In this document: positions 1 to 62,080 of the stretch, one piece after another
How positions within the stretch are numbered: position 1 is the stretch's first letter
Layout: every line of letters begins with the position of its first letter
Source: Lachnospiraceae bacterium
GTDB taxonomy: Bacteria > Bacillota > Clostridia > Lachnospirales > Lachnospiraceae
Assembly: GCA_017622845.1 (NCBI GenBank)
Contig: JAGAQJ010000008.1
Coordinates: 1-62,080, forward strand
DNA length: 62,080 nucleotides
Reading direction: 5' to 3'
Program-made: the position numbers and the translations under genes
The notes under the pieces: model-generated
Database searches by the model: none
What the model saw: only the letters and a program-made list of their open reading frames with translations
What the model was told of the DNA's origin: nothing

Positions 1-6
1 AAGAGA

Positions 7-140
7 TAAGCCCAGAGGGCTTAGCAGGTAACTGACGTTGCGGTTGGCGAACCGTTCGATGAGTCTTTAGACTCTAGCGCCGGAAACGAGCCCTTATAGG
101 GCGAAAATCAAACCACCGGCTTAGCCGGTGGTACTGATTT
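7..140 (+). mobile_element. Probable IS200/IS605-type right end with omegaRNA-like structured region (partial)
   Basis: Five stem-loops follow each other with almost no spacer: TAAGCCC/GGGCTTA (7-23), CGGTT/AACCG (41-54), GAGTC/GACTC (61-74), GCCCT/AGGGC (90-102) and a 9-bp ACCACCGGC/GCCGGTGGT hairpin (112-132). No reading frame longer than about ten codons runs through them. Compact serial hairpins ending in a strong subterminal GC hairpin are what the 3' end of an IS200/IS605 tnpB and its overlapping omegaRNA look like. The tnpB itself would lie left of the window, reading rightward, so identity is inferred. The element would end within a few bases of the stop codon of the leftward gene at 146-850. 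The last hairpin could also serve that gene as a terminator. Confidence 0.5.
112..132 (-). terminator. GC-rich hairpin downstream of the 146-850 gene
   Basis: A perfect 9-bp stem (ACCACCGGC / GCCGGTGGT, 3-nt loop) lies 13 bp past the stop codon of the leftward gene. On the minus strand it is followed by TTTGATTTT. It can act as an intrinsic terminator even if it originated as a transposon-end hairpin. Confidence 0.5.
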
Positions 141-145
141 TGGGA

Positions 146-850
146 TTATTCCGTTTTGGCAACAACGGTACCGTCCTCTGTAGAAGTAACGGTTTCTGTT
201 GTCGGCTTAGGTTCTTCCGGCTTTATCAGCTTGTCAAATTTCTCAAGTACTGCGTCGTAGGTTTTCTGTGAGATTTCGGGAAGCTTTCCGCCCCATGTCT
301 TCTCTGCCTGCTTATAGCCCTTCAGGAATGCATCGCGCATTTTTTCAAGAGCCTCCTGATCATCGCCCGCAAGTGCTGTGGCAAACTGTACGATACGGTC
401 AGAGGTCTGCTTCACACCCCAGTAACCATCCTCAGAAATGTCTTCCTGGGCTTTTTTCTTTGTCTCAGCATCTACCGTGAAATCGCCCTTAGCAAGAAAC
501 TGCCAGATATTGTTGGCTTTTCCGAAGGTCGTTGTCTGCTTGGAAAGCATATTATGTACGAGATCGGTAAGCTGAGCCTGACGCTTCTCCTGGTCTGCTT
601 TCAGCTGGGCTACGATAGCCTTTCTGTCGTCCTCGGATAATTTTGACTTATCATAGACGGCAGCAGTGTCGTCCTTCTGTGCTGTCTTATCGGCGGCAGT
701 ATTTGTTTTATCAGTAGAAGTTTCAGCAGTTGTTCCTGTGGCTTTTTCCGCTTCTGCTGTATTGACTGTGCTGTCTGTTTTTTCCTTCGCAGTGGTATTG
801 GTTGTATAAACATCGCTTATATTGTTGCTTCCGATTCCTGTTACGCTCAT
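146..850 (-). CDS. Unknown protein with Thr/Ala/Lys-rich N-terminus
   Basis: A 234-residue protein without a signal peptide or membrane segment. Residues about 1-75 are low complexity (Thr, Ala, Lys, Asp) and likely disordered. Residues about 75-205 are helical and charged, with a patterned core (ISEDGYWGVKQTSD, then KAEKTWGGKLPEIS). The last 20 residues are again Thr/Glu-rich. This disordered-helical-disordered layout resembles uncharacterised cytosolic proteins found in flagellated Lachnospiraceae, but I assign no function. The start has an upstream GGGAAGGGA ribosome site (minus strand). It is divergent from nothing nearby and is followed by a hairpin at 112-132. Confidence 0.75.
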   Translation of the reverse strand: MSVTGIGSNNISDVYTTNTTAKEKTDSTVNTAEAEKATGTTAETSTDKTNTAADKTAQKDDTAAVYDKSKLSEDDRKAIVAQLKADQEKRQAQLTDLVHNMLSKQTTTFGKANNIWQFLAKGDFTVDAETKKKAQEDISEDGYWGVKQTSDRIVQFATALAGDDQEALEKMRDAFLKGYKQAEKTWGGKLPEISQKTYDAVLEKFDKLIKPEEPKPTTETVTSTEDGTVVAKTE

Positions 851-988
851 TTGGTATCCCTTCCCTTTCTATTATGATATCATTCCGTCCATGGCTGCCT
901 GCAAATATACCGTATGAAAGACTGGTATACTTGTTTTCCTTATATATCGGCTTAAATTGCAAAAAACTTTATAGCAAATATAAAACAA

Positions 989-2161
989 CTATTTCTTTAA
1001 AATGCCGCTTTGGTCAATCACAGTCACCATTTCATGAATCACCTCAACAGGAAGAACAAGGGCAAACCGCACATAACCCTCACCCATGCTTCCAAAAGCA
1101 TCGCCGGGAGTGCAGATGACGCCTGTCTTATCCATCAGCTCCATGCAAAATTCCTGTGAAGAATGAAAACCGGCAGGAATCTTAGCCCATGCAAACATGG
1201 TTCCCTCGCTGTCTCTGATATCCCATCCGATGGAGCGGAGTCCCTTGCAAAGAGCGTCACGCCGTTCCTGATACTTGGCGCATTGTGCCTTTACGCCGTC
1301 AAGCGGTCCGGTGAGGGCGGCAATGGCCGCATGCTGTATTGGAAGAAACATTCCGAAATCATACTGGGAACGCAGGAGCTTCACAGCGTCAATTACCTGT
1401 TTGTTTCCGATAAGAAAGGAAACTCTGGCACCTGTTAAGTTAAAGGATTTTGAAAGGGAGAAAAGCTCAACGCCAATCTCCTTTGCCCCGGGATATTCTA
1501 AAAAGGAGCCGCCGTATACGCCGTCATAAATAATGTCAGAATAAGCATTGTCATGGACAATAATGATATTGTATTTCCTGGCAAAGGCAATGAGTTCTTC
1601 ATAAAATTCCTTCGTTGCTACGGCGCATACAGGATTATATGGATACGATACCATGATGTATTTTGCCCTTTTGGCGATATCCTCGGGAATATCCTCAAAT
1701 TTCGGAAGGAAGTTGTTTTCCTCCTTTAAATCATAAAAATACTGTTCGGCAAAGCCGAAGTAAGCTCCCACCTCAAAGACAGGATAGCCCGGATTGGGGA
1801 GGAGCACAACATCACCGGGATTGCAAAGCGCCATGCCGATATGGGCAATCCCCTCCTGAGAGCCGTTTACAGAGGTAATCTCATCAACAGAGATTTCGAC
1901 GCCGAAGCGCTTTTGATAATATGTCCGGACTGCCTCCAGCATTTCCGGCAAATCTTTTAGAGAATAATGGAAATTATCGGGGTTTTCGGCAGCTTTTATC
2001 AAAGCCTGCTTCACATGCTCCGCTACCGGAAAATCAGGCGTACCCACAGAAAGGTTGTACACCTTCTTTCCGCTTTGGACAAGTGCATCCTTTTTCTCGT
2101 TTAGTGCCGCAAAAATGCCTGTCTGAAAATGCTGCAGGCGCCTGGAGGCTTCAATATTCAT
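989..2161 (-). CDS. Class I/II PLP-dependent aminotransferase
   Basis: A 390-residue fold-type I aminotransferase of full family length. The PLP-binding lysine sits in SLSKSFNLTGAR, with the usual upstream YPYNPVCAV (Asn/Pro contacting the cofactor) and the N-terminal LSVGTPDFP and FHYS substrate-binding segments. Proteins of this type are often annotated as LL-diaminopimelate or alanine/aspartate aminotransferases. The substrate cannot be settled here, so I leave the symbol blank. It is monocistronic, with an R1-type repeat relic in its upstream region, and it transcribes away from hprK. Confidence 0.85.
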   Translation of the reverse strand: MNIEASRRLQHFQTGIFAALNEKKDALVQSGKKVYNLSVGTPDFPVAEHVKQALIKAAENPDNFHYSLKDLPEMLEAVRTYYQKRFGVEISVDEITSVNGSQEGIAHIGMALCNPGDVVLLPNPGYPVFEVGAYFGFAEQYFYDLKEENNFLPKFEDIPEDIAKRAKYIMVSYPYNPVCAVATKEFYEELIAFARKYNIIIVHDNAYSDIIYDGVYGGSFLEYPGAKEIGVELFSLSKSFNLTGARVSFLIGNKQVIDAVKLLRSQYDFGMFLPIQHAAIAALTGPLDGVKAQCAKYQERRDALCKGLRSIGWDIRDSEGTMFAWAKIPAGFHSSQEFCMELMDKTGVICTPGDAFGSMGEGYVRFALVLPVEVIHEMVTVIDQSGILKK

Positions 2162-2267
2162 AAAATGTTCCTTCTTTCTTACTGATGATTTGTATCGAAA
2201 TCATTCCAATCGTTCCATGACAAGAGTCTATCACATTCTCTTCGTTCTGACAACTCATATAAGCGCT

Positions 2268-2342
2268 ATCATCGTATAAGGAAATTCCCATTTGAAACCA
2301 ATGGCAGCCGGAGGGATACTATCTGCAGTTTTCGTCCAGACG
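2268..2342 (+). repeat. R1 dispersed repeat, half copy A
   Basis: This non-coding segment (GGAAATTCCCATTTGAAACC ... GATACTATCTGCAGTTTTCG) is nearly identical to segments at about 39152-39214 and, reverse-complemented, at 13239-13300. It lies between the divergent aminotransferase and hprK genes. The 338-bp gap holds this repeat and the hprK promoter, and no gene. Confidence 0.8.
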
Positions 2343-2397
2343 TGAATACATAAAAGGCTGAACTGTTACACTATTTTTACAATTTTTCTTATAAGTC

Positions 2398-2427
2398 TTG
2401 TAGAAACTCTGTGATTTATATGATAAT
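2398..2427 (+). promoter_or_regulatory. Candidate sigma-A promoter of hprK
   Basis: TTGTAG (2398-2403), an 18-bp spacer, then GATAAT (2422-2427), about 70 bp upstream of the hprK ATG. The match to consensus is moderate, but it is the best in the gap. Confidence 0.45.
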
Positions 2428-2499
2428 ATGGTATTAACACTAAAAGGAATCCGAAATACGGCTTCCTGGGAAAGACGAAAGGAAAAATGGTAAGCTTAT

Positions 2500-3441
2500 A
2501 TGGCAAGCGTAAGTATTGAAAAAGTAATAGAAAAGTTCAATCTGAAAAATCTCACACCGCAGATTGATGTGACGAGCATTAAAATTCATCAGCCTGATAT
2601 CAACAGACCTGCGCTGCAGTTAGCAGGATATTTTGAGCATTTTGAGGAAACACGTTCCCAGATTATCGGTTTCGTGGAGTACTCTTATATGGAGCACCTT
2701 CCCGAAGAAAGAAAAAGAGAAGTGTACCCAAGAGTGATCTCGGAAAAGACCCCCTGTATTATTTTCTGCAGGGATTTGCGTCCGGATGAGATATTTATGG
2801 AAACAGCGCTGAAGCATAATGTTCCGCTTTTGATGACGGACAAGCCGACATCAGCGTTTTTAGCTGAGATTATCAGATGGCTGAATGTGAAGCTTGCGCC
2901 CTGTATCTCTGTGCATGGAGTACTGGTAGATGTATATGGCGAGGGTGTGCTTATCACTGGTGAAAGCGGCATCGGCAAGAGCGAGGCAGCGCTTGAGCTG
3001 ATTAAGCGCGGTCACCGTCTGGTATCAGATGACGTGGTGGAGATTAGGAAGGTCAGTGATGATACCCTGATTGGTTCTGCACCGGATATCACGCGTCATT
3101 TTATTGAGCTTCGCGGTATTGGTATCATTGATGTTAAGACGCTTTACGGTGTCCAGAGCGTTATGGATACCACCAACATTAATCTCGTAATCCGCCTTGA
3201 GGACTGGGATAAGGAAAAGAAATATGACCGATTAGGTCTTGAGGAGAACTTTACGGAATATCTTGGTAATAAGATTGTCTGCCATAATATTCCAATCAGA
3301 CCCGGACGAAATCTGGCAATTATCTGTGAGTCAGCAGCCGTCAATTACCGACAGAAGAAGATGGGTTACAACGCCGCACAGGAGTTGTATCAGCGCGTTC
3401 AGAATTCCCTTTCAAAGCCTCGTGAGGACGATGAGGATTAA
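2500..3441 (+). CDS. hprK: HPr kinase/phosphorylase
   Basis: This is the bifunctional enzyme that phosphorylates Ser46 of HPr with ATP or PPi and removes the phosphate, setting carbon catabolite repression in Firmicutes. The protein has 313 residues, the usual length. The N-terminal regulatory domain (about 1-130) is followed by the kinase domain with Walker A GESGIGKS (154-161), LVSDDVVEI and the HprK signature around LRGIGIIDVKTLYG. It heads the conserved hprK-glcK-murB-rapZ-whiA run that links sugar sensing with cell-wall synthesis. Confidence 0.96.
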   Translation: MASVSIEKVIEKFNLKNLTPQIDVTSIKIHQPDINRPALQLAGYFEHFEETRSQIIGFVEYSYMEHLPEERKREVYPRVISEKTPCIIFCRDLRPDEIFMETALKHNVPLLMTDKPTSAFLAEIIRWLNVKLAPCISVHGVLVDVYGEGVLITGESGIGKSEAALELIKRGHRLVSDDVVEIRKVSDDTLIGSAPDITRHFIELRGIGIIDVKTLYGVQSVMDTTNINLVIRLEDWDKEKKYDRLGLEENFTEYLGNKIVCHNIPIRPGRNLAIICESAAVNYRQKKMGYNAAQELYQRVQNSLSKPREDDED

Positions 3442-3517
3442 GATTTCAGTATACAGGGATTGGTGCAGATAAGATTGAAGAATGATAAAAAATGTACGAA
3501 AAGGAGAGGATATAAAA

Positions 3518-4462
3518 ATGAACCAGTATTGTTTTGGAGTAGACTTAGGAGGAACCACTGTAAAAATCGGACTTTTTAATCCGGAGGGTTCTGTGCTTGA
3601 AAAATGGGAGATTCCCACCAGAAAGACGGATAACGGCAGTAAGATTCTTCCGGATATCGCAGACGCCATCCTCGGCAAGATGGAAGAACGAAAGATTGCA
3701 AAGGATTCGGTTATCGGTGTCGGTATAGGAGTGCCGGGACCTGTAGATGATAATGGAGTAGTACACAAAGCAGTCAATCTTGGCTGGGACGTCATGAATA
3801 TCAACGAGATTCTCGGCGGATTGCTCGACATGCCTGTCAAAGCAGGAAATGATGCAAATGTGGCAGCGCTTGGCGAGATGTGGTGCGGCGGCGGCAAAGG
3901 ATGCAGCAATATGGTGCTTGCAACGCTTGGAACCGGCGTAGGCGGCGGCATTATTGTAAATGGCAGGATGGTGACAGGAGCTACCGGTGCAGGCGGAGAA
4001 ATCGGACATATTCATATTGCAGATGAAGAGCCGGATACCTGCGGATGCGGCAATCACGGCTGTCTGGAGCAGTATGCTTCCGCTACCGGTATTGTGCGCC
4101 TGGCAAACAGAAAGCTTGCTTCCTCCTCAAAGGAGAGTACGCTTAGAGAGATAAAGGCAGACGGAGAGCTTAGTGCAAAGGCAGTCTTTGACGCAGTGAA
4201 GGCAGGAGATGCGCTTGCCTGCGAGATTGCCGAGGAGTTTGGCATGTACCTTGGAAAGGGACTTGCAGCAATAGCCTGTGTTGTAAATCCGGAGGTCTTC
4301 GTGCTTGGAGGCGGTGTATCCAAGGCAGGAGAGATACTTTGCGAGTATGTGTCAAAGTATTATAAGGAGTATGTATTCCATGGATGCAGAGAGGCGCAGT
4401 TTAAGCTTGCTACACTTGGCAATGATGCAGGTATCTATGGTGCGGCAAAGCTGGTGTGCTGA
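3518..4462 (+). CDS. glcK: ROK-family glucokinase
   Basis: Phosphorylates glucose to glucose-6-phosphate with ATP. The frame stays open 12 codons upstream, but AAGGAGAGGA (3501-3510) sits 7 bp before the ATG at 3518, and the protein then starts in the family manner with MNQYCFGVDLGGTTVK (phosphate-1 motif). The zinc-binding ROK motif CGCGNHGCLEQY and the ATLGTGVGGG phosphate loop are present. At 314 residues it is of normal length. It follows hprK closely, which fits joint expression of a catabolite sensor and the first glycolytic step. Confidence 0.93.
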   Translation: MNQYCFGVDLGGTTVKIGLFNPEGSVLEKWEIPTRKTDNGSKILPDIADAILGKMEERKIAKDSVIGVGIGVPGPVDDNGVVHKAVNLGWDVMNINEILGGLLDMPVKAGNDANVAALGEMWCGGGKGCSNMVLATLGTGVGGGIIVNGRMVTGATGAGGEIGHIHIADEEPDTCGCGNHGCLEQYASATGIVRLANRKLASSSKESTLREIKADGELSAKAVFDAVKAGDALACEIAEEFGMYLGKGLAAIACVVNPEVFVLGGGVSKAGEILCEYVSKYYKEYVFHGCREAQFKLATLGNDAGIYGAAKLVC

Positions 4463-4537
4463 CACTGTCAGTTCAGAAACGAGCGTGTCAGTACACTGGT
4501 TTTTGGATAAAATATAATATAAAAAGAGGATTTTTTA

Positions 4538-5491
4538 TTGAAAACAGAGCTTAATCAGGAAGTAATACAACGATTAAACCAACGATTATCCGCGGTATTA
4601 AAGCCGGAACAAATACTTGTAAAGGAAAATATGTCAGCTCACACCACCTTTCGTCTCGGCGGTGCGGCTGACATATTTGTAGAAATCAATACAGCAGAGG
4701 AGCTTGGCAGAGTGCTTGCGCTGCTTCAGGCAGAGGGACTGGGCAGGCTGAACCGCGATTTTTTCCTGCTGGGAAACGGCAGCAATCTCCTGGTCAGCGA
4801 CGATGGTTTAAGGGGCATCGTGCTTCATCTGTCAAAGGAGTACAACCGCATGAAAGTCTGCGGTAATACGCTGGTGTGCGAGGCAGGGGCATCGCTTGCG
4901 GCAATTGCGCGGAAAGCATGTGAAGAAGCGCTTACAGGTTTTGAGTTTGCGGCAGGGATTCCCGGAAGCCTTGGCGGAGCCATCGTTATGAATGCAGGCG
5001 CATACGGCGGAGAGATGAAGCAGGTTGTGAAGAGTGTCCGTCTGATGGCACCGGACGGAACAATTGTAGAAAAAAGCGCGGAAGAAATGCACTTTTCGTA
5101 TAGGCACAGCCTTGTAAAGGAACAGCCGCTTATCGTCCTTGACGCGGCAATTGCCCTTGAAGCAGGAAACAGGCAGGAAATCAAGGCAAAAATGGAAGAA
5201 CTCGCACGGAAACGGAGGGAGAAACAGCCCTTGGAATATCCAAGCGCAGGTTCTACTTTTAAAAGACCGGAGGGATATTTTGCAGCGAAGCTGATTGAGG
5301 AAGCAGGGCTTCGGGGCTTTTCGGTGGGCGGTGCACAGGTTTCCGAGAAGCACTGCGGCTTTGTGGTAAATAAAGGAAATGCGGCTGCGGCTGATGTGTA
5401 TCAACTGATTCGGGCAGTTCAGGAACGGGTAAAGGAAGCATCAGGAGTCATGATTGAGCCTGAGGTTATTCTGCTGGGGAAGTTTGAATAA
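4538..5491 (+). CDS. murB: UDP-N-acetylenolpyruvoylglucosamine reductase
   Basis: FAD/NADPH enzyme making UDP-MurNAc for peptidoglycan. The gene begins at a TTG codon with AAAGAGGA (4522-4530) upstream, and no better ATG precedes the conserved NMSAHTTFRLGGAAD. FAD-binding segments (LGNGSNLLV, GIPGSLGGAIVMNAGAYGGE) and the C-terminal YPSAGSTFKRPEG and SEKHCGFVVN motifs identify a type II MurB lacking the extra domain of E. coli MurB. The length is 317 residues. Confidence 0.95.
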   Translation: MKTELNQEVIQRLNQRLSAVLKPEQILVKENMSAHTTFRLGGAADIFVEINTAEELGRVLALLQAEGLGRLNRDFFLLGNGSNLLVSDDGLRGIVLHLSKEYNRMKVCGNTLVCEAGASLAAIARKACEEALTGFEFAAGIPGSLGGAIVMNAGAYGGEMKQVVKSVRLMAPDGTIVEKSAEEMHFSYRHSLVKEQPLIVLDAAIALEAGNRQEIKAKMEELARKRREKQPLEYPSAGSTFKRPEGYFAAKLIEEAGLRGFSVGGAQVSEKHCGFVVNKGNAAAADVYQLIRAVQERVKEASGVMIEPEVILLGKFE

Positions 5492-5525
5492 AATGAGTTA
5501 TTTATGATAGAAAGGTCTGATAAAG

Positions 5526-6377
5526 ATGAGATTTGTAATCGTTACCGGTATGAGCGGCGGCGGAAAGTCCACTGCCATGAAGATGCTTGAGGATGCAGGA
5601 TATTATTGTGCAGATAATATGCCTGTGCCTTTGATTGAGAAGTTTATGGAACTTCTTGCCATGCCGGATAACGGCATACAGAAGGTTGCCCTCGGACTTG
5701 ATGTCAGGGCTGACCAGTCTTTTGAAGATGTCAATCTGCTTGTGGCGCGCTTAAGGGAGTCTTACACTTTTGAAATCCTGTTTCTTGAGGCAGCAGACAA
5801 TGTATTGCTCAAGCGCTATAAGGAATCGAGACGTGTGCATCCATTGTCTGTTGACGGAGACCTGATGAGCGGCATCACAAGAGAACGCGCCCTGCTTGCA
5901 AGCATCAAGCAGGCGGCAGATTATGTGATTGATACAACGAATCTGCTGACGCGCGAGCTGAAGGCAGAGCTTGACAGAATTTTTGTCAGCAATCAGGCAT
6001 ACAATAGTCTGATGGTCAATGTGATGTCCTTTGGTTTTAAGCATGGCATTCCGCAGGACGCAGACCTTGTTTTTGATGTACGTTTTCTGCCGAATCCATT
6101 TTATATCGACGATTTGAAGCAGAAGACAGGGCTTGACCGGGAGGTGCAGGATTATGTGATGAGTTTTCCTGAGGCGCATGAATTTCTGGACAAGCTTACG
6201 GATATGATTAATTTCCTGATTCCGAACTATATCAATGAAGGGAAATACCAGCTTGTAATTGCAATCGGCTGTACGGGCGGACAGCACAGGAGCGTGACGC
6301 TTGCAGGCGAATTGTATCAGCGGCTTAAAAATAAGGGAGACTACGGGCTCACGCTGCGTCACAGAGACACAAAGTAG
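5526..6377 (+). CDS. rapZ: RNase adapter/nucleotide-binding protein RapZ (YvcJ)
   Basis: A 283-residue P-loop protein with Walker A GMSGGGKST at the extreme N-terminus, the GYYCADNMP motif and a C-terminal domain with the signature GCTGGQHRSV. In Gram-negatives RapZ tunes GlmS through small RNAs. In Firmicutes YvcJ is a GTPase/ATPase linked to competence and envelope metabolism. It lies 7 bp upstream of whiA, so the two are very probably cotranscribed. Confidence 0.94.
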   Translation: MRFVIVTGMSGGGKSTAMKMLEDAGYYCADNMPVPLIEKFMELLAMPDNGIQKVALGLDVRADQSFEDVNLLVARLRESYTFEILFLEAADNVLLKRYKESRRVHPLSVDGDLMSGITRERALLASIKQAADYVIDTTNLLTRELKAELDRIFVSNQAYNSLMVNVMSFGFKHGIPQDADLVFDVRFLPNPFYIDDLKQKTGLDREVQDYVMSFPEAHEFLDKLTDMINFLIPNYINEGKYQLVIAIGCTGGQHRSVTLAGELYQRLKNKGDYGLTLRHRDTK

Positions 6378-6384
6378 GTGGAAT

Positions 6385-7299
6385 ATGTCTTTTTCAGGAG
6401 AGGTAAAGGAGGAGCTTGTAAGACTTGACAGCGATGCGAGGCATTGCCAGATTGCGGAGCTTTCGGCAATCCTTGTCTATACAGGAGCAGTTGGCGTGGA
6501 CGAGCTGGGAAGAAAGCGAATCGAGCTTACTTCAGACGCGCCTTACATGCGTGCGAGATGTCTTATGCTTCTTGAGAAAATTTTTAAGACAGATTTGCTG
6601 CAGGAAATGCAGGGAGACAATGTACAGGGTCTTTCCATAGATGCTGGCAGCAGCATATCTGCAGAAAAGCTTCTGCAGACCATAAAGTATACAGAAGGTG
6701 ATATCCTTGTCAATCCGCTGGTTCTCAAAAGTCTGTGCTGTAAACGCGCTTTTTTAAGAGGTACGTTTATCAGCATTGGCTCCATGAGCAATCCGGAGAA
6801 GGGATATCATCTGGAATTTGTGTGCAATGCAATAGAGCAGGCGAATCAGCTTGTGGATACACTATTAATTTATAATATTCGTGCAAAGATTGTGGCGCGG
6901 AAAAAGTATCAGGTTGTGTATATCAAGGAGAGCGAGGAAATTGTTGAGCTTTTGAATGTCATCGGCGCACATATATCACTCATGAATCTTGAAAATCTGC
7001 GGATATTGAAGGATATGAGAAATTCCATTAACAGAAGAGTGAACTGTGAGGCTGCCAATATCACCAAGACGGTCAATGCAGCAACAAAACAGATTGAAGA
7101 CATACAATATATTAAGGAGCATTACGGCTTTGACAATCTGGCAGAAAACCTGCGGCAGATGGCAGAGCTTCGTCTTGAATATCCGGACGCTACATTAAAA
7201 GAGCTGGGACAATATCTGACTCCCAATGTAGGAAAGTCAGGAGTGAATCACAGATTAAGAAAGCTAAGTGAGCTTGCGGAAAAGCTTAGAGGTGACTGA
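6385..7299 (+). CDS. whiA: Sporulation/division DNA-binding protein WhiA
   Basis: WhiA joins a LAGLIDADG-homing-endonuclease-like domain (no catalytic role) to a C-terminal helix-turn-helix. In B. subtilis it affects division and fatty-acid composition. The frame is open further upstream inside rapZ, but the ATG at 6385 with AGGTGG just before it gives the usual start MSFSGEVKEELVRL. The C-terminal HTH reads LKELGQYLTPNVGKSGVNHR. It has 304 residues. Its stop overlaps the next gene's start by one base (TGATG), indicating translational coupling. Confidence 0.94.
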   Translation: MSFSGEVKEELVRLDSDARHCQIAELSAILVYTGAVGVDELGRKRIELTSDAPYMRARCLMLLEKIFKTDLLQEMQGDNVQGLSIDAGSSISAEKLLQTIKYTEGDILVNPLVLKSLCCKRAFLRGTFISIGSMSNPEKGYHLEFVCNAIEQANQLVDTLLIYNIRAKIVARKKYQVVYIKESEEIVELLNVIGAHISLMNLENLRILKDMRNSINRRVNCEAANITKTVNAATKQIEDIQYIKEHYGFDNLAENLRQMAELRLEYPDATLKELGQYLTPNVGKSGVNHRLRKLSELAEKLRGD

Positions 7300-8216
7300 T
7301 GGGTAAAAAGGCATTATTTATCGTAAATCCTTACTCCGGTAAGGGCTTGATTAAAAATCATTTGCTGGATATTGTCGATGTACTGGTAAAGGCAGATTAT
7401 GAGGTGACCGTCTACACGACCCAAAGCAGAGGGGATGCCTGCCGCATGATGAGGGAGCGTCCAAAAAGCTATGAGCTTGTCGTGTGCAGCGGCGGCGATG
7501 GAACACTTGATGAGATTGTCACCGGCATGATGGAGTCCGGCTTTCAGACAACAATCGGTTATATCCCGGCAGGAAGCACCAATGATTTTGCAAACAGTCT
7601 GCAGATACCGTCAGCTATGAAAAAGGCAGCGGATATTGTTGCAGGCGGCAAGGCGTTTCCCTGTGACATCGGACGATTTAATGATGATGTTTTTGTATAT
7701 ATTGCAGCATTCGGATTGTTTACAGAGGTTTCTTATGGCACATCGCAGGAGATGAAAAACGTACTCGGTCATATGGCATATATCCTTGAGGGTGTCAAAA
7801 GCCTTTCCAATATCAAGTCTTACCACCTGAAAGTGACATATGTGTCAGAAAATGGCGAAGAAAGATACATTGAAGATGATTTTATCTATGGCATGATTAC
7901 AAATTCATACTCCGTGGGCGGTTTTAAGAGTATTGCAGGCAATGTATTCAAGGGGAGGATTGCCTTAAATGACGGACTATTTGAAGTTACATTGATTAAG
8001 GTGCCAAGAAATCCGATGGAATTAAATTCCATTCTTGCGGCGCTTGCCATCAGAAATATTGATACGGAGTACATGTACAGCTTTAAGTCAGGGAGCTTAA
8101 GTATTGAGTCTGAAAAAGAAATGGCATGGACACTTGACGGAGAGTTCGGCGGAAAGCATAAAAAGGTTGTGCTCAAGAATGAACAGGAAGCCGTAGAGAT
8201 TATGGTGAAAAAATAA
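7299..8216 (+). CDS. Diacylglycerol/lipid kinase family protein (DgkB/YegS type)
   Basis: A 305-residue soluble lipid kinase. The glycine-rich catalytic motif CSGGDGTLDEIVTG and the PAGSTNDFANSL segment define the DAGK catalytic domain, with a beta-rich C-terminal half typical of DgkB/YegS. The likely role is returning diacylglycerol (for example from teichoic-acid synthesis) to phosphatidate. It is translationally coupled to whiA. Confidence 0.88.
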   Translation: MGKKALFIVNPYSGKGLIKNHLLDIVDVLVKADYEVTVYTTQSRGDACRMMRERPKSYELVVCSGGDGTLDEIVTGMMESGFQTTIGYIPAGSTNDFANSLQIPSAMKKAADIVAGGKAFPCDIGRFNDDVFVYIAAFGLFTEVSYGTSQEMKNVLGHMAYILEGVKSLSNIKSYHLKVTYVSENGEERYIEDDFIYGMITNSYSVGGFKSIAGNVFKGRIALNDGLFEVTLIKVPRNPMELNSILAALAIRNIDTEYMYSFKSGSLSIESEKEMAWTLDGEFGGKHKKVVLKNEQEAVEIMVKK

Positions 8217-8315
8217 TTGTAAAGAAAAGGCAGAATCTGTAACAGTTTCGTCGTAGAGAAATGATGATTCATAAATACGGAATAATGATTTACTGAAAGG
8301 GAAACAAATAAATAT

Positions 8316-10082
8316 ATGAAACAAAATGCAAAATACAGACGAAGCTGTCTGCTGTTGCTCTTGGTCATTGCAGCAGCGCTGGGATGGACATTTTACCGGA
8401 GCTTATCCTATGAATATGAGCTTTCGGGAGCTGTGACAGATTTGTCAGCCTTCTATACAGAAGCTTATGGATATGATGTGGCAAATACTCAGGAAGGAGC
8501 GAGCGGAAGTTTTACTGTTACAGGTGACGACCCACAGTTTATTTTGTCCTGTCCGCAGGGAACATTTGGCAGTATAGGAGGTATAGCCATCTTCTTGGAT
8601 AGTGCATGGGAAGGAGATGCAACGCTTCCGGTGCAGGTATTTTATGCAAAAGAAGGAGAGAGCTATGCAGAGAAGCACTCCGTGAAGGGAGAGCTGAAAG
8701 CAGGAGAGGACGCCGTATTGCTTCCGATACCGAAGGGGGAATACCAAAGTCTGCGGTTTGATATTGACGGAGATTTTCAGCTTGAAAAAATACAGGGATG
8801 CAGCGAACAAATGAAGGCGACAGCCTATGTATCGCAGGAGACTATTCATACCTGTATGTGGTATTTCCCGGCAATTATTATCGGATGCTGTCTGATTTTC
8901 TGGGCACACGGCGTGCGCTTGAAAGAGGGGAATTTTACTGCGAAAGCGTATGTGAAAAATGTTTTTCTGGGTGCAGAGCCGTCCAGGGACAGAGCGGTAT
9001 ATCTTGACTATCTGCGTGTCCTTGCCGCTGTTTTGGTCATATTGGCACATGCCTGTTCTCCTATGGTGGAGCTGGCGGATACAAGCTGGAAGCGTATGGT
9101 TCTTGTCTGCGGTCTGAGCCTTGGACTTTGCTGCAATCTGCTGTATGTCATGCTTTCAGGAACCTTGCTTTTAAGCTCCAAAAAGGAGGAGAGTGTTCTT
9201 TCTTTTTATATCAGAAGGGCATCAAAGGTTATCATACCATTGATTGCATATTATCTGCTGCTTTTGTATCTCAACGACGAAGTAAGCTTTCTGCCGCCGA
9301 GAAACATTGGCGCTGCATTTAAGCGCATAGTGACGGGAGCGCCTGACGTGGGACCGCATTTGTGGCTGATTTACACAATAGTGGCATTGTATCTTGTGAC
9401 GCCGTTTTTTAAGGTGATGGTACAGCATATGAGCGACAGGCTTGCGGCTTCTATGGCAGCAGTGATACTGGTACTGAATCTTCTGACCACTTATCTGCCG
9501 CTGTTTGGCATGACCTTCGGCGCAGCAACGTTTCTGGCAGGCTGGGAGGGGGTCTTTCTGCTGGGCTATATCATGACAAGGCAGAATGAGCGTTCCGGCG
9601 CTTCCCGGCGCAATAAAATTATCATGCTTGCGGGAGTGGTGGGTTATGTGATTGCCGTTGCGGCGGTATATTTGGATTCCGCGCAGATGAATTATGTATA
9701 CAACAGCGCGCCGACCCTGGTCGCTGCCTCCTGCGGAATATTTGCCTTGTTTTTACAGCATAAAAATTATTTTAAAGGAAAATCCAATGCGCTCGTGCGG
9801 TTATGCTCGAAGTACAGCTATTCTGTCATACTGATACACTGGTATGCGCTTTTTGTGGTCGTGCAGGGTAAGCTTCACATCACGGCGCTGCGCTTCGGCT
9901 GCATCGGCGGCATCATTGCAAGCGTTGTTGTTACTTTTGCCGCATGCCTTGCGATGGCGGTTGTGTTTGACAATACAGTAGTGATTGTGTGCAATGTGCT
10001 TTTTGAGAAGGTGACGGGAAGGCTTGTATGTACACGGGATGAAGGTTATGGAAAGAAGCATAAGTGTGACGAAAGATGTTGA
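8316..10082 (+). CDS. Membrane acyltransferase-3 family protein with extracytoplasmic N-domain
   Basis: A 588-residue protein. A TM helix at about 12-27 is followed by a roughly 150-residue beta-rich extracytoplasmic domain and another TM (about 185-200). The acyltransferase-3 domain then opens with the hallmark YLDYLRVLAAVLVILAHACS, where the histidine is the family's essential residue, followed by about nine further TM helices. Such enzymes O-acylate cell-surface polymers. The N-terminal domain is an unusual addition. The charged tail (KKHKCDERC) is cytoplasmic. The substrate is unknown. Confidence 0.82.
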   Translation: MKQNAKYRRSCLLLLLVIAAALGWTFYRSLSYEYELSGAVTDLSAFYTEAYGYDVANTQEGASGSFTVTGDDPQFILSCPQGTFGSIGGIAIFLDSAWEGDATLPVQVFYAKEGESYAEKHSVKGELKAGEDAVLLPIPKGEYQSLRFDIDGDFQLEKIQGCSEQMKATAYVSQETIHTCMWYFPAIIIGCCLIFWAHGVRLKEGNFTAKAYVKNVFLGAEPSRDRAVYLDYLRVLAAVLVILAHACSPMVELADTSWKRMVLVCGLSLGLCCNLLYVMLSGTLLLSSKKEESVLSFYIRRASKVIIPLIAYYLLLLYLNDEVSFLPPRNIGAAFKRIVTGAPDVGPHLWLIYTIVALYLVTPFFKVMVQHMSDRLAASMAAVILVLNLLTTYLPLFGMTFGAATFLAGWEGVFLLGYIMTRQNERSGASRRNKIIMLAGVVGYVIAVAAVYLDSAQMNYVYNSAPTLVAASCGIFALFLQHKNYFKGKSNALVRLCSKYSYSVILIHWYALFVVVQGKLHITALRFGCIGGIIASVVVTFAACLAMAVVFDNTVVIVCNVLFEKVTGRLVCTRDEGYGKKHKCDERC

Positions 10083-10140
10083 TAAAAAGCAGAATGGAAG
10101 CTTGTTTTTTTGCCCATATTGAAAATCCTTATGTAAGAGT

Positions 10141-10168
10141 TCATAGTATCTGCAAATCTGCGTAAAAT
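10141..10168 (+). promoter_or_regulatory. Candidate sigma-E-type promoter of the SpoIID-like gene
   Basis: TCATAGT (10141-10147) and CGTAAAAT (10161-10168), 13 bp apart, resemble the mother-cell sigma-E consensus (ATA at -35, CATA..AT at -10). It lies about 35 bp before the gene start, as expected for spoIID. Confidence 0.4.
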
Positions 10169-10201
10169 ATTATATAAAAGTTCAAAGAATAATGGTGCAG
10201 T

Positions 10202-10885
10202 ATGAGAAGGATATCCGGAGTTTTGATGTTTATTTTATGCCTGCCGCTGATAGGCACAATGTTTATCAAGCCGGACAGGAGCGGCTGGAGAAAAGAAGAA
10301 AGTGACATAAGTGTCATAAATCAGCGCTTTGAAATCTGCGTAAAGGAAGATATCGGGAGCTTTCTGTATCGTCCTGAGAAAATGACCAGGCTTTTGATGT
10401 ACAGAATGATTCCTGAAGATATTGTATTCAGCGTTTCTGAGGATTATATCGCAGATGCGGATGCGGCACAGGACCCGGAGCAGGAGTACCTTAAGGCATT
10501 GGCAGTGGTATGCCGCAGCAATCTTGTCTATATATGGGAGTCAGAACAATGTCCCGACATACTGGACTATGACAAAACGCAGTTAAAAAAAGGGAATTTT
10601 TCCGGCATCTATCGGTTGGCGGTTTCATCCGGTGAGGGAAGCACCAAATTAAAGGAAATAAAAAGGGCAGTCAATGCGACAATGGGGGCAGTGATTACAA
10701 AGGAAGAAAAGGTAATCGCCGCTCCCTTTTTTACTACGTCTTCCGCTGATATGCTTGTGGGAGAGCCGGGAGACGGCGTGGGATTTTCATTAAATTATGC
10801 CTATGAGCTTGCGGCGCAGGGCATGGATTTTTATGAAATATTAAAATATTTTTTTGGCGATATTCGGGTAAATATCTACGAATAA
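10202..10885 (+). CDS. Degenerate SpoIID-like engulfment protein
   Basis: A 227-residue protein with an N-terminal membrane anchor (about 5-20) and a SpoIID/LytB-type domain. I recognise EYLKALAVVCRSNLVY (family: EALKAQAVAARTYAL), AVNATMGAVIT, AAPFFTTSS and a C-terminal GDGVGFSLNYAYELAAQGMDFYEILKYF matching GHGVGMSQ...A..G..Y.EIL (shown here only as landmarks). SpoIID is the lytic transglycosylase of forespore engulfment. Two features are odd. The segment aligned with the catalytic AAEMP reads MYRMIP, apparently without the glutamate, and the GHGVGMSQ histidine is Asp. It is shorter than B. subtilis SpoIID (343 aa). The placement just before a SpoIIQ-like gene supports the identity. Confidence 0.68.
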   Translation: MRRISGVLMFILCLPLIGTMFIKPDRSGWRKEESDISVINQRFEICVKEDIGSFLYRPEKMTRLLMYRMIPEDIVFSVSEDYIADADAAQDPEQEYLKALAVVCRSNLVYIWESEQCPDILDYDKTQLKKGNFSGIYRLAVSSGEGSTKLKEIKRAVNATMGAVITKEEKVIAAPFFTTSSADMLVGEPGDGVGFSLNYAYELAAQGMDFYEILKYFFGDIRVNIYE

Positions 10886-11062
10886 AATCCCTCAAACGAG
10901 TCAATGCTATAAACAGGCAGTAGAGGTTTGCGTTACTTGTTCGGCAGGGCTTAGCATTTCCTGTTAAGTCCGCAAAGCATGCCGCAGGCAAAATGCATTT
11001 GCCTGTTCATGGAAGGAGTGAACAGTAACAGAATTGTGGCTTGCCGGAAATGGAGGGAAAGG

Positions 11063-11929
11063 ATGAACAGACGAAATAACAGACGCCCTGCCCTGCAGAA
11101 GGAGAAGATTAGTGTGATAGCAGCATCCGTATTTGTGCTGTCAGCACTTACTCTTGCAGGCGTGTACATGTCGGCGCAGGGTGACGTGGAGAAGGAAGAA
11201 AATCGTATAGATTTTGCAAAGCTGGAACAGGAAAACATTACGGCGGAGGAAGACAGCACAGGTCTGGCAGATACCAGATTCGTGTCGGGAAAAGCACAGG
11301 CAGAGCTGGCAGCAAAGGATACAAAACAGGGAGATGCCCGGTTTGTCAATGAAGATATGTACGACTTAAGCGACGTCAATGACATGGACGTAGACCCGGC
11401 ATTTACTGAGGTAAATTCGGGGCAGGTTGAGAACACCAGACAGGAGAATGCCTTAGCAGGCACGGACAAGGCAGCCGTTTTTATGGAGGAAGAAAAGATT
11501 GCTGCAGAGACACCGCTTTCTTTTACCGATACAGACACGCTTGCGCTTCCGGTGGTAGGAGATGTGCTTCTGGATTACAGCATGGACAAGGCAGTGTATC
11601 ATGCGACTATGCAGCAGTACCACTATAATCCGGCACTTGTTATAGCGGCTCAGGAAGGACAGACAATTACGGCGGCAGCCGACGGAATCGTGACAGCGGT
11701 TTATCAGGATGCACAGACAGGAAATACCATCAGCTTTGATCTTGGAAACGGTTATGAGCTTACCTACGGACAGCTTAGTGACATCAACCTCTCAGTCGGA
11801 GACAGAGTAGCGGCAGGAGATGTGGTAGGAAAGGTAGCAAAACCGACAATTTATTATTCGGAAGAGGGAACCAATATTTATTATAAGCTTACAAAGGATG
11901 GAGTGCCTGTAGACCCGTTAAAACGATAA
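11063..11929 (+). CDS. SpoIIQ-like M23/LytM-domain protein
   Basis: A 288-residue bitopic protein: basic N-terminus, TM at about 15-35, acidic linker of about 120 residues, then a degenerate LytM domain (NPALVIAAQEGQTITAAADG ... YELTYGQLSDINLSVGDRVAAGDVVGK). The first zinc-binding His of active M23 peptidases is replaced and HxH is absent (TYGQL), as in SpoIIQ proteins that act as scaffolds for SpoIIIAH. The ATG at 11063 is chosen because GGAGGGAAAGG precedes it directly. The frame is open upstream but the extension looks random. The SpoIID-SpoIIQ order matches many spore formers. Confidence 0.75.
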   Translation: MNRRNNRRPALQKEKISVIAASVFVLSALTLAGVYMSAQGDVEKEENRIDFAKLEQENITAEEDSTGLADTRFVSGKAQAELAAKDTKQGDARFVNEDMYDLSDVNDMDVDPAFTEVNSGQVENTRQENALAGTDKAAVFMEEEKIAAETPLSFTDTDTLALPVVGDVLLDYSMDKAVYHATMQQYHYNPALVIAAQEGQTITAAADGIVTAVYQDAQTGNTISFDLGNGYELTYGQLSDINLSVGDRVAAGDVVGKVAKPTIYYSEEGTNIYYKLTKDGVPVDPLKR

Positions 11930-11966
11930 AAAACCGAAAACAGATTGAAAGGGCATGGTTTGCAAG

Positions 11967-13193
11967 ATGCTTTTATTGGAAAATGCGGCAATTCGCAGTA
12001 TGAGTGACGCTGTATGCGAGAAATACAAGACAGATATCCTTGAGGGCAGTATACTTATAAAGGATGGAAAAATCCTTGAGGTGTCTCCTAAAATCGAACT
12101 CCCTGAATCTGCGGACTGCATGAAGATAGATGTCAATCATCATTTGGTAATGCCGGGGTTGATAGAAGCGCATTGTCATATGGGTATTACGGAAGAAAAA
12201 AAGGGGCAGGAGGGTGATGACTGCAACGAGACAGTTCGTCCCATCACACCCATGCTTCGGGCAATCGATGCCATCAATACAATGGATGCAGCCTTTGCTG
12301 ACGCAGTAAGAGCCGGCATCACCTCTGCAAATATCGGCCCCGGCAGCTCAAATGTTGTCGGAGGTCAATTTGCTGTTGTGAAGACAAGCGGAAGAAGAAT
12401 TGATGACTTGATTCTTAAGTTTCCGTCAGCCATGAAGGTAGCCTTCGGAGAAAACCCAAAGGTTAATTATGCAGGGCTGAATACTTCGCCGGTAACGCGC
12501 ATGGCAATCGCAGGAATGCTCAGAAAGGAACTGACAAATGCCAGAACGTATCTGGAGAAATGCTCCGGAACCGGTGCGGACTTCGACCTGCACTATGAGT
12601 CGTGGCGTCCCGTCTTTGAAAAGAAAATACCGCTTAAGGCACATGTACATCGTGTGGACGACATCTTTACAGCCATTCGCATTGCAAAGGAATTTGATTT
12701 GAAAATGACGCTTGACCATTGCAGCGAAGGGCATTTGATTGCAAAAGAGCTTGCCAGGGAAGGTTATCCTGCAATAGTTGGACCTGATTTGACCACACGA
12801 AATAAAATTGAAGTGCAGAATGCGGCATTCAAGACAGCAGGAATTCTGGCAGATGCCGGTGTCCTGGTGGCTGTCACGACAGACCATCCGGTATCGCTGA
12901 TACAGTCGCTTCCTTTATGCGTGGGACTGAGCGTAAAGCATGGACTTTCCATGAAAGACGGCTATAAGGCAATGACCATTAACGCTGCAAAAATGTGCGG
13001 TACAGAGGACAGGGTGGGCAGCCTTGAGGCAGGAAAGGATGCGGATATAGCGATATTTGACGGCAATCCGATGGAAGTCTTTACGCATACGCTGATGACC
13101 ATCATTGACGGAAAGCTTGTATACAGGCATGATTCTGTGACGGAGGACGGCAAAGGAAGGGTGAGACTGCCGTTTTCGTCTGGATATTCATAA
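11967..13193 (+). CDS. Amidohydrolase (imidazolonepropionase/prolidase-like)
   Basis: A 408-residue metal-dependent amidohydrolase with metal ligands in MPGLIEAHCHMG, HVHRVDDI, LDHCSEGH and TTDHPVS. The C-terminal beta-sandwich motif GSLEAGKDADIAIFDGNPME is typical of the superfamily. The substrate is unassigned; relatives hydrolyse cyclic amides or Xaa-Pro dipeptides. The start could be 11955 or 11967. The ribosome site GAAAGGG (11947-11953) is only 1 bp from the first ATG and 13 bp from the second, and the second gives the usual short start MLLLENAAIR. Confidence 0.85.
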   Translation: MLLLENAAIRSMSDAVCEKYKTDILEGSILIKDGKILEVSPKIELPESADCMKIDVNHHLVMPGLIEAHCHMGITEEKKGQEGDDCNETVRPITPMLRAIDAINTMDAAFADAVRAGITSANIGPGSSNVVGGQFAVVKTSGRRIDDLILKFPSAMKVAFGENPKVNYAGLNTSPVTRMAIAGMLRKELTNARTYLEKCSGTGADFDLHYESWRPVFEKKIPLKAHVHRVDDIFTAIRIAKEFDLKMTLDHCSEGHLIAKELAREGYPAIVGPDLTTRNKIEVQNAAFKTAGILADAGVLVAVTTDHPVSLIQSLPLCVGLSVKHGLSMKDGYKAMTINAAKMCGTEDRVGSLEAGKDADIAIFDGNPMEVFTHTLMTIIDGKLVYRHDSVTEDGKGRVRLPFSSGYS

Positions 13194-13238
13194 TGTCTCT
13201 CTCTGCCTCATAACTGTAACAATTATGCATTTATACCC

Positions 13239-13476
13239 GGACGAAAACGGCAGATAGTATCCCTCTGGCTGCCATTGGTTTCGAATGGGAATTTCCTAAT
13301 ACGATGAAGAAGGTTTTCTAATGAGTACGGAGCCAGCTCGAGTCGGCATCCATGCCTCCGTCTCGTCTAAATTTGCTTCCGTGCAAAATTGCTCCTGTTG
13401 CATGTATCATCATATAAGGACATATCACCATTCTCCACCGGGCAGCCTACAGGATACTATCTGCCGTTTTCTGTTC
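13239..13476 (+). repeat. R1 dispersed repeat, complete copy C
   Basis: A 238-bp non-coding unit with imperfect terminal inverted repeats: GACGAAAACGGCAGATAGTATCC at the left and GGATACTATCTGCCGTTTTCTGTTC at the right. Inside are CTCGAG, GGCATCCATGCC and TTTGC(N)nGCAAA hairpins. The same unit occurs in reverse at 61887-62080 (cut by the window end), shortened at 61650-61745, and as half copies at 2268 and 39056. There is no open frame and no transposase. It sits upstream of ddl. Confidence 0.8.
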
Positions 13477-13886
13477 AATAAAACCATAAATCTGAATTGT
13501 TGTCAATACACCGAAGGGCGGCACTGTAATATATGCTTCTGTTTTTTAACAAATTTTATTGCGTTTTCTGTGGAAATCATGCATAATTTGGTTGGACGGA
13601 TTACACTATTACAACGATTTCTAAATAACTCAACCATGTAACTAGCTTATTTTCCCGATTGCACATGGCAAAAAGCCTCGACGTAGCACGCTACGCCCAC
13701 GTTTTTTGTCATGCACACTCGAAAAAATATTCTGCGTTATTGGTCTGGTTGTTTACGAAACGTTGTATTAGTGAAGAATATATAAGTTTAATTGAGAATA
13801 CCATACAATATACAGGTGGGCTTAATGAAAACAAAAAGGAAGTAAACTTTTCGCATATAAGAGTTTGGAAAGGCAGGTTTATCGTT
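13477..13886. other. Gene-free leader of ddl
   Basis: The frame of ddl is open back to 13659, but the extension has no ribosome site and runs through a cruciform (13650-13727), so it is not coding. Apart from that palindrome I see AT-rich sequence with no convincing gene. A TACAAT at 13804-13809 could be a -10 box but lacks a good -35. Confidence 0.6.
13650..13727. repeat. Large imperfect cruciform, arms about 37 bp
   Basis: The left arm (TTTTCCCGATTGCACATGGC, then AAAAAGCCTCGACGTAGC) pairs imperfectly with the right arm (GCTACGCCCACG, then TTTTTTGTCATGCACACTCG) around a CGTAGC-AC-GCTACG apex. It is not an intrinsic terminator by position and probably belongs to another short repeat family. 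Confidence 0.6.
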
Positions 13887-14933
13887 ATGAAAATCGTAGT
13901 TTTAGCAGGCGGAATCAGTACGGAGCGCGATGTGTCTCTTGTTACAGGCTCCATGATTTACAAGGCGCTGAGGAAAAAAGGGCACGAGCTTGTTCTTCTC
14001 GATGTATACCTTGGATATGAGGGCGATGTCAGGGATATCTTTGCTCTTGATAAGGACTGGAGTGAGAATTTCGGTGCGATTTCGGAAATAAATCCGGATA
14101 TCAGTGCAGTAAAGGCAATGCGCAAAGACAATCCGGAGCGCGTGATCGGACCGAATGTTATCGAGATTTGTTCTCAGGCAGATATTGTATTTCTGGCGCT
14201 TCACGGACAAAACGGCGAGGATGGAAAGATTCAGGCAATGTTTGATTTGCTTAACATTAAGTACACAGGTACGGATTATTTGTCCAGTGCACTTGCTATG
14301 GACAAAGCGATTTCGAAGGAATTATTTAACAAATACAAAATTCCTACGCCGAAGGGAATTACAATCTGCAGAAATGAAAGGCAGGCAGTCGATGCATGGA
14401 GTATTTTTCCATGTATTGCAAAGGTAAACTGCGGAGGCTCCAGTGTCGGCGTGTATATGGCAGACAACAAGGAACAGCTTGAGGAGGCGCTTGAGAAGGC
14501 ATTTACCTTTGAAAACAGAGTCATTATTGAGCAGTACATAGACGGAAGAGAGTTTTCTGTCGGCGTGATGGACGGCAAAGCGCTGCCGATTATTGAGATT
14601 GCGCCCAAGGTTGGATTTTATGATTACAAGAATAAATATCAGGCAGGTTCGACGGTGGAGACTTGTCCTGCTGCGTTGGATGCCAATGTGACCAAGGCAA
14701 TGCAGAACTGTGCGGAGGCCGTGTACCGGGCGCTTCGCTTAAAGACCTACGCAAGAATGGATTTTCGCATGGACAAGGAATTGAACTTTTACTGTCTGGA
14801 GGCAAATACCCTGCCGGGCATGACTCCGACCTCGCTGCTTCCGCAGGAGGCAGAAGCCGTGGGAGTAGGATTTGAGGAGCTGTGTCAGCAGATTATCGAG
14901 ATATCCATGAAAAAGTACGCATCAATGGCATAG
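13887..14933 (+). CDS. ddl: D-alanine--D-alanine ligase
   Basis: ATP-grasp enzyme joining two D-Ala for peptidoglycan. It has 348 residues from the ATG at 13887 (GGAAAGGCAGG upstream), giving the typical start MKIVVLAGGISTERDVSLVTG. Landmarks are FLALHGQNGEDGKIQ, YTGTDYLSSALAMDK, FPCIAKVNCGGSSVG and the C-terminal FYCLEANTLPGMTPTSLLP. It is followed after 13 bp by murF, the next step in wall-precursor synthesis. Confidence 0.95.
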   Translation: MKIVVLAGGISTERDVSLVTGSMIYKALRKKGHELVLLDVYLGYEGDVRDIFALDKDWSENFGAISEINPDISAVKAMRKDNPERVIGPNVIEICSQADIVFLALHGQNGEDGKIQAMFDLLNIKYTGTDYLSSALAMDKAISKELFNKYKIPTPKGITICRNERQAVDAWSIFPCIAKVNCGGSSVGVYMADNKEQLEEALEKAFTFENRVIIEQYIDGREFSVGVMDGKALPIIEIAPKVGFYDYKNKYQAGSTVETCPAALDANVTKAMQNCAEAVYRALRLKTYARMDFRMDKELNFYCLEANTLPGMTPTSLLPQEAEAVGVGFEELCQQIIEISMKKYASMA

Positions 14934-14946
14934 GAATGAGGAAGCG

Positions 14947-16380
14947 GTGGCAGCCATGAAATATATGACAATGAAAAATATGACACTGAAAAAGATGGCG
15001 GATGCAGTAAATGGTGTGCTTCACACAGAGGCAATGCCGTCAGACATCCATATTGATGAGACAGAGGCGGCAGGCGTCGTGCTGGATTCACGAAAAGTCG
15101 GGAAAGGTTATGTCTTTATTGCAGCACGGGGAGAGCGTGTCGACGGTCACAGTTTTATTGACAGTGTGTTTGCAGCAGGCGCAATGGGCGTTATCTGTGA
15201 GAAAGCCCCGCAAAATCCCAAGGGAGCATACATCCTTGTGGAGGACAGCTTTCAGGCGCTGAAGGATATCGCGGCGTACTATCGAAAGCAGCTTGATATC
15301 AAGGTAGTGGGTATTACAGGAAGTGTGGGCAAGACCAGCACAAAAGAATTTGTGGCAAGCGTGCTCTCAAAGGGATTTCGCGTACAAAAGACGGAGGGAA
15401 ACTTTAATAATGAAATAGGTCTTCCGCTTACGGTGCTTCGGATACGTGAGGATTGTCAGGTGGCTGTACTGGAAATGGGAATCAGCGATTTTGGCGAGAT
15501 GCACAGGCTGAGTAAGATTGCAAGACCGGATGTGTGTCTGATTACCAACATAGGACAGTGCCACCTTGAAAATCTCGGAACCAGAGATGGTATTTTGAAA
15601 GCAAAAACGGAAATATTTGACTATATGCAGGAAGATGGTGCGGTTTGTCTGAATGGTGATGATGACAAGCTTGTCACGATAAAGGAAGTAAAGGGACATG
15701 TGCCGATCTTTTTTGGAGGAAAAGACAGCAATGATATCTATGCTTCCGATTATGAGAACAGAGGCCTTGCAGGAAGCAGGGCAGTCATACATATCAACAG
15801 GAAAGATAGAAGAGCTGACTTTGAGGCGGATATACCGCTCCCCGGAGAGCATATGCTTTACAATGCGCTTGCGGCGACGGCAGCAGGCGTCTTGTTTGGA
15901 TTGTCGACAGAGCAGATACAGGAAGGTATCAGAGACGTGGAAGCGGTAGGCGGCAGAAGCCATGTTATCCGAACAGGAAGGATCACTTTGATTGATGACT
16001 GTTACAATGCAAATCCTGTCTCCATGAAAGCAGCGCTTGACCTTCTGGCGATGACAGGTATCGATGAAAGCGGACGCAGAGTTGCGGTACTGGGCGATAT
16101 GTTTGAGCTTGGCACAGACGAGGCAGCATTGCACTATGAGGTAGGCGCTTATGCAGCAGATAAAAAGATTGATGTGGTTATCTGTGCAGGACAATTGTGT
16201 AAAAACATGTATGATGGGGCAAAGACTGTGGATAACTCTGCTGCAGAGGTTTATTATTATCCTGATAAGGAATCGCTGCTTACAGATATCGGCAGCCTGA
16301 TAAAAGATAGGGATATCGTCCTTGTGAAGGCTTCGCACGGCATGCATTTTGAGGAATTGGTCAGCAAACTGAACGAGTAA
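14947..16380 (+). CDS. murF: UDP-MurNAc-tripeptide--D-Ala-D-Ala ligase
   Basis: Adds the D-Ala-D-Ala made by Ddl to the UDP-MurNAc-tripeptide. It has 477 residues. The ATP loop GITGSVGKTSTKEF is present, with LEMGISDFGEMHRLS, ITNIGQCHLENLGTRDGI, and LIDDCYNANPVSMKAAL in the central and C-terminal domains. The GTG at 14947 has GAGG 5 bp upstream; an in-frame ATG at 14956 is an alternative. The stop codon lies inside the terminator stem at 16378-16407. Confidence 0.95.
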   Translation: MAAMKYMTMKNMTLKKMADAVNGVLHTEAMPSDIHIDETEAAGVVLDSRKVGKGYVFIAARGERVDGHSFIDSVFAAGAMGVICEKAPQNPKGAYILVEDSFQALKDIAAYYRKQLDIKVVGITGSVGKTSTKEFVASVLSKGFRVQKTEGNFNNEIGLPLTVLRIREDCQVAVLEMGISDFGEMHRLSKIARPDVCLITNIGQCHLENLGTRDGILKAKTEIFDYMQEDGAVCLNGDDDKLVTIKEVKGHVPIFFGGKDSNDIYASDYENRGLAGSRAVIHINRKDRRADFEADIPLPGEHMLYNALAATAAGVLFGLSTEQIQEGIRDVEAVGGRSHVIRTGRITLIDDCYNANPVSMKAALDLLAMTGIDESGRRVAVLGDMFELGTDEAALHYEVGAYAADKKIDVVICAGQLCKNMYDGAKTVDNSAAEVYYYPDKESLLTDIGSLIKDRDIVLVKASHGMHFEELVSKLNE

Positions 16381-16407
16381 CAGCTCAGCCGTAAGGCTGA
16401 GCTGTTA
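16378..16407. terminator. Bidirectional terminator between murF and plsC
   Basis: A 13-bp perfect stem, TAACAGCTCAGCC / GGCTGAGCTGTTA with GTAA loop. It begins with the murF stop codon and ends 3 bp before the plsC stop (convergent gene). Confidence 0.8.
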
Positions 16408-16409
16408 TC

Positions 16410-17147
16410 TTAGTGAATCAATTCCTTGTTCCGATTGTAGGTTTCCGCAATAATATTCTGCACATAAGGAGCCAGCTGTTTTTGCTGTTCCTTTGGAAGC
16501 TCCTTTACATAGATGGGCTTGCCGTACTCGATGACAACGTGCGCTTTTCTAATCTTCGGAAACTGATTTTCAAAGACAGCAGCGCTGTTGACAATGGTCA
16601 TAGGGATAATCGGGCAGTCTGCTTTTGCAGCAATCTTAAAGCTTCCTTCATGAAACGGAAGAAATTTTCCTTCTTCTTTACTTCTGCTTCCTTCCGGAAA
16701 GATGCAGATAGATTTGCCGTTTTTCATCAAGTCAATGGCAGCAAGGATTGTCTGCATGCCTGCCTTGATATTTTCGCGGTCTAGGAACAGGCAGTGAAGA
16801 TTGCGCATCCATACATTTAAAAGAGGAACCTTTTCAATGCTTTTCTTTGCGATATAACCTGTGGGACGCGGAACTCTCACATAGGTCAGCACAATGTCAA
16901 AAAAGCTCCGGTGGTTTCCTATGTAAAGTACCGGCGTGTCCCTGGGAACATTTTCCTCTCCGATATAATCTACCTTTGTGCCTGCCAAAAAGCGCACGCA
17001 TCGAAATGCCCAGTTTACGATTGCAAGACTGGAACGGCTCTTGATATCAGGATTGAATTTACCGATAATCCATTCCGCAATCATAAGGGGAATGCTTAAG
17101 ATTAAAAAGAGAATTACAAAGCCGCCAACAAGAATCAATCGAATCAT
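16410..17147 (-). CDS. plsC: 1-acyl-sn-glycerol-3-phosphate acyltransferase
   Basis: Makes phosphatidic acid by acylating lysophosphatidate. It has a TM helix near the N-terminus (about 5-25), then the NHRSFFD motif (HX4D catalytic dyad) and FPEGSRS (phosphate binding). The ATG at 17147 is preferred to an in-frame TTG at 17168 because GGAAGGG sits about 12 bp before it. That gives 245 residues, normal for the family. It converges on murF. Confidence 0.9.
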   Translation of the reverse strand: MIRLILVGGFVILFLILSIPLMIAEWIIGKFNPDIKSRSSLAIVNWAFRCVRFLAGTKVDYIGEENVPRDTPVLYIGNHRSFFDIVLTYVRVPRPTGYIAKKSIEKVPLLNVWMRNLHCLFLDRENIKAGMQTILAAIDLMKNGKSICIFPEGSRSKEEGKFLPFHEGSFKIAAKADCPIIPMTIVNSAAVFENQFPKIRKAHVVIEYGKPIYVKELPKEQQKQLAPYVQNIIAETYNRNKELIH

Positions 17148-17456
17148 ACAAATACCATACCCTTCCAAAATACTATATTAATATCTTATCTATTTTCCAT
17201 ATCAAAATCAACATAAAAAATGTACAATCCGACAACTTATGTAACAGTTGTCTGTCCCGGCATAGGACTGCCGCCCTTCTGGGTACTGAAGCTGATTGCC
17301 ATAAATTACAAGTGTACAGTACACTATCATGCATATATTTTCCAATGAAAACATAGTTATAGATAACAGGATTGTAACAGCTGTCTGGCGCAGCGTTGAT
17401 TGAAAAGCAGCCGGACAGCCGGCAGAAAGACATTCTGCAGAATTCAGGAGGGAATC

Positions 17457-17894
17457 ATGACAGGATTGACAGGAAAAATAAAAAAGAATGTATTATCCGC
17501 AGTAATAGGCGTCATGCTGGTGCTTGGCATATCAGGATGCTCAATGGAAGAGGAGGATGCAGGGGGTAAGCTTAAGGACATTGACTTTACCGTGGTGGGG
17601 GAGGAGCAGCAGCCGGAGGCGCTCAAGGATATTATCGCGGAGCGGTCGGCAGAGCCGTTCCAGATTAGCTATGCCATCGGGGAGGATTTGTATATCGCGA
17701 TTGGCTACGGGGAACAGCCAAGCGGCGGGTACAGCATCAGTGTCAATGAATTTTATGAGACGGACGATGCCCTGATAATTGATACGACGCTGATAGGACC
17801 GGGAAAGGCAGAGAATGTGACCAATACGCCTACCAAACCATATATTGTCATAAAGACGGAAAATATTGACGGAAAAACGATACAGTTTCAGTAG
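17457..17894 (+). CDS. Lipoprotein with PrcB-like C-terminal domain
   Basis: A 145-residue protein with a lipoprotein signal peptide (TM-like stretch, then lipobox LGISGC) and a C-terminal domain with GYGEQPSGGYSISV. This resembles the PrcB C-terminal domain of protease-complex lipoproteins; the assignment rests on that motif. AGGAGGGA (17446-17453) fixes the ATG at 17457. It converges with the AraC gene, with only 10 bp between stops and no clear terminator. Confidence 0.75.
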   Translation: MTGLTGKIKKNVLSAVIGVMLVLGISGCSMEEEDAGGKLKDIDFTVVGEEQQPEALKDIIAERSAEPFQISYAIGEDLYIAIGYGEQPSGGYSISVNEFYETDDALIIDTTLIGPGKAENVTNTPTKPYIVIKTENIDGKTIQFQ

Positions 17895-17904
17895 AGCCGG
17901 ATTC

Positions 17905-18744
17905 CTACCGCACTTGATTCTTCTTCCTGAACTGCATCGGTGACAGTCCGGTCATGCGCTTAAAGCAGTCACTGAAATAAGAGCTGCTGGAAAATCCGGC
18001 TTCCGTCGCGATTTCGGTCATATTGAGACGGGAACCGATAAGAAGCCGCTGCGCATACATGATTTTCTCATTCAGCACAAATGAGGAAAATGGTGTGTGC
18101 AGATAGGCAGCAAATATTTTAGTAAGGTAAGAAGCAGAGATATTGATGCCCTGAGCCGTCTCACTGAGTGAAGGGTCCTCGCGCAGATGAGCCTTGACAT
18201 AGGTTATGGCATCGGCAAGACAGTCATGCTTCTTCTGCAGATTCAGGATATTGGCACCGCCGGCAAGACGCTCCCTTAAGACAAGAATAATCAGCTTATA
18301 CAGCAGTCCCTTTAAAATCAATTCAGAATATTCATTATAGGAATTCCACTCTTGTTCCATTTCATTCAGGATAGAGTGGATTTTTGTTTGTGTGCTCTTT
18401 TCAAAGCGAATGACATGTTCCCTGCAAAGCTCATTATATTTTTCAATACCGATAATACTGAACAGCTCTGCAGCCATAGAGTCCGTAAACTTTAAAATAA
18501 CACGCTCGTAGGACGCATTGGATATATAAGTAGTACGTCGGTAGACATTTCTGGGAATAAAGACCATTTCTCCTGCCTGCACGATGGTCGAGAAGCTTGG
18601 AGAGTAAATCATCCGGTCGCCGCTTAACATATAGGAAATGCCGTAGAAATCCGTATATGCCTCTGCCGCAGACATTTCAAAATAAGGCGGCCGGAGGGTG
18701 CGGTCATAGTTAAAGTTATATCCGGGTTTCAGTGGAAGCGGCAT
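17905..18744 (-). CDS. AraC-family transcriptional regulator
   Basis: A 279-residue protein: an N-terminal cupin-like sensing half (about 1-150) and two C-terminal HTH units, the second with the AraC signature around TEIATEAGFSSSSYFSDCFK. GGAGGAAAAAT directly precedes the ATG. It is divergent from the first oligosaccharide ABC cassette, so it probably controls that cassette in response to its sugar. The 294-bp divergent gap holds no gene; GTGC...GCAC at 18901-18918 is a possible but weak operator. Confidence 0.9.
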   Translation of the reverse strand: MPLPLKPGYNFNYDRTLRPPYFEMSAAEAYTDFYGISYMLSGDRMIYSPSFSTIVQAGEMVFIPRNVYRRTTYISNASYERVILKFTDSMAAELFSIIGIEKYNELCREHVIRFEKSTQTKIHSILNEMEQEWNSYNEYSELILKGLLYKLIILVLRERLAGGANILNLQKKHDCLADAITYVKAHLREDPSLSETAQGINISASYLTKIFAAYLHTPFSSFVLNEKIMYAQRLLIGSRLNMTEIATEAGFSSSSYFSDCFKRMTGLSPMQFRKKNQVR

Positions 18745-19038
18745 ATTTTTCCTCCTTCATTTGCAGCCGGCAAAGCAATATGCAGCAGCCGGCTTATTTT
18801 TGTGCTTTTAATATATCACAATCAGAATACAGGGTAAATGCCTGAAATCTAAAAAAAGCAAAGAAGTGGATTTCTAATAAGAAGAATCTCAACAGTAATC
18901 GTGCTAAAATAAATGCACAAAGATAATAGCTTTTCTGATGAAATGTTATTCAAATTGCATAACAAAAGTAATACAAAAGATTAACAAAAGTTTAACAAAA
19001 TGCAACCAAACAGAGCAAAAGCAAACAGGAGGTCTCAT

Positions 19039-20679
19039 ATGAAAAAGAAATTAATATGCATGCTTCTGACGGCTGCTGCGGCAGCGTCACTGACAGCGTG
19101 CGGGGGAGACGGCTCAAATGATTCGCCTTCCGCATCAGACAGCAGCAATGCAGCAGCAGAACAAACTTCGTCGAATGGTGCAGCAGATGCATCAGCAGAG
19201 GATTCGTCAGAGGGCGGATACAAGCTTGACAAAATCGTAATGGTTGTTGACGGTACGCTGACGGCATCAGTGGACAATGGCCAGGCGGAGCTGGAGAAGC
19301 AGTGGGAAGAGGCAGTCGGTGTCGATCTTGAGATTCAGCAGTTGGACCACTCAGGCTATATTGATGCAGTAGGACGTCTCTTTGCAAGCGGGGATTATCC
19401 GGATGTCATGATCATGCCGGCGGATATGTTTGCCCAGTATTTGCCGACGGGTCTGCTTTGGGATATGACAGAAGCATACGACAACGCTGATTTTCAGAAA
19501 AGAATGCTCTTGCCCGAAATCAATGAGGCATTAAAAGTAAAGGGCGGCGGCAGGCTGTATGGTTTTGCTCCTACTTATGGAAACGGCTGTGTTACATACG
19601 TGAAAAAGGCATGGCTTGATGCCCTGGATATCAATGCTGACGATATTAAAACATATGATGATTATTACAATATGCTGCTTCGGTTCCATAATGAAGACCC
19701 TGATGGAAATGGAGTGAACGGCGACACCTATGGTGTGGTGGCAGCAGGATTTGTTGGAAATGAAGCGCCTTATATTAATTATCTTCCTGAATTCTGGCAG
19801 GATGCATATCCGGGAATCCTTCAGGGTGAGGACGGCGTATGGTATGACGGGTTCCAGACAGAGGAGACAAGAGCAGCGCTGCTTCGGTTACAGCAGGCGT
19901 ATGCTGAGGGAGCAATTGACCCTGAGACGCTTACTGCATCGACAAAAATTGCACGTGAGAAATGGTTCTCTAATGACCAGACAGGTTCATCGGGAGTGTT
20001 TACCTATTGGGCAGGGCGCTGGTATCAGACACTGACAGACAGCTTTGTTAAGAATGATGTGGACGCGGAGCTGGTACAGCTTCCGCCGATTCAGGAGGTC
20101 GGGGCATATATCAACAGAGAAGCGCCTGTATGGGTGATTATTGATGACGGGGACGGCGATAATTCCCGCGAGCAGGCAATTTTTGATGCATTTTTTGAGA
20201 CAATGATGGATGGCGATGTGGTTCAGACGCTCTGGACCTATGGCGCTGAGGATGTTCACTGGTCTATTCATGCAGAAGAGTTTTCTACCAATGCAGACGA
20301 TCCGGACAAGCGAAAGGATTACAGCTATGAAGAAGGCGTATTCCACTTAAGGCCTTCTATCAATGACCCCAATTCCATGTGGACAAAGAATCTTTTTGAT
20401 CCGAATCTGGTAGTTTGTGAGCTGACAAACGGCTACGGCGATCCGAGCGAGCTGATGGCTGCCGGAAATAAATTTTTTGCTGAAAACAGCAAAGATGCTC
20501 CGATGTCGCCGGTTTCAGAGACTTATACAAATGAGTCAGGTACGCTCTACGATGCGAAGCTTGCAGTCATTACAGAGGTTGTGATTAAGGGCGGCGATGT
20601 CGATGCAGCGATGCAGACTTATGTATCAACGGTAGGAGGCACTATAGACCAGTGCCTGAGTGAACTGAACGGACAGTAA
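19039..20679 (+). CDS. Oligosaccharide ABC transporter substrate-binding lipoprotein, cassette 1
   Basis: A 546-residue LplA-like extracellular binding protein. The signal peptide ends in lipobox SLTACGG, with a Ser/Ala-rich linker to about residue 55, then a family 1-type binding fold with conserved YGFAPTYGNGCVTYVKKAWLD and GVFTYWAGRWYQT. AGGAGG (19027-19032) fixes the ATG at 19039; the frame is open upstream without a ribosome site. Most positions are identical to the protein at 26628-28277. With the two downstream permeases it forms a typical importer for complex-glycan fragments, lacking its own ATPase (a shared MsmX-like ATPase is expected elsewhere). Confidence 0.92.
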   Translation: MKKKLICMLLTAAAAASLTACGGDGSNDSPSASDSSNAAAEQTSSNGAADASAEDSSEGGYKLDKIVMVVDGTLTASVDNGQAELEKQWEEAVGVDLEIQQLDHSGYIDAVGRLFASGDYPDVMIMPADMFAQYLPTGLLWDMTEAYDNADFQKRMLLPEINEALKVKGGGRLYGFAPTYGNGCVTYVKKAWLDALDINADDIKTYDDYYNMLLRFHNEDPDGNGVNGDTYGVVAAGFVGNEAPYINYLPEFWQDAYPGILQGEDGVWYDGFQTEETRAALLRLQQAYAEGAIDPETLTASTKIAREKWFSNDQTGSSGVFTYWAGRWYQTLTDSFVKNDVDAELVQLPPIQEVGAYINREAPVWVIIDDGDGDNSREQAIFDAFFETMMDGDVVQTLWTYGAEDVHWSIHAEEFSTNADDPDKRKDYSYEEGVFHLRPSINDPNSMWTKNLFDPNLVVCELTNGYGDPSELMAAGNKFFAENSKDAPMSPVSETYTNESGTLYDAKLAVITEVVIKGGDVDAAMQTYVSTVGGTIDQCLSELNGQ

Positions 20680-20726
20680 AAGAGAAAAAGGCTGCTGTAC
20701 CGGCATTAGAAAAGGAGAAAATGGGA

Positions 20727-21692
20727 ATGAGAAAAAGGAAAGACATCATAACGTCTACAGGTGTGACAGTGCATCAAAAACCATTAAAGCTGCGCATTTG
20801 GAATAACCGTGGATATTATTTAATGTTTCTGCCGGTCTTCATATTTGTAATCATTATGAACTACTGGCCCATGCTGGGTGTCCGGTACGCATTTTATGAT
20901 TATAAGCCTGTCGGTGAGCCGTCATGGGTGGGACTGGCTCATTTTACCAAGATGTTTTCTACGACAGCTTTCTGGGTAGCATTCCGCAACACGCTGGAAT
21001 TAAGCATTATGCGTCTGCTGATTTCTACCTTTGCCTCAGTGGTGGTATCGGTGTTCTTAAATGAGATGGGAAATCTGATGGCAAAGAAAGTACTGCAGAC
21101 AATTATCTATCTGCCGCACTTTATGTCATGGGCAGTCGTGGCGTCCATATTCAGCCTGCTGCTATCCCCATCCAGTACAGGTATGGTGAACGGCTGGCTG
21201 AAGGATTTAGGAATTTTAGCAAGAGACCAGGCAGGAATTTATTTCCTGGCAGACACCAAGCTGTGGAGACCGATTTTCTATATTATCAATACATGGAAGG
21301 AAACCGGCTGGGGAACCATTATATTCCTCGCAACGCTGTCAGGCATCAATCCGGAGCTGTATGAGGCGGCAGATATTGACGGAGCTTCCCGGATGCAGAA
21401 GATTCGCTATGTTACGCTTCCTGCCCTGAACAATACGATTATTACGGTGTTAATTCTGAATCTGGCAAAGGTTATGAATATGTTTGAGCCGATTTTCGTA
21501 CTGTACAACAATGCAGTATATAGTGTGTCAGACGTTATCGCTACCTATATCTATCGCCAGACCTTTGCAATTGCGCTTCCGAACTACGGTTATTCCACTG
21601 CAACCGGTTTGTTCCGCTCGCTGGTAGGCGGAGCGTTGGTACTCATCTGCAACCAGATTAGCAAAAAGACGCGCGGACGCGGCATTATATAG
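20727..21692 (+). CDS. ABC permease, LplB/YteP type, cassette 1
   Basis: A 321-residue inner-membrane permease with six TM helices and the EAA loop (ELYEAADIDGASRMQKIRYVTLP). The ATG at 20727 is 9 bp from GGAG, against 3 bp for the ATG at 20721. Closely similar to the permease at 28426-29379. Confidence 0.92.
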   Translation: MRKRKDIITSTGVTVHQKPLKLRIWNNRGYYLMFLPVFIFVIIMNYWPMLGVRYAFYDYKPVGEPSWVGLAHFTKMFSTTAFWVAFRNTLELSIMRLLISTFASVVVSVFLNEMGNLMAKKVLQTIIYLPHFMSWAVVASIFSLLLSPSSTGMVNGWLKDLGILARDQAGIYFLADTKLWRPIFYIINTWKETGWGTIIFLATLSGINPELYEAADIDGASRMQKIRYVTLPALNNTIITVLILNLAKVMNMFEPIFVLYNNAVYSVSDVIATYIYRQTFAIALPNYGYSTATGLFRSLVGGALVLICNQISKKTRGRGII

Positions 21693-21703
21693 GAGGTGCC
21701 AGG

Positions 21704-22543
21704 ATGAAGTCAAAGAAGATTAAGACATTTGATGTCGTCAATTATATCGTATTTATACTGATTGGACTGATGGTTTTGGTTCCTATCTGGAAGGTACTGG
21801 TGGACTCCTTTAATGCGGTAGGCGTATACCAGTTCCGGTTATGGCCGGATAAGTTTACGCTTGACGGCTACAAGACCATACTCCATACAAAGCTGCTGTA
21901 TAAGCCGTTCATAAACTCGGTAATCACGACGCTTGCCGGTACGCTGTTTGGTTTGATGCTCTCTACGCTTGCCGGATATACACTCGCGCAGGACTCTCTG
22001 CCGGGACGCAATTTTTTCGCATATGTTCTGCTGTTCACCATGATTTTTTCAGGCGGCATGATTCCAGAGTATTTGGTCATGAAAAAGCTGCATCTGGTAA
22101 ACAGCATGTGGATTCTGGTGTTCAAGCATGGCGTCAATGTGTATAACTTTGTACTGATGAAAAATTTCTTTGAAGGGATTCCGGGAAGCCTTTATGAGGC
22201 GGCTAAGATTGACGGCTGCACGCCGATGGGGATTTTCTTCAGAATCGTGCTTCCGCTTTCCAAGGCAGCGCTTGCTTCCATCGGTCTGATGTTTGCCGTT
22301 ACAGTATGGAACGACTATGCGAACGTAAAAATCTACATAACAGACCCCGACCAGGTAAACTTCCAGTACAAGCTGCGCAACATGATTATGGACGGCGATA
22401 CGCCGCCGACCGGATACAATGTCTCGCAGACGACCTTGTTTAACTCCGGAATTATTATGGCAATTCTGCCCTTTATGCTGCTCTATCCGTTCCTGCAGAA
22501 ATATTTTGTAAAGGGCGTAAATGTGGGAGCCGTAAAAGAGTAG
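21704..22543 (+). CDS. ABC permease, YtcP type, cassette 1
   Basis: A 279-residue partner permease with six TM helices and an EAA-like loop (SLYEAAKIDGCTPMGIFFRI, then VLPLSKAAL). AGGAGGTG lies 8 bp upstream. It is 11 bp after the LplB-type gene. It ends in the usual tail QKYFVKGVNVGAVKE, shared with the second cassette. Confidence 0.92.
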   Translation: MKSKKIKTFDVVNYIVFILIGLMVLVPIWKVLVDSFNAVGVYQFRLWPDKFTLDGYKTILHTKLLYKPFINSVITTLAGTLFGLMLSTLAGYTLAQDSLPGRNFFAYVLLFTMIFSGGMIPEYLVMKKLHLVNSMWILVFKHGVNVYNFVLMKNFFEGIPGSLYEAAKIDGCTPMGIFFRIVLPLSKAALASIGLMFAVTVWNDYANVKIYITDPDQVNFQYKLRNMIMDGDTPPTGYNVSQTTLFNSGIIMAILPFMLLYPFLQKYFVKGVNVGAVKE

Positions 22544-22557
22544 GATAACCCTTCCTC

Positions 22558-22586
22558 TTGACATCTGACAGGATAACCGATATATT
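22558..22586 (+). promoter_or_regulatory. Sigma-A promoter of pyrC
   Basis: TTGACA (22558-22563), exactly 17 bp, then TATATT (22581-22586). It starts right after the cassette 1 stop, so pyrC has its own strong promoter. ATAACC (22573) and GGTTAT (22613) form an inverted pair in the leader. Confidence 0.75.
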
Positions 22587-22652
22587 TTACTAAATACCTA
22601 TTCAGGGCATTGGTTATGCAAAGTGAGTGTAAAACAGGAGGGAAAATAACAT

Positions 22653-24014
22653 ATGATATTAATTAAAAACGGTTTGGTGGTTGATCCGGCAAATAAAATG
22701 AAAAAAAAGGCAGATATTCTGATTTATGACGGGAAAATTGCAAAAATTGCGGATAAAATCAGTGATATGAAAGGAATAACAGATGATATCCTGCAAGAAA
22801 AAAATAGTGAGTGTTATTTAATTGACGCGTCAGGCTGTACGGTAGGACCTGGACTTGTCGATGTGCATGTGCATTTTCGTGACCCGGGCTTCACGCACAA
22901 GGAGGATATCGGGACAGGAGCACAGGCTGCGCTGAAGGGCGGATTTACAAGTGTCGTACTGATGGCAAATACCAAGCCGCCGGTAGATAATGAAGATACG
23001 CTGACATATGTTATTGAAAAAGGAAAAAAGACAAAGCTGAAAGTGTATACCTGCGCTACCGTGACAAAGGGCATGGCAGGAAAAGAGCTTACGGACATGG
23101 ACGCATTGTTTGCAAAGGGAGCAGTCGGCTTTACGGATGATGGAATCCCTATTATGGACGAGAAGCTGATGGAGCAGGCGATGGTAAAGGCAGCGCAGTT
23201 AAAAGTCCCCATAAGCCTTCATGAGGAGAATCCTGCCTTGATTGCCAATAATGGCGTGAACAGGGGGAAAGCATCAGAATACTTCGGAATCGGAGGTTCT
23301 CCGCGGGAAGCGGAAATTTCGCTGATTGCGCGCGATTTGGAAATCGCATTGAAAACGGGCGCTGTTTTGAATATACAGCATATCAGTACCAAAGAGGGCG
23401 TGGAGCTTGTCAGACAGGCGAAGAAAAAATCCGCTGATTCAGGCAGCATTCATGAATGCAATATTCATGCGGAGGCAACGCCCCATCATTTCAGCCTGAC
23501 AGAGGAGGCAGTGATTGCGCATGGGACACTTGCCAAGATGAATCCGCCGCTAAGAGAAGAAGCAGACAGGCAGGCAATCATCGAAGGTTTAAGGGACGGC
23601 ACGATTGATATCATTGCCACGGACCATGCACCGCACAGCAGGGAGGAAAAGGAGAAGCCCATCACGGAAGCGCCAAGCGGTATTATCGGACTTGAGACAG
23701 CGCTTGCGCTGGGCATTACCAACCTTGTTGATAAAGGTGAACTTTCCATGGAACAGCTTCTTGAGCGGATGTCCCTCAATCCGGCAAAGCTGTATGGGCT
23801 GGAAGCAGGCACATTGACAGAGGGAGCGGCGGCAGACATCGTAATCTTTGATGCTGAGGCATCACAGATCGTTGGAGAGTATGCTTCAAAGTCCTCCAAT
23901 TCGCCGTTTACGGGCGAGCGTCTGAAAGGGGTCGTAAAGTACACGATTGTGGACGGAGCTGTCGCGTACAAAAAAGATATGGAAGCTGCCGCAGCAAATC
24001 AACCCGAAGGTTGA
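22653..24014 (+). CDS. pyrC: Dihydroorotase
   Basis: Zinc enzyme closing carbamoyl-aspartate to dihydroorotate in pyrimidine synthesis. It has 453 residues. Metal and substrate motifs: VDVHVHFRDPGFTHKED, MANTKPPVDN, HAEATPHHFSLTEE and IATDHAPHSREEK, with a C-terminal NPAKLYGLEAGTLTEGAAAD. CAGGAGGGAAAA is the ribosome site. It stands alone between two sugar-transport cassettes rather than in a pyr operon, with its own promoter. Confidence 0.95.
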   Translation: MILIKNGLVVDPANKMKKKADILIYDGKIAKIADKISDMKGITDDILQEKNSECYLIDASGCTVGPGLVDVHVHFRDPGFTHKEDIGTGAQAALKGGFTSVVLMANTKPPVDNEDTLTYVIEKGKKTKLKVYTCATVTKGMAGKELTDMDALFAKGAVGFTDDGIPIMDEKLMEQAMVKAAQLKVPISLHEENPALIANNGVNRGKASEYFGIGGSPREAEISLIARDLEIALKTGAVLNIQHISTKEGVELVRQAKKKSADSGSIHECNIHAEATPHHFSLTEEAVIAHGTLAKMNPPLREEADRQAIIEGLRDGTIDIIATDHAPHSREEKEKPITEAPSGIIGLETALALGITNLVDKGELSMEQLLERMSLNPAKLYGLEAGTLTEGAAADIVIFDAEASQIVGEYASKSSNSPFTGERLKGVVKYTIVDGAVAYKKDMEAAAANQPEG

Positions 24015-24049
24015 AGTGTTACGGCAGAAATATAAATAACGTATGTTAT

Positions 24050-26344
24050 TTACTGCTTTGCATCGCGTACCGTGCTGGGCGTGATGCCGTATACCTTCTT
24101 GAAGGCGCGCCGGAAGGTATTGGAATTATTATAACCGACGGACAGATAAAGCTCATTGAGGCTGATGTCTGTCTCGCGGATAAGCCTGAGCGCTTCATTC
24201 ATGCGGATATTCTCAAGGTAGGTTGAGAAATTGACCCCTGTCTTTTCCTTAAACATATGGGAAAAGTAACTCTCAGATATCTGAAATTCATCGGAAATCT
24301 TGTTCAGGCCCATTGACGGGTCGGCATAGTTTTCCCGGATATATTTTTCGATGGTGGAAATGATGCTGGAGCCGTCGGATTCCACGGTAAACAGCCTGCA
24401 GAGGCGGAGTGCGATGTCCTCACACAGCTTAAAGGAAGCATGCTCGTTAAAGCATTCATCGAGGGTCTGAATGACATCCCTGGGCGTATTCTGTGGGAGT
24501 GCAAATCTTGCCTTGAGCAGAGTATTTCTGATATCAGACAGCAGGAACTGCAGCATATTAATAGGAAGGGAGCGCTCTTCAATATTTTCCTGATGCAGCA
24601 GATTGAAAAGCTCCAATACCTGTGGGGTATTTCCGGTCGTAATAAAGTGTATGAGCTTAGTGGAAAGCTCCATAGGATAATAGAAGGTGCTCGAGTCCTT
24701 CTTGATAAATTCATACGGAAAGAAGATATAGTTTTTGCTTGTGTAGCTGACGGCTTCCACAGCCTGCTGGTAGGATTCCCATACATTGACGATATCGTCA
24801 GTATTTTTGCCGATGCCCGCAAAAAGCCAGATACCGTAGGAATCCAGCAGATAATCGTGCATGTTTACAATGATTTTATTTGCCTTCATGATAAGGTCCT
24901 TTTCGTCATCAGGCCTGCCGGCAAGAATCAGCGCATATGCGCGGTCGGAGGGACTAAAGTAGTAGATATTCTCTCCCATATATTGACGGAGCGTTTCCAG
25001 CACAATGTCATTGCATTCCTGAGAGGTACGTGGGATGCTTGCCGGAGAAAGAGTTGCATCTACATTGTTGTAGGCGACCACATACAGACTGTTGAAGATT
25101 AAATTTTCGTCAGTAAGTCCCAGAAAGTCTTTGGCATAGGATGCCTCCTGCTCTGAGACAATCATTCCTTTTAAGAGCAGACGGACATAGGAGTTGCAGA
25201 TCATAGGTCTTTGGCTGTCCATAACCTCCTGCAGATGGCTTTTCTCCTCTAAAAGACTGCTTCGCTCCTGCTCTGTTGCCTGAAGCTGCTGATCCAGTTC
25301 GAGGATTGGTTTCATATTCTGCTTGGAAAACATATAAATCAGTCCTAAACCGCCCAAAACCGCCGCTGCAAAAATTGCAGGGTACAAAATTTGAGGACGT
25401 GCAAAATTTGAGGCGGACTCATAGGAAGGGTAGCTGAAGTAGTAGGTAAAGCCGGTATCCGCTGAGTAATAGGTGCCGACAGAGGCTCCGGCGGACTGCA
25501 GAAATGCATTGGCATCATCAATGCCGCCCTCAGATATCATGATATCCAGCTGAGCGCTTTCCGGTGTGGTAAGAGAAAGGATACTGTCAGACTGACCGTC
25601 CGTGCGCACTGACAGGTAGTGGTATTCCATATCCGAATCCATACATTCAAATAAAGAAGAAAGCTTGTCCTTCTCAAAGATAAAGCAGACAACCGCGTTG
25701 ATATTAATATAGTAAAGGTCATTCATATTAATCAGGTACATATAATAGCTTTTGCTGCTGGTCGGGGTCAAATCGTCCATCGGAAGGAAGCGGTAATAGT
25801 TGGAAGGAGATGTAAGAGCTTTCAGCCAGCTTTCATAAACATCATCAGGGTACCTTTTAATCCAGCTGTAGTATCTGTCCTGGGTGAGGAAGTAGTTCGG
25901 AGCCAGAATATATCCGGAGTTTGGCAGATAACAATACACCTCGGATATCGGAAGGAGGGATTCGGGATACATGTCCGTCGACAACATTGCAGAGATTGAG
26001 TAGCCCAGCTCGGAAAAACGGCTGTCAGTCTCATTAATGTTTACAATTTTCCGGAAAGAATCATTTTGGATGAGCTGGCGGCAGTAGACCTCTATAATGT
26101 CAAGGTCCTTCTCAAACAGCTGGGCATTGCTCATAAAGGCGGATTCCATCTGCCACTCATACTGGCTGCGTGCATGACGGGCAGCGGAGTTGTACAGATA
26201 GAGAAACAATATCAGGATAATAAAAAGGAAAATGCTGTAAGAGGTTACCATTTTTAACAGAAATGATTGTCTATCATTAATAGATTTCACGTGTTTTTTA
26301 TCCGATTTCATGTCATTTTGTACATTTCTTAATTTGATATTCAC
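24050..26344 (-). CDS. Membrane-bound AraC-family sensor-regulator (YesN/YtdP-like architecture)
   Basis: A roughly 764-residue protein: a TM near the N-terminus (SYSIFLFIILILFLYLY), an extracytoplasmic sensory region of about 270 residues, a second TM (about 325-345), a coiled-coil with Q/E-rich helices, a long cytoplasmic middle domain, and a C-terminal double HTH (GLNKISDEFQISESYFSHMF; LYLSVGYNNSNTFRRAFKK). In-frame ATGs exist at 26365 and 26359, but GGGAG sits 8 bp before the GTG at 26344. Such one-component sensors control adjacent glycan-uptake genes; here the divergent gene is the cassette 2 binding protein. Confidence 0.85.
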   Translation of the reverse strand: MNIKLRNVQNDMKSDKKHVKSINDRQSFLLKMVTSYSIFLFIILILFLYLYNSAARHARSQYEWQMESAFMSNAQLFEKDLDIIEVYCRQLIQNDSFRKIVNINETDSRFSELGYSISAMLSTDMYPESLLPISEVYCYLPNSGYILAPNYFLTQDRYYSWIKRYPDDVYESWLKALTSPSNYYRFLPMDDLTPTSSKSYYMYLINMNDLYYININAVVCFIFEKDKLSSLFECMDSDMEYHYLSVRTDGQSDSILSLTTPESAQLDIMISEGGIDDANAFLQSAGASVGTYYSADTGFTYYFSYPSYESASNFARPQILYPAIFAAAVLGGLGLIYMFSKQNMKPILELDQQLQATEQERSSLLEEKSHLQEVMDSQRPMICNSYVRLLLKGMIVSEQEASYAKDFLGLTDENLIFNSLYVVAYNNVDATLSPASIPRTSQECNDIVLETLRQYMGENIYYFSPSDRAYALILAGRPDDEKDLIMKANKIIVNMHDYLLDSYGIWLFAGIGKNTDDIVNVWESYQQAVEAVSYTSKNYIFFPYEFIKKDSSTFYYPMELSTKLIHFITTGNTPQVLELFNLLHQENIEERSLPINMLQFLLSDIRNTLLKARFALPQNTPRDVIQTLDECFNEHASFKLCEDIALRLCRLFTVESDGSSIISTIEKYIRENYADPSMGLNKISDEFQISESYFSHMFKEKTGVNFSTYLENIRMNEALRLIRETDISLNELYLSVGYNNSNTFRRAFKKVYGITPSTVRDAKQ

Positions 26345-26517
26345 AAAATTTACTCCCATATTCATTTTATTGAGATTTATTTCACATTAATTAAAAAAAT
26401 ATTTAACCTTATTTTATCAGTTATTCAAAAAAATTACAATATGCAAGTGTTTTTGAAATGCCTTGTTTTCGGGAAGTTTCAAAAGCAATTGTCAAATTAT
26501 GTATGCTCGCTCAAAAA

Positions 26518-26545
26518 TTGTCACTTGTATGTAAAGGCTTACAAT
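26518..26545 (+). promoter_or_regulatory. Promoter of cassette 2
   Basis: TTGTCA (26518-26523), 16-bp spacer, TACAAT (26540-26545), about 80 bp before the binding-protein start. It lies in the divergent gap with the membrane AraC regulator. No clear cre box was seen. Confidence 0.55.
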
Positions 26546-26627
26546 GTTAGAGTAAAGTTCAGACGGGGACCACTCCGGTTGAAACTTTTGTTAATCAATT
26601 GAATAATATTAGGGAGGAAAGTAAGAA

Positions 26628-28277
26628 ATGAAAAAGAAAGCATTATCTTTACTTTTGGCATCAGCAATGGTTGTTTCATTGGCTGCATGCGGAAGCTCAG
26701 ATGATTCTGCAAGCTCATCAACACCTGCAGATACATCCGCTTCATCATCAACATCAACAGACACACAGGCAAGCAGCACTGAGGCATCAGGAGACACAGC
26801 ATCTGCAGAGAAGGCAGATTATCATGATGTACTTACCAGTCTGAATATGGTAGTTAACGGTACACTGACTGCTACGGTAGACAACGGTCAGGCTGATTTC
26901 GAGAAGCAGTGGGAAGATGCGGTTGGCATTGACCTTCAGATACAGCAGCTCGACCATTCCGGTTATGTAGACGCAGTTGGACGTCTCTTTGCCGGCGGCG
27001 ATTATCCTGATGTTATCGTTATGAGCGCTGATATGTTTAAGCAGTATGCTCCGACAGGTCTTCTGTGGGATATGGCTTCTGCATATGACAATGCAGAATT
27101 CCAGTCAAGAATGACACTCCCCGGAATCAATGAGGCATTGAAGGACAGCGAAGGTCACTTATACGGATTTGCTCCTACATATGGTAATGGATGCGTTACT
27201 TATGTGAAGAAGGCATGGTTAGACGCAGTAGGAATCAATGCTGACGATGTTAAGACCTATGATGATTACTATAATATGTTAAAGGCATTCCATGACGGCG
27301 ATCCGGATGGAAACGGCGTAAACGGCGATACATATGGTGTTGTAGCAGCAGGCTTTATCGGAAACGAGGCTCCGTATATCAACTATCTGCCGGAGTTCTG
27401 GCAGGATGCTTACCCGTCAATTTATCAGAAGGATTCAGGCGAGTGGGTTGACGGCTTCCAGGAGGATGCTACAAAGCAGGCAATCTTAAGATTACAGCAG
27501 GCATATGCTGACGGCTGCATCGACCCTGAGACATTGACAGCATCTACAAAGATTGCGCGTGAGAAGTGGTTCTCAAATGACCAGACAGGTTCTTCAGGTG
27601 TATTCACATATTGGGCAGGTTCATGGTATCAGACATTGACAGACAACCTGATTAAGAACGAAGTTGATCCTGAGCTGGTTCAGTTAGCTCCGATCGCTGA
27701 GGTTGGCGCTTACCTTAACAGAGAGGCTCCTGTATGGTGTATCATCGATGACGGCGACGGCGATAACACACGTGAGCAGGCTATCTTTGATGCATTCATC
27801 GAGACAATGATGGACGGCGGTACGGTTCAGACACTCTGGACATACGGCGCTGAGGGCGTACACTGGTCTACAGCAGCAGAGTCCTTCACAACAAACGCAG
27901 GAACAGACAACGAGAAGACTTATGAGTATGCTGAGGGCGAGTTCCATTTACTTCCTTCACCGAACGACCCGAACTCTATCTGGAAGAAGAACCATATTGA
28001 TCCTGCTCTTTCAGTATGCGAGTTGACAAACGGCTATGTAGCCCAGACAGATTTGGCAGCAGAAGGAAACAAGTTCTTTACAGAGAACTGTGTAGACGCT
28101 CCTGTTTCACCGGTATCTGAGACCTTTACAAACGAGTCCGGTACAATCTATGATGCAAAGCTTGCAGTAATCACAGCAGTTGTTGTTGAGGGCGGTGACA
28201 TTGACGCAGCAATGCAGACATACGTAGATACAGTTGGTTCTATCATTGACCAGTGCTTATCTGAGTTAAATCAGTAA
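26628..28277 (+). CDS. Oligosaccharide ABC transporter substrate-binding lipoprotein, cassette 2
   Basis: A 549-residue LplA-like protein. Lipobox VSLAACGS is followed by a Ser/Thr/Ala-rich linker to about residue 65, then the same binding fold as the cassette 1 protein, with long identical blocks (YGFAPTYGNGCVTYVKKAWL; NEAPYINYLPEFWQDAYP). The linkers differ completely while the ligand-facing body is conserved, which points to duplication with similar substrates. AGGGAGGAAAG precedes the ATG. Synonymous codons differ visibly from cassette 1 and look suited to high expression. Confidence 0.93.
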   Translation: MKKKALSLLLASAMVVSLAACGSSDDSASSSTPADTSASSSTSTDTQASSTEASGDTASAEKADYHDVLTSLNMVVNGTLTATVDNGQADFEKQWEDAVGIDLQIQQLDHSGYVDAVGRLFAGGDYPDVIVMSADMFKQYAPTGLLWDMASAYDNAEFQSRMTLPGINEALKDSEGHLYGFAPTYGNGCVTYVKKAWLDAVGINADDVKTYDDYYNMLKAFHDGDPDGNGVNGDTYGVVAAGFIGNEAPYINYLPEFWQDAYPSIYQKDSGEWVDGFQEDATKQAILRLQQAYADGCIDPETLTASTKIAREKWFSNDQTGSSGVFTYWAGSWYQTLTDNLIKNEVDPELVQLAPIAEVGAYLNREAPVWCIIDDGDGDNTREQAIFDAFIETMMDGGTVQTLWTYGAEGVHWSTAAESFTTNAGTDNEKTYEYAEGEFHLLPSPNDPNSIWKKNHIDPALSVCELTNGYVAQTDLAAEGNKFFTENCVDAPVSPVSETFTNESGTIYDAKLAVITAVVVEGGDIDAAMQTYVDTVGSIIDQCLSELNQ

Positions 28278-28306
28278 TTGAATCATATTTAAATAAAGAA
28301 TAGGCT

Positions 28307-28329
28307 GTCCTGCCCTTTGAGGGCAGGAC
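28307..28329 (+). promoter_or_regulatory. mRNA hairpin between binding protein and permease genes
   Basis: A 10-bp perfect stem, GTCCTGCCCT / AGGGCAGGAC with TTG loop, and no T-run after it. Hairpins at this position commonly stabilise the upstream message or partly terminate, giving more binding protein than permease. The role is inferred. Confidence 0.6.
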
Positions 28330-28425
28330 GCTTAGTCTGTAGACATTGTTATTTTTTACACAAAGGGGCCGTTCTATCCGGCACCTATGGCAGTGGATTA
28401 AGGAAAAGGAAAGGAAGAGAACGGT

Positions 28426-29379
28426 ATGAGCAAGAAAAAAGCAGTAATGACCTCCGGCGGCGTGGAAGTCCGCGAAAAACCGCTGAAGCTTCGTATCTGG
28501 AACAACAGAGGATATTATCTGATGTTTCTCCCGGTTGCAATATTTTTGATTCTGATTTATTACTGGCCGATGCTTGGCGTGCGCTATGCATTCTATGACT
28601 ATAAGCCTGTAGGACAGCCTACATTTGTAGGATTAAAGCATTTCCAGAAAATGTTCGAGACACAGGCTTTCTGGACGGCATTCAAGAATACGCTTGAGCT
28701 GAGTATTATCAAATTGATTATTACAAACGTTTCTGCGGTTGTAGTTTCAATCTTTTTAAATGAAATGAAAAATTTGTTTGCAAAGAAGACCTTGCAGACT
28801 ATTATATATCTGCCGCACTTTATGTCATGGGCGGTAGTTGCTTCCATCTTCAGCTTGTTCCTGTCACCATCCTCTACCGGTATGATTAACGGAATTATCT
28901 TTAATGGTGATACATCGAAGTACATCTACTTCCTTGCAAGCAAGACATGGTGGAGGCCAATCTTCTATGTAATTAATATATGGAAGGAAACAGGCTGGGG
29001 AACCATTATCTTCCTGGCAACCTTGTCAGGCATTAACCCTGAGCTTTATGAGGCAGCCGATATTGACGGAGCAACCCGTATGCAGAAGATTCGCTTCGTA
29101 ACCTTACCGGCACTTGCAAATACAATTATCACTGTATTAATTCTGAATCTTGCTAAGGTTATGAACATGTTTGAGTCCGTATTCGTACTTTACAACAATG
29201 CAGTTTACGATGTATCAGACGTTATTTCTACATATATCTATCGTCAGACATTCGCAGTTGCATTGCCGAACTATGGTTACTCAACAGCAGTTGGTCTTTT
29301 TAAGTCTTTGGTTGGATGCGTACTTGTGCTTGTATGCAACTGGGCAAGTAAGAAGACCCGTGGCCGCGGTATTGTATAG
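28426..29379 (+). CDS. ABC permease, LplB/YteP type, cassette 2
   Basis: A 317-residue six-TM permease with EAA loop ELYEAADIDGATRMQKIRF. It is very close to the cassette 1 permease (same starts and tail TRGRGIV/I). AAGGAAAGGAAG is upstream. It follows the binding-protein gene after the stem at 28307-28329. Confidence 0.92.
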   Translation: MSKKKAVMTSGGVEVREKPLKLRIWNNRGYYLMFLPVAIFLILIYYWPMLGVRYAFYDYKPVGQPTFVGLKHFQKMFETQAFWTAFKNTLELSIIKLIITNVSAVVVSIFLNEMKNLFAKKTLQTIIYLPHFMSWAVVASIFSLFLSPSSTGMINGIIFNGDTSKYIYFLASKTWWRPIFYVINIWKETGWGTIIFLATLSGINPELYEAADIDGATRMQKIRFVTLPALANTIITVLILNLAKVMNMFESVFVLYNNAVYDVSDVISTYIYRQTFAVALPNYGYSTAVGLFKSLVGCVLVLVCNWASKKTRGRGIV

Positions 29380-29390
29380 GAGGTGCGAAC

Positions 29391-30260
29391 ATGGCAAAGG
29401 AAAAGGTTAGCAAAAAGCCCAGTGAGAGAATGCACGTATTTGATGTTGTCAACTATATTGTGTTCATTCTGTTAGGATTACTTATTTTAGTTCCAATCTG
29501 GAAAGTTGTTGTAGATTCATTTACAAAAGTAGGTATTTACCAGTTCAGATTATGGCCGGCATCAGGTATGTTTACCCTTGACGGTTACAAGACCATCATT
29601 GAGACACAGGCATTGTACAGACCGTTTGTGAACTCTGTTATTACGACGCTGCTTGGTACGCTGCTTGGACTTGTGCTTTCTACCCTCGGCGGTTATGTGC
29701 TTGTTCAGTTTGAGATGCCCGGACGTAATTTATTCGGATACTTTTTACTGTTTACCATGATTTTCTCAGGCGGTATGATTCCTGAGTACCTCGTAATGAA
29801 GCAGCTGCATTTGGTAAACAGCATGTGGATACTTGTTGTCAAGCATGGTATGAATGTGTATAACTTAGTATTGATGAGAAACTTCTTCGAAGGCATTCCC
29901 GGCTCCTTATATGAGGCGGCAAGAATCGACGGCTGTTCCCCGATGGGAATCTTCTTTAAGATTGTGCTTCCGCTGTCCAAGGCAGCGCTTGCTTCTATCG
30001 GCTTGATGTTTGCCGTAACAGTATGGAATGATTACTCAACAGTTAAGATTTATATTACAGATCCTAACCAGACAAACTTCCAGTACAAGCTGAGAAACAT
30101 GATTATGGACGGCGATACGCCGACGACAGCGTATGAGGTGTCGCAGAATACATTGTTTAATGCAGGTATTATTTCGGCAATCCTTCCGTTCATGATTCTG
30201 TATCCGTTCCTGCAGAAGTACTTTGTTAAGGGTGTTAATATCGGAGCTGTTAAGGAATAA
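29391..30260 (+). CDS. ABC permease, YtcP type, cassette 2
   Basis: A 289-residue six-TM permease with loop SLYEAARIDGCSPMGIFFKI. AGGAGGTGCGAAC precedes the ATG. It has a few extra residues (GMF) near position 60 compared with its cassette 1 paralogue. It ends just before a strong terminator. Confidence 0.92.
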   Translation: MAKEKVSKKPSERMHVFDVVNYIVFILLGLLILVPIWKVVVDSFTKVGIYQFRLWPASGMFTLDGYKTIIETQALYRPFVNSVITTLLGTLLGLVLSTLGGYVLVQFEMPGRNLFGYFLLFTMIFSGGMIPEYLVMKQLHLVNSMWILVVKHGMNVYNLVLMRNFFEGIPGSLYEAARIDGCSPMGIFFKIVLPLSKAALASIGLMFAVTVWNDYSTVKIYITDPNQTNFQYKLRNMIMDGDTPTTAYEVSQNTLFNAGIISAILPFMILYPFLQKYFVKGVNIGAVKE

Positions 30261-30268
30261 AAATATTG

Positions 30269-30298
30269 AAAAATGGGAAACGTGGGTTTCCCATTTTT
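30269..30298 (+). terminator. Intrinsic terminator after cassette 2
   Basis: A 13-bp perfect stem AAAAATGGGAAAC / GTTTCCCATTTTT with GTGG loop, the T-run forming part of the stem. It lies 9 bp after the permease stop. Confidence 0.85.
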
Positions 30299-30380
30299 CG
30301 TTCACTCTGCTTGGAAGGAGAGTGGACAGTAATGTGAACAGAACAATTACAAGATTTCATAAGGAAGAGGAGGAGGAAGC

Positions 30381-31091
30381 ATGGGAGTGGAAACTACCGG
30401 AATTTTTTGGGCTGCGGACTCAACAGTACAGACAAATGATATCACAACCTATCCTCAGACAGGCATTGGACAGGTGTTTTCGCTGTATACAAAAGAACAT
30501 GTGCGGATTTTCAATCATGCCAAAAATGGCAGAAGCACAAAAAGCTTTATGGATGAGGGAAGGCTTGCTGCGATTGACGAACGAATTGGAGAGGGAGACT
30601 TTTTGTTTATCCAGTTCGGACACAATGATGAAAAGAGCGAGGACCCGACACGCTATACGGAGCCGTTTTCAACTTATATGGAGAATCTGGAGGCTTTTAT
30701 CGCAGTGGCAAGAAACCACAAGGCAAATCCGGTGCTGATTACGCCTCTGGAGCGCCGGTGCTTTGTTGATGACAAGCATCTGGGCATGGGGGCGCATTCT
30801 GATTATGTGGCGGCGATGAAGCAGACCGCGGAGAAGAATAAGGTGCCTCTGGTTGACCTGTACAGCATGAGCCGTGCTGAATTGAAGAAAGCAGGTGAGC
30901 CGGAAAGCCGCAGGTGGTACATGTACTTTGACGGGAATCTCTACAAGAATTATCCTGAAGGGAAAAAGGACAATACGCATCTGAGGTATGAAGGGGCCGT
31001 TCTGTATGCAGGGCTGATTGCCAGAGGGCTTGGCGAGCTGGGAGGCATCTATCGGGAGCTTCTCGTGGAGGATATTGAGCAATATATATAA
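30381..31091 (+). CDS. SGNH hydrolase, rhamnogalacturonan acetylesterase-like
   Basis: A 236-residue GDSL/SGNH esterase: block I AADSTVQT (Ser nucleophile), block II NHAKNGRSTKSF (Gly), block III IQFGHNDEK (Asn) and block V DNTHLRYEGA (Asp and His). The DSTV and GRSTKSF spellings are those of RhgT-type enzymes, which deacetylate rhamnogalacturonan I. There is no signal peptide, so it would act on imported oligosaccharides. AGGAGGAAGC precedes the ATG. Its position after two LplABC-like cassettes suggests pectin use. Confidence 0.82.
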   Translation: MGVETTGIFWAADSTVQTNDITTYPQTGIGQVFSLYTKEHVRIFNHAKNGRSTKSFMDEGRLAAIDERIGEGDFLFIQFGHNDEKSEDPTRYTEPFSTYMENLEAFIAVARNHKANPVLITPLERRCFVDDKHLGMGAHSDYVAAMKQTAEKNKVPLVDLYSMSRAELKKAGEPESRRWYMYFDGNLYKNYPEGKKDNTHLRYEGAVLYAGLIARGLGELGGIYRELLVEDIEQYI

Positions 31092-31159
31092 TTGGAAGCA
31101 GCGTGATGATTCTGAATTGTTTCTAAATTTAAGTAAATTTTCTTATATTTTCTTGATTT

Positions 31160-31188
31160 TTGACGAATCACGTAGTATTCTGTAAAAT
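31160..31188 (+). promoter_or_regulatory. Promoter of the chemoreceptor gene
   Basis: TTGACG (31160-31165), 17 bp, TAAAAT (31183-31188). It looks like a sigma-A rather than a flagellar sigma-D promoter; no GCCGATAA was found. Confidence 0.55.
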
Positions 31189-31294
31189 GTAAGGGCAGAA
31201 GAATTACAAAAGCCCTTTTGTGCATATAGATGATAGGAGAAACTAAAAAGGCATAGTATGTGTTAAAGGAATCTAATGTAAAGGGGAAATGATT

Positions 31295-32596
31295 ATGTCA
31301 AATGAAGAGATATTTAAAAATAAGAAGATTAGGAGCAAGGTATATGAGACATTTGCGCTGATTATCGGCATGTATCTGGGAAGCGTGATATTTGCGAGTA
31401 TCATGCTGATGATAATGCGTTTTATTCCGGCGGAATACGAGCTGTATGTGGAAATTACATCGATCGTGCTTCTGCTGCTCGTTGCTGTTTTCTGCGTGCG
31501 GGTTACGTTAAAAAGAGGAAAGATGCTGATCAAATACATAGCAGAACCGGTTGCGGAGCTGAGTAAGGTTGCAGACCATATTTCAAATGGTAAGTTTGAT
31601 GATGAGATTACCTATCAGTCAGAGGATGAGATCGGCATGCTGGCGAAGGACTTCCGGAAAACAGGGTCTACATTGAACAAGATTATTACTGACTTGAGCA
31701 ATATCCTGGAGGAGTTTGCAAAAGGAAATTATACGGTTCATTCCGGCTGCAAGGAAGCTTATGTAGGTGAATTTCAGAATGTGATGGAGAAGCTGATGGC
31801 TACAGTTACCAATGTCAGCACTACGCTTCATATGATCCGCCAGGCTTCTGATGAGGTGGCAGCAGGGGCAGGACAGCTTGCCGTCAGCTCGCAGGATTTG
31901 GCAAAGGGTGCGGAGGAACAGTCTTCAGCAGTGGAAAGTCTGGCAGCAAGCGTGACACAGGTTGCAGAACAGGTTATTGCAAACAGCGCTTCTACGGACA
32001 TCGTACATGACAAGGCAAAGGAGGTAGGCGCAGAGGCAAACATCAGCCAGCATAAGATGGGAGAGCTGATGGAGGCAATGGAGCGTATCTCTGAGACTTC
32101 ACAGGAGTTAGAGAAGGTAATTGTAGAGATTGAGAGCATTGCATCACAGACAAATCTCCTGTCGCTGAATGCATCAATCGAGGCTGCAAGAGCCGGAGAA
32201 GCAGGAAAAGGCTTTGCCGTTGTTGCGGAGCAGATCAGAGTGCTTGCGGAAAGCAGTGCGGAATCTGCGGAAACCTCTAAGCATTTGCTGGAGGCAAACC
32301 GTGTGGAAGTTACACATGGTGATGAAGTAACAAAAGAAACAGTAGACTCTCTGAATAAGGTTTTGGCGGAGCTGGATCATATTATCGGCGAGGTTGCCAA
32401 TATCCGGACGGCATCTGACCATCAGGCTGTTTCTGTCAAACAGATTGAGGCTGGAGTGAAGCAGATTAGTGATGTTATTCAGAGCAATTCCGCTGCATCA
32501 CAGCAGGCATCTGCGACAAGCGAAGAATTATCTGCAGAGGCGGATTCCCTCGATACACTGGTGGGAAAATTCAAGCTGCGTGATATAGAAAAATAG
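31295..32596 (+). CDS. Methyl-accepting chemotaxis protein without external sensor domain
   Basis: A 433-residue chemoreceptor. Two TM helices (about 15-40 and 48-70) are separated by only about ten residues, so there is no ligand domain outside. A HAMP domain follows ([20 protein letters not shown]), then a second HAMP-like helix pair (about 125-165), then a short signalling domain with the hairpin tip [20 protein letters not shown]. No CheR/CheB pentapeptide tail is seen. The ATG at 31295 is 8 bp from AAGGGG; the ATG at 31289 is only 2 bp away. Confidence 0.9.
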
Positions 32597-32630
32597 AACG
32601 ATAGCATAAGTGGACTTTTGAGTGTACATG

Positions 32631-32671
32631 AAAAAGTACCCGCTCCGTTTTGAAGGGAGTGGGTACTTTTT
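32631..32671 (+). terminator. Intrinsic terminator after the chemoreceptor
   Basis: The stem AAAAGTACCCGCTCC / GGAGTGGGTACTTTT (one G-U pair) is followed by a T. It is 35 bp past the stop. Confidence 0.85.
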
Positions 32672-32731
32672 GGCGTTAGTCAGTGATGATGTTTTCAACT
32701 GGTATTAACTCCGATAATGGTTTAGATATAG

Positions 32732-32783
32732 TTGCAATGGATTGTCAGGCGTGGTATGATACAATTAGTTAGTTAGAACTAAC
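32732..32783 (+). promoter_or_regulatory. Promoter and overlapping operator of the ZIP transporter
   Basis: TTGCAA (32732-32737), 17 bp, TATGAT (32755-32760) with an extended -10 TG. The start site would be near 32767. A perfect palindrome, GTTAGTT-AG-AACTAAC, covers 32768-32783, exactly where a repressor would block transcription. Its TTAG...CTAA character resembles DtxR-family (iron/manganese) boxes. The regulator identity is inferred. Confidence 0.6.
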
Positions 32784-32872
32784 AAATATTGCAGACGTGA
32801 GATTCCATGGATATATGGTTAACACGAGACTCAAAAGCATAATATATAAGGATGTAAAAGGAGGGATACAGC

Positions 32873-33655
32873 ATGGATATCAGCCTTGTAGCGGGGGTAA
32901 TGATTCCCTTTACGGGAACTATGCTTGGCTCAGCTATGGTATTTTTTATGAGAAACCAGATTAACAGGCAGCTTGAGAAATTACTGCTGGGATTTGCAGC
33001 AGGAGTTATGGTCGCGGCGTCAGTATGGTCGCTTTTGATGCCGTCGATTGAGATGGCATCGGAACAGGATAAGATTGCGTGGGTGCCGGCGGCTGTGGGA
33101 TTTATCCTGGGAATGGCATTTTTGCTGCTGCTGGACAGTGTCATACCGCATCTGCATCTGGACACGGATAAGCCGGAGGGATTAAAGACAAGGGCCAAGA
33201 AAACAACGATGATGGTGTTTGCAGTGACGCTTCATAATATACCGGAAGGAATGGCGGTAGGAGTTACATTTGCGGGCGCGCTCTTGGGAAATGCACAGAT
33301 TACGATGGCTGGAGCCTTCACGCTGGCGCTCGGCATTGCGATACAGAATTTTCCCGAGGGGGCAATTATCTCCATGCCGCTTCGGAGCGCAGGAGCCTCT
33401 AAGAGAAAAGCATTTGTGTACGGCGCGCTTTCCGGACTTGTAGAGCCGATAGGAGCGCTGCTGACGATTTGGCTGGCGCAGCTTATCGTACCGCTGCTTC
33501 CATACTTTTTATCCTTTGCGGCAGGCGCTATGATTTATGTAGTGGTCGAGGAGCTGATACCGGAATCGCAGGCAGGAGAACATACCAATATCGGAACCAT
33601 CGGAGTTGCAGTCGGATTTGTGGTTATGATGGTGCTTGATGTAGCGCTTGGATGA
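32873..33655 (+). CDS. ZIP-family divalent metal transporter
   Basis: A 260-residue protein with about eight TM helices. The metal-binding helices carry LHNIPEGMAVGV and QNFPEGAIISMP, the ZIP hallmark. A short His-bearing loop (VIPHLHLDTDKPEG) lies between TM3 and TM4. It likely imports Zn, Fe or Mn. AAGGAGGGATACAGC precedes the ATG, and the gene has its own promoter and terminator. Confidence 0.92.
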   Translation: MDISLVAGVMIPFTGTMLGSAMVFFMRNQINRQLEKLLLGFAAGVMVAASVWSLLMPSIEMASEQDKIAWVPAAVGFILGMAFLLLLDSVIPHLHLDTDKPEGLKTRAKKTTMMVFAVTLHNIPEGMAVGVTFAGALLGNAQITMAGAFTLALGIAIQNFPEGAIISMPLRSAGASKRKAFVYGALSGLVEPIGALLTIWLAQLIVPLLPYFLSFAAGAMIYVVVEELIPESQAGEHTNIGTIGVAVGFVVMMVLDVALG

Positions 33656-33671
33656 CAGGTAAGTCACATAC

Positions 33672-33710
33672 AAAAAGGTCAAAACCCGTTGATAAGGTTT
33701 TGGCCTTTTT
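33672..33710 (+). terminator. Intrinsic terminator after the ZIP gene
   Basis: The 15-bp stem AAAAAGGTCAAAACC / GGTTTTGGCCTTTTT (one G-U) has a 9-nt loop. It ends in five T. Confidence 0.88.
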
Positions 33711-33855
33711 GCATGTGATTTTTAGGAAAAGCTTCTTTTTTTAGTTTATTTAAGGACTTTTTAATAATTTCCCCTTTATAATAACCACAGAAACGAAACA
33801 TCATGCAAGGTGATTGTGTATTTACCAATGCAGGAAAACAAGGAAGGAAAAAGTT

Positions 33856-36228
33856 ATGTGGTTTGAGATTTTGAAAAAAGATTTGGTGAAGCAAAAAGGT
33901 GTCAATATCATTTTATTTTTGTTTATCACCCTGTCCACCGTATTTCTGGCAAGCAGTGTCAGCAATATCCGTTTGGTGGCAAACGGCGTTGGCAATTATA
34001 TGGAACGTGCCAATGTCAGTGATGTAATGGTAGTCCTTGGAAGCGAGGAGGAAAAGGAGCAGTTTGAGGACTGGCTGAAAAGCCGTGGGGAGGTCACGGA
34101 ATACGCCTATGAACAGCTATGTGAGGTTAAGGCAGATCATGTGACCGCAGGCAGAGACAATGAGAGTATCAAGGCAGAGGGAGTTACGCTCTATCTGGGA
34201 TACACAGGCGGTCAGTACGCAAAACCGCTGGATTATGAGGGAAAAGAATTGATGCTCAAAGAGGGTGAGGTGGCATTGCCTCCGGGACTGCTTGAGAAAA
34301 ACGGACTTCAGATAGGAGATAAGCTTCAATTTCATATAGACAATGAGATATATTCCTATACCATTGCGGCACAGAGCAAGGATATTATGTATGGAAATGA
34401 AATGTCGGGAATGAGCCGCTTTGTTTTTGACAAAAGCGATTATGATAAAATGACGACAGGCAGTGAGAACATTAAGATCGGAATTTATGGCTTTAATACC
34501 ACGAACCGGGAAATGACACTTGATGCGATGAATCGTCAGGGCTTTGAGTACATCATGTCTACATTTGACAGGGATATTTATCCCCTGCTGTACGTGTTTG
34601 ATATGATTGTCGCGGCGCTTCTGATTGTGATTGGCATCTGCCTGATACTGATTTCTCTGATGATACTGCGTTTTTCACTCATCTTTACGATGGAAGAGAA
34701 TTATCGGGAAATCGGCGTTATGAAAGCGATAGGAATGCGCAATTTTTCCATACGGAAAATCTATGTCATCAAATACCTTGCACTGGTAGCAGCAGGCGCA
34801 CTGATTGGATTTTTTGCAAGTATTCCGGCAGGAAACATGATGATGGAAAGCGTCAGCAAAAATATGGTATTGGGAGACACTACAGATACCTTGGGTATCA
34901 ATCTAATCTGCAGCGCTGCAATTGTGGTGTTTGTGACAGGAATGTGCATTTTGTTTACCGGAAAGCTGAAAAAAGTTTCAGCAATTGAAGCGATACGAAA
35001 CGGCGGGAACGGAGAGCGTTATCACAAAAGAAAAGGGTTGAAGCTCTACAATAAAAAATGGATGGGAACAGTTTCTTTCCTCGGGCTGAACGATATTCTC
35101 TGCAACAAAAAGCGGTATCTCGTACTGTTCCTGACCTTTTGCATCAGTTTTGTCTTAATCACCGTACCGCTCAATACCCTGACAACGATGGAGAGCGATG
35201 AAATGGCTGCGAAGTTTAACTTAGACCCCAAGGCAGCAGTTTATATGGAAACAATCGAAGCAAAGGGAGATTCCCCATACCACAATACAAAGGATTTGGA
35301 GCGCGCACTGCGGCGTGTGGAACGGGAAATGGCAGAAAAAGGATATGAGGCAAAGCTGAGTGTGGGTGCACTGTTTTTTATGGAATTTATCGTAAATGAT
35401 GATGGAAAAACTGTGAAATATTTGACAAACTATCCTATTGGAACGGACGGGAGCTACTGTGAATACGAAGAAGGAGAGGCGCCAAAGTTAGAAAATGAAG
35501 TGGCCTTTTCGAAAAAGGTGATGGAAGCAAATCATCTGCATATCGGTGATACGGTGCTGGCAAGGCTGGGCGGAAAAGAACAGCTCCTTATGATATCAGG
35601 GTATTACAGTGATTACATGCAGCTTGGAGAAAGCGCCAGACTCAATCCTGCCATTGATATGAGTGATGAGATTGCAAACGGTTATTGGAAGCCGATAGTG
35701 GAGATGGAGACAGACTTGACACAGCAGGAGTTGTCCAAACAACTGGAAAAGGAATTTCCGCAATATGACTGGGTGACGGCACAGGAGGTCGTGGATGCAA
35801 ACGTCGGCTCAGTTAAGGATACGATGCGCGCCATGCAGCTTCCGATGACAATGATGCTTTGCATCCTCATTATGTTGATTTCGCTGCTGATGATGAAGCT
35901 GTTTATTGTAAGGGAAAAAGGGCAGCTTGCCATGCTCAAAAGCATAGGCTGGCGCAACAGTTCCATTCGGAGCTGGCTGGTGATGCGGATGGTATGGGTT
36001 GTCATATTATCCATGATATTTGCGGTTCCATTGTCCATGCTGTGCAATCGGTTTGTCCTGAGAACGATTTTTGCAATTATGGGTGCAGAGCTTCAGATAC
36101 AGGTCGAACCCTTGAAAGCGTATCTGCTTTACCCGGCTGTACTGCTTGTGGGTATCATTATGGCAACAGTTTTTGCGACCGGAAGTGTGAAGAAAATAAC
36201 AACGAGTGATATGAAGATTGCGGAGTAA
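33856..36228 (+). CDS. FtsX-like ABC transporter permease (Bce-like module)
   Basis: A 790-residue permease. TM1 (about 15-35) is followed by a MacB-like external domain to about 240, three TM (first FtsX block, about 245-360), a short cytoplasmic link, TM5 (about 420), a second external domain of about 200 residues and a last FtsX block (about 665-785). AAGGAAGGAAA fixes the ATG at 33856. This 4+4 TM layout with two external domains differs from the ten-TM BceB. With the ATPase and two-component genes downstream it likely senses or removes a peptide or lipid-active compound at the membrane. Confidence 0.85.
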   Translation: MWFEILKKDLVKQKGVNIILFLFITLSTVFLASSVSNIRLVANGVGNYMERANVSDVMVVLGSEEEKEQFEDWLKSRGEVTEYAYEQLCEVKADHVTAGRDNESIKAEGVTLYLGYTGGQYAKPLDYEGKELMLKEGEVALPPGLLEKNGLQIGDKLQFHIDNEIYSYTIAAQSKDIMYGNEMSGMSRFVFDKSDYDKMTTGSENIKIGIYGFNTTNREMTLDAMNRQGFEYIMSTFDRDIYPLLYVFDMIVAALLIVIGICLILISLMILRFSLIFTMEENYREIGVMKAIGMRNFSIRKIYVIKYLALVAAGALIGFFASIPAGNMMMESVSKNMVLGDTTDTLGINLICSAAIVVFVTGMCILFTGKLKKVSAIEAIRNGGNGERYHKRKGLKLYNKKWMGTVSFLGLNDILCNKKRYLVLFLTFCISFVLITVPLNTLTTMESDEMAAKFNLDPKAAVYMETIEAKGDSPYHNTKDLERALRRVEREMAEKGYEAKLSVGALFFMEFIVNDDGKTVKYLTNYPIGTDGSYCEYEEGEAPKLENEVAFSKKVMEANHLHIGDTVLARLGGKEQLLMISGYYSDYMQLGESARLNPAIDMSDEIANGYWKPIVEMETDLTQQELSKQLEKEFPQYDWVTAQEVVDANVGSVKDTMRAMQLPMTMMLCILIMLISLLMMKLFIVREKGQLAMLKSIGWRNSSIRSWLVMRMVWVVILSMIFAVPLSMLCNRFVLRTIFAIMGAELQIQVEPLKAYLLYPAVLLVGIIMATVFATGSVKKITTSDMKIAE

Positions 36229-36243
36229 GAAAAGGAGAAAAAC

Positions 36244-37005
36244 ATGAAGGCATTAAAAGCAACGGATTTGTGTAAGACTTATATCGTAAACAGGAGACAG
36301 AACAACGTCCTGAGGAATGTAAATTTAGAGATTGAAGAGGGTGAGATGGTTGGAATTATGGGACCTTCCGGTTCCGGCAAAACGACACTGCTTTACACTG
36401 TCAGCGGAATGGATACGGCTACTGCAGGAAATATACAATTTTTCGGAGAGGAGCTGACAGGGCTTTCACCCAATCAGATTAGTGACATACGGCTAACAAG
36501 GATGGGCTTTGTATTTCAGCAGATGTATATGCTGAAAAATCTATCCGTTTATGATAATATTGTCTTACCGGCATATCAGTCGGTTACGAAAAAATCCGGG
36601 CGGAAAGCGGTCAATGAGCGTGCAAAGGTACTGATGGCAAAACTTGGCATCAGTGAGGTGGCAGACAACGATATCAGCGAGGTTTCCGGCGGACAGCTTC
36701 AGAGAGCCTGTATCGCAAGAAGTATGATGAACAATCCGAAGATTATTTTTGCGGATGAGCCGACAGGCGCTCTGAACAAGCAAAGCTCAAAGGAAGTCAT
36801 GAAGGAATTAAATAAGCTCAATGAGGAGGGAACAACCATTATGATGGTGACTCATGATGTGAAAGTGGCATCAAGGTGTGAGAGAGTATGCTATATTGAA
36901 GACGGCAATATCCGCGAGGAAATCCACTTGGGAAAATATACGGCAGACCGCGCAAGAGAGCGTGAAAAGGAACTGAATAACTGGCTGATGAAATTAGGGT
37001 GGTAG
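36244..37005 (+). CDS. ABC transporter ATP-binding protein (MacB/BceA type)
   Basis: A 253-residue ATPase: Walker A GPSGSGKTT, Q-loop FVFQQMYML, signature VSGGQLQRA, Walker B IIFADEPTGAL and H-loop MVTHD. These are typical of the MacB/LolD/BceA subfamily that works with FtsX permeases. It is 15 bp from the permease gene and 3 bp from the regulator gene. Confidence 0.93.
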   Translation: MKALKATDLCKTYIVNRRQNNVLRNVNLEIEEGEMVGIMGPSGSGKTTLLYTVSGMDTATAGNIQFFGEELTGLSPNQISDIRLTRMGFVFQQMYMLKNLSVYDNIVLPAYQSVTKKSGRKAVNERAKVLMAKLGISEVADNDISEVSGGQLQRACIARSMMNNPKIIFADEPTGALNKQSSKEVMKELNKLNEEGTTIMMVTHDVKVASRCERVCYIEDGNIREEIHLGKYTADRAREREKELNNWLMKLGW

Positions 37006-37008
37006 GAT

Positions 37009-37689
37009 ATGTATGACATTCTTATGGTGGAGGATGAGCAGGAGCTTGCACAGCTCATAAGCATCTATATAGAAAAGGCGGGATATACGATACAGAGGGC
37101 GGCTTCGGGAGAAGAAGCCCTTGCTTTCCTACAGCAAGACAAGGCAAAAATGCTTCTGCTGGATATTACGCTCCCGGGTATTGACGGATTTGCGGTTTGC
37201 AGGGAAGTGCGCAAAACAGGCAGCGTGCCGATTCTGATGATCAGTGCCCGCGTGGGGAAGGAAGATCAGTTAAACGGCTTTCGGCTGGGGGCGGATGATT
37301 ACATTGAAAAGCCTGTTGACCCGGACCTGCTGACAGCAAAAATCCGCTCGCTTTTTACACGTTCCTATGGTGTGCGTGCGCAGAATGATATCTTGACTTG
37401 CGGTGACATTACCATTGATAAAACCGCGCGCAAAGTGTACAAAAACACGGCGCTTGTGGAGCTGAACGTAAAGGAGTACGGGCTTCTGCTTCTGCTGGCA
37501 GAAAATTCAGGAAAAACATTAGATAAAAATTTCTTGTTCAACAGTATTTGGGGAGCTGACAGCTTCAGCGAGAATCAGACACTGACTGTCCATATCAAAA
37601 TGCTTCGGGATAAAATCGAAGATGACCCCAGGAAACCGACACACATCAAAACGGTATGGGGAGTAGGTTATTGCTATGAAGAATTATAA
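37009..37689 (+). CDS. OmpR/PhoB-family response regulator
   Basis: A 226-residue protein with receiver domain (acidic pocket EDE near 8-10; phosphoacceptor Asp in LLLDITLPGIDG; Lys in IEKPVDP) and winged-helix output domain (LNVKEYGLLLLLAENSGKTL; HIKTVWGVGYCYEEL). It overlaps the kinase gene by 14 bp. It presumably drives the upstream permease/ATPase genes. Confidence 0.94.
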   Translation: MYDILMVEDEQELAQLISIYIEKAGYTIQRAASGEEALAFLQQDKAKMLLLDITLPGIDGFAVCREVRKTGSVPILMISARVGKEDQLNGFRLGADDYIEKPVDPDLLTAKIRSLFTRSYGVRAQNDILTCGDITIDKTARKVYKNTALVELNVKEYGLLLLLAENSGKTLDKNFLFNSIWGADSFSENQTLTVHIKMLRDKIEDDPRKPTHIKTVWGVGYCYEEL

Positions 37690-38947
37690 TAAGCTGATTG
37701 GCGGCTCGCTCTTGTTTTATCTTGTGATTGCTCTGTGGACGGGCTTGGCGTTATGGCGGCAGGGGGAAGACAAAGAACAATTTTATAAAGTAGAAATCAA
37801 CCGTATCATGGCGGATATCGGGTCTGAGGAGGATATAAAAAATGTCGATTTCAGCGCTTATCAGCAAGTAAAAGGGATTGCATGGCTTCCTGCCTGTGAA
37901 TCAGACAAGGAACGTGTTGTCTCGTTTTACAATGGTGCAAACGGCACAAAGAGCGTGATTTATCCTCTTTATGACGGAGAAAAAGCAGCAGGATATTTAC
38001 GGTTTGACTATCAGGAACACACTTCCAACGTACAGACACTTCTCGTGGCAGAGGGGGCATTGTCTGTGTTGGAAGTTTTTGTGATTGCCGTTTTATTATA
38101 TCTGAGAGCGCATCTGATACTGCCTTTTCACAGAATGCAGGATATGACTTATGAACTGTCGAAAGGAAATCTGCAAAGCGATGTAAAGGCGGATAAAAAT
38201 CAGTATTTTGGGAAATTTTTGTGGGGGCTAAGCGGTCTAAAGGACGAGCTTGTGGTCAGCCGCAAGCGGGAATTGGAACTGCAGAAGGAGAAAAAGCTGC
38301 TGCTGCTTACCTTGTCACATGATATCAAGACTCCTCTTAATATGATAAAGCTGTATGGCAGGGCATTGGAGGATGGCATCTATCCTGAAGAAGCAGACCG
38401 CACAAAAGCATATCGGCAGATTGCAGAAAAGGCGGCACAGATAGAAAGCTTTGTCGGAGAAATCGTAAAAGCTTCCAGAGAGGACATTCTTGCCATTGAA
38501 GTAGAAAAAGGAGAATTTTACTTTGAGGAACTGATACAGAGAATAGAATCTGTTTACGTTGAAAAATGCGCGCTGCAAAAGTGTGATTTCATGATAGGAG
38601 CGTATCAGAACCGGATTTTTCAGGGAGATTTCAACAGGTTGTTTGAGGTCTTTGAGAATCTTTTTGAAAATGCCTTTAAGTATGGAGACGGGCGAAGGAT
38701 AGAGCTTTCGTTCTATGAGGAGGAGTACTGTCAGCTTATCAGGGTATTTAACACGGGAGAGCCTGTTTCGGAAAAAGAGCTTGTCCATCTGTTTGACAGT
38801 TTTTTCCGGGGAGAAAATACGAGAGGGCAGCAGGGCAATGGGTTGGGGCTTTATATCTGTCGGGAAATTATGCATAAGCTGGGCGGTGAAATCTTTGCAG
38901 AGCGGGAAAGCGGCGGGATGGCATTTGTCGTGGTGCTGCCGATGTAA
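37676..38947 (+). CDS. Sensor histidine kinase
   Basis: A 423-residue kinase with TM1 at about 8-26, a short external domain of about 100 residues, TM2 at about 122-142, a HAMP-like linker, the phosphoacceptor H-box LLLTLSHDIKTPLNMI, the N-box LFEVFENLFENAFKYGD and G-box GQQGNGLGLYICREI. The modest external domain suggests direct sensing, not only the transport-linked sensing of BceS. It is translationally coupled to the response regulator. Confidence 0.93.
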   Translation: MKNYNKLIGGSLLFYLVIALWTGLALWRQGEDKEQFYKVEINRIMADIGSEEDIKNVDFSAYQQVKGIAWLPACESDKERVVSFYNGANGTKSVIYPLYDGEKAAGYLRFDYQEHTSNVQTLLVAEGALSVLEVFVIAVLLYLRAHLILPFHRMQDMTYELSKGNLQSDVKADKNQYFGKFLWGLSGLKDELVVSRKRELELQKEKKLLLLTLSHDIKTPLNMIKLYGRALEDGIYPEEADRTKAYRQIAEKAAQIESFVGEIVKASREDILAIEVEKGEFYFEELIQRIESVYVEKCALQKCDFMIGAYQNRIFQGDFNRLFEVFENLFENAFKYGDGRRIELSFYEEEYCQLIRVFNTGEPVSEKELVHLFDSFFRGENTRGQQGNGLGLYICREIMHKLGGEIFAERESGGMAFVVVLPM

Positions 38948-39055
38948 AGCAGACGGCATGGAATTTACACAAAATTTACAGGATACATACAAAAGTATGA
39001 TAGTACATTTTCGGATTCGTGAGATAATAATACTTAAGCAGTATTTCTGTAACAG

Positions 39056-39214
39056 TGCACGTCCGCGACCGGACTCTACGCGCCGTCCATGGACGCGTTT
39101 CGTCCTAAATCCGCGTCCGTGTGTATTTTCGCTGATATATCGAATCACCTAATAAGGAAATTCCCATTCGAAACCAATGGCAGCCGGAGTGATACTATCT
39201 GCAATTTTCGTCCG
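39056..39214 (+). repeat. R1 dispersed repeat, copy B
   Basis: Its right part (39152-39214) matches copy A almost base for base. Its left part has a hairpin centre CGTCCATGGACG with the same layout as the centre of copy C but diverged sequence. The 311-bp gap between the histidine kinase and the HD gene holds this repeat and no gene. Confidence 0.75.
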
Positions 39215-39258
39215 GATAGGAATGCATAAAAGACGGAACTGCTGCGATTCTAAATATA

Positions 39259-39930
39259 ATGGAGAATACGATATTGACTTATAAAGAGATTAAAAATAAC
39301 GAAGAAGTAAAGGAGCTGCTCCGGAAAGGAAATGAGGCACTGGGAGTGCTGGGATTTACCGACCACTCGGAGGCGCACTGCGCGCTGGTGGCGGAAAGAG
39401 CCGCTTATATTTTAAAAAAGTTCGGATATTCCGAAAAGGAGCAGGAGCTTGCAAAAATTGCAGGATTCATGCATGATATCGGAAATGCAGTGAACCGTAA
39501 AAATCATGCCGAGTACGGGGCGCTTCTGGCAAATGAAATTTTAAAGAACACGGATTTGCCGATAAAGGACAGAGTCCAGATTATCTCGGCAATCGGGAAC
39601 CATGATGAGTCAACGGGCGGAGCAAAGGATGTGATTTCGGCGGCTCTGATTATAGCGGACAAAACCGATGTGCGGCGAAACCGGGTGCGGGTAAAGGAGA
39701 AATCTGCATTTGACATTCACGACAGGGTGAATTATGCTGTAACAGAGGCAAAGCTCAAAATCAATATGGATAAAAGGGTGATTTCGCTCAATCTGCAGAT
39801 TGATGAGAGCATTTGCACCATGTATGAATACTTTGATATTTTCCTCGGAAGAATGATGATGTGCAGAGGAGCGGCAGAGCTTCTCGGAGCAAAGTTCAAG
39901 CTGACGGCAAACGGCAGCAAGGTGCTGTAG
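39259..39930 (+). CDS. HD-domain phosphohydrolase
   Basis: A 223-residue HD-superfamily hydrolase. The metal ligands are H in DHSEAHC, the HD pair in GFMHDIGNAVN, and H in NHDEST with a distal D in IIADKTDVRRNR. The substrate is unknown; relatives act on nucleotides. The ATG lacks a clear ribosome site, which is unusual for this window. A copy of repeat R1 ends 45 bp upstream and one of R3 follows. Confidence 0.82.
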   Translation: MENTILTYKEIKNNEEVKELLRKGNEALGVLGFTDHSEAHCALVAERAAYILKKFGYSEKEQELAKIAGFMHDIGNAVNRKNHAEYGALLANEILKNTDLPIKDRVQIISAIGNHDESTGGAKDVISAALIIADKTDVRRNRVRVKEKSAFDIHDRVNYAVTEAKLKINMDKRVISLNLQIDESICTMYEYFDIFLGRMMMCRGAAELLGAKFKLTANGSKVL

Positions 39931-39971
39931 ATACTTGAGTTCCATATAGCTGTAGTTTGACTTTAGGTGTT

Positions 39972-40050
39972 GGGGCGCACGGCATGAGATAAGTTTTCGG
40001 AAAAGAATCATGTCAGAACGGTATAATTTGAGAACTTATAAATGAGCATG
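39972..40050 (+). repeat. R3 dispersed repeat, copy 1
   Basis: Shares GGGCG...ATGA-ATAAGTT-TCGGAAAA at the left and GAACTTATAAATGAGCATG at the right with the copy at 48103-48195. The arms (ATAAGTT / AACTTAT) can pair. Confidence 0.6.
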
Positions 40051-40101
40051 TCAAAGCTGTAACAAAAATAATAAACATATAAGGAGCAAAAACAAAAGAA
40101 T

Positions 40102-42183
40102 ATGAAAAGTGCAAAAAAAGAAGTGACATGTTATACAAACAGAGAATTGTCATGGCTGCAGTTTAATGAAAGAGTTTTAAATGAGGCAGGCAATGCAGGC
40201 GTTCCGCTGGCAGAGCGCCTTACCTTTGCAGCGATTTTCCAGAGCAATCTTGATGAATTTTTTATGGTCCGCGTAGGCACCCTGATGATGCAGATGAATT
40301 CGAAGAATGATATTCGGGAAAATAAAACAGGCATGACGAGCGAGGAGCAGGTGTCGGCGATTTTGAAGCAGGTCGTGGTATTGGAGAAAAAGAAGGCAAA
40401 GATATACGAACAGCTGATGGGAGAGCTGGAGCCGCATGGTATTCGAATCATCAATTTCAATAAATTATCCAATGAGGAGGGAAAACTGCTGGAGCAGTAC
40501 TTTGATGCACATATTGCTCCATTTCTGTCGCCGATGATTATCGGAAAGCAGCAGCCGTTTCCGTTTTTGGAAAACCGGCAGCTCTTTGCCATTATCCTGC
40601 TGACAAGTCAGAAAGGGAAGAAAAAGACGGGAATTGTCCCCTGCTCAAACAGCGTTTTTAAAAGGCTGATTGAAATTCCGACAAGACCCGGCTGTTTTAT
40701 GCTTTCTGAGGAGCTGATATTGCATTTTGCGCCCAAATTATATCCCAAATACAGCATCAGGGAAAAGGCAATTATGCGTGTCACCAGAAACGCAGACATT
40801 GATGCGTCAGAAATGTATGATGAGGATATGGATTACCGCAGCATCATGGAGCTTATGATTAAGCAGAGAAACCGCCTCAATCCTGTCAGAGTAGAGCTGA
40901 GCCGCACCATCAACAGTAAGGCAAAGAAAGAACTGTCGCAATTTCTGGAGATTGGCTTAAACCACATTATTAATGTAGAGACGCCGCTTGACCTTTCCTT
41001 TGTCTATGCCTTGCAAAATCATCTGAGGGAAAAAACGGAATTATTTTACCCCAAACGCAGTCCGCAGCTTAGCCCCAGCCTTAATAATAAAGAAAAGATT
41101 CTTGCGCAGGTTGAGAAAAAGGATGTACTGCTGTCCTATCCGTATGAAAGCATGAAACCATTTCTTAAGATGCTTCAGGAGGCAGCGGAGGACGAATCCG
41201 TTGTTTCCATAAAAATGACGCTTTATCGGGTTGCAGAGCGGAGCAAGGTGATTGATGCACTTGTGGAAGCAGCAGAAAACGGCAAAGAGGTTGTGGTGCT
41301 GGTGGAGCTTCGCGCGCGCTTTGATGAGGCAAACAATATTGAGATGTCTCACCGGTTAGAGGACGCCGGATGCCGTATTTTGTACGGACTTGGGGAATAT
41401 AAGGTGCACTCCAAGCTGTGCCTGATCACAAGGGCGAATCAGGACGGATATTCGTATATCACACAGATTGGAACCGGAAACTACAATGAAAAGACGTCAA
41501 GATTGTATACAGACCTGTCCTTCATTACGGCAAATCCGGAAATCGGAGCAGAGGCGGCAAAGGTATTTACCGTTTTGCAGCAGGGAGAGGTGATGGAGGA
41601 AACCGCGCATTTGCTTGTGGCTCCCAAATGCCTGCAGAATAAGGTGGCTGCCCTGATGGATGACGAGATTGCAAAGGTTCAGAACGGCGGTGAGGGTTAT
41701 ATCGGAATCAAAGTCAATTCTCTTACGGATAAGGTTCTGATCGACAAGCTGATTGAGGCTTCTAAGGCAGGCGTCAGAATCGAGCTGATTGTGCGCGGCA
41801 TCTGCTGTCTAAAGCCCGGTATCAAAGGACTGACAGAGAACATTACGATTATCAGCATTGTCGGACGCTTCCTGGAGCATTCCAGAATTTACCGTTTCGG
41901 AACCGGTGAAGAAGAAAAAATATACATTGCATCCGCTGACTTTATGACCAGAAATACGACCAAACGTGTAGAGGTTGCCGTTCCGCTTTGGGACGAGAAA
42001 ATCAAAAAGCGCGTGAGGGAAATGTTTGATATTATGATGAAAGATACCGAGAAGGGTAAGCTCTTAGACGCACAGGGAAATTACAATGACCGCGGAAAAG
42101 AGGACGCAGAAAAGCTGAATTCGCAGGAATTATTCTACCAGCAGGCGTATGACAGCAGGATTGAAGACAGCAGCGAGCTGTAA
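40102..42183 (+). CDS. ppk: Polyphosphate kinase 1
   Basis: Makes and degrades polyphosphate from ATP. The 693-residue length is full. The catalytic histidine lies in LGEYKVHSKLCLI, and the second phosphohistidine region is in GRFLEHSRIYRFG. IGTGNYNEKTSRLYTD and ASADFMTRNTTKRVEVA are further PPK1 landmarks. AAGGAG lies a long 15 bp before the ATG. Confidence 0.95.
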   Translation: MKSAKKEVTCYTNRELSWLQFNERVLNEAGNAGVPLAERLTFAAIFQSNLDEFFMVRVGTLMMQMNSKNDIRENKTGMTSEEQVSAILKQVVVLEKKKAKIYEQLMGELEPHGIRIINFNKLSNEEGKLLEQYFDAHIAPFLSPMIIGKQQPFPFLENRQLFAIILLTSQKGKKKTGIVPCSNSVFKRLIEIPTRPGCFMLSEELILHFAPKLYPKYSIREKAIMRVTRNADIDASEMYDEDMDYRSIMELMIKQRNRLNPVRVELSRTINSKAKKELSQFLEIGLNHIINVETPLDLSFVYALQNHLREKTELFYPKRSPQLSPSLNNKEKILAQVEKKDVLLSYPYESMKPFLKMLQEAAEDESVVSIKMTLYRVAERSKVIDALVEAAENGKEVVVLVELRARFDEANNIEMSHRLEDAGCRILYGLGEYKVHSKLCLITRANQDGYSYITQIGTGNYNEKTSRLYTDLSFITANPEIGAEAAKVFTVLQQGEVMEETAHLLVAPKCLQNKVAALMDDEIAKVQNGGEGYIGIKVNSLTDKVLIDKLIEASKAGVRIELIVRGICCLKPGIKGLTENITIISIVGRFLEHSRIYRFGTGEEEKIYIASADFMTRNTTKRVEVAVPLWDEKIKKRVREMFDIMMKDTEKGKLLDAQGNYNDRGKEDAEKLNSQELFYQQAYDSRIEDSSEL

Positions 42184-42202
42184 CTGTAGAGGAAAGAAAT
42201 GA

Positions 42203-42231
42203 TTGTAATTTTGTTTTCGTTAACGTATACT
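42203..42231 (+). promoter_or_regulatory. Promoter of the ATPase-protease operon
   Basis: TTGTAA (42203-42208), exactly 17 bp, TATACT (42226-42231). It starts 20 bp after the ppk stop, so the three-gene cassette is an independent transcription unit. Confidence 0.65.
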
Positions 42232-42327
42232 GAATATATAGCCGTTCCTGGAGTGATCAGCATGAAAAATTTATGCAGTTTACTGCAGGAATTAGGAGCA
42301 GGAGATGTTTCAGCAAAGGAGCGAGAT

Positions 42328-43371
42328 ATGAAAATAAAAAGTATCGAATTGAAGAATTTTAAATGTTTTAAAGACAAGATACTGGATTTAAGTATCCCGG
42401 AAACAAATGATGTACAGTCAACCTGCATATTGGTTGGAACAAATGGTTCCGGAAAATCTTCTATTTTAAAAGCAATTGTTGCAGTAATGACAGGGATAGA
42501 CCAAAGATATGCAGGGGATATGTTAAAAGATACCGATATCTATTTTGATGCTCCAGGCTTGGAAATAAAACTGACAGTTATGCTTAACGAGAACGAAAAA
42601 AATGTACTGCAGCAAGATAACAATGTGATGGAAGCGATATATATTTATGAGAGAGGAGCAGAGCAAGCCATACTTCAATGCCCGCAGGGAGTGAATCAGG
42701 ATAATTATAAAAAAATGCTTCAAACAATCGAAAAGGATATGCGCTTGGGAATTGTAATGTATTATGATCCGTTTCGGTTTATCTCAGGAAGAAAACCGGT
42801 GGGACCTAAACTTCAGCTGGAGAAAGATGCTAAAAGCAATGCTCTGCAGTCCAACATTTTGTCAGAGGGAAATAATGCATTTCGTGACATGGAACTGAAG
42901 CAGTGGATAATCAATATGGATTACCAAAGGCTAAAAAAAACATCTTCCAAAAATGAAATAATTTTCGAGCAGATGATAAAAGCGTTTGATATCTTGATGC
43001 ATCCGTTGAAGTTTCAGTGCATTGACGAAGAAGGCGCAATTATATTCAGAGATGAAAAAGAGTCTAAGGATATTGCGTTAGATATGCTTAGCGATGGTTT
43101 TAAAAGTGTTTTTTTTATTGTGATTGATATCATCAGACGATTGTCATTAGCGGAAGCTTTTGAAGACGAGGCCTTTTATATGAAAGAGGCAGTGATACTA
43201 ATTGATGAGATTGACTGCCATATTCATCCCAAATGGCAGAAAAAGCTGCTGCCTTCCCTGCGAAAACTGTTTCCGAATTGTCAATTTATCGTAACTACAC
43301 ATTCTCCATATATATTAGATGGAATACCGGATTATTCAATAAAAAAGATAGGTGAGAAACAGATTATATGA
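42328..43371 (+). CDS. SMC/OLD-like ABC-type ATPase of a three-gene putative defence operon
   Basis: A 347-residue protein beginning MKIKSIELKNFKCF as in RecF/OLD/AAA_15-type ATPases. Walker A is GTNGSGKS (37-44), the ABC-like signature DMLSDGFKS lies near 255-263, Walker B is VILIDEIDCHIHPKWQ (Asp293/Glu294) and the H-switch TTHSP has His325. The roughly 210 residues between Walker A and the signature carry no long coiled coil. AAAGGAGCGA fixes the ATG at 42328. An in-frame ATG at 42262 with TGGAGTGAT would add 22 residues. The stop overlaps the next start by ATGA. Base composition is AT-richer than the flanks. The likely role is a sensor/switch subunit of the system (inferred). Confidence 0.88.
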   Translation: MKIKSIELKNFKCFKDKILDLSIPETNDVQSTCILVGTNGSGKSSILKAIVAVMTGIDQRYAGDMLKDTDIYFDAPGLEIKLTVMLNENEKNVLQQDNNVMEAIYIYERGAEQAILQCPQGVNQDNYKKMLQTIEKDMRLGIVMYYDPFRFISGRKPVGPKLQLEKDAKSNALQSNILSEGNNAFRDMELKQWIINMDYQRLKKTSSKNEIIFEQMIKAFDILMHPLKFQCIDEEGAIIFRDEKESKDIALDMLSDGFKSVFFIVIDIIRRLSLAEAFEDEAFYMKEAVILIDEIDCHIHPKWQKKLLPSLRKLFPNCQFIVTTHSPYILDGIPDYSIKKIGEKQII

Positions 43372-43796
43372 TAAGTGGAGCAACTGTTAGAAAAATAGAG
43401 GTTTGTTGGCAATATTTTTCTGTTAATGATGAACCAATTAAAAAATATTCTGACAAGTTTGATGTGGAGGATGAAATTCATGTCAATGAGATTATGTCAA
43501 AAAAAGAAGCAGTTGCTTTTATAGAAACGATGGATGAGATTGAACAGACAGAATTTTCAGAGCTAAATGTTTCTGTGGAGCCATTGGATATCACATGTGT
43601 AGAGGATTTCACAGATGAAAAGGTGTTTATTACAGCTAATGAGAGAATTTGCGGATGGCTTTTTCAATACGATGCGCTCCCTTTTGCAAACTGGTATCAT
43701 GACTGTTGCTATTATTTTGTGGTAAATGAAACGTGTTATTATAAAGTCAGGAGCAGGCGCGGATTGAGTGACAGCATTAAAATGGAAAGCGTTTAA
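43368..43796 (+). CDS. Unknown small protein between ATPase and caspase-like protease
   Basis: 142 residues, no signal peptide or TM, no recognised domain. It is acidic in the first half and rich in aromatic residues and Cys near the end (WYHDCCYYFVVNETCYYKV). It overlaps the ATPase gene by 4 bp (ATGA) and lies 12 bp before the protease start, so all three are cotranslated. By position it could be an adaptor, inhibitor or substrate of the protease. No HNH or other nuclease motif is present. Confidence 0.78.
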   Translation: MISGATVRKIEVCWQYFSVNDEPIKKYSDKFDVEDEIHVNEIMSKKEAVAFIETMDEIEQTEFSELNVSVEPLDITCVEDFTDEKVFITANERICGWLFQYDALPFANWYHDCCYYFVVNETCYYKVRSRRGLSDSIKMESV

Positions 43797-43808
43797 AAGG
43801 AGATGCAA

Positions 43809-44552
43809 ATGGGAAAGTATGCAATTCTGCTCTCAGGCGGAGTGAGCTATGGGCATAATTATATACGATATAAGAATGATTTGGAACTCGCCTATAAGGC
43901 ACTAAAAGATGCAGGAAACTTTAGTGATGAAAATATTTATCTTTTTTTTGCAGATGGGCACAAACAGTTTGAAAATACCCAATTGACTGTTTGTGCTGCA
44001 AAAAAGAACAAAATTCAGGATTGTCTTAAAAGGATGATACATGAACTGAGTGAGGAAGATGAACTGGCGCTGATAGTTAGTAACCATGGAGGGGATGAAG
44101 AGAACGGAACAATTTGCTTATGGGGTTCTGAAAGGATTGAACTTTGTTTGCTTGCGGAATGGCTGAATCATATAAAGGCAAAAAAGATTATAATTTTAGG
44201 ACAGTGTTTTGCTGGTAACATTTTGGAATATGAAATTTCCAATGCATGTGTATTTACCGCAAATGAACAGGGGGCATTATCCTATGCACATATGACAAAG
44301 ACAAATCGGAGCTGTTTATATGATGAGTTTATCTACCATTTTTTCTCTTACATCATCGGCTGCTATCCTGACACAGGCAGCCGGATACCACAGGGGAGTA
44401 ATGATTTGATGCAGGCATATCAATATGCAAAGGATAATGACATTTTTAATCCTGATAATCAGCAGCGGTTAAAAATTAAAATAGAAGGGGAATGGATAAC
44501 AGAGATACCGCAAGTAAAAAATGATTTAGCGGATAACGTGCTAAGATTATGA
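43809..44552 (+). CDS. Legumain/caspase-like (C13-type) cysteine protease
   Basis: A 247-residue caspase-fold peptidase. The N-terminus (KYAILLSGGVSYGHNYIRY, then NDLELAYKALKDAG, then ENIYLFFADG) follows the legumain pattern. The catalytic His93 is in LALIVSNHGGD after a hydrophobic strand and Cys133 in IIILGQCFAGN after the next strand, 40 residues apart as in C13/caspase enzymes. There is no signal peptide, so it is cytosolic, unlike eukaryotic legumain. The ATG at 43809 is 6 bp from AAAGGAG; the ATG at 43803 abuts it. Cotranscription with an SMC-like ATPase suggests a regulated, possibly suicidal effector. Confidence 0.85.
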   Translation: MGKYAILLSGGVSYGHNYIRYKNDLELAYKALKDAGNFSDENIYLFFADGHKQFENTQLTVCAAKKNKIQDCLKRMIHELSEEDELALIVSNHGGDEENGTICLWGSERIELCLLAEWLNHIKAKKIIILGQCFAGNILEYEISNACVFTANEQGALSYAHMTKTNRSCLYDEFIYHFFSYIIGCYPDTGSRIPQGSNDLMQAYQYAKDNDIFNPDNQQRLKIKIEGEWITEIPQVKNDLADNVLRL

Positions 44553-44553
44553 A

Positions 44554-44606
44554 GGCTGTCCAAATGCTTGAAAAAGCAGAGGGCTGCTTTTTTAATTCGG
44601 ACAGCC
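44554..44606 (+). terminator. Nested terminator of the ATPase-protease operon
   Basis: The inner hairpin AAAAAGCAG-AGGG-CTGCTTTTTT (44571-44593) is enclosed by a second stem GGCTGTCC / GGACAGCC. It lies directly after the protease stop and isolates the cassette from acpP. Confidence 0.88.
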
Positions 44607-44680
44607 GTAAGACAATAAGTCAGCTTCTTCTAACTAATTATAAACAGAAAATAAAATCAAAAATAAAATCCCAAAAGCTG

Positions 44681-44709
44681 TTGACATCTTTGCGACTTAG
44701 GGTTATTCT
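44681..44709 (+). promoter_or_regulatory. Promoter of the fatty-acid cluster
   Basis: TTGACA (44681-44686), 17 bp, TATTCT (44704-44709). It lies about 215 bp before acpP and directly upstream of the operator array. Confidence 0.65.
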
Positions 44710-44724
44710 GTAGCAAGTAAATAC

Positions 44725-44769
44725 TTTGAAAGTCAAAATATTTGAGATTCAAAACTTTTGAGAATCAAA
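44725..44769 (+). promoter_or_regulatory. Three tandem FabT-like operators at 16-bp spacing
   Basis: TTTGA-AAG-TCAAA (44725-44737), TTTGA-GAT-TCAAA (44741-44753) and TTTGA-GAA-TCAAA (44757-44769). All are perfect inverted repeats with a 3-bp centre, starting exactly 16 bp apart, just downstream of the predicted transcription start. The half site matches the TTTGA..TCAAA of FabT (MarR family) boxes in lactic acid bacteria and streptococci. The regulator is probably the protein at 54089-54565. Confidence 0.75.
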
Positions 44770-44924
44770 ATAATCGAATGGCAGTTTCAGGTATTGAAGC
44801 ATAAGGGAACTGTTCAGGACAGCGTACTGGCGCAGTATCGTGAAATAAGATACTGAACCGTTACCGTATCAGTGAAATCAAAAGAAAGAAAAAATTTATT
44901 CAAAAATGAAAGGATGGAAAAATC

Positions 44925-45158
44925 ATGTTAGAAAGAGTAAAGGAAATCATCGAGGAGCAGTTAAATGTTGAGGGCGTAGAGATTACAGAGGAGACACGCT
45001 TTAAAGAGGACTTAGAGGCAGATTCCCTTGACTTGTTTGAGCTTGTTATGGCATTCGAGGAAGAGTATGGTGTAGAGATTCCTTCTGAGGATTTAGAGAA
45101 GATTACAACCGTTGGTTCTGTTATCAAGTACATGCAGGATAAGGGCGTTAACGCTTAA
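44925..45158 (+). CDS. acpP: Acyl carrier protein
   Basis: A 77-residue acidic carrier protein. The phosphopantetheine attachment serine is Ser34 in [21 protein letters not shown] precedes the ATG. It is first in the fab cluster, behind the operator array. Confidence 0.97.
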
Positions 45159-45213
45159 TAATTGATTGGCATAAGGGATAGGGAACACAGATCGTTACGA
45201 TATAGGAGCTTGT

Positions 45214-46146
45214 ATGAAGACAAGAATTACAGAAATCTTAGGAATCGAATACCCAATCATACAAGGCGGTATGGCATGGGTCGCTGAGCATAATCTTGCA
45301 GCGGCCGTGTCAGAAGCCGGAGGCTTGGGAATCATCGGTGCAGGCGGTGCACCGGCTGAGTTTGTCAGAGAACAGATTCAGAAAGTAAAAGAAGTAACAG
45401 AGAAACCCTTTGGTGTCAACATTATGCTGATGAACCCGGAAGCAGATGCGATTGCACAGGTCGTTGTTGACGAAGGAGTCAAGGTAGTGACGACTGGAGC
45501 AGGAAATCCTTCTAAGTATATGGAAATGTGGAAAGCAGCCGGTATCAAGGTGATTCCCGTTGTGGCAAGCGTGGCAATGGCAAAGCTGATGGAGCGCGGC
45601 GGAGCAGATGCAGTTGTCGCAGAAGGAATGGAAAGCGGCGGACATATCGGTTCCACAACAACGATGGCGCTGGTACCGCAGGTAGCAGATGCAGTCAGCA
45701 TACCTGTTATTGCAGCAGGCGGTATCGCAGACGGCAGAGGATTTGCAGCGGCATTTATGCTCGGCGCGGAAGGCGTACAGATTGGTACGCGCTTTGTGGC
45801 AGCCAAGGAATCCATCGTACATGAAAACTATAAAAATATGCTGATTAAGGCAAAGGATATTGACTCGACAGTTACAGGCATGTCAACAGGACATCCTGTC
45901 AGAAGTATCAGAAATAAAATGACCAAGGAATATCTGAAGCTTGAAAAAGAGGGCGCAGATTTCATGGAACTTGAGAAGCTTACGCTTGGTTCGCTTAGAA
46001 AGGCTGTAACAGAGGGTGATGTGGTAAACGGCACTGTCATGGCAGGTCAGATTGCGGGGCTTGTCAAGAAAGAACAGCCATGCAGGGAAATTATTTTAGA
46101 AATCATGGAGCAGGGAGAAGCGCTTCTTAATAAAACATTTTCATAA
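45214..46146 (+). CDS. fabK: Enoyl-ACP reductase II (FMN)
   Basis: A 310-residue flavoprotein reducing trans-2-enoyl-ACP; it replaces FabI. The TIM-barrel nitronate-monooxygenase-like fold shows PIIQGGMAWVAEHNLAAAVS, GVNIMLM, AEGMESGGHIG, IAAGGIADGRG and GAEGVQIGTRF. AGGAGCTTGT precedes the ATG. Its place between acpP and fabD is the standard one for FabK. Confidence 0.94.
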   Translation: MKTRITEILGIEYPIIQGGMAWVAEHNLAAAVSEAGGLGIIGAGGAPAEFVREQIQKVKEVTEKPFGVNIMLMNPEADAIAQVVVDEGVKVVTTGAGNPSKYMEMWKAAGIKVIPVVASVAMAKLMERGGADAVVAEGMESGGHIGSTTTMALVPQVADAVSIPVIAAGGIADGRGFAAAFMLGAEGVQIGTRFVAAKESIVHENYKNMLIKAKDIDSTVTGMSTGHPVRSIRNKMTKEYLKLEKEGADFMELEKLTLGSLRKAVTEGDVVNGTVMAGQIAGLVKKEQPCREIILEIMEQGEALLNKTFS

Positions 46147-46149
46147 TTA

Positions 46150-46278
46150 TTCAGTACCGTTATTGTCATGGGTGTCAAGCCATGCAAAACCACTTCGTGG
46201 TGGTTTGATGCATCTCAACCATTACGTTATTTTACGCATTCCGCAGCAAGTGCGTAGTGCTATACGGAACAGTTACAC
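46150..46278 (+). repeat. R2 dispersed repeat between fabK and fabD
   Basis: A roughly 130-bp non-coding unit with hairpins ACCAC-TTCG-TGGT and TACGCA...TGCGTA and loosely inverted ends (TTCAGTACC / TACGGAACAGTTAC). It is about 75% matched to 61436-61570. It interrupts an otherwise tight operon. Confidence 0.7.
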
Positions 46279-46367
46279 ATTTTATGTTAACCATGCAGCA
46301 TGTCCGGTAAGCATTGAAGATGCTTGCGCTATGGCAGCTGCATTCCATTATAAGAGAGAGGACAACA

Positions 46368-47291
46368 ATGAGCAAAACAGCATTTATTTTCCCGGGACAG
46401 GGTTCACAGTATGTGGGCATGGGAAAGGACTTTTACGATACATATGAGGAAGCAAAGGAAGTATATAAGCTGGCAGGCGAAGTGTCAGGGCTTGACATGG
46501 AAGCGCTTTGCTTCACGGAAAATGATAAGCTTAACATTACAGAGTACACACAGATTGCGATGCTTGCAACGGAAGTAGCCATTCTTAAGGTGCTTGAGTC
46601 AAAGGGCGTAAAAGCTGATATCACAGCAGGCTTAAGCCTTGGGGAGTACGGTGCGCTGGCAGCTGCAGATGTTATGGACTTAAAGGATTTATTTCACATT
46701 ATCAGAAAGCGCGGAATTTTCATGCAGGAGGCATATCCTGAAGGGGGAGCCATGACAGCAGTGCTTGGACTTGACAGCGGCAGGATTGAGGAAATATGCA
46801 GACAGACAGAAGGCATCGTCACCATAGCAAACTATAACTGCCCCGGACAGATTGTGATTACAGGTGAAGAAAAGGCAGTTACAGCGGCAGCCGGGGCACT
46901 CTCAGATGCGGGCGCAAAGCGCTGCGTTCCCCTTAAGGTAAGCGGACCCTTCCATTCCGAGCTGTTAAAGGGAGCAGGAGAGCTGCTGGAGAAGGAGCTG
47001 CTCGGCATTCAGCTTAGAAATCCTGCTATACCGTATATCAGCAATGTAGATGCGATGATTGTGACAGAAGCAGCACCGATTAAGACCCTTTTAAGAGATC
47101 AGGTGTCTCATTCCGTATGCTGGCAGCAGACCATTGAGAAAATGATTGCAGATGGTGTTGATACCTTTATTGAAATCGGACCAGGCAAGACCTTAAGCGG
47201 ATTTATGAGAAAGATTAATAAAGATGTAAGGTGCATGAATATTGACAAGCTGGCTGATTTGGATAAGGTTTTGGAGGAATTAGGATGTTAA
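46368..47291 (+). CDS. fabD: Malonyl-CoA:ACP transacylase
   Basis: A 307-residue enzyme loading malonate onto ACP. The active serine is in GLSLGEYGALA, the catalytic His in SGPFHSELL, and the start region FIFPGQGSQYVGMGKDF is canonical. The ATG at 46368 has AGAGAGG upstream. Its 3' end overlaps fabG by 7 bp. Confidence 0.96.
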   Translation: MSKTAFIFPGQGSQYVGMGKDFYDTYEEAKEVYKLAGEVSGLDMEALCFTENDKLNITEYTQIAMLATEVAILKVLESKGVKADITAGLSLGEYGALAAADVMDLKDLFHIIRKRGIFMQEAYPEGGAMTAVLGLDSGRIEEICRQTEGIVTIANYNCPGQIVITGEEKAVTAAAGALSDAGAKRCVPLKVSGPFHSELLKGAGELLEKELLGIQLRNPAIPYISNVDAMIVTEAAPIKTLLRDQVSHSVCWQQTIEKMIADGVDTFIEIGPGKTLSGFMRKINKDVRCMNIDKLADLDKVLEELGC

Positions 47292-48025
47292 CAGGAAAAG
47301 TAGCTCTGGTGACAGGAGCAGGCAGAGGCATCGGCAGGGAGATTGCGCTCACATTGGCAAAAAACGGCGCTGCAGTCATTGTCAACTATAACGGTTCCAA
47401 GGCAAGCGCGGATGAGGTCGTCGCAGAAATTGAAGCAAACGGCGGCAGTGCTGAGGCAATACAGTGCAATGTATCTGATTTTGCGGCAAGCGAGGAGTTT
47501 GTAAAGCAGGTGCTTGCAAAATATAAAAAGGTCGATATCCTTGTAAACAATGCAGGCGTGACTAGAGATAATCTGATTATGCGCATGTCGGAGGAGGACT
47601 ATGATGCAGTCCTTGACACAAATTTAAAAGGCGCCTTCAATATGATTCGTCATTTTTCACGCAGCTTTATCAAGCAAAGAAGCGGTAAAATTATCAATAT
47701 CTCCTCTGTAAGCGGAGTGCTTGGAAATGCAGGACAGGCAAACTACTCGGCTTCCAAGGCAGGACTGATCGGACTTACTAAGAGTGTGGCAAGAGAGTTT
47801 GCAAGCCGCGGCATCAATGTCAATGCAGTGGCGCCGGGCTTTATCGATACAGACATGACAAGGAATATGACAGAGGACGCCAGGAAAGAGCTTAACAGCA
47901 TGATACCGATGGGAAAGATGGGAAGCACAAAAAACATTGCGGACCTGGTGCTGTTTCTGGCAGGTGAAAACTCAGACTACATCACCGGACAGGTTATCTG
48001 CGTAGACGGTGGGATGTGTATTTAA
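47285..48025 (+). CDS. fabG: 3-oxoacyl-ACP reductase
   Basis: A 246-residue short-chain dehydrogenase with NADP loop TGAGRGIGREIA, NNAG and the catalytic YSASKAG with Ser in ISSVSG. It has the FabG C-terminus TGQVICVDGGM. The ribosome site GAGGAATTAGG lies inside fabD. Confidence 0.96.
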   Translation: MLTGKVALVTGAGRGIGREIALTLAKNGAAVIVNYNGSKASADEVVAEIEANGGSAEAIQCNVSDFAASEEFVKQVLAKYKKVDILVNNAGVTRDNLIMRMSEEDYDAVLDTNLKGAFNMIRHFSRSFIKQRSGKIINISSVSGVLGNAGQANYSASKAGLIGLTKSVAREFASRGINVNAVAPGFIDTDMTRNMTEDARKELNSMIPMGKMGSTKNIADLVLFLAGENSDYITGQVICVDGGMCI

Positions 48026-48037
48026 TGAGCCATGCAG

Positions 48038-48098
48038 CAATGATTGTACAAAATGACCGCGGGAGCTTGCTCACAAAGGTCATTTTGTACAATCATTG
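48038..48098. repeat. Perfect 21-bp inverted repeat between fabG and fabF
   Basis: Arms at 48038-48058 and 48078-48098 are perfect complements (CAATGATTGTAC... / ...GTACAATCATTG) around a 19-nt loop that itself contains GAGC-TT-GCTC. No T-run follows. The loop motif GACCGCGGGAGC recurs at about 48222-48233, on the other side of R3. Confidence 0.85.
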
Positions 48099-48102
48099 AT
48101 AT

Positions 48103-48195
48103 AGGGCGAAAGCCCGACATGAAATAAGTTGTCGGAAAAAACGAAAATAATAGACAAAGACGTAGAAACCGACAACTTATGAATGAGCATGGCGG
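48103..48195 (+). repeat. R3 dispersed repeat, copy 2
   Basis: GGGCGAAAGCCC hairpin, then arms ATAAGTTGTCGG / CCGACAACTTAT (12 bp perfect) around an A-rich loop, then AATGAGCATG. It matches 39972-40050. A fragment of the arm (CCGACAACTTATGTAAC) also occurs near 17228. Confidence 0.65.
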
Positions 48196-48257
48196 AGTAG
48201 AAGTATGAATGCACAGATGACCGCGGGAGCAAAGAGATAGATAGAAAGGGAAAAAAC

Positions 48258-49493
48258 ATGAAAAGAAGAGTAGTAGTGACTGGCATGGGTGCCATAACCC
48301 CTATCGGCAACAGTGTTGAGGCATTTTGGGAGAGCGTGAAGCAGGGAAAAACCGGATTTGGGCCGATTTCATATTTTGATACTACAGACTATAAGTGCAA
48401 GCTGGTAGCAGAGGTCAAGGATTTTAACGCAGCAGATTTTATGGATAAGAAGGCAGCGCGCAGAATGGAGCCGTTTTGCCAGTTCGCAGTTGCAGCCGCA
48501 AAGGAAGCAATCGAGGATTCCGGCATTGACATGACAAAGGAAGACCCATATAGAGCAGGCTGTGCAGTGGGAAGCGGTATCGGAAGCCTTCAGGCAATGG
48601 AGAGAGAACACACAAGACTTGAGGAGAAGGGACCTTCCAAGGTAGCGCCTCTTTTGGTTCCGCTCATGATATCCAACATGGCAGCAGGAAATGTAAGCAT
48701 TGCATATCATCTCAAGGGCAAGAGCATCAATGTGGTGACAGCCTGTGCGACAGGTACGAATTCTATCGGTGAGGCATATAGAACCATTCAGTACGGTGAC
48801 GCAGATATCATGGTAGCAGGCGGTACGGAAAGCTCTATTACACCGATTGGCATTGCAGGCTTTTCTTCGCTCACAGCGCTTTCAAACTGTGAGGACCCGG
48901 CACGCTGCTCCATTCCGTTTGATAAGGACAGAAGCGGCTTTGTCATGGGTGAAGGTGCAGGTATCGTAGTGCTTGAGGAGCTTGAGCATGCTAAAGCACG
49001 CGGCGCGAAAATCTATGCAGAAGTAGTAGGATATGGCTGTTCATCAGACGCATATCACATCACATCACCGGCAGAGGACGGTGCAGGAGCAGCAACAGCC
49101 ATGCTCAATGCAGTAAAAGATGCAGGAATTTCACCCGAAGATATCACTTATATCAATGCACATGGCACGAGCACACACCACAATGACTTGTTTGAGACAA
49201 GAGCAATCAAGCTTGCATTTGGCGACCATGCAAAGGATATTAAGATTAACTCGACAAAATCAATGGTCGGTCATCTGTTAGGAGCAGCAGGCGCTATAGA
49301 GTTCGTTACCTGCGTAAAGGAGCTTCAGGAAGGCTATATCCATCGTACAGTCGGTCTTGTGGAGAGTGAGGAGGAGATGGATTTAAACTACTGCAAGGAG
49401 AGCAGCAGCGAGGACTTTACCTATGCACTCAGCAATTCACTGGGCTTTGGTGGACACAACGCAAGTATCTTAGTCAAGAAGTATGCAGATTAA
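48258..49493 (+). CDS. fabF: 3-oxoacyl-ACP synthase II
   Basis: A 411-residue condensing enzyme. The Cys-His-His triad lies in VTACATGTNSI, INAHGTSTHHND and KSMVGHLLGAAG. GAAAGGGAAAAAAC precedes the ATG. It elongates acyl-ACP in the same cluster as FabD, FabG, FabZ and FabK. Confidence 0.96.
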   Translation: MKRRVVVTGMGAITPIGNSVEAFWESVKQGKTGFGPISYFDTTDYKCKLVAEVKDFNAADFMDKKAARRMEPFCQFAVAAAKEAIEDSGIDMTKEDPYRAGCAVGSGIGSLQAMEREHTRLEEKGPSKVAPLLVPLMISNMAAGNVSIAYHLKGKSINVVTACATGTNSIGEAYRTIQYGDADIMVAGGTESSITPIGIAGFSSLTALSNCEDPARCSIPFDKDRSGFVMGEGAGIVVLEELEHAKARGAKIYAEVVGYGCSSDAYHITSPAEDGAGAATAMLNAVKDAGISPEDITYINAHGTSTHHNDLFETRAIKLAFGDHAKDIKINSTKSMVGHLLGAAGAIEFVTCVKELQEGYIHRTVGLVESEEEMDLNYCKESSSEDFTYALSNSLGFGGHNASILVKKYAD

Positions 49494-49616
49494 AAATAAA
49501 TGAAGTAACGATGAGGGTACTGAATAGTTACGAAAATATTATGGAGGCAGCAATACTTCAGGTGCGTTTGAAATTGTGACTAAATTGGATTGAATATAAA
49601 GGAAAAGGTGACACAT

Positions 49617-50045
49617 ATGTCAGTTTATACAGCGAAGGAAATAATGGATATCATACCGCATCGACAGCCGTTTATGCTGATAGATACCATCGAGGAGCTT
49701 GAGGAAGGCGTAAGGGCGCTGGGCAAAAAGTGCGTGAGCTTTAATGAGCCGTACTTTGCAGGTCATTTTCCGGGAAATCCCGTCATGCCGGGTGTCCTGA
49801 TTATTGAAGCGCTCGCACAGGTCGGTGCCGTGGCGATACTCGGGCTTCCGGAATGGAAGGGAAAGACTGCGTATTTTGTGGGTATTGACAAGGCGCGCTT
49901 TAAGCAGAAGGTACATCCGGGAGATGTGCTGATGCTTGAGACAAAGATTATCAAGATTAAAGGACCTATCGGCGTAGGTGAGGCTTCAGCGACCGTTGAC
50001 GGAAAGGTAGTCTGCAGGGCAGAGCTGACCTTTGCAATAAGCTAG
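49617..50045 (+). CDS. fabZ: 3-hydroxyacyl-ACP dehydratase
   Basis: A 142-residue hot-dog enzyme. Catalytic His is in [13 protein letters not shown] and Glu in [11 protein letters not shown]. The ATG at 49617 has AAAGGAAAAGGTG upstream. In relatives accB precedes and accC follows this gene; both are missing here. Confidence 0.95.
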
Positions 50046-50074
50046 GAAAAGTGAAGAATAAATTTTTCACTTGG

Positions 50075-50128
50075 CAAGTTTGTGTCCGCGCTGCTGCCCC
50101 AAACTTGATGATGTGCAAAGAGCAGCGC
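50075..50128 (+). promoter_or_regulatory. Competing hairpins in the accDA leader
   Basis: CAAGTTTG (50075-50082) can pair with CAAACTTG (50100-50107), and GCGCTGCT (50088-50095) with AGCAGCGC (50121-50128). The two stems interlock, so they are either alternatives or a pseudoknot, ending just before the accDA ribosome site. A regulatory role is inferred. Confidence 0.35.
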
Positions 50129-50144
50129 AGAAATGAGGAAGATC

Positions 50145-51923
50145 ATGGATAAATCACAGCATCTAAAGACCGGAAGAAGATTTCCTGTGAACTTATACAA
50201 TAAGCTTGAGGAAAAGCTGAAAAACAAACCCGAGGAAATACAGGAGGCTGCGGAGGAAGCAAAGGCTGAAAAGACAGAAGAAGCCAACCTTATCAAATGC
50301 CCGAAATGCGGCAGAATGGTAGACCGCGCCCGTGTTGTGAAGAGGAAATACGTATGCTATGAATGCGGCGGATATTTCAGGGTAAAAACGACGAACCGCA
50401 TTCGTATGGTTGCAGACCCCAGAACCTTTGAACCCTGGTTTGAGGATATGGAGGTAAGCAATCCGCTGAATTACGACGGCTATGAGGATAAGCTTGCTGC
50501 AGCAAGAGAGAAGACAGGACTCAACGAGGCTGTCACTGTTGGACGCTGTAAGGTTTATGGAGATGACATCGTACTGGGTGTCTGCGATTCCCGTTTTATG
50601 ATGGCAAGTATGGGACATGTGGTCGGTGAAAAGATAACAAGAGCGATTGAGCGTGCGACAGAGCTGAAGCTCCCTGTGTTTATGTTCTGCTGCTCCGGCG
50701 GCGCCAGAATGCAGGAAGGAATTGTGTCGCTGATGCAGATGGCAAAGACCTCGGCGGCAATCAAAAAACACGGTGATGCAGGACTGCTGTATTGTTCGAT
50801 TCTGACGGACCCGACAACCGGAGGCGTGACAGCAAGCTTTGCCATGCTTGGTGATGTGATTATGGCGGAGCCGGGAGCGCTGATTGGATTTGCAGGTCCC
50901 AGAGTGATCAAGCAGACAATCGGGCAAGAGCTTCCGGAAGGCTTCCAGACGGCAGAATTTTTGGTAGAGCATGGATTTGTGGACGGCATTGTGCTGAGAG
51001 AGAATCTTAAGAAGACCATTCATTTTCTGATTAAGTCGCATCAGGGCACCAATAAAAAGACATATGCCGATTTCTCCGGGGCTGCAGGAGCCGGGTTTGA
51101 ATTAAGTGAGGAATTAAAAGAGCAGACATGGTATTCCAAGCCGCGCAGCGCATGGGAAAAGGTAAAGGCAGTGCGTCAGGTAGAACGTCCGGCGGCTACG
51201 GATTATATGCAGCACATTTTCGACGTGTTTGTGGAAGCGCATGGCGACAGAGGCTTTCGCGACGACAAGGCATTGATTGGCGGTATCGGATTTATCGAGG
51301 GTCAGCCGGTAACGGTTATTGCAGACTTAAAGGGTAAGGATTTCAAGGAATGTCAGGAGAGGAACTTCGGCATGCCGCTTCCGGAGGGCTACAGAAAGGC
51401 GCTGCGTCTCATGAAGCAGGCGGAGAAGTTCAACCGTCCGATTATCAGCTTCGTCAATACCTCCGGTGCATTCTGTGGGATTGAGGCAGAGGAGCGTGGT
51501 CAGGGAGAAGCAATTGCAAGAAACCTGTTGGAAATGTCAGGACTTAAAGTTCCGGTGCTGTGTATTCTTATCGGAGAAGGCGGAAGCGGCGGCGCACTTG
51601 CTACGGCTGTCGGCAATGAAGTCTGGATGATGGAAAATGCGACTTATTCGATTCTCTCTCCGGAGGGCTTTGCATCAATCCTTTGGAAGGATTCCAACAG
51701 AGCACAGGAGGCGAGCGAGGTGATGAATATCACAGCGCAGGATTTAAAGAGACTGGGTGTGATTGAACGCATTATCCCGGAATTTGGCGGCGCCGACAAG
51801 AAGACAACAGAGGCGATTGCAGGTTATATGAAGGAGTATATCAAGGAATTTCTGGCAAAATACGACGGTAAATCAGGCGACCAGATTGCAGAAGAACGAT
51901 ATGATCGTTTCAGAAACTTTTAG
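50145..51923 (+). CDS. accDA: Fused acetyl-CoA carboxylase carboxyltransferase beta-alpha
   Basis: A 592-residue fusion. Residues about 1-285 are AccD, with a C4 zinc ribbon (CPKCGRMV ... CYECGGYF) and the crotonase-like core ([27 protein letters not shown]). Residues about 315-590 are AccA ([47 protein letters not shown]). Normally two genes, the subunits form a heterotetramer; fusion fixes 1:1 stoichiometry. GAGGA 5 bp before the ATG at 50145 decides against the ATG at 50133. The biotin carrier (AccB) and biotin carboxylase (AccC) are not in this window. Confidence 0.95.
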
Positions 51924-51953
51924 CACCGGACCGTTATCATTGAGGATTGAAAA

Positions 51954-52991
51954 ATGAGTAAAAGCGAGTTAAGGATTGGAGACCTGTGTGCACGGATTCC
52001 CGTGATACAGGGAGGAATGGGTGTCGGAGTAAGTCTTTCCGGTCTTGCAGGCGCTGTTGCAGCGGCAGGTGGAGTGGGTGTGATTTCGACAGCCCAGATT
52101 GGCTACCGCGATCCGGATTTTGCAAGACATCCGATTGAGTGCAATCTCAAAGCGGTTCAGGAAGAAATCAGGAAAGCAAGAGACAAGGCAAAGGGCGGCA
52201 TTATCGGCGTCAATATCATGGTAGCAACCAAACGGTATGAGGACTATGTAAAGGCGGCAGTTGCAGCAGGCGTGGATTTAATCATTTCCGGCGCAGGTCT
52301 TCCGATGACATTACCTGACATATCAGGGAAGTCAAAGATTGCGCCGATTGTTTCCAGCAGAAAGTCTTTGAGCGTCATATCAAAATACTGGAAGAAAAAA
52401 TATAACAGAAAGCCGGACCTTGTCATCATAGAAGGACCTTCGGCAGGAGGACATCTTGGCTTTACAAGAGAGGAAATCGATGCATATACGGTTACCGGAA
52501 GCAAACGCTATGATGATGAGGTCAAGTCAATTATAGAGCTTGCTGATGAGATGCAGGTTCCCGTGGCGGTGGCAGGCGGAGTCTATGAGCGCAAGGATAT
52601 GGATCACTATCTTGCCATGGGAGCAAAGGGAGTCCAGCTTGCGACACGTTTTGTCACTACAAAGGAATGTGATGCTTCCGATGCTTACAAGCAGGCGTAT
52701 ATAGATGCGAAAAAAGAGGATATTGTGATAGTCGACAGCCCGGTCGGGATGCCGGGACGTGCCATACACAATGCCTTTCTGGATAAGGTAAAGGCAGGAG
52801 AGCGCTTTATGAAGGGATGCAGGCAGTGCATCATTACATGTAAGCCCGATACGGCGCCGTACTGCATTACGGAGGCGCTTATCAATGCCGTGACAGGTAA
52901 GCTTGATGAGGGACTGATATTCTGCGGAAGCAATGCTTACAGGGCGGATAAGATTGAGACAGTAGCCGATATAATGGAGGAATTTTCATAA
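51954..52991 (+). CDS. Nitronate monooxygenase-like flavoprotein (FabK paralogue)
   Basis: A 345-residue FMN protein of the 2-nitropropane dioxygenase fold: PVIQGGMGVGVSLSGLAGAVA, GVNIMVAT, EGPSAGGHLGF, VAVAGGVYERKD and GAKGVQLATRFV. It differs from FabK by a C-terminal Cys-bearing tail (GCRQCIITCKPDTAPYC). Its place between accDA and fabH suggests a lipid role, perhaps a second enoyl reductase or protection from nitro compounds. It overlaps fabH by one base. Confidence 0.88.
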   Translation: MSKSELRIGDLCARIPVIQGGMGVGVSLSGLAGAVAAAGGVGVISTAQIGYRDPDFARHPIECNLKAVQEEIRKARDKAKGGIIGVNIMVATKRYEDYVKAAVAAGVDLIISGAGLPMTLPDISGKSKIAPIVSSRKSLSVISKYWKKKYNRKPDLVIIEGPSAGGHLGFTREEIDAYTVTGSKRYDDEVKSIIELADEMQVPVAVAGGVYERKDMDHYLAMGAKGVQLATRFVTTKECDASDAYKQAYIDAKKEDIVIVDSPVGMPGRAIHNAFLDKVKAGERFMKGCRQCIITCKPDTAPYCITEALINAVTGKLDEGLIFCGSNAYRADKIETVADIMEEFS

Positions 52992-53986
52992 TGACAATCA
53001 AAATTACCGGAACAGGAAGTGAGCTGCCGGAGAAAATAGTGACGAATTTCGATATGCAGGAGCTTGTGGAGACCTCCGACGAGTGGATTCGCGAGCGGAC
53101 AGGAATCGCAGAACGCAGAATTTCCACAGGAGAAACCGTTTCCTCCCTGTCAGCAAAGGCATGCCAGAAGGCTTTGGAAATGGCAGGAAAAGCTGCCAGC
53201 GAGGTAGAGCTGATAATAGTAGCGACCTGTTCCCCTGAGCTGCTGCTTCCCTGCTGCGCATGTCAGGTGCAGGACATGATAGGAGCCTCCAATGCCGCAG
53301 CATTTGATATGAATGCGGCGTGCTCAGGCTTTTTATTTGCACTGAATACGGTTAATGCATATTTACAGGCAGGAATTTACAAAAATGCCCTGATAGCAGG
53401 CAGTGAGGTATTGTCAAAGCTTGTTGACTGGACAGATAGAGGAACATGTGTTCTGTTTGGCGACGGAGCGGGTGCAGCCTTCGTGGAGGCATCAGCAGAT
53501 GACGCTGTATACGACAATGGACGCAAGGCAGGGCTGGAATGCATGGTACAAGGCTCAGACGGAGCAAAGGGCATGGTGCTTTCCTGTGCGGAACGGCCTG
53601 TCAACAATGCCTTTGTGTCAGAGAAGCAGACGGTGAATCCGTATATCCAAATGAATGGGCAGGAGGTCTATAAGTTTGCGACAAGACAAGTGCCGGCATG
53701 CATCAACAAAGCGCTTGACAAGGCAGGACTTTGCGTGGATGATGTTGATTTGTTTATTCTGCATCAGGCAAATGTACGGATTATCGAGTCGGTTGCCAAG
53801 CGTCTTAAGGCGGATATCGCAAAGTTTCCCATGAATCTTGACAAGGTCGGAAACATGTCTTCTGCCACAATCCCGGTACTGCTTGACGAATTGAACCGCA
53901 GTGGTAAAATAAAAAAAGGAGACAGAATTGTACTGTCAGGCTTTGGAGCAGGACTTACGTACGGAGCAAGCGTGCTTGTGTGGTAG
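52991..53986 (+). CDS. fabH: 3-oxoacyl-ACP synthase III
   Basis: A 331-residue initiating condensing enzyme. Cys111 is in MNAACSGFLFAL, with His in FILHQANVRI and Asn in GNMSSATIPVLL. Fab clusters usually start with fabH; here it is near the end, followed by the fabT-like regulator. Confidence 0.95.
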   Translation: MTIKITGTGSELPEKIVTNFDMQELVETSDEWIRERTGIAERRISTGETVSSLSAKACQKALEMAGKAASEVELIIVATCSPELLLPCCACQVQDMIGASNAAAFDMNAACSGFLFALNTVNAYLQAGIYKNALIAGSEVLSKLVDWTDRGTCVLFGDGAGAAFVEASADDAVYDNGRKAGLECMVQGSDGAKGMVLSCAERPVNNAFVSEKQTVNPYIQMNGQEVYKFATRQVPACINKALDKAGLCVDDVDLFILHQANVRIIESVAKRLKADIAKFPMNLDKVGNMSSATIPVLLDELNRSGKIKKGDRIVLSGFGAGLTYGASVLVW

Positions 53987-54088
53987 AGACTAAGTTGCCT
54001 TATGAGGGCTTCGATGAGTCGATGCCCGAATTGTACTGACAGGCGTAGTAAAATGACAGACAAGACCTAAAAGACAGGTTACAATAAA

Positions 54089-54565
54089 ATGATGGAAATG
54101 GTGGGCAGCATGGAAAAAACGACTAGCAGGACATTAAATGAATTATTAGTGAAGCTTTTTAACAATGTGATGGATACAGAAGAAAAGGCGATTATTACAG
54201 AGGAATATAAGGATATCACGAACAATGACATGCATATCATAGAAGCAATCGGCATAGAGGAACCGCGGAGAATGTCTGACATTGCCAAGCGCCTTGATGT
54301 AACCATGGGAACGCTGACCACCAACATGAACAGCCTTGAGGATAAGGGCTATATTATCAGGGAGCGGAGTACAGCAGATAAGCGCGTCGTTCTGGTAGTG
54401 CTGACACCCAAGGGTAAAAAGGCTTTTTACCATCACAGGGATTTCCATAAAAATATGATTAAAGCGATTGTAAAAGATTTAAATGAGGATGAGATGAAGG
54501 TCATGATAAAGTGCCTGCTCAACCTCAATCAGTTTTTTAAAAAGCTGGAGCATGAAAACGAGTAG
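54089..54565 (+). CDS. fabT: MarR-family regulator, FabT-like
   Basis: A 158-residue MarR-type winged-helix protein: RRMSDIAKRLDVTMGTLTTN as recognition HTH, then the beta-wing DKGYIIRERSTADKRVVLVVLT. Location next to fabH and the triple TTTGA-N3-TCAAA array before acpP make it the likely repressor of the cluster, as FabT is in streptococci with acyl-ACP as corepressor. Starts at 54089 or 54110 are possible; GGTGGG precedes the second. The last codons lie in a terminator shared with the convergent gene. Confidence 0.82.
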   Translation: MMEMVGSMEKTTSRTLNELLVKLFNNVMDTEEKAIITEEYKDITNNDMHIIEAIGIEEPRRMSDIAKRLDVTMGTLTTNMNSLEDKGYIIRERSTADKRVVLVVLTPKGKKAFYHHRDFHKNMIKAIVKDLNEDEMKVMIKCLLNLNQFFKKLEHENE

Positions 54566-54586
54566 GGAAAATCCCTACTCGTTTTC
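54554..54586. terminator. Bidirectional terminator that encodes both C-termini
   Basis: A 15-bp perfect stem GAAAACGAGTAGGGA / TCCCTACTCGTTTTC with AAA loop. It contains the stop codons of both convergent genes (fabT and the diguanylate cyclase), so both proteins end in Glu-Asn-Glu. Confidence 0.88.
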
Positions 54587-56257
54587 GTCGGGCTGCTGCT
54601 TTAATGCACGTTTATTCTCGTACATAAGGGCATCAGCTTCGTCTATCGCTTCGGATAATGCCATATTTCCTTTGATTACAACATAGCCGTGTGCAATGTG
54701 CAGCCTGAATTCCGAATCAGGCTGCTTATTTTGTCTGCGGCAGTAGTCCTTGAGTGTCTTGATGCCCTCCTGATAAATGGCATCAGGGTTCATGCTGCTG
54801 ATAATTGTCAGAAATTCGTCGCCGCCTGTCCGGTAGGTTCTGCAGTTCTCGCCAAAAGCAAGCTTCAGCCCGTCAGCGACAGCCTTTATCATCTGATCTC
54901 CTTTTTCATGTCCCAGCGTATCATTGATTGTCTTAAGATTGTTCACATCAAACTGTATAATGCCAAGAGGCGAGAAGCTGTCTATCATATGGTTATATTC
55001 CGCTTTATGCTCATTAAAGGCGGTTCGGTTATACAGACCTGTCATATGGTCGGTAAGCGCCATATCATGAAGCATATCAGCCTTAAGCCCCTTTGAAAAG
55101 GTTGAGCCAAGCTGGTTTACCTGATACATAATCAGGCAGAACAGGAAGCACAGAATGGCAATCCGTATATAGCCGGAGTAATCGCCGTAGCTTCCGGTGC
55201 GGTATTTTATCAGCGCAGTCGCAAGGCAGACAATCAGTATGATTAATAAGGTAATAATCAGCAGGCTGTTGGCGCTGTATTCCTTACCCTTCGTATAACT
55301 GAGAACGACCATAATCATAATGGGTATCAGCAAAACAGTCAGTACGTGCGTGAAGGAAAGCAGATAATGGAATTCTATCGTGCCTGTGACATGCAGTATC
55401 GTTGTCACAACTAAATTTGCAGCGCTGACCAGACTATATGCCAGGGACAGATAATGCAGCTTCCCCTTCAGGCGGTAAGCTGAAAGGAGTCCGAAGCCCA
55501 ACGGTATGGTTACCAGAGACAGGTATCCTATCAGGTGGAATACCTCGGAGTACCCCACAAAAAGCTGCCACAGCAGTGATTCGGTACTGGACCACTGCGC
55601 CGAGAAAAAGGATGCCATGCCAAGGTACAATAAGTCGCGGTTGACATTGTAGTGCTTTTTTAAATAAGCATACATCACTAATATGATAATGCTCACCAGA
55701 TGCAGAAAGGTGCCGATAACAAAACCGGTAATGCGTGAAGCAGTGACTTTGCGGTAAACATGCTGCGTCGGTCCCAGATAGATATTGTCGATTAACCCGT
55801 TGGAATCGCTGTAGCAGGCAGTTACTTCGAGGCATAATTCAATCGGCTTCTTCGAGGAGCCAAGAGCGATGACATGCCACCGGCTGCCGGGGGAAGAGCC
55901 ATATATTTTACGTGTCACCACCTTGTCCCGATAGACAGGCTCACCGTTTATGTATACATTGGCGTAACAGTTGCGGCAGCGGAATATCACGGCAGTATCG
56001 GAGTCTGATACCTGGATGCTGCGGTAAATCCGCTGGGGGAGCATTTGGCTTTCCTCATCATAATAAAAGCTGTCCAATGCAACCGGATGTCCTCCGGCGT
56101 CAGTCCAGCCGTCGTTTAAGCTGACGACATTGTACGGTTCAGGGGATAGGATGCATAAAAAGACTCCTGATAAGGCGACAATCAGTACGAGTATCTGCGG
56201 AAGCCCTACCATGATATCCACTGCCATATCTAATATTTTTTTTGTTTTATGATTCAT
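54575..56257 (-). CDS. Membrane diguanylate cyclase
   Basis: A roughly 560-residue protein: TM near the N-terminus (about 15-35), an external beta-rich domain of about 150 residues (jelly-roll type, FRCRNCYANVYINGEPVYR), seven to eight TM helices (about 195-395) and a C-terminal GGDEF domain (TDHMTGLYNRTAFNEH; YRTGGDEFLTI). This is the 7TMR-DISM-like sensor layout. The intact GGDEF implies c-di-GMP synthesis. The ATG at 56257 is preferred to a TTG at 56293; AGGA lies upstream. Confidence 0.88.
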   Translation of the reverse strand: MNHKTKKILDMAVDIMVGLPQILVLIVALSGVFLCILSPEPYNVVSLNDGWTDAGGHPVALDSFYYDEESQMLPQRIYRSIQVSDSDTAVIFRCRNCYANVYINGEPVYRDKVVTRKIYGSSPGSRWHVIALGSSKKPIELCLEVTACYSDSNGLIDNIYLGPTQHVYRKVTASRITGFVIGTFLHLVSIIILVMYAYLKKHYNVNRDLLYLGMASFFSAQWSSTESLLWQLFVGYSEVFHLIGYLSLVTIPLGFGLLSAYRLKGKLHYLSLAYSLVSAANLVVTTILHVTGTIEFHYLLSFTHVLTVLLIPIMIMVVLSYTKGKEYSANSLLIITLLIILIVCLATALIKYRTGSYGDYSGYIRIAILCFLFCLIMYQVNQLGSTFSKGLKADMLHDMALTDHMTGLYNRTAFNEHKAEYNHMIDSFSPLGIIQFDVNNLKTINDTLGHEKGDQMIKAVADGLKLAFGENCRTYRTGGDEFLTIISSMNPDAIYQEGIKTLKDYCRRQNKQPDSEFRLHIAHGYVVIKGNMALSEAIDEADALMYENKRALKQQPDENE

Positions 56258-56432
56258 GCTGTTCACATCCTGTTGTAAAATTTCATTAACCAAGGTAAGC
56301 CCAGGGATTGGTCAGACTGCCAAAAGTACTGGAAACAATGATACTTATATGATAAAATATATTCGGAAATATTCCAAGAGTTTCATGAAAAAAACTACTA
56401 TGATTTAATCAGGTAAGCCTGGAGGGATTAAG

Positions 56433-56948
56433 GTGGCAGCATTTACAACAGAGGAACTGCAAAGCATGATAATCGTGAATATGGGGGATTATAAGACCGC
56501 AAAAGGCAGCAGAAAGCTGATTACCAAGGATTTAGGCTCGTGCGTCGGCATCGCCATGCGGGACCCTGAGACAGGTATCGGCGGACTGCTTCACATTATG
56601 CTGCCGCAGTATATGCCAAATGGATGGGAGACATCGTTTACTGCAGCAAAGTATGCGGATACAGGGCTTGATGAGCTTGCGAAGGCGCTGGTGCAGCAGG
56701 GGGCTGTGCGGGAACGTCTGGTGGCAAAGCTTGCCGGCGCTGCCCATATGGTAAAGGTTGAGCAGGTGCCGGAGAGCAGAGATATCTCTTCCAGAAATCT
56801 TGCGGCAGTGAGGAAAAAGCTTGCAGAATTGAAGATACCGGTGCTCGCCAGCGATGTCGGCGATTATTATCCGAGAACGGTTGTGTTTGAGCCGGAAAGC
56901 GGTGCACTTAGAATTATTGCGCCGGGCAAGGCGGAGAAAACAATATAA
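56433..56948 (+). CDS. cheD: Chemoreceptor glutamine deamidase CheD
   Basis: A 171-residue protein with the CheD active site: Cys37 in DLGSCVGIAM and His54 in GGLLHIMLPQY. It deamidates glutamines of chemoreceptors and binds CheC. It starts at GTG with GGAGGGA 5 bp upstream. It is not in a che operon here. Confidence 0.92.
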   Translation: MAAFTTEELQSMIIVNMGDYKTAKGSRKLITKDLGSCVGIAMRDPETGIGGLLHIMLPQYMPNGWETSFTAAKYADTGLDELAKALVQQGAVRERLVAKLAGAAHMVKVEQVPESRDISSRNLAAVRKKLAELKIPVLASDVGDYYPRTVVFEPESGALRIIAPGKAEKTI

Positions 56949-56993
56949 AGGGGGCGTGAACAGGCAGGAAAGCCATTCTCCTGCCCGATTACT

Positions 56994-57767
56994 TTAGAGG
57001 TTTAAAAGCGACATAGCGAGTTTTCTTTTGTGGCTGCGGCAGATGCTTGCGAGATGGTTATAAAACCAGAAGCCTTCTATCAGCACATGATTCAGGATTC
57101 CAATCCTGCCCTTTACCGTGCCCTGATAATATACTCCGCCATAGTTTGTCTCTCTTTTTTCCCGTATATATTGAATCAAATCGGACTCCTTTGTAATGTC
57201 GGCATGGAACTCGGTATATGCTGTTCCCACGCAGTCGGCATGATGAGAGTCGCTTCCGCCGAACATCGGGAGATGGTACCGGAATGCAAGACGGCGGGCT
57301 TCCATATTGGATTCCTGCGATTCACAGGAATTAAATGCTTCCAGAAAGTCAAAATGCTTCATAATGTTGGGATTTTTCCGATAAGCGCGTGTGCGTGTAA
57401 TGCTCAGATGGCGTTCGCCGCAGGGATGAGCAGGACCGAGAATTCCGCCATGCCTGTGCACAACCTCCTGAAGAACCCTCACAGGAAGTCCGCGGCATTC
57501 CATTATCAGAAGCTTGACATTTTCAGGAAGTATGACAAGGATATGACCGGCATCAATGGTATCGTATTCAATTCCCTTGAGAACCACAAAATCACCAACC
57601 CTGCCTTTCAGGCGGTCGCGGTATCTGCGGAACCCGTTGTAGGAATCATGGTCGGTTACAAGCATACCATCAAAGCCCTTGGATTTTAATACCTGAATAT
57701 ATTCGGAAATGGGAATCTTTCCGTCCAAAGAGCCTTCCTTCGTGTGGCAGTGCATATCAAATTTCAT
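56994..57767 (-). CDS. PHP-domain metal-dependent phosphoesterase
   Basis: A 257-residue PHP hydrolase. Metal ligands lie in DMHCHTKEGS, VTDHDS, GPAHPCGER and the late GGSDSHHADCVG. The substrate is unknown; relatives cleave nucleotide or histidinol phosphates. The ATG at 57767 is likelier than a TTG at 57776, given GGGAGGG 12 bp upstream. Confidence 0.86.
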   Translation of the reverse strand: MKFDMHCHTKEGSLDGKIPISEYIQVLKSKGFDGMLVTDHDSYNGFRRYRDRLKGRVGDFVVLKGIEYDTIDAGHILVILPENVKLLIMECRGLPVRVLQEVVHRHGGILGPAHPCGERHLSITRTRAYRKNPNIMKHFDFLEAFNSCESQESNMEARRLAFRYHLPMFGGSDSHHADCVGTAYTEFHADITKESDLIQYIREKRETNYGGVYYQGTVKGRIGILNHVLIEGFWFYNHLASICRSHKRKLAMSLLNL

Positions 57768-58065
57768 AACAGGCAAACCCTCCCAATAATTAAGAAAAAC
57801 GTTTTATTCCCAACACTCATAGTTTACTGTATAAATGCAGAATAATCAAATATCAATTTGTGGAAAGCACGGAAAATAATTACCAAAAATTTTGCTGTAA
57901 ATTGGTAATTAATGCTATTTTGCGCACTCTTGTGAAAAAGTGACGATAAAAATTGAAAAAAAGTGAAAAGTTTAGTGTTTTACCGAAGTTGACATTGCAT
58001 ACCGCATATTCTATAATAATTACAATTTAACGAAAAACAACTGTTTTTTATTTTGGAGGAATATT

Positions 58066-58758
58066 GTGAAAAAGAAAATGAGCGGCGGTTGCAAACGGAC
58101 AGCGGAGCTGTTGGGGCAGTACAAGTCATTAGTTATTATGGCTGTATTTGCATTATTTTATTTAATCGCATTTTTTTATCTGGAGAGAAGAGATACAGCA
58201 ATACATGAGATTAATTTTGGGATAGACGAATATATTCCATTCTGTGAAATTTTTGTCATTCCATATCTGCTTTGGTTTGGATATGTGGCATTCACGGTTG
58301 TCTTCCTGTGCATACGGGATAAAGAAGAGAGTGAGAAGCTTGTAGCGTTTTTGATGGCAGGCATGACAATTTTTATTGTGATATCGGCAGTATTTCCAAA
58401 CGGACATAATTTAAGACCGAAGGTATTCCCAAGGGACAATATTTTTATTGATATGATAAAAAAATTATATATGGCAGATACCCCTACCAATATCCTACCA
58501 AGCATTCATGTATACAATTCCGTTGCAATTATGATTGCAGTGCGGAGAAGCAGATGCTTTGCAAATCACAGGGTTATTAAAACGGCGATGCTTGCCCTGG
58601 GCGTAAGCATTATCTGCTCGACAGTGCTGATTAAACAGCATTCAATGCTTGATGTGCTGCTGGCACTGCTGCTGTCTGCTGTTATGTACTCTGTCTGCTA
58701 CAAGAGAGCTGCAGTCAGAGAGAAAAGAGAGGACCTTTCAGAGCTTAGGGTCAAATAA
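58066..58758 (+). CDS. PAP2-superfamily membrane phosphatase-like protein
   Basis: A 230-residue protein with five or six TM helices. The C-terminal half carries NILPSIHVYNSVA and IKQHSMLDVLLA, matching the second and third PAP2 motifs (PSxH, ...HxxxDV), but the KxxxxxxRP motif is not evident. It may act on lipid phosphates such as undecaprenyl-PP. It starts at GTG with GGAGGA 5 bp upstream. The basic, Arg-rich C-terminus is cytoplasmic. Confidence 0.8.
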   Translation: MKKKMSGGCKRTAELLGQYKSLVIMAVFALFYLIAFFYLERRDTAIHEINFGIDEYIPFCEIFVIPYLLWFGYVAFTVVFLCIRDKEESEKLVAFLMAGMTIFIVISAVFPNGHNLRPKVFPRDNIFIDMIKKLYMADTPTNILPSIHVYNSVAIMIAVRRSRCFANHRVIKTAMLALGVSIICSTVLIKQHSMLDVLLALLLSAVMYSVCYKRAAVREKREDLSELRVK

Positions 58759-58815
58759 ACCGCGGTTTATTTGACTCCTTTGTGGACCTTGTGAACTGAG
58801 GGGATTCGTGCATAT

Positions 58816-58856
58816 AAAAACCGGGCAGGTGAGAAGAACCCACCTGACCGGTTTTT
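58816..58856. terminator. Bidirectional terminator between PAP2-like and Phd-like genes
   Basis: The stem AAAAACCGG-G-CAGGTG / CACCTG-A-CCGGTTTTT has one mismatch, with A and T runs on both sides. It lies between convergent genes. Confidence 0.88.
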
Positions 58857-58867
58857 CGCATGGTATT

Positions 58868-59074
58868 TTATTTCGATGTCAAAGTATTGGGAGAGGCATT
58901 TACCATGACAAAACGGGAAATATTGTCATAGTTCTCCTCCGGCATGATAAATACCTTACGGCCGCTCTTCAACGTAAGAGCCACAGCTTCCCTGCTGTCG
59001 TTTACCTCGCCGCATACTTTATCAAAATCATTTTTCAAAGATGTAAAATTAATTTCTTTTATTCCATTATTCAT
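58868..59074 (-). CDS. Orphan Phd/YefM-type antitoxin
   Basis: A 68-residue protein: IKEINFTSLKNDFDKVCGEV, then EAVALTLKSGRKVFIMPEENYDNI, the Phd/YefM fold pattern (DNA-binding N-terminal half). AGGAGGATTTTCAT precedes the ATG. No Doc/YoeB/RelE-type toxin is adjacent, so it is an orphan. The short C-terminus (toxin-binding part) may explain this. Confidence 0.8.
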   Translation of the reverse strand: MNNGIKEINFTSLKNDFDKVCGEVNDSREAVALTLKSGRKVFIMPEENYDNISRFVMVNASPNTLTSK

Positions 59075-59102
59075 ATGAAAATCCTCCTAATTCCATTTAG
59101 GG

Positions 59103-59152
59103 AATATACTTCACTTTGATAGTAATATACATAATTTTAACCACAATTTCAA
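59103..59152 (-). promoter_or_regulatory. Promoter and direct repeats of the Phd-like gene
   Basis: On the minus strand TTGAAA (59152-59147), 17 bp, TATATT (59129-59124). GTATATT occurs twice 21 bp apart (59124-59130 and 59103-59109), two helical turns, overlapping the -10: a plausible autoregulatory site. Confidence 0.5.
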
Positions 59153-59471
59153 GTTAAAATCAAATATTTTAGAAAATAATCATAACAGTTCAGCCTGGAG
59201 GGTTGCATTTGCTGCAAATTTCGTAATCATGCTCATATGCGATAAAGTAACACACAAGAATTTGATAGGCAGACCGACCACTATTTCGAAAATCCATATT
59301 GGCATCCGTACAAATCCGTATCAAGCTGTGTTACAATTGGTAATATTAGCTCCATAAGCCATGAAGCAACTTAAATTTTCTTGCCTGCAACGGAAAGTTG
59401 GCATCAATTAAATAGTTATTGGTTGTATGCAACCAGTGAATTATGGTATTTTTTTATCGGAGGTGATGAAT
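59153..59471. other. Gene-free AT-rich gap before the XRE gene
   Basis: I see no gene. A perfect inverted repeat TGGTTG-TATG-CAACCA (59420-59435) lies 36 bp before the XRE start and may be its operator. Confidence 0.5.
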
Positions 59472-59819
59472 ATGGACATAGCAGAAAGGCTTCAAGAATT
59501 GCGTAAAAAATCAGGCTATTCACAAGAACAGGTTGCCGGGATGCTGGGGCTTTCAAGACAAGCTGTCTCGAAGTGGGAAAGTGGACAGGGAAAACCGGAA
59601 ATTGACAACATAGTGAAATTGACAGAAATCTATCATGTAAGTGCGGATTATATTCTGTTAGGCACTGAAAAGCAAACAACTGTTTCGGTTCCGGAAAAGA
59701 AAGAATTAAGCCGCGAATACAAAAAAGCATTCGCCATAATCGCCATAGTAGCAGCAACGGCAATTATTACAGTGCTATTTATTACTGCATTGGGACTTTT
59801 AGCAAAGTTCGGTTTATAA
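59472..59819 (+). CDS. XRE-type HTH regulator with C-terminal membrane helix
   Basis: 115 residues. HTH at about 5-60 (GYSQEQVAGMLGLSRQAVSKWE; split here by function, helices 2 and 3), then a linker and one TM helix (about 88-110, FAIIAIVAATAIITVLFIT). This is a membrane-tethered XRE regulator. GGAGGTGAT, a perfect anti-SD match, precedes the ATG at 59472. Confidence 0.85.
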   Translation: MDIAERLQELRKKSGYSQEQVAGMLGLSRQAVSKWESGQGKPEIDNIVKLTEIYHVSADYILLGTEKQTTVSVPEKKELSREYKKAFAIIAIVAATAIITVLFITALGLLAKFGL

Positions 59820-59831
59820 AAGGAGAAAAAT

Positions 59832-60101
59832 ATGGGACTAATAAAGAGAATCAGGAAATTGCTTCCTGTTACTTTAGCACTGGGCATGATTGCAATGACT
59901 ATGAGCGGGTGCGCTTATGCAAACAATAAAAGTTGGAATAACATGACTCCCGAAGAACAGGAAGAAGTCCGACAGGCATTTGATGATGTAAAAAATGATT
60001 TAGAAGCAAGTTTTTCAGACATTCCGGAAGATGATTTTTCGCGATATATTTTGGATAAGGTTGAATATTTCATCTACACTCCTCTCTGTGTCCCCAATTA
60101 G
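59832..60101 (+). CDS. Small lipoprotein, possibly truncated
   Basis: 89 residues with lipoprotein signal and lipobox MTMSGCA, then a charged helical region (MTPEEQEEVRQAFDDVKNDL) ending abruptly in FIYTPLCVPN. It is 12 bp after the XRE gene (AAAGGAGAAAAAT before the ATG), so the two are cotranscribed. The unusual end and the convergent gene ten bases away suggest loss of the original 3' part. Confidence 0.7.
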   Translation: MGLIKRIRKLLPVTLALGMIAMTMSGCAYANNKSWNNMTPEEQEEVRQAFDDVKNDLEASFSDIPEDDFSRYILDKVEYFIYTPLCVPN

Positions 60102-60110
60102 GTTACCACT

Positions 60111-60425
60111 TCACTTTTCCATCGTGAATGGAAAGTTGATATAAAAATAACCAAAATATAGGTCACATAAGACTATTTTTACTTTTTTGGTTTGCAAATT
60201 TATGAAATAGACTTCATTTCCGCTGCCAATACAAAAATGTTCTTGGAAGAAACATTCAGCATTAAAAGGATTCCAAGGTTCAGAGGAAATTTCTATGTCT
60301 AAATAAGGGCGTCCATCTTTATCAATAGAATATATTTTCTTAGAATATATTCTATTGCCGCTTTTAATAGTCAATCGAGGAATCGTTTTTCTATATTGCT
60401 TGGATGGGAACGATATTGTAAACAT
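60111..60425 (-). CDS. Unknown low-GC protein, possibly truncated
   Basis: 104 residues, mostly beta by appearance, with aromatic repeats (EPWNPFNAECFFQEHFCIGSG; CDLYFGYFYINF, shown as two landmarks). AAGAGGTG lies 8 bp before the ATG, so it is probably expressed. There is no signal peptide. Low GC and an abrupt end at the junction with the lipoprotein gene suggest an acquired remnant. I do not recognise the family; immunity-type proteins can look like this, but that is a guess. Confidence 0.55.
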   Translation of the reverse strand: MFTISFPSKQYRKTIPRLTIKSGNRIYSKKIYSIDKDGRPYLDIEISSEPWNPFNAECFFQEHFCIGSGNEVYFINLQTKKVKIVLCDLYFGYFYINFPFTMEK

Positions 60426-60457
60426 AGAAATGCACCTCTTTTCCTGTCGGGAAACTC

Positions 60458-61396
60458 TTAACAGCTGGCAGAGGTGTGAATCTGTCTCCGCGCCGGAACA
60501 AAATCTTCAAAGATAAATAAATCAAAGCTTCTTGAGACTGTTTCAAGTTCCTCCTGAGAGCGTACGGTCCATGCAACGCTTAAGCTCTTATACAGCTTGC
60601 GGCATATATTTCTCGAAAGCTCATTTTTATGCTTGCAGTTATAGGCGATGAAGTCAGGCGAAGCATAGCAGTTTCCAATGAGATGAGACAGCAGGAAATA
60701 CGGCAGGTTTAGTTTCTGCCTTGTAAAGTCCTCAGAGAGCTGCCCCCTTACAATATTGGGGCGGTGTATCTTGTACCAGCGCACAGCCATCGGGTGAAAA
60801 GACTCAATACAGTACAGTCCCTTGTAATCAGACAAAATCCGGTCGCATATGCTGCAAAGCCTGTCTGCATTTTTTTCAACCTTGTATTCGATAATCAGCG
60901 GCACTCTGCCGTCAATCATTTTCAGAATATCAGCAAAAGCAGGAATCCGCTCGTCCGTTCCAAGGAGACGAAACTGCTGAAGCTCCTCAAAGGTGTAATC
61001 CTTAAGATTTCCCCTGACGCCGCAGATGCGGTTCAGTGTATCATCATGGAAGACAACAGGAATGTTATCTTTGGTAAGATGAACATCAAACTCAATCCCA
61101 TAGCCTAAATCTGCAGCACGCTTAATGGCTGCATAAGAGTTTTCCGGAAAATTTCCCTCCGGATTCTGCAGCAGCTTCAGATTTGGCTCCATACCCTGCC
61201 CGAGACTTTGACTAAGCGTTTTTAATCTTTGAAGCGCCGGATTCATGTTGTGAAGTCCCCGGTGAGCATACATATGCCCGTAAAACGGCTTGTAATCAGG
61301 GCGCCCGTGCAGACGGGGCTTAATGGAAATCAGATATAGGCCGAACAGAAATAAAAGTATCAAAAAAATCATTAAAAGAATGTACAACAGTTTCAT
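60458..61396 (-). CDS. Membrane-anchored glycerophosphodiester phosphodiesterase
   Basis: A 312-residue protein with TM at about 5-25 and a GDPD TIM barrel: YAHRGLHN, PENSYAAIKRAADLGYGIEFDVH and VFHDDTLNRICG carry the catalytic His/Glu/Asp residues, with LIIEYK later. It hydrolyses glycerophosphodiesters or teichoic-acid-like polymers to glycerol-3-phosphate. Confidence 0.92.
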   Translation of the reverse strand: MKLLYILLMIFLILLFLFGLYLISIKPRLHGRPDYKPFYGHMYAHRGLHNMNPALQRLKTLSQSLGQGMEPNLKLLQNPEGNFPENSYAAIKRAADLGYGIEFDVHLTKDNIPVVFHDDTLNRICGVRGNLKDYTFEELQQFRLLGTDERIPAFADILKMIDGRVPLIIEYKVEKNADRLCSICDRILSDYKGLYCIESFHPMAVRWYKIHRPNIVRGQLSEDFTRQKLNLPYFLLSHLIGNCYASPDFIAYNCKHKNELSRNICRKLYKSLSVAWTVRSQEELETVSRSFDLFIFEDFVPARRQIHTSASC

Positions 61397-61435
61397 AACG
61401 CATCAACAACCTCTTTGTGTACAACAGATTTCTTC

Positions 61436-61570
61436 GTAACGATACAGTACCATCATAGTTACGTCATCAAGTCATGCAAAACCACTTTGTGGTGACTTGA
61501 TACCTGACGCAGTTTACGCATTCTCACGCGCTCCGCAGCAAGTGCGTAGTGCTGTACTGGACAATTACAT
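61436..61570 (+). repeat. R2 dispersed repeat upstream of the GDPD gene
   Basis: Ends AACGATACAGTACC / GTACTGGACAATTAC are loosely inverted; inside are ACCAC-TTTG-TGGT and TACGCA...TGCGTA stems. It matches 46150-46278. End-like fragments (GGTACTGAATAGTTACG) also occur at about 49513. Confidence 0.7.
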
Positions 61571-61649
61571 TTCTTCTATATATAATAGTACGCGCTTTCC
61601 ATATTTTTGTAAACATGTAAAATAATATAAATTTTATACAATGTAACAA

Positions 61650-61745
61650 ATGGGAATTTCCTAATACGATGAATTAAGGGTTTCTAATGAGGACTTAAGC
61701 CGATTCGAGTTCTACGGGATACTATCTGAAGTTTTCTGTTCATCG
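61650..61745 (+). repeat. R1 repeat, internally deleted copy D1
   Basis: Follows copy C from ATGGGAATTTCCTAATACGA to the CGATTCGAG motif, then jumps to GGGATACTATCTGAAGTTTT, skipping the middle. It is in the same orientation as copy C. No gene was found between 61397 and 62080. Confidence 0.75.
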
Positions 61746-61886
61746 AAAGCAAAAAACTGTGTTAATAACGAATAAACTTTACTGTATTTAGAAATCTAAA
61801 ACAATAAATAATGGCAAGCTTTAAGGATAGATAACAAGCAGCCGCCCTTCTGTCTACTGATAACTGTTCCATTTTATGGTTTCACT

Positions 61887-62080
61887 GAACAGAAAACGGC
61901 AGATAGTATCCTGCAGGCTGCCCGGTGGAGAATGGTGATATTTCCTTATACGATGATTGATACCCAGGAGTAAATTTGCATGGAAGCAAATTTAGGCGAG
62001 ATGGAGGCATGGATGCCGACTCGAGCCGGCTCCGTCCTCATTTGAAAGCCTTCCTCATCGTATTAGGAAATTCCCATTCG
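61887..62080 (-). repeat. R1 repeat, copy D2 (cut by window end)
   Basis: Reverse orientation to copy C. It shares GAACAGAAAACGGCAGATAG, the AATTTGC/GCAAATT stem, GGCATGGATGCC, CTCGAG and the GGAAATTCCCATTCG block that continues beyond the window. It lies head to head with D1. Confidence 0.8.

Follow-up and report, generated by a model that had tools for sequence, protein, structure and literature searches.

A PtuA-type ATPase encoded with a predicted caspase-fold protease: a putative immunity or suicide module in a Lachnospiraceae bacterium

The question raised by this locus is whether three adjacent genes of a Lachnospiraceae bacterium form a defence or suicide system in which an ATPase controls a protease. 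The window, meaning the whole stretch of DNA analysed, is contig C60 (62,080 nt) of a 3.6 Mb source genome (G000). The cassette is flanked by ppk, which ends at 42183, and by a fatty-acid operon led by acpP, which starts at 44925. The ppk assignment is supported by Pfam; the acpP and fab names are our reading of the ORFs. The interval from ppk to acpP contains just three ORFs, all on the + strand. The features of the cassette are as follows.

42203..42231, + strand: promoter-like site TTGTAA-17-TATACT, matching 9/12 consensus positions.
42328..43371, + strand: gene for a PtuA-type ABC/SMC ATPase of 347 aa, assigned from the ORF and from PADLOC, PDB and profile comparison.
43368..43796, + strand: gene for a middle protein of 142 aa, assigned from the ORF and from a homologue at the equivalent place in L034, a locus of an Oscillospiraceae MAG.
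43809..44552, + strand: gene for a predicted caspase/legumain-fold protease of 247 aa with His93 and Cys133, assigned from the ORF and the predicted fold.
44554..44606, + strand: nested hairpin, likely a terminator (fold -28.1 kcal/mol, z -4.97).

An ORF check placed the originally predicted coordinates correctly to within a few bases. The three genes had been described as coupled, and both junctions are present in the ORFs. The ATPase stop and the middle-gene start overlap in the four bases ATGA, and the protease ORF begins at 43809, 12 bases past the middle-gene stop, behind AAAAGGAG. The ATPase start at 42328 has AAAGGAG upstream and aligns with the starts of its relatives in L034 and in genome G111. 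The GC content of the cassette is 0.361, compared with 0.449 +/- 0.027 for contig stretches of the same length, which places it in the lowest 0.4%. The three genes have 35–37% GC versus 46–47% for ppk and the fab genes, in agreement with the claim that the cassette is AT-richer than its flanks.

The first protein had been assigned to the RecF/OLD/AAA_15-type ATPases from its motifs. These motifs are readable as described: Walker A GTNGSGKSS, signature LSDG, Walker B VILIDE and H-loop TTHSP. The Pfam matches, AAA_15 and AAA_21, are in keeping with the broad assignment, and the closer name is PtuA type. Among the best 25 of 178 PADLOC models reaching E 1, 24 were PtuA and one was a retron I-A ATPase; the best PtuA match had an E value of 9.5e-56. 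The nearest PDB structures were the retron Ec83/Ec78 ATPases (E ~1e-23 to 1e-22) and other PtuA proteins. PtuA-like ATPases were found in 14/120 family genomes, at 19 loci besides that of the source contig, and G111 and G027 were fetched for their wider neighbourhood. G111 alone has six such matches (L031, L022 and L024-L027), which is unusual among the 120 genomes.

The ATPase differs from longer PtuA proteins at its C-terminus. When four members of its subfamily were compared by hhalign with six longer PtuA-type proteins, the probability was 100 and the alignment ran up to column 346/446, so the part of PtuA that follows the H-loop is absent from the subfamily. The proteins from the source contig, G111 and L034 end at nearly the same place. 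By profile comparison, the ATPase is of the PtuA type without the last ~100 residues of PtuA. This C-terminal part of PtuA reportedly has a role in holding PtuB. Of the six comparison loci, three (L036, L037 and L038) encode a PtuB-like protein in the next gene, and Pfam recognised an HNH domain in both PtuB-like proteins tested (L036 and L037). Neither the middle protein nor the protease of the cassette had an HNH match or profile similarity to the three PtuB-like proteins.

The third protein had been proposed as a C13 legumain-like protease with a caspase fold. His93 (SNHGG) and Cys133 (GQC) are at the positions first numbered, and a medium-confidence model, built on two sequences and poor after about residue 150, gives a caspase/legumain fold, so a clan CD protease is predicted. 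The His and Cys motifs align, with weak scores, with those of 6azt and GSU0716. Equivalents of both residues are conserved in L034, and they occur in separate pieces of L033, a locus from another Bacillota MAG; the two residues match the catalytic pair of this fold and are predicted to serve as such. The gathering score of PF01650 (Peptidase C13) is 22.8 bits. The L034 homologue scored 28.9, one L033 piece 17.1, and the source protease gave no match. Peptidase C13 enzymes cleave after Asn or Asp. In the alignment, Arg20 of the source protease falls opposite the arginine of RHQAD in 6azt, which has a role in the S1 pocket. Examined by eye, the N-terminus seems to carry no obvious export signal.

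Searches of plasmids, phages, viral contigs and genome contigs returned no close relatives of the protease. Several weaker matches were set aside. The match in G238, another genome of the family, is to a large protein at 1087-3204 of L002 on the - strand, in which Ig-like repeats and a part resembling a caspase were read by eye; we regard it as a distant cousin. The weak matches in G193, G594, G470 and G381 look like chance. Those in G650 and G662 fall within frames of 730 and 529 aa.

The middle protein had no family match in Pfam, PADLOC or the other profile searches. PHROGs returned a single weak 'transposase' match (E 0.003), a label that we do not trust, and the structure model was unusable (pLDDT 32). 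The source and L034 proteins have in common an initial MIxxA and, close to the C-terminus, FANWxHxC. No similarity to the PtuA-type or PtuB-like proteins compared was detected. Viral contigs contained no relatives. Two weak matches among the 294 other genomes of the order lay in frames with stops and were discounted.

Do the three genes occur together elsewhere? A two-sequence ATPase alignment was scanned against the genome contigs collection, which gave seven loci, one of them (L035) the contig of G111. In L034 all three genes follow one another in the order of the source contig, with the same ATGA overlap; identities are 36–41% for the ATPase, 29% for the middle protein and 35% for the protease. 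The trio is also present in L033, where its genes are interrupted by frameshifts, stops and N's; this copy is either decayed or poorly sequenced. Its protease matches the source protease with an E value of 7e-24, and its middle protein is recognisable only by eye. In G111 the ATPase (44% identity) is followed by an apparently truncated AAA-ATPase_like gene and by neither trio partner. L102, a record of the viral collection among the matches listed, encodes an ATPase with 35% identity, 154 bases downstream of what reads as a serine integrase; the record ends at the ATPase and its partners cannot be judged. Among the matches listed, the subfamily comprises five known loci: two with an intact trio (the source included), one broken, one without partners and one unjudged. 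The expectation that the genes stay together holds for L034 and, in broken form, for L033, but not for G111. Judged by gene order and homology, the trio is not a chance neighbourhood.

The searches also returned other ATPase loci. L036, L037 and L038 encode the longer PtuA-type proteins, each followed by its PtuB-like protein, and L039 encodes a more distant ATPase. Further ATPase matches came from Deinococcus, Hymenobacter (H4) and a phage record (H5). The proteins behind plasmid ATPases of Spirosoma and Sphingomonas had no HNH match in Pfam.

The surroundings differ from locus to locus. L034 (1-13209) also encodes a Bro-N/ANT phage antirepressor, an AAA ATPase and a DUF6414 protein near the second intact cassette. 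A weak TIR-like (ThsB) match (E 0.008) was found in the same surroundings, where PADLOC matches are weak; this is perhaps a mobile or defence region. The L033 copy stands among genes that we read as polysaccharide genes. Ten flanking proteins of the source contig were ordinary transport, regulatory and metabolic proteins by Pfam, so the source contig does not look like a defence island.

The distribution of the cassette is patchy. Each species is represented by one genome in the collections, and the searches covered samples of these. Within the genus, 1/38 genomes encodes the protease, namely the source, and 0/37 others do. At E <= 0.001, 3/250 family and 3/291 class genomes gave a match, as did 5/392 order genomes at E <= 0.01; these samples overlap, and in them only the source genome has the real protein, the rest being weak matches. 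The ATPase subfamily was found at E <= 1e-35 in 1/391 class genomes, a weak negative with five candidates scored per genome shown, and in 1/11 genomes of the genus of G111. FabK was found in 35/38 genus genomes, and 29 loci besides that of the source were read upstream of acpP. The trio was absent from all 29, up to ~1.2 kb upstream; the best match there (E 0.004) was a P-loop match in an ABC protein and was rejected. Ten loci were inspected and have several different genes upstream of acpP, one of which is shared by L076, L077 and L083. A fixed position in the core genome, which would have told against the original prediction, was not seen: in the genomes compared, the cassette is accessory. 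None of the three outcomes that were named as telling against the original prediction (homologues that stay apart, a fixed core position, no caspase fold) was observed, and the original interpretation is supported in part. The neighbouring ppk (40102-42183) is itself patchy, with a match in 27/40 genomes, and besides the source only G882 (90%), G875 (54%) and G895 (58%) exceed 40% identity. The source genome has a second ppk copy at 38% identity.

The right edge of the insertion could be placed by blastn against the 29 genus loci. Homology to the region upstream of acpP in the relatives starts at ~44608, just past the hairpin. This region is kept in 27/29 loci (matches within 44608-44804); the remaining two, L080 and L082, run into contig ends. 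Leftward of 44608-44804 none of the 29 loci matched the contig, and this pattern puts the right edge near 44608, just after the terminator. At the left junction, the contig of the closest relative ends inside ppk. A repeat scan for insertion marks found a single pair of 13-base repeats, located at 42265 and 44890, with 12/13 positions alike. It was taken for chance because homology with the relatives already begins at ~44608. No tRNA genes were found in the window.

The cassette had also been described as having its own promoter and a nested terminator. The site TTGTAA-17-TATACT is indeed at 42203, but its function as the cassette's own promoter is unproven because promoter-like sites are no commoner in the contig (12) than in shuffles (10.3 +/- 3.5 expected). 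The hairpin at 44554-44606 is real, since 0/200 shuffles fold as well; it was not among the sites listed by a simple terminator scan.

Two adjacent TTTGAG-TCAAA palindromes lie at 44740-44771, upstream of acpP, in the region kept in 27/29 genus loci. The pattern is modestly above chance (4 matches versus 1.4 expected). A gene for a MarR-family regulator is found downstream, at 54089-54565. The palindromes and the regulator may together be a FabT-like operator–repressor pair for the fab operon.

The cassette was compared with known systems. It resembles Septu (PtuAB) in its PtuA-type ATPase and in having the ATPase first in a short operon, but it lacks the PtuA C-terminal region and the HNH nuclease and has instead a middle protein and a caspase-fold protease. 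In Septu, ATPase mutants and HNH mutants each abolish protection (PMC13096335). Group I-A retrons (Ec78/Eco7, Ec83) supply the PtuA proteins that are the closest solved structures to the cassette ATPase, but Pfam finds no reverse transcriptase among the three ORFs and the cassette has no HNH partner. For retron Eco7, PMC11555353 describes growth arrest and depletion of a tRNA by PtuA and PtuB together and not singly. The protease shares a predicted fold, the SNHGG and GQC motifs and the aligned arginine with Peptidase C13/legumain, metacaspases and GPI8 (clan CD). It differs from them in scoring below the family thresholds, in having no obvious export signal and in having a gene that shares an operon with that of an ABC-type ATPase.

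PMC12799240 reports caspase-family proteases in several antiphage systems: canu, CRISPR type III, gasdermin, NLR and Thoeris. The canu locus described there resembles the cassette as a three-gene antiphage-type locus with a caspase-family protease. No nuclease family was found in the trio, and the cassette accordingly has no counterpart of the MBL-fold nuclease of canu, while it has an ABC-type ATPase. The caspase-like effectors in the accessible text of PMC7159879 belong to other NTPase systems.

Among the papers listed in searches of the literature, which excluded most subscription papers, none was recognised from its title and the opening of its abstract as describing this gene set; nor was a paper found that brings Septu, PtuA and caspase together. 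The ABC three-component (ABC-3C) systems of Krishnan et al. 2020 are said to combine an ABC ATPase, a middle component and a separate effector, and may already include something like this cassette. The middle protein, which has few relatives and no usable model, gave no match at E 1 to a middle-component domain in Pfam, nor any Pfam match above weak chance level.

We propose that the cassette is an accessory module for immunity or suicide, acquired by horizontal movement, which operates in the manner of Septu but delivers proteolysis, and give this reading a probability of about 0.55. The PtuA-type ATPase would be both sensor and oligomeric platform, recognising a sign of phage infection or damaged nucleic acid. 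It would then act on the middle protein, which would bridge to or restrain the caspase/legumain-fold protease in the cytoplasm. The freed protease would cleave proteins of the host or of the phage, halting either the cell or the phage. The output would have been exchanged, with proteolysis in place of nucleic-acid cutting and with the middle protein and protease in place of PtuB. The defence role, trigger and target are presumed, as is control of the protease by the ATPase. Support for this reading comes from the PtuA likeness, the L034 trio and the broken L033 copy, the predicted caspase fold with its weakly aligned His and Cys motifs, the AT-rich composition and patchy distribution, the serine integrase beside the L102 ATPase and the antirepressor near the L034 copy. 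Counting against it are the single intact copy besides the source and the one broken copy, the lack of partners in G111, the position of the source copy outside a defence island as far as its ten flanking proteins show, the weak PADLOC matches around L034, the limited quality of the protease model and the unusable model of the middle protein. That the cassette represents an undescribed class of immune system, with a Septu-type ATPase driving a legumain-type caspase-fold protease via a dedicated middle protein, is a tentative claim to which we give somewhat less than even odds.

Within a defence setting, the middle protein could instead be a toxin or precursor that is switched on by caspase-fold cleavage. 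Caspase-activated pro-nucleases are reported, in nuclease-protease pairs and canu loci (PMC12799240), and the middle gene shows translational coupling and stays with that of the protease. Against this, the protein has only 142 aa, matches no nuclease or other enzyme family and has nothing beyond the distrusted PHROGs match, and we consider this model unlikely; for the middle protein we favour a role as adaptor or inhibitor. Quite unlikely, too, is a role outside defence, in which a PtuA-type ATPase would serve regulated proteolysis, a stress response or addiction. It would suit the ordinary flanking proteins of the source copy and the spread of PtuA-like ATPases through the family, such ABC ATPases serving many purposes, but defence is the better fit because the cassette is rare, patchy and foreign in composition and because phage-type genes stand beside two of its relatives.

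The cassette might also be what is left of a decaying Septu system, its truncated PtuA lying only by chance next to two unrelated genes. The ATPase does end where the PtuA C-terminal region begins, and the G111 neighbour and the L033 copy read as damaged. The intact trio of L034 largely refutes this idea. The ATPase ends alike in three genomes, and in two distant ones its stop is coupled in the same way to the middle gene, with the protease conserved behind; a remnant is very improbable.

In the cassette the protease stands where a DNA-cutting partner is usual, and the whole looks like a putative bacterial suicide or immunity switch. If the proposed module is real, its protease with legumain-like motifs would join the caspase-fold effectors of bacterial immunity, and the PtuA-type ATPase platform would be one that exchanges effectors. 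In their title, Li et al. 2024 call the PtuA–PtuB oligomer inflammasome-like. A relative of PtuA with a caspase-fold protease under its control would come closer still to the inflammasomes of animals: an ATPase platform known from a nuclease system would have become an inflammasome-like activator of a protease.
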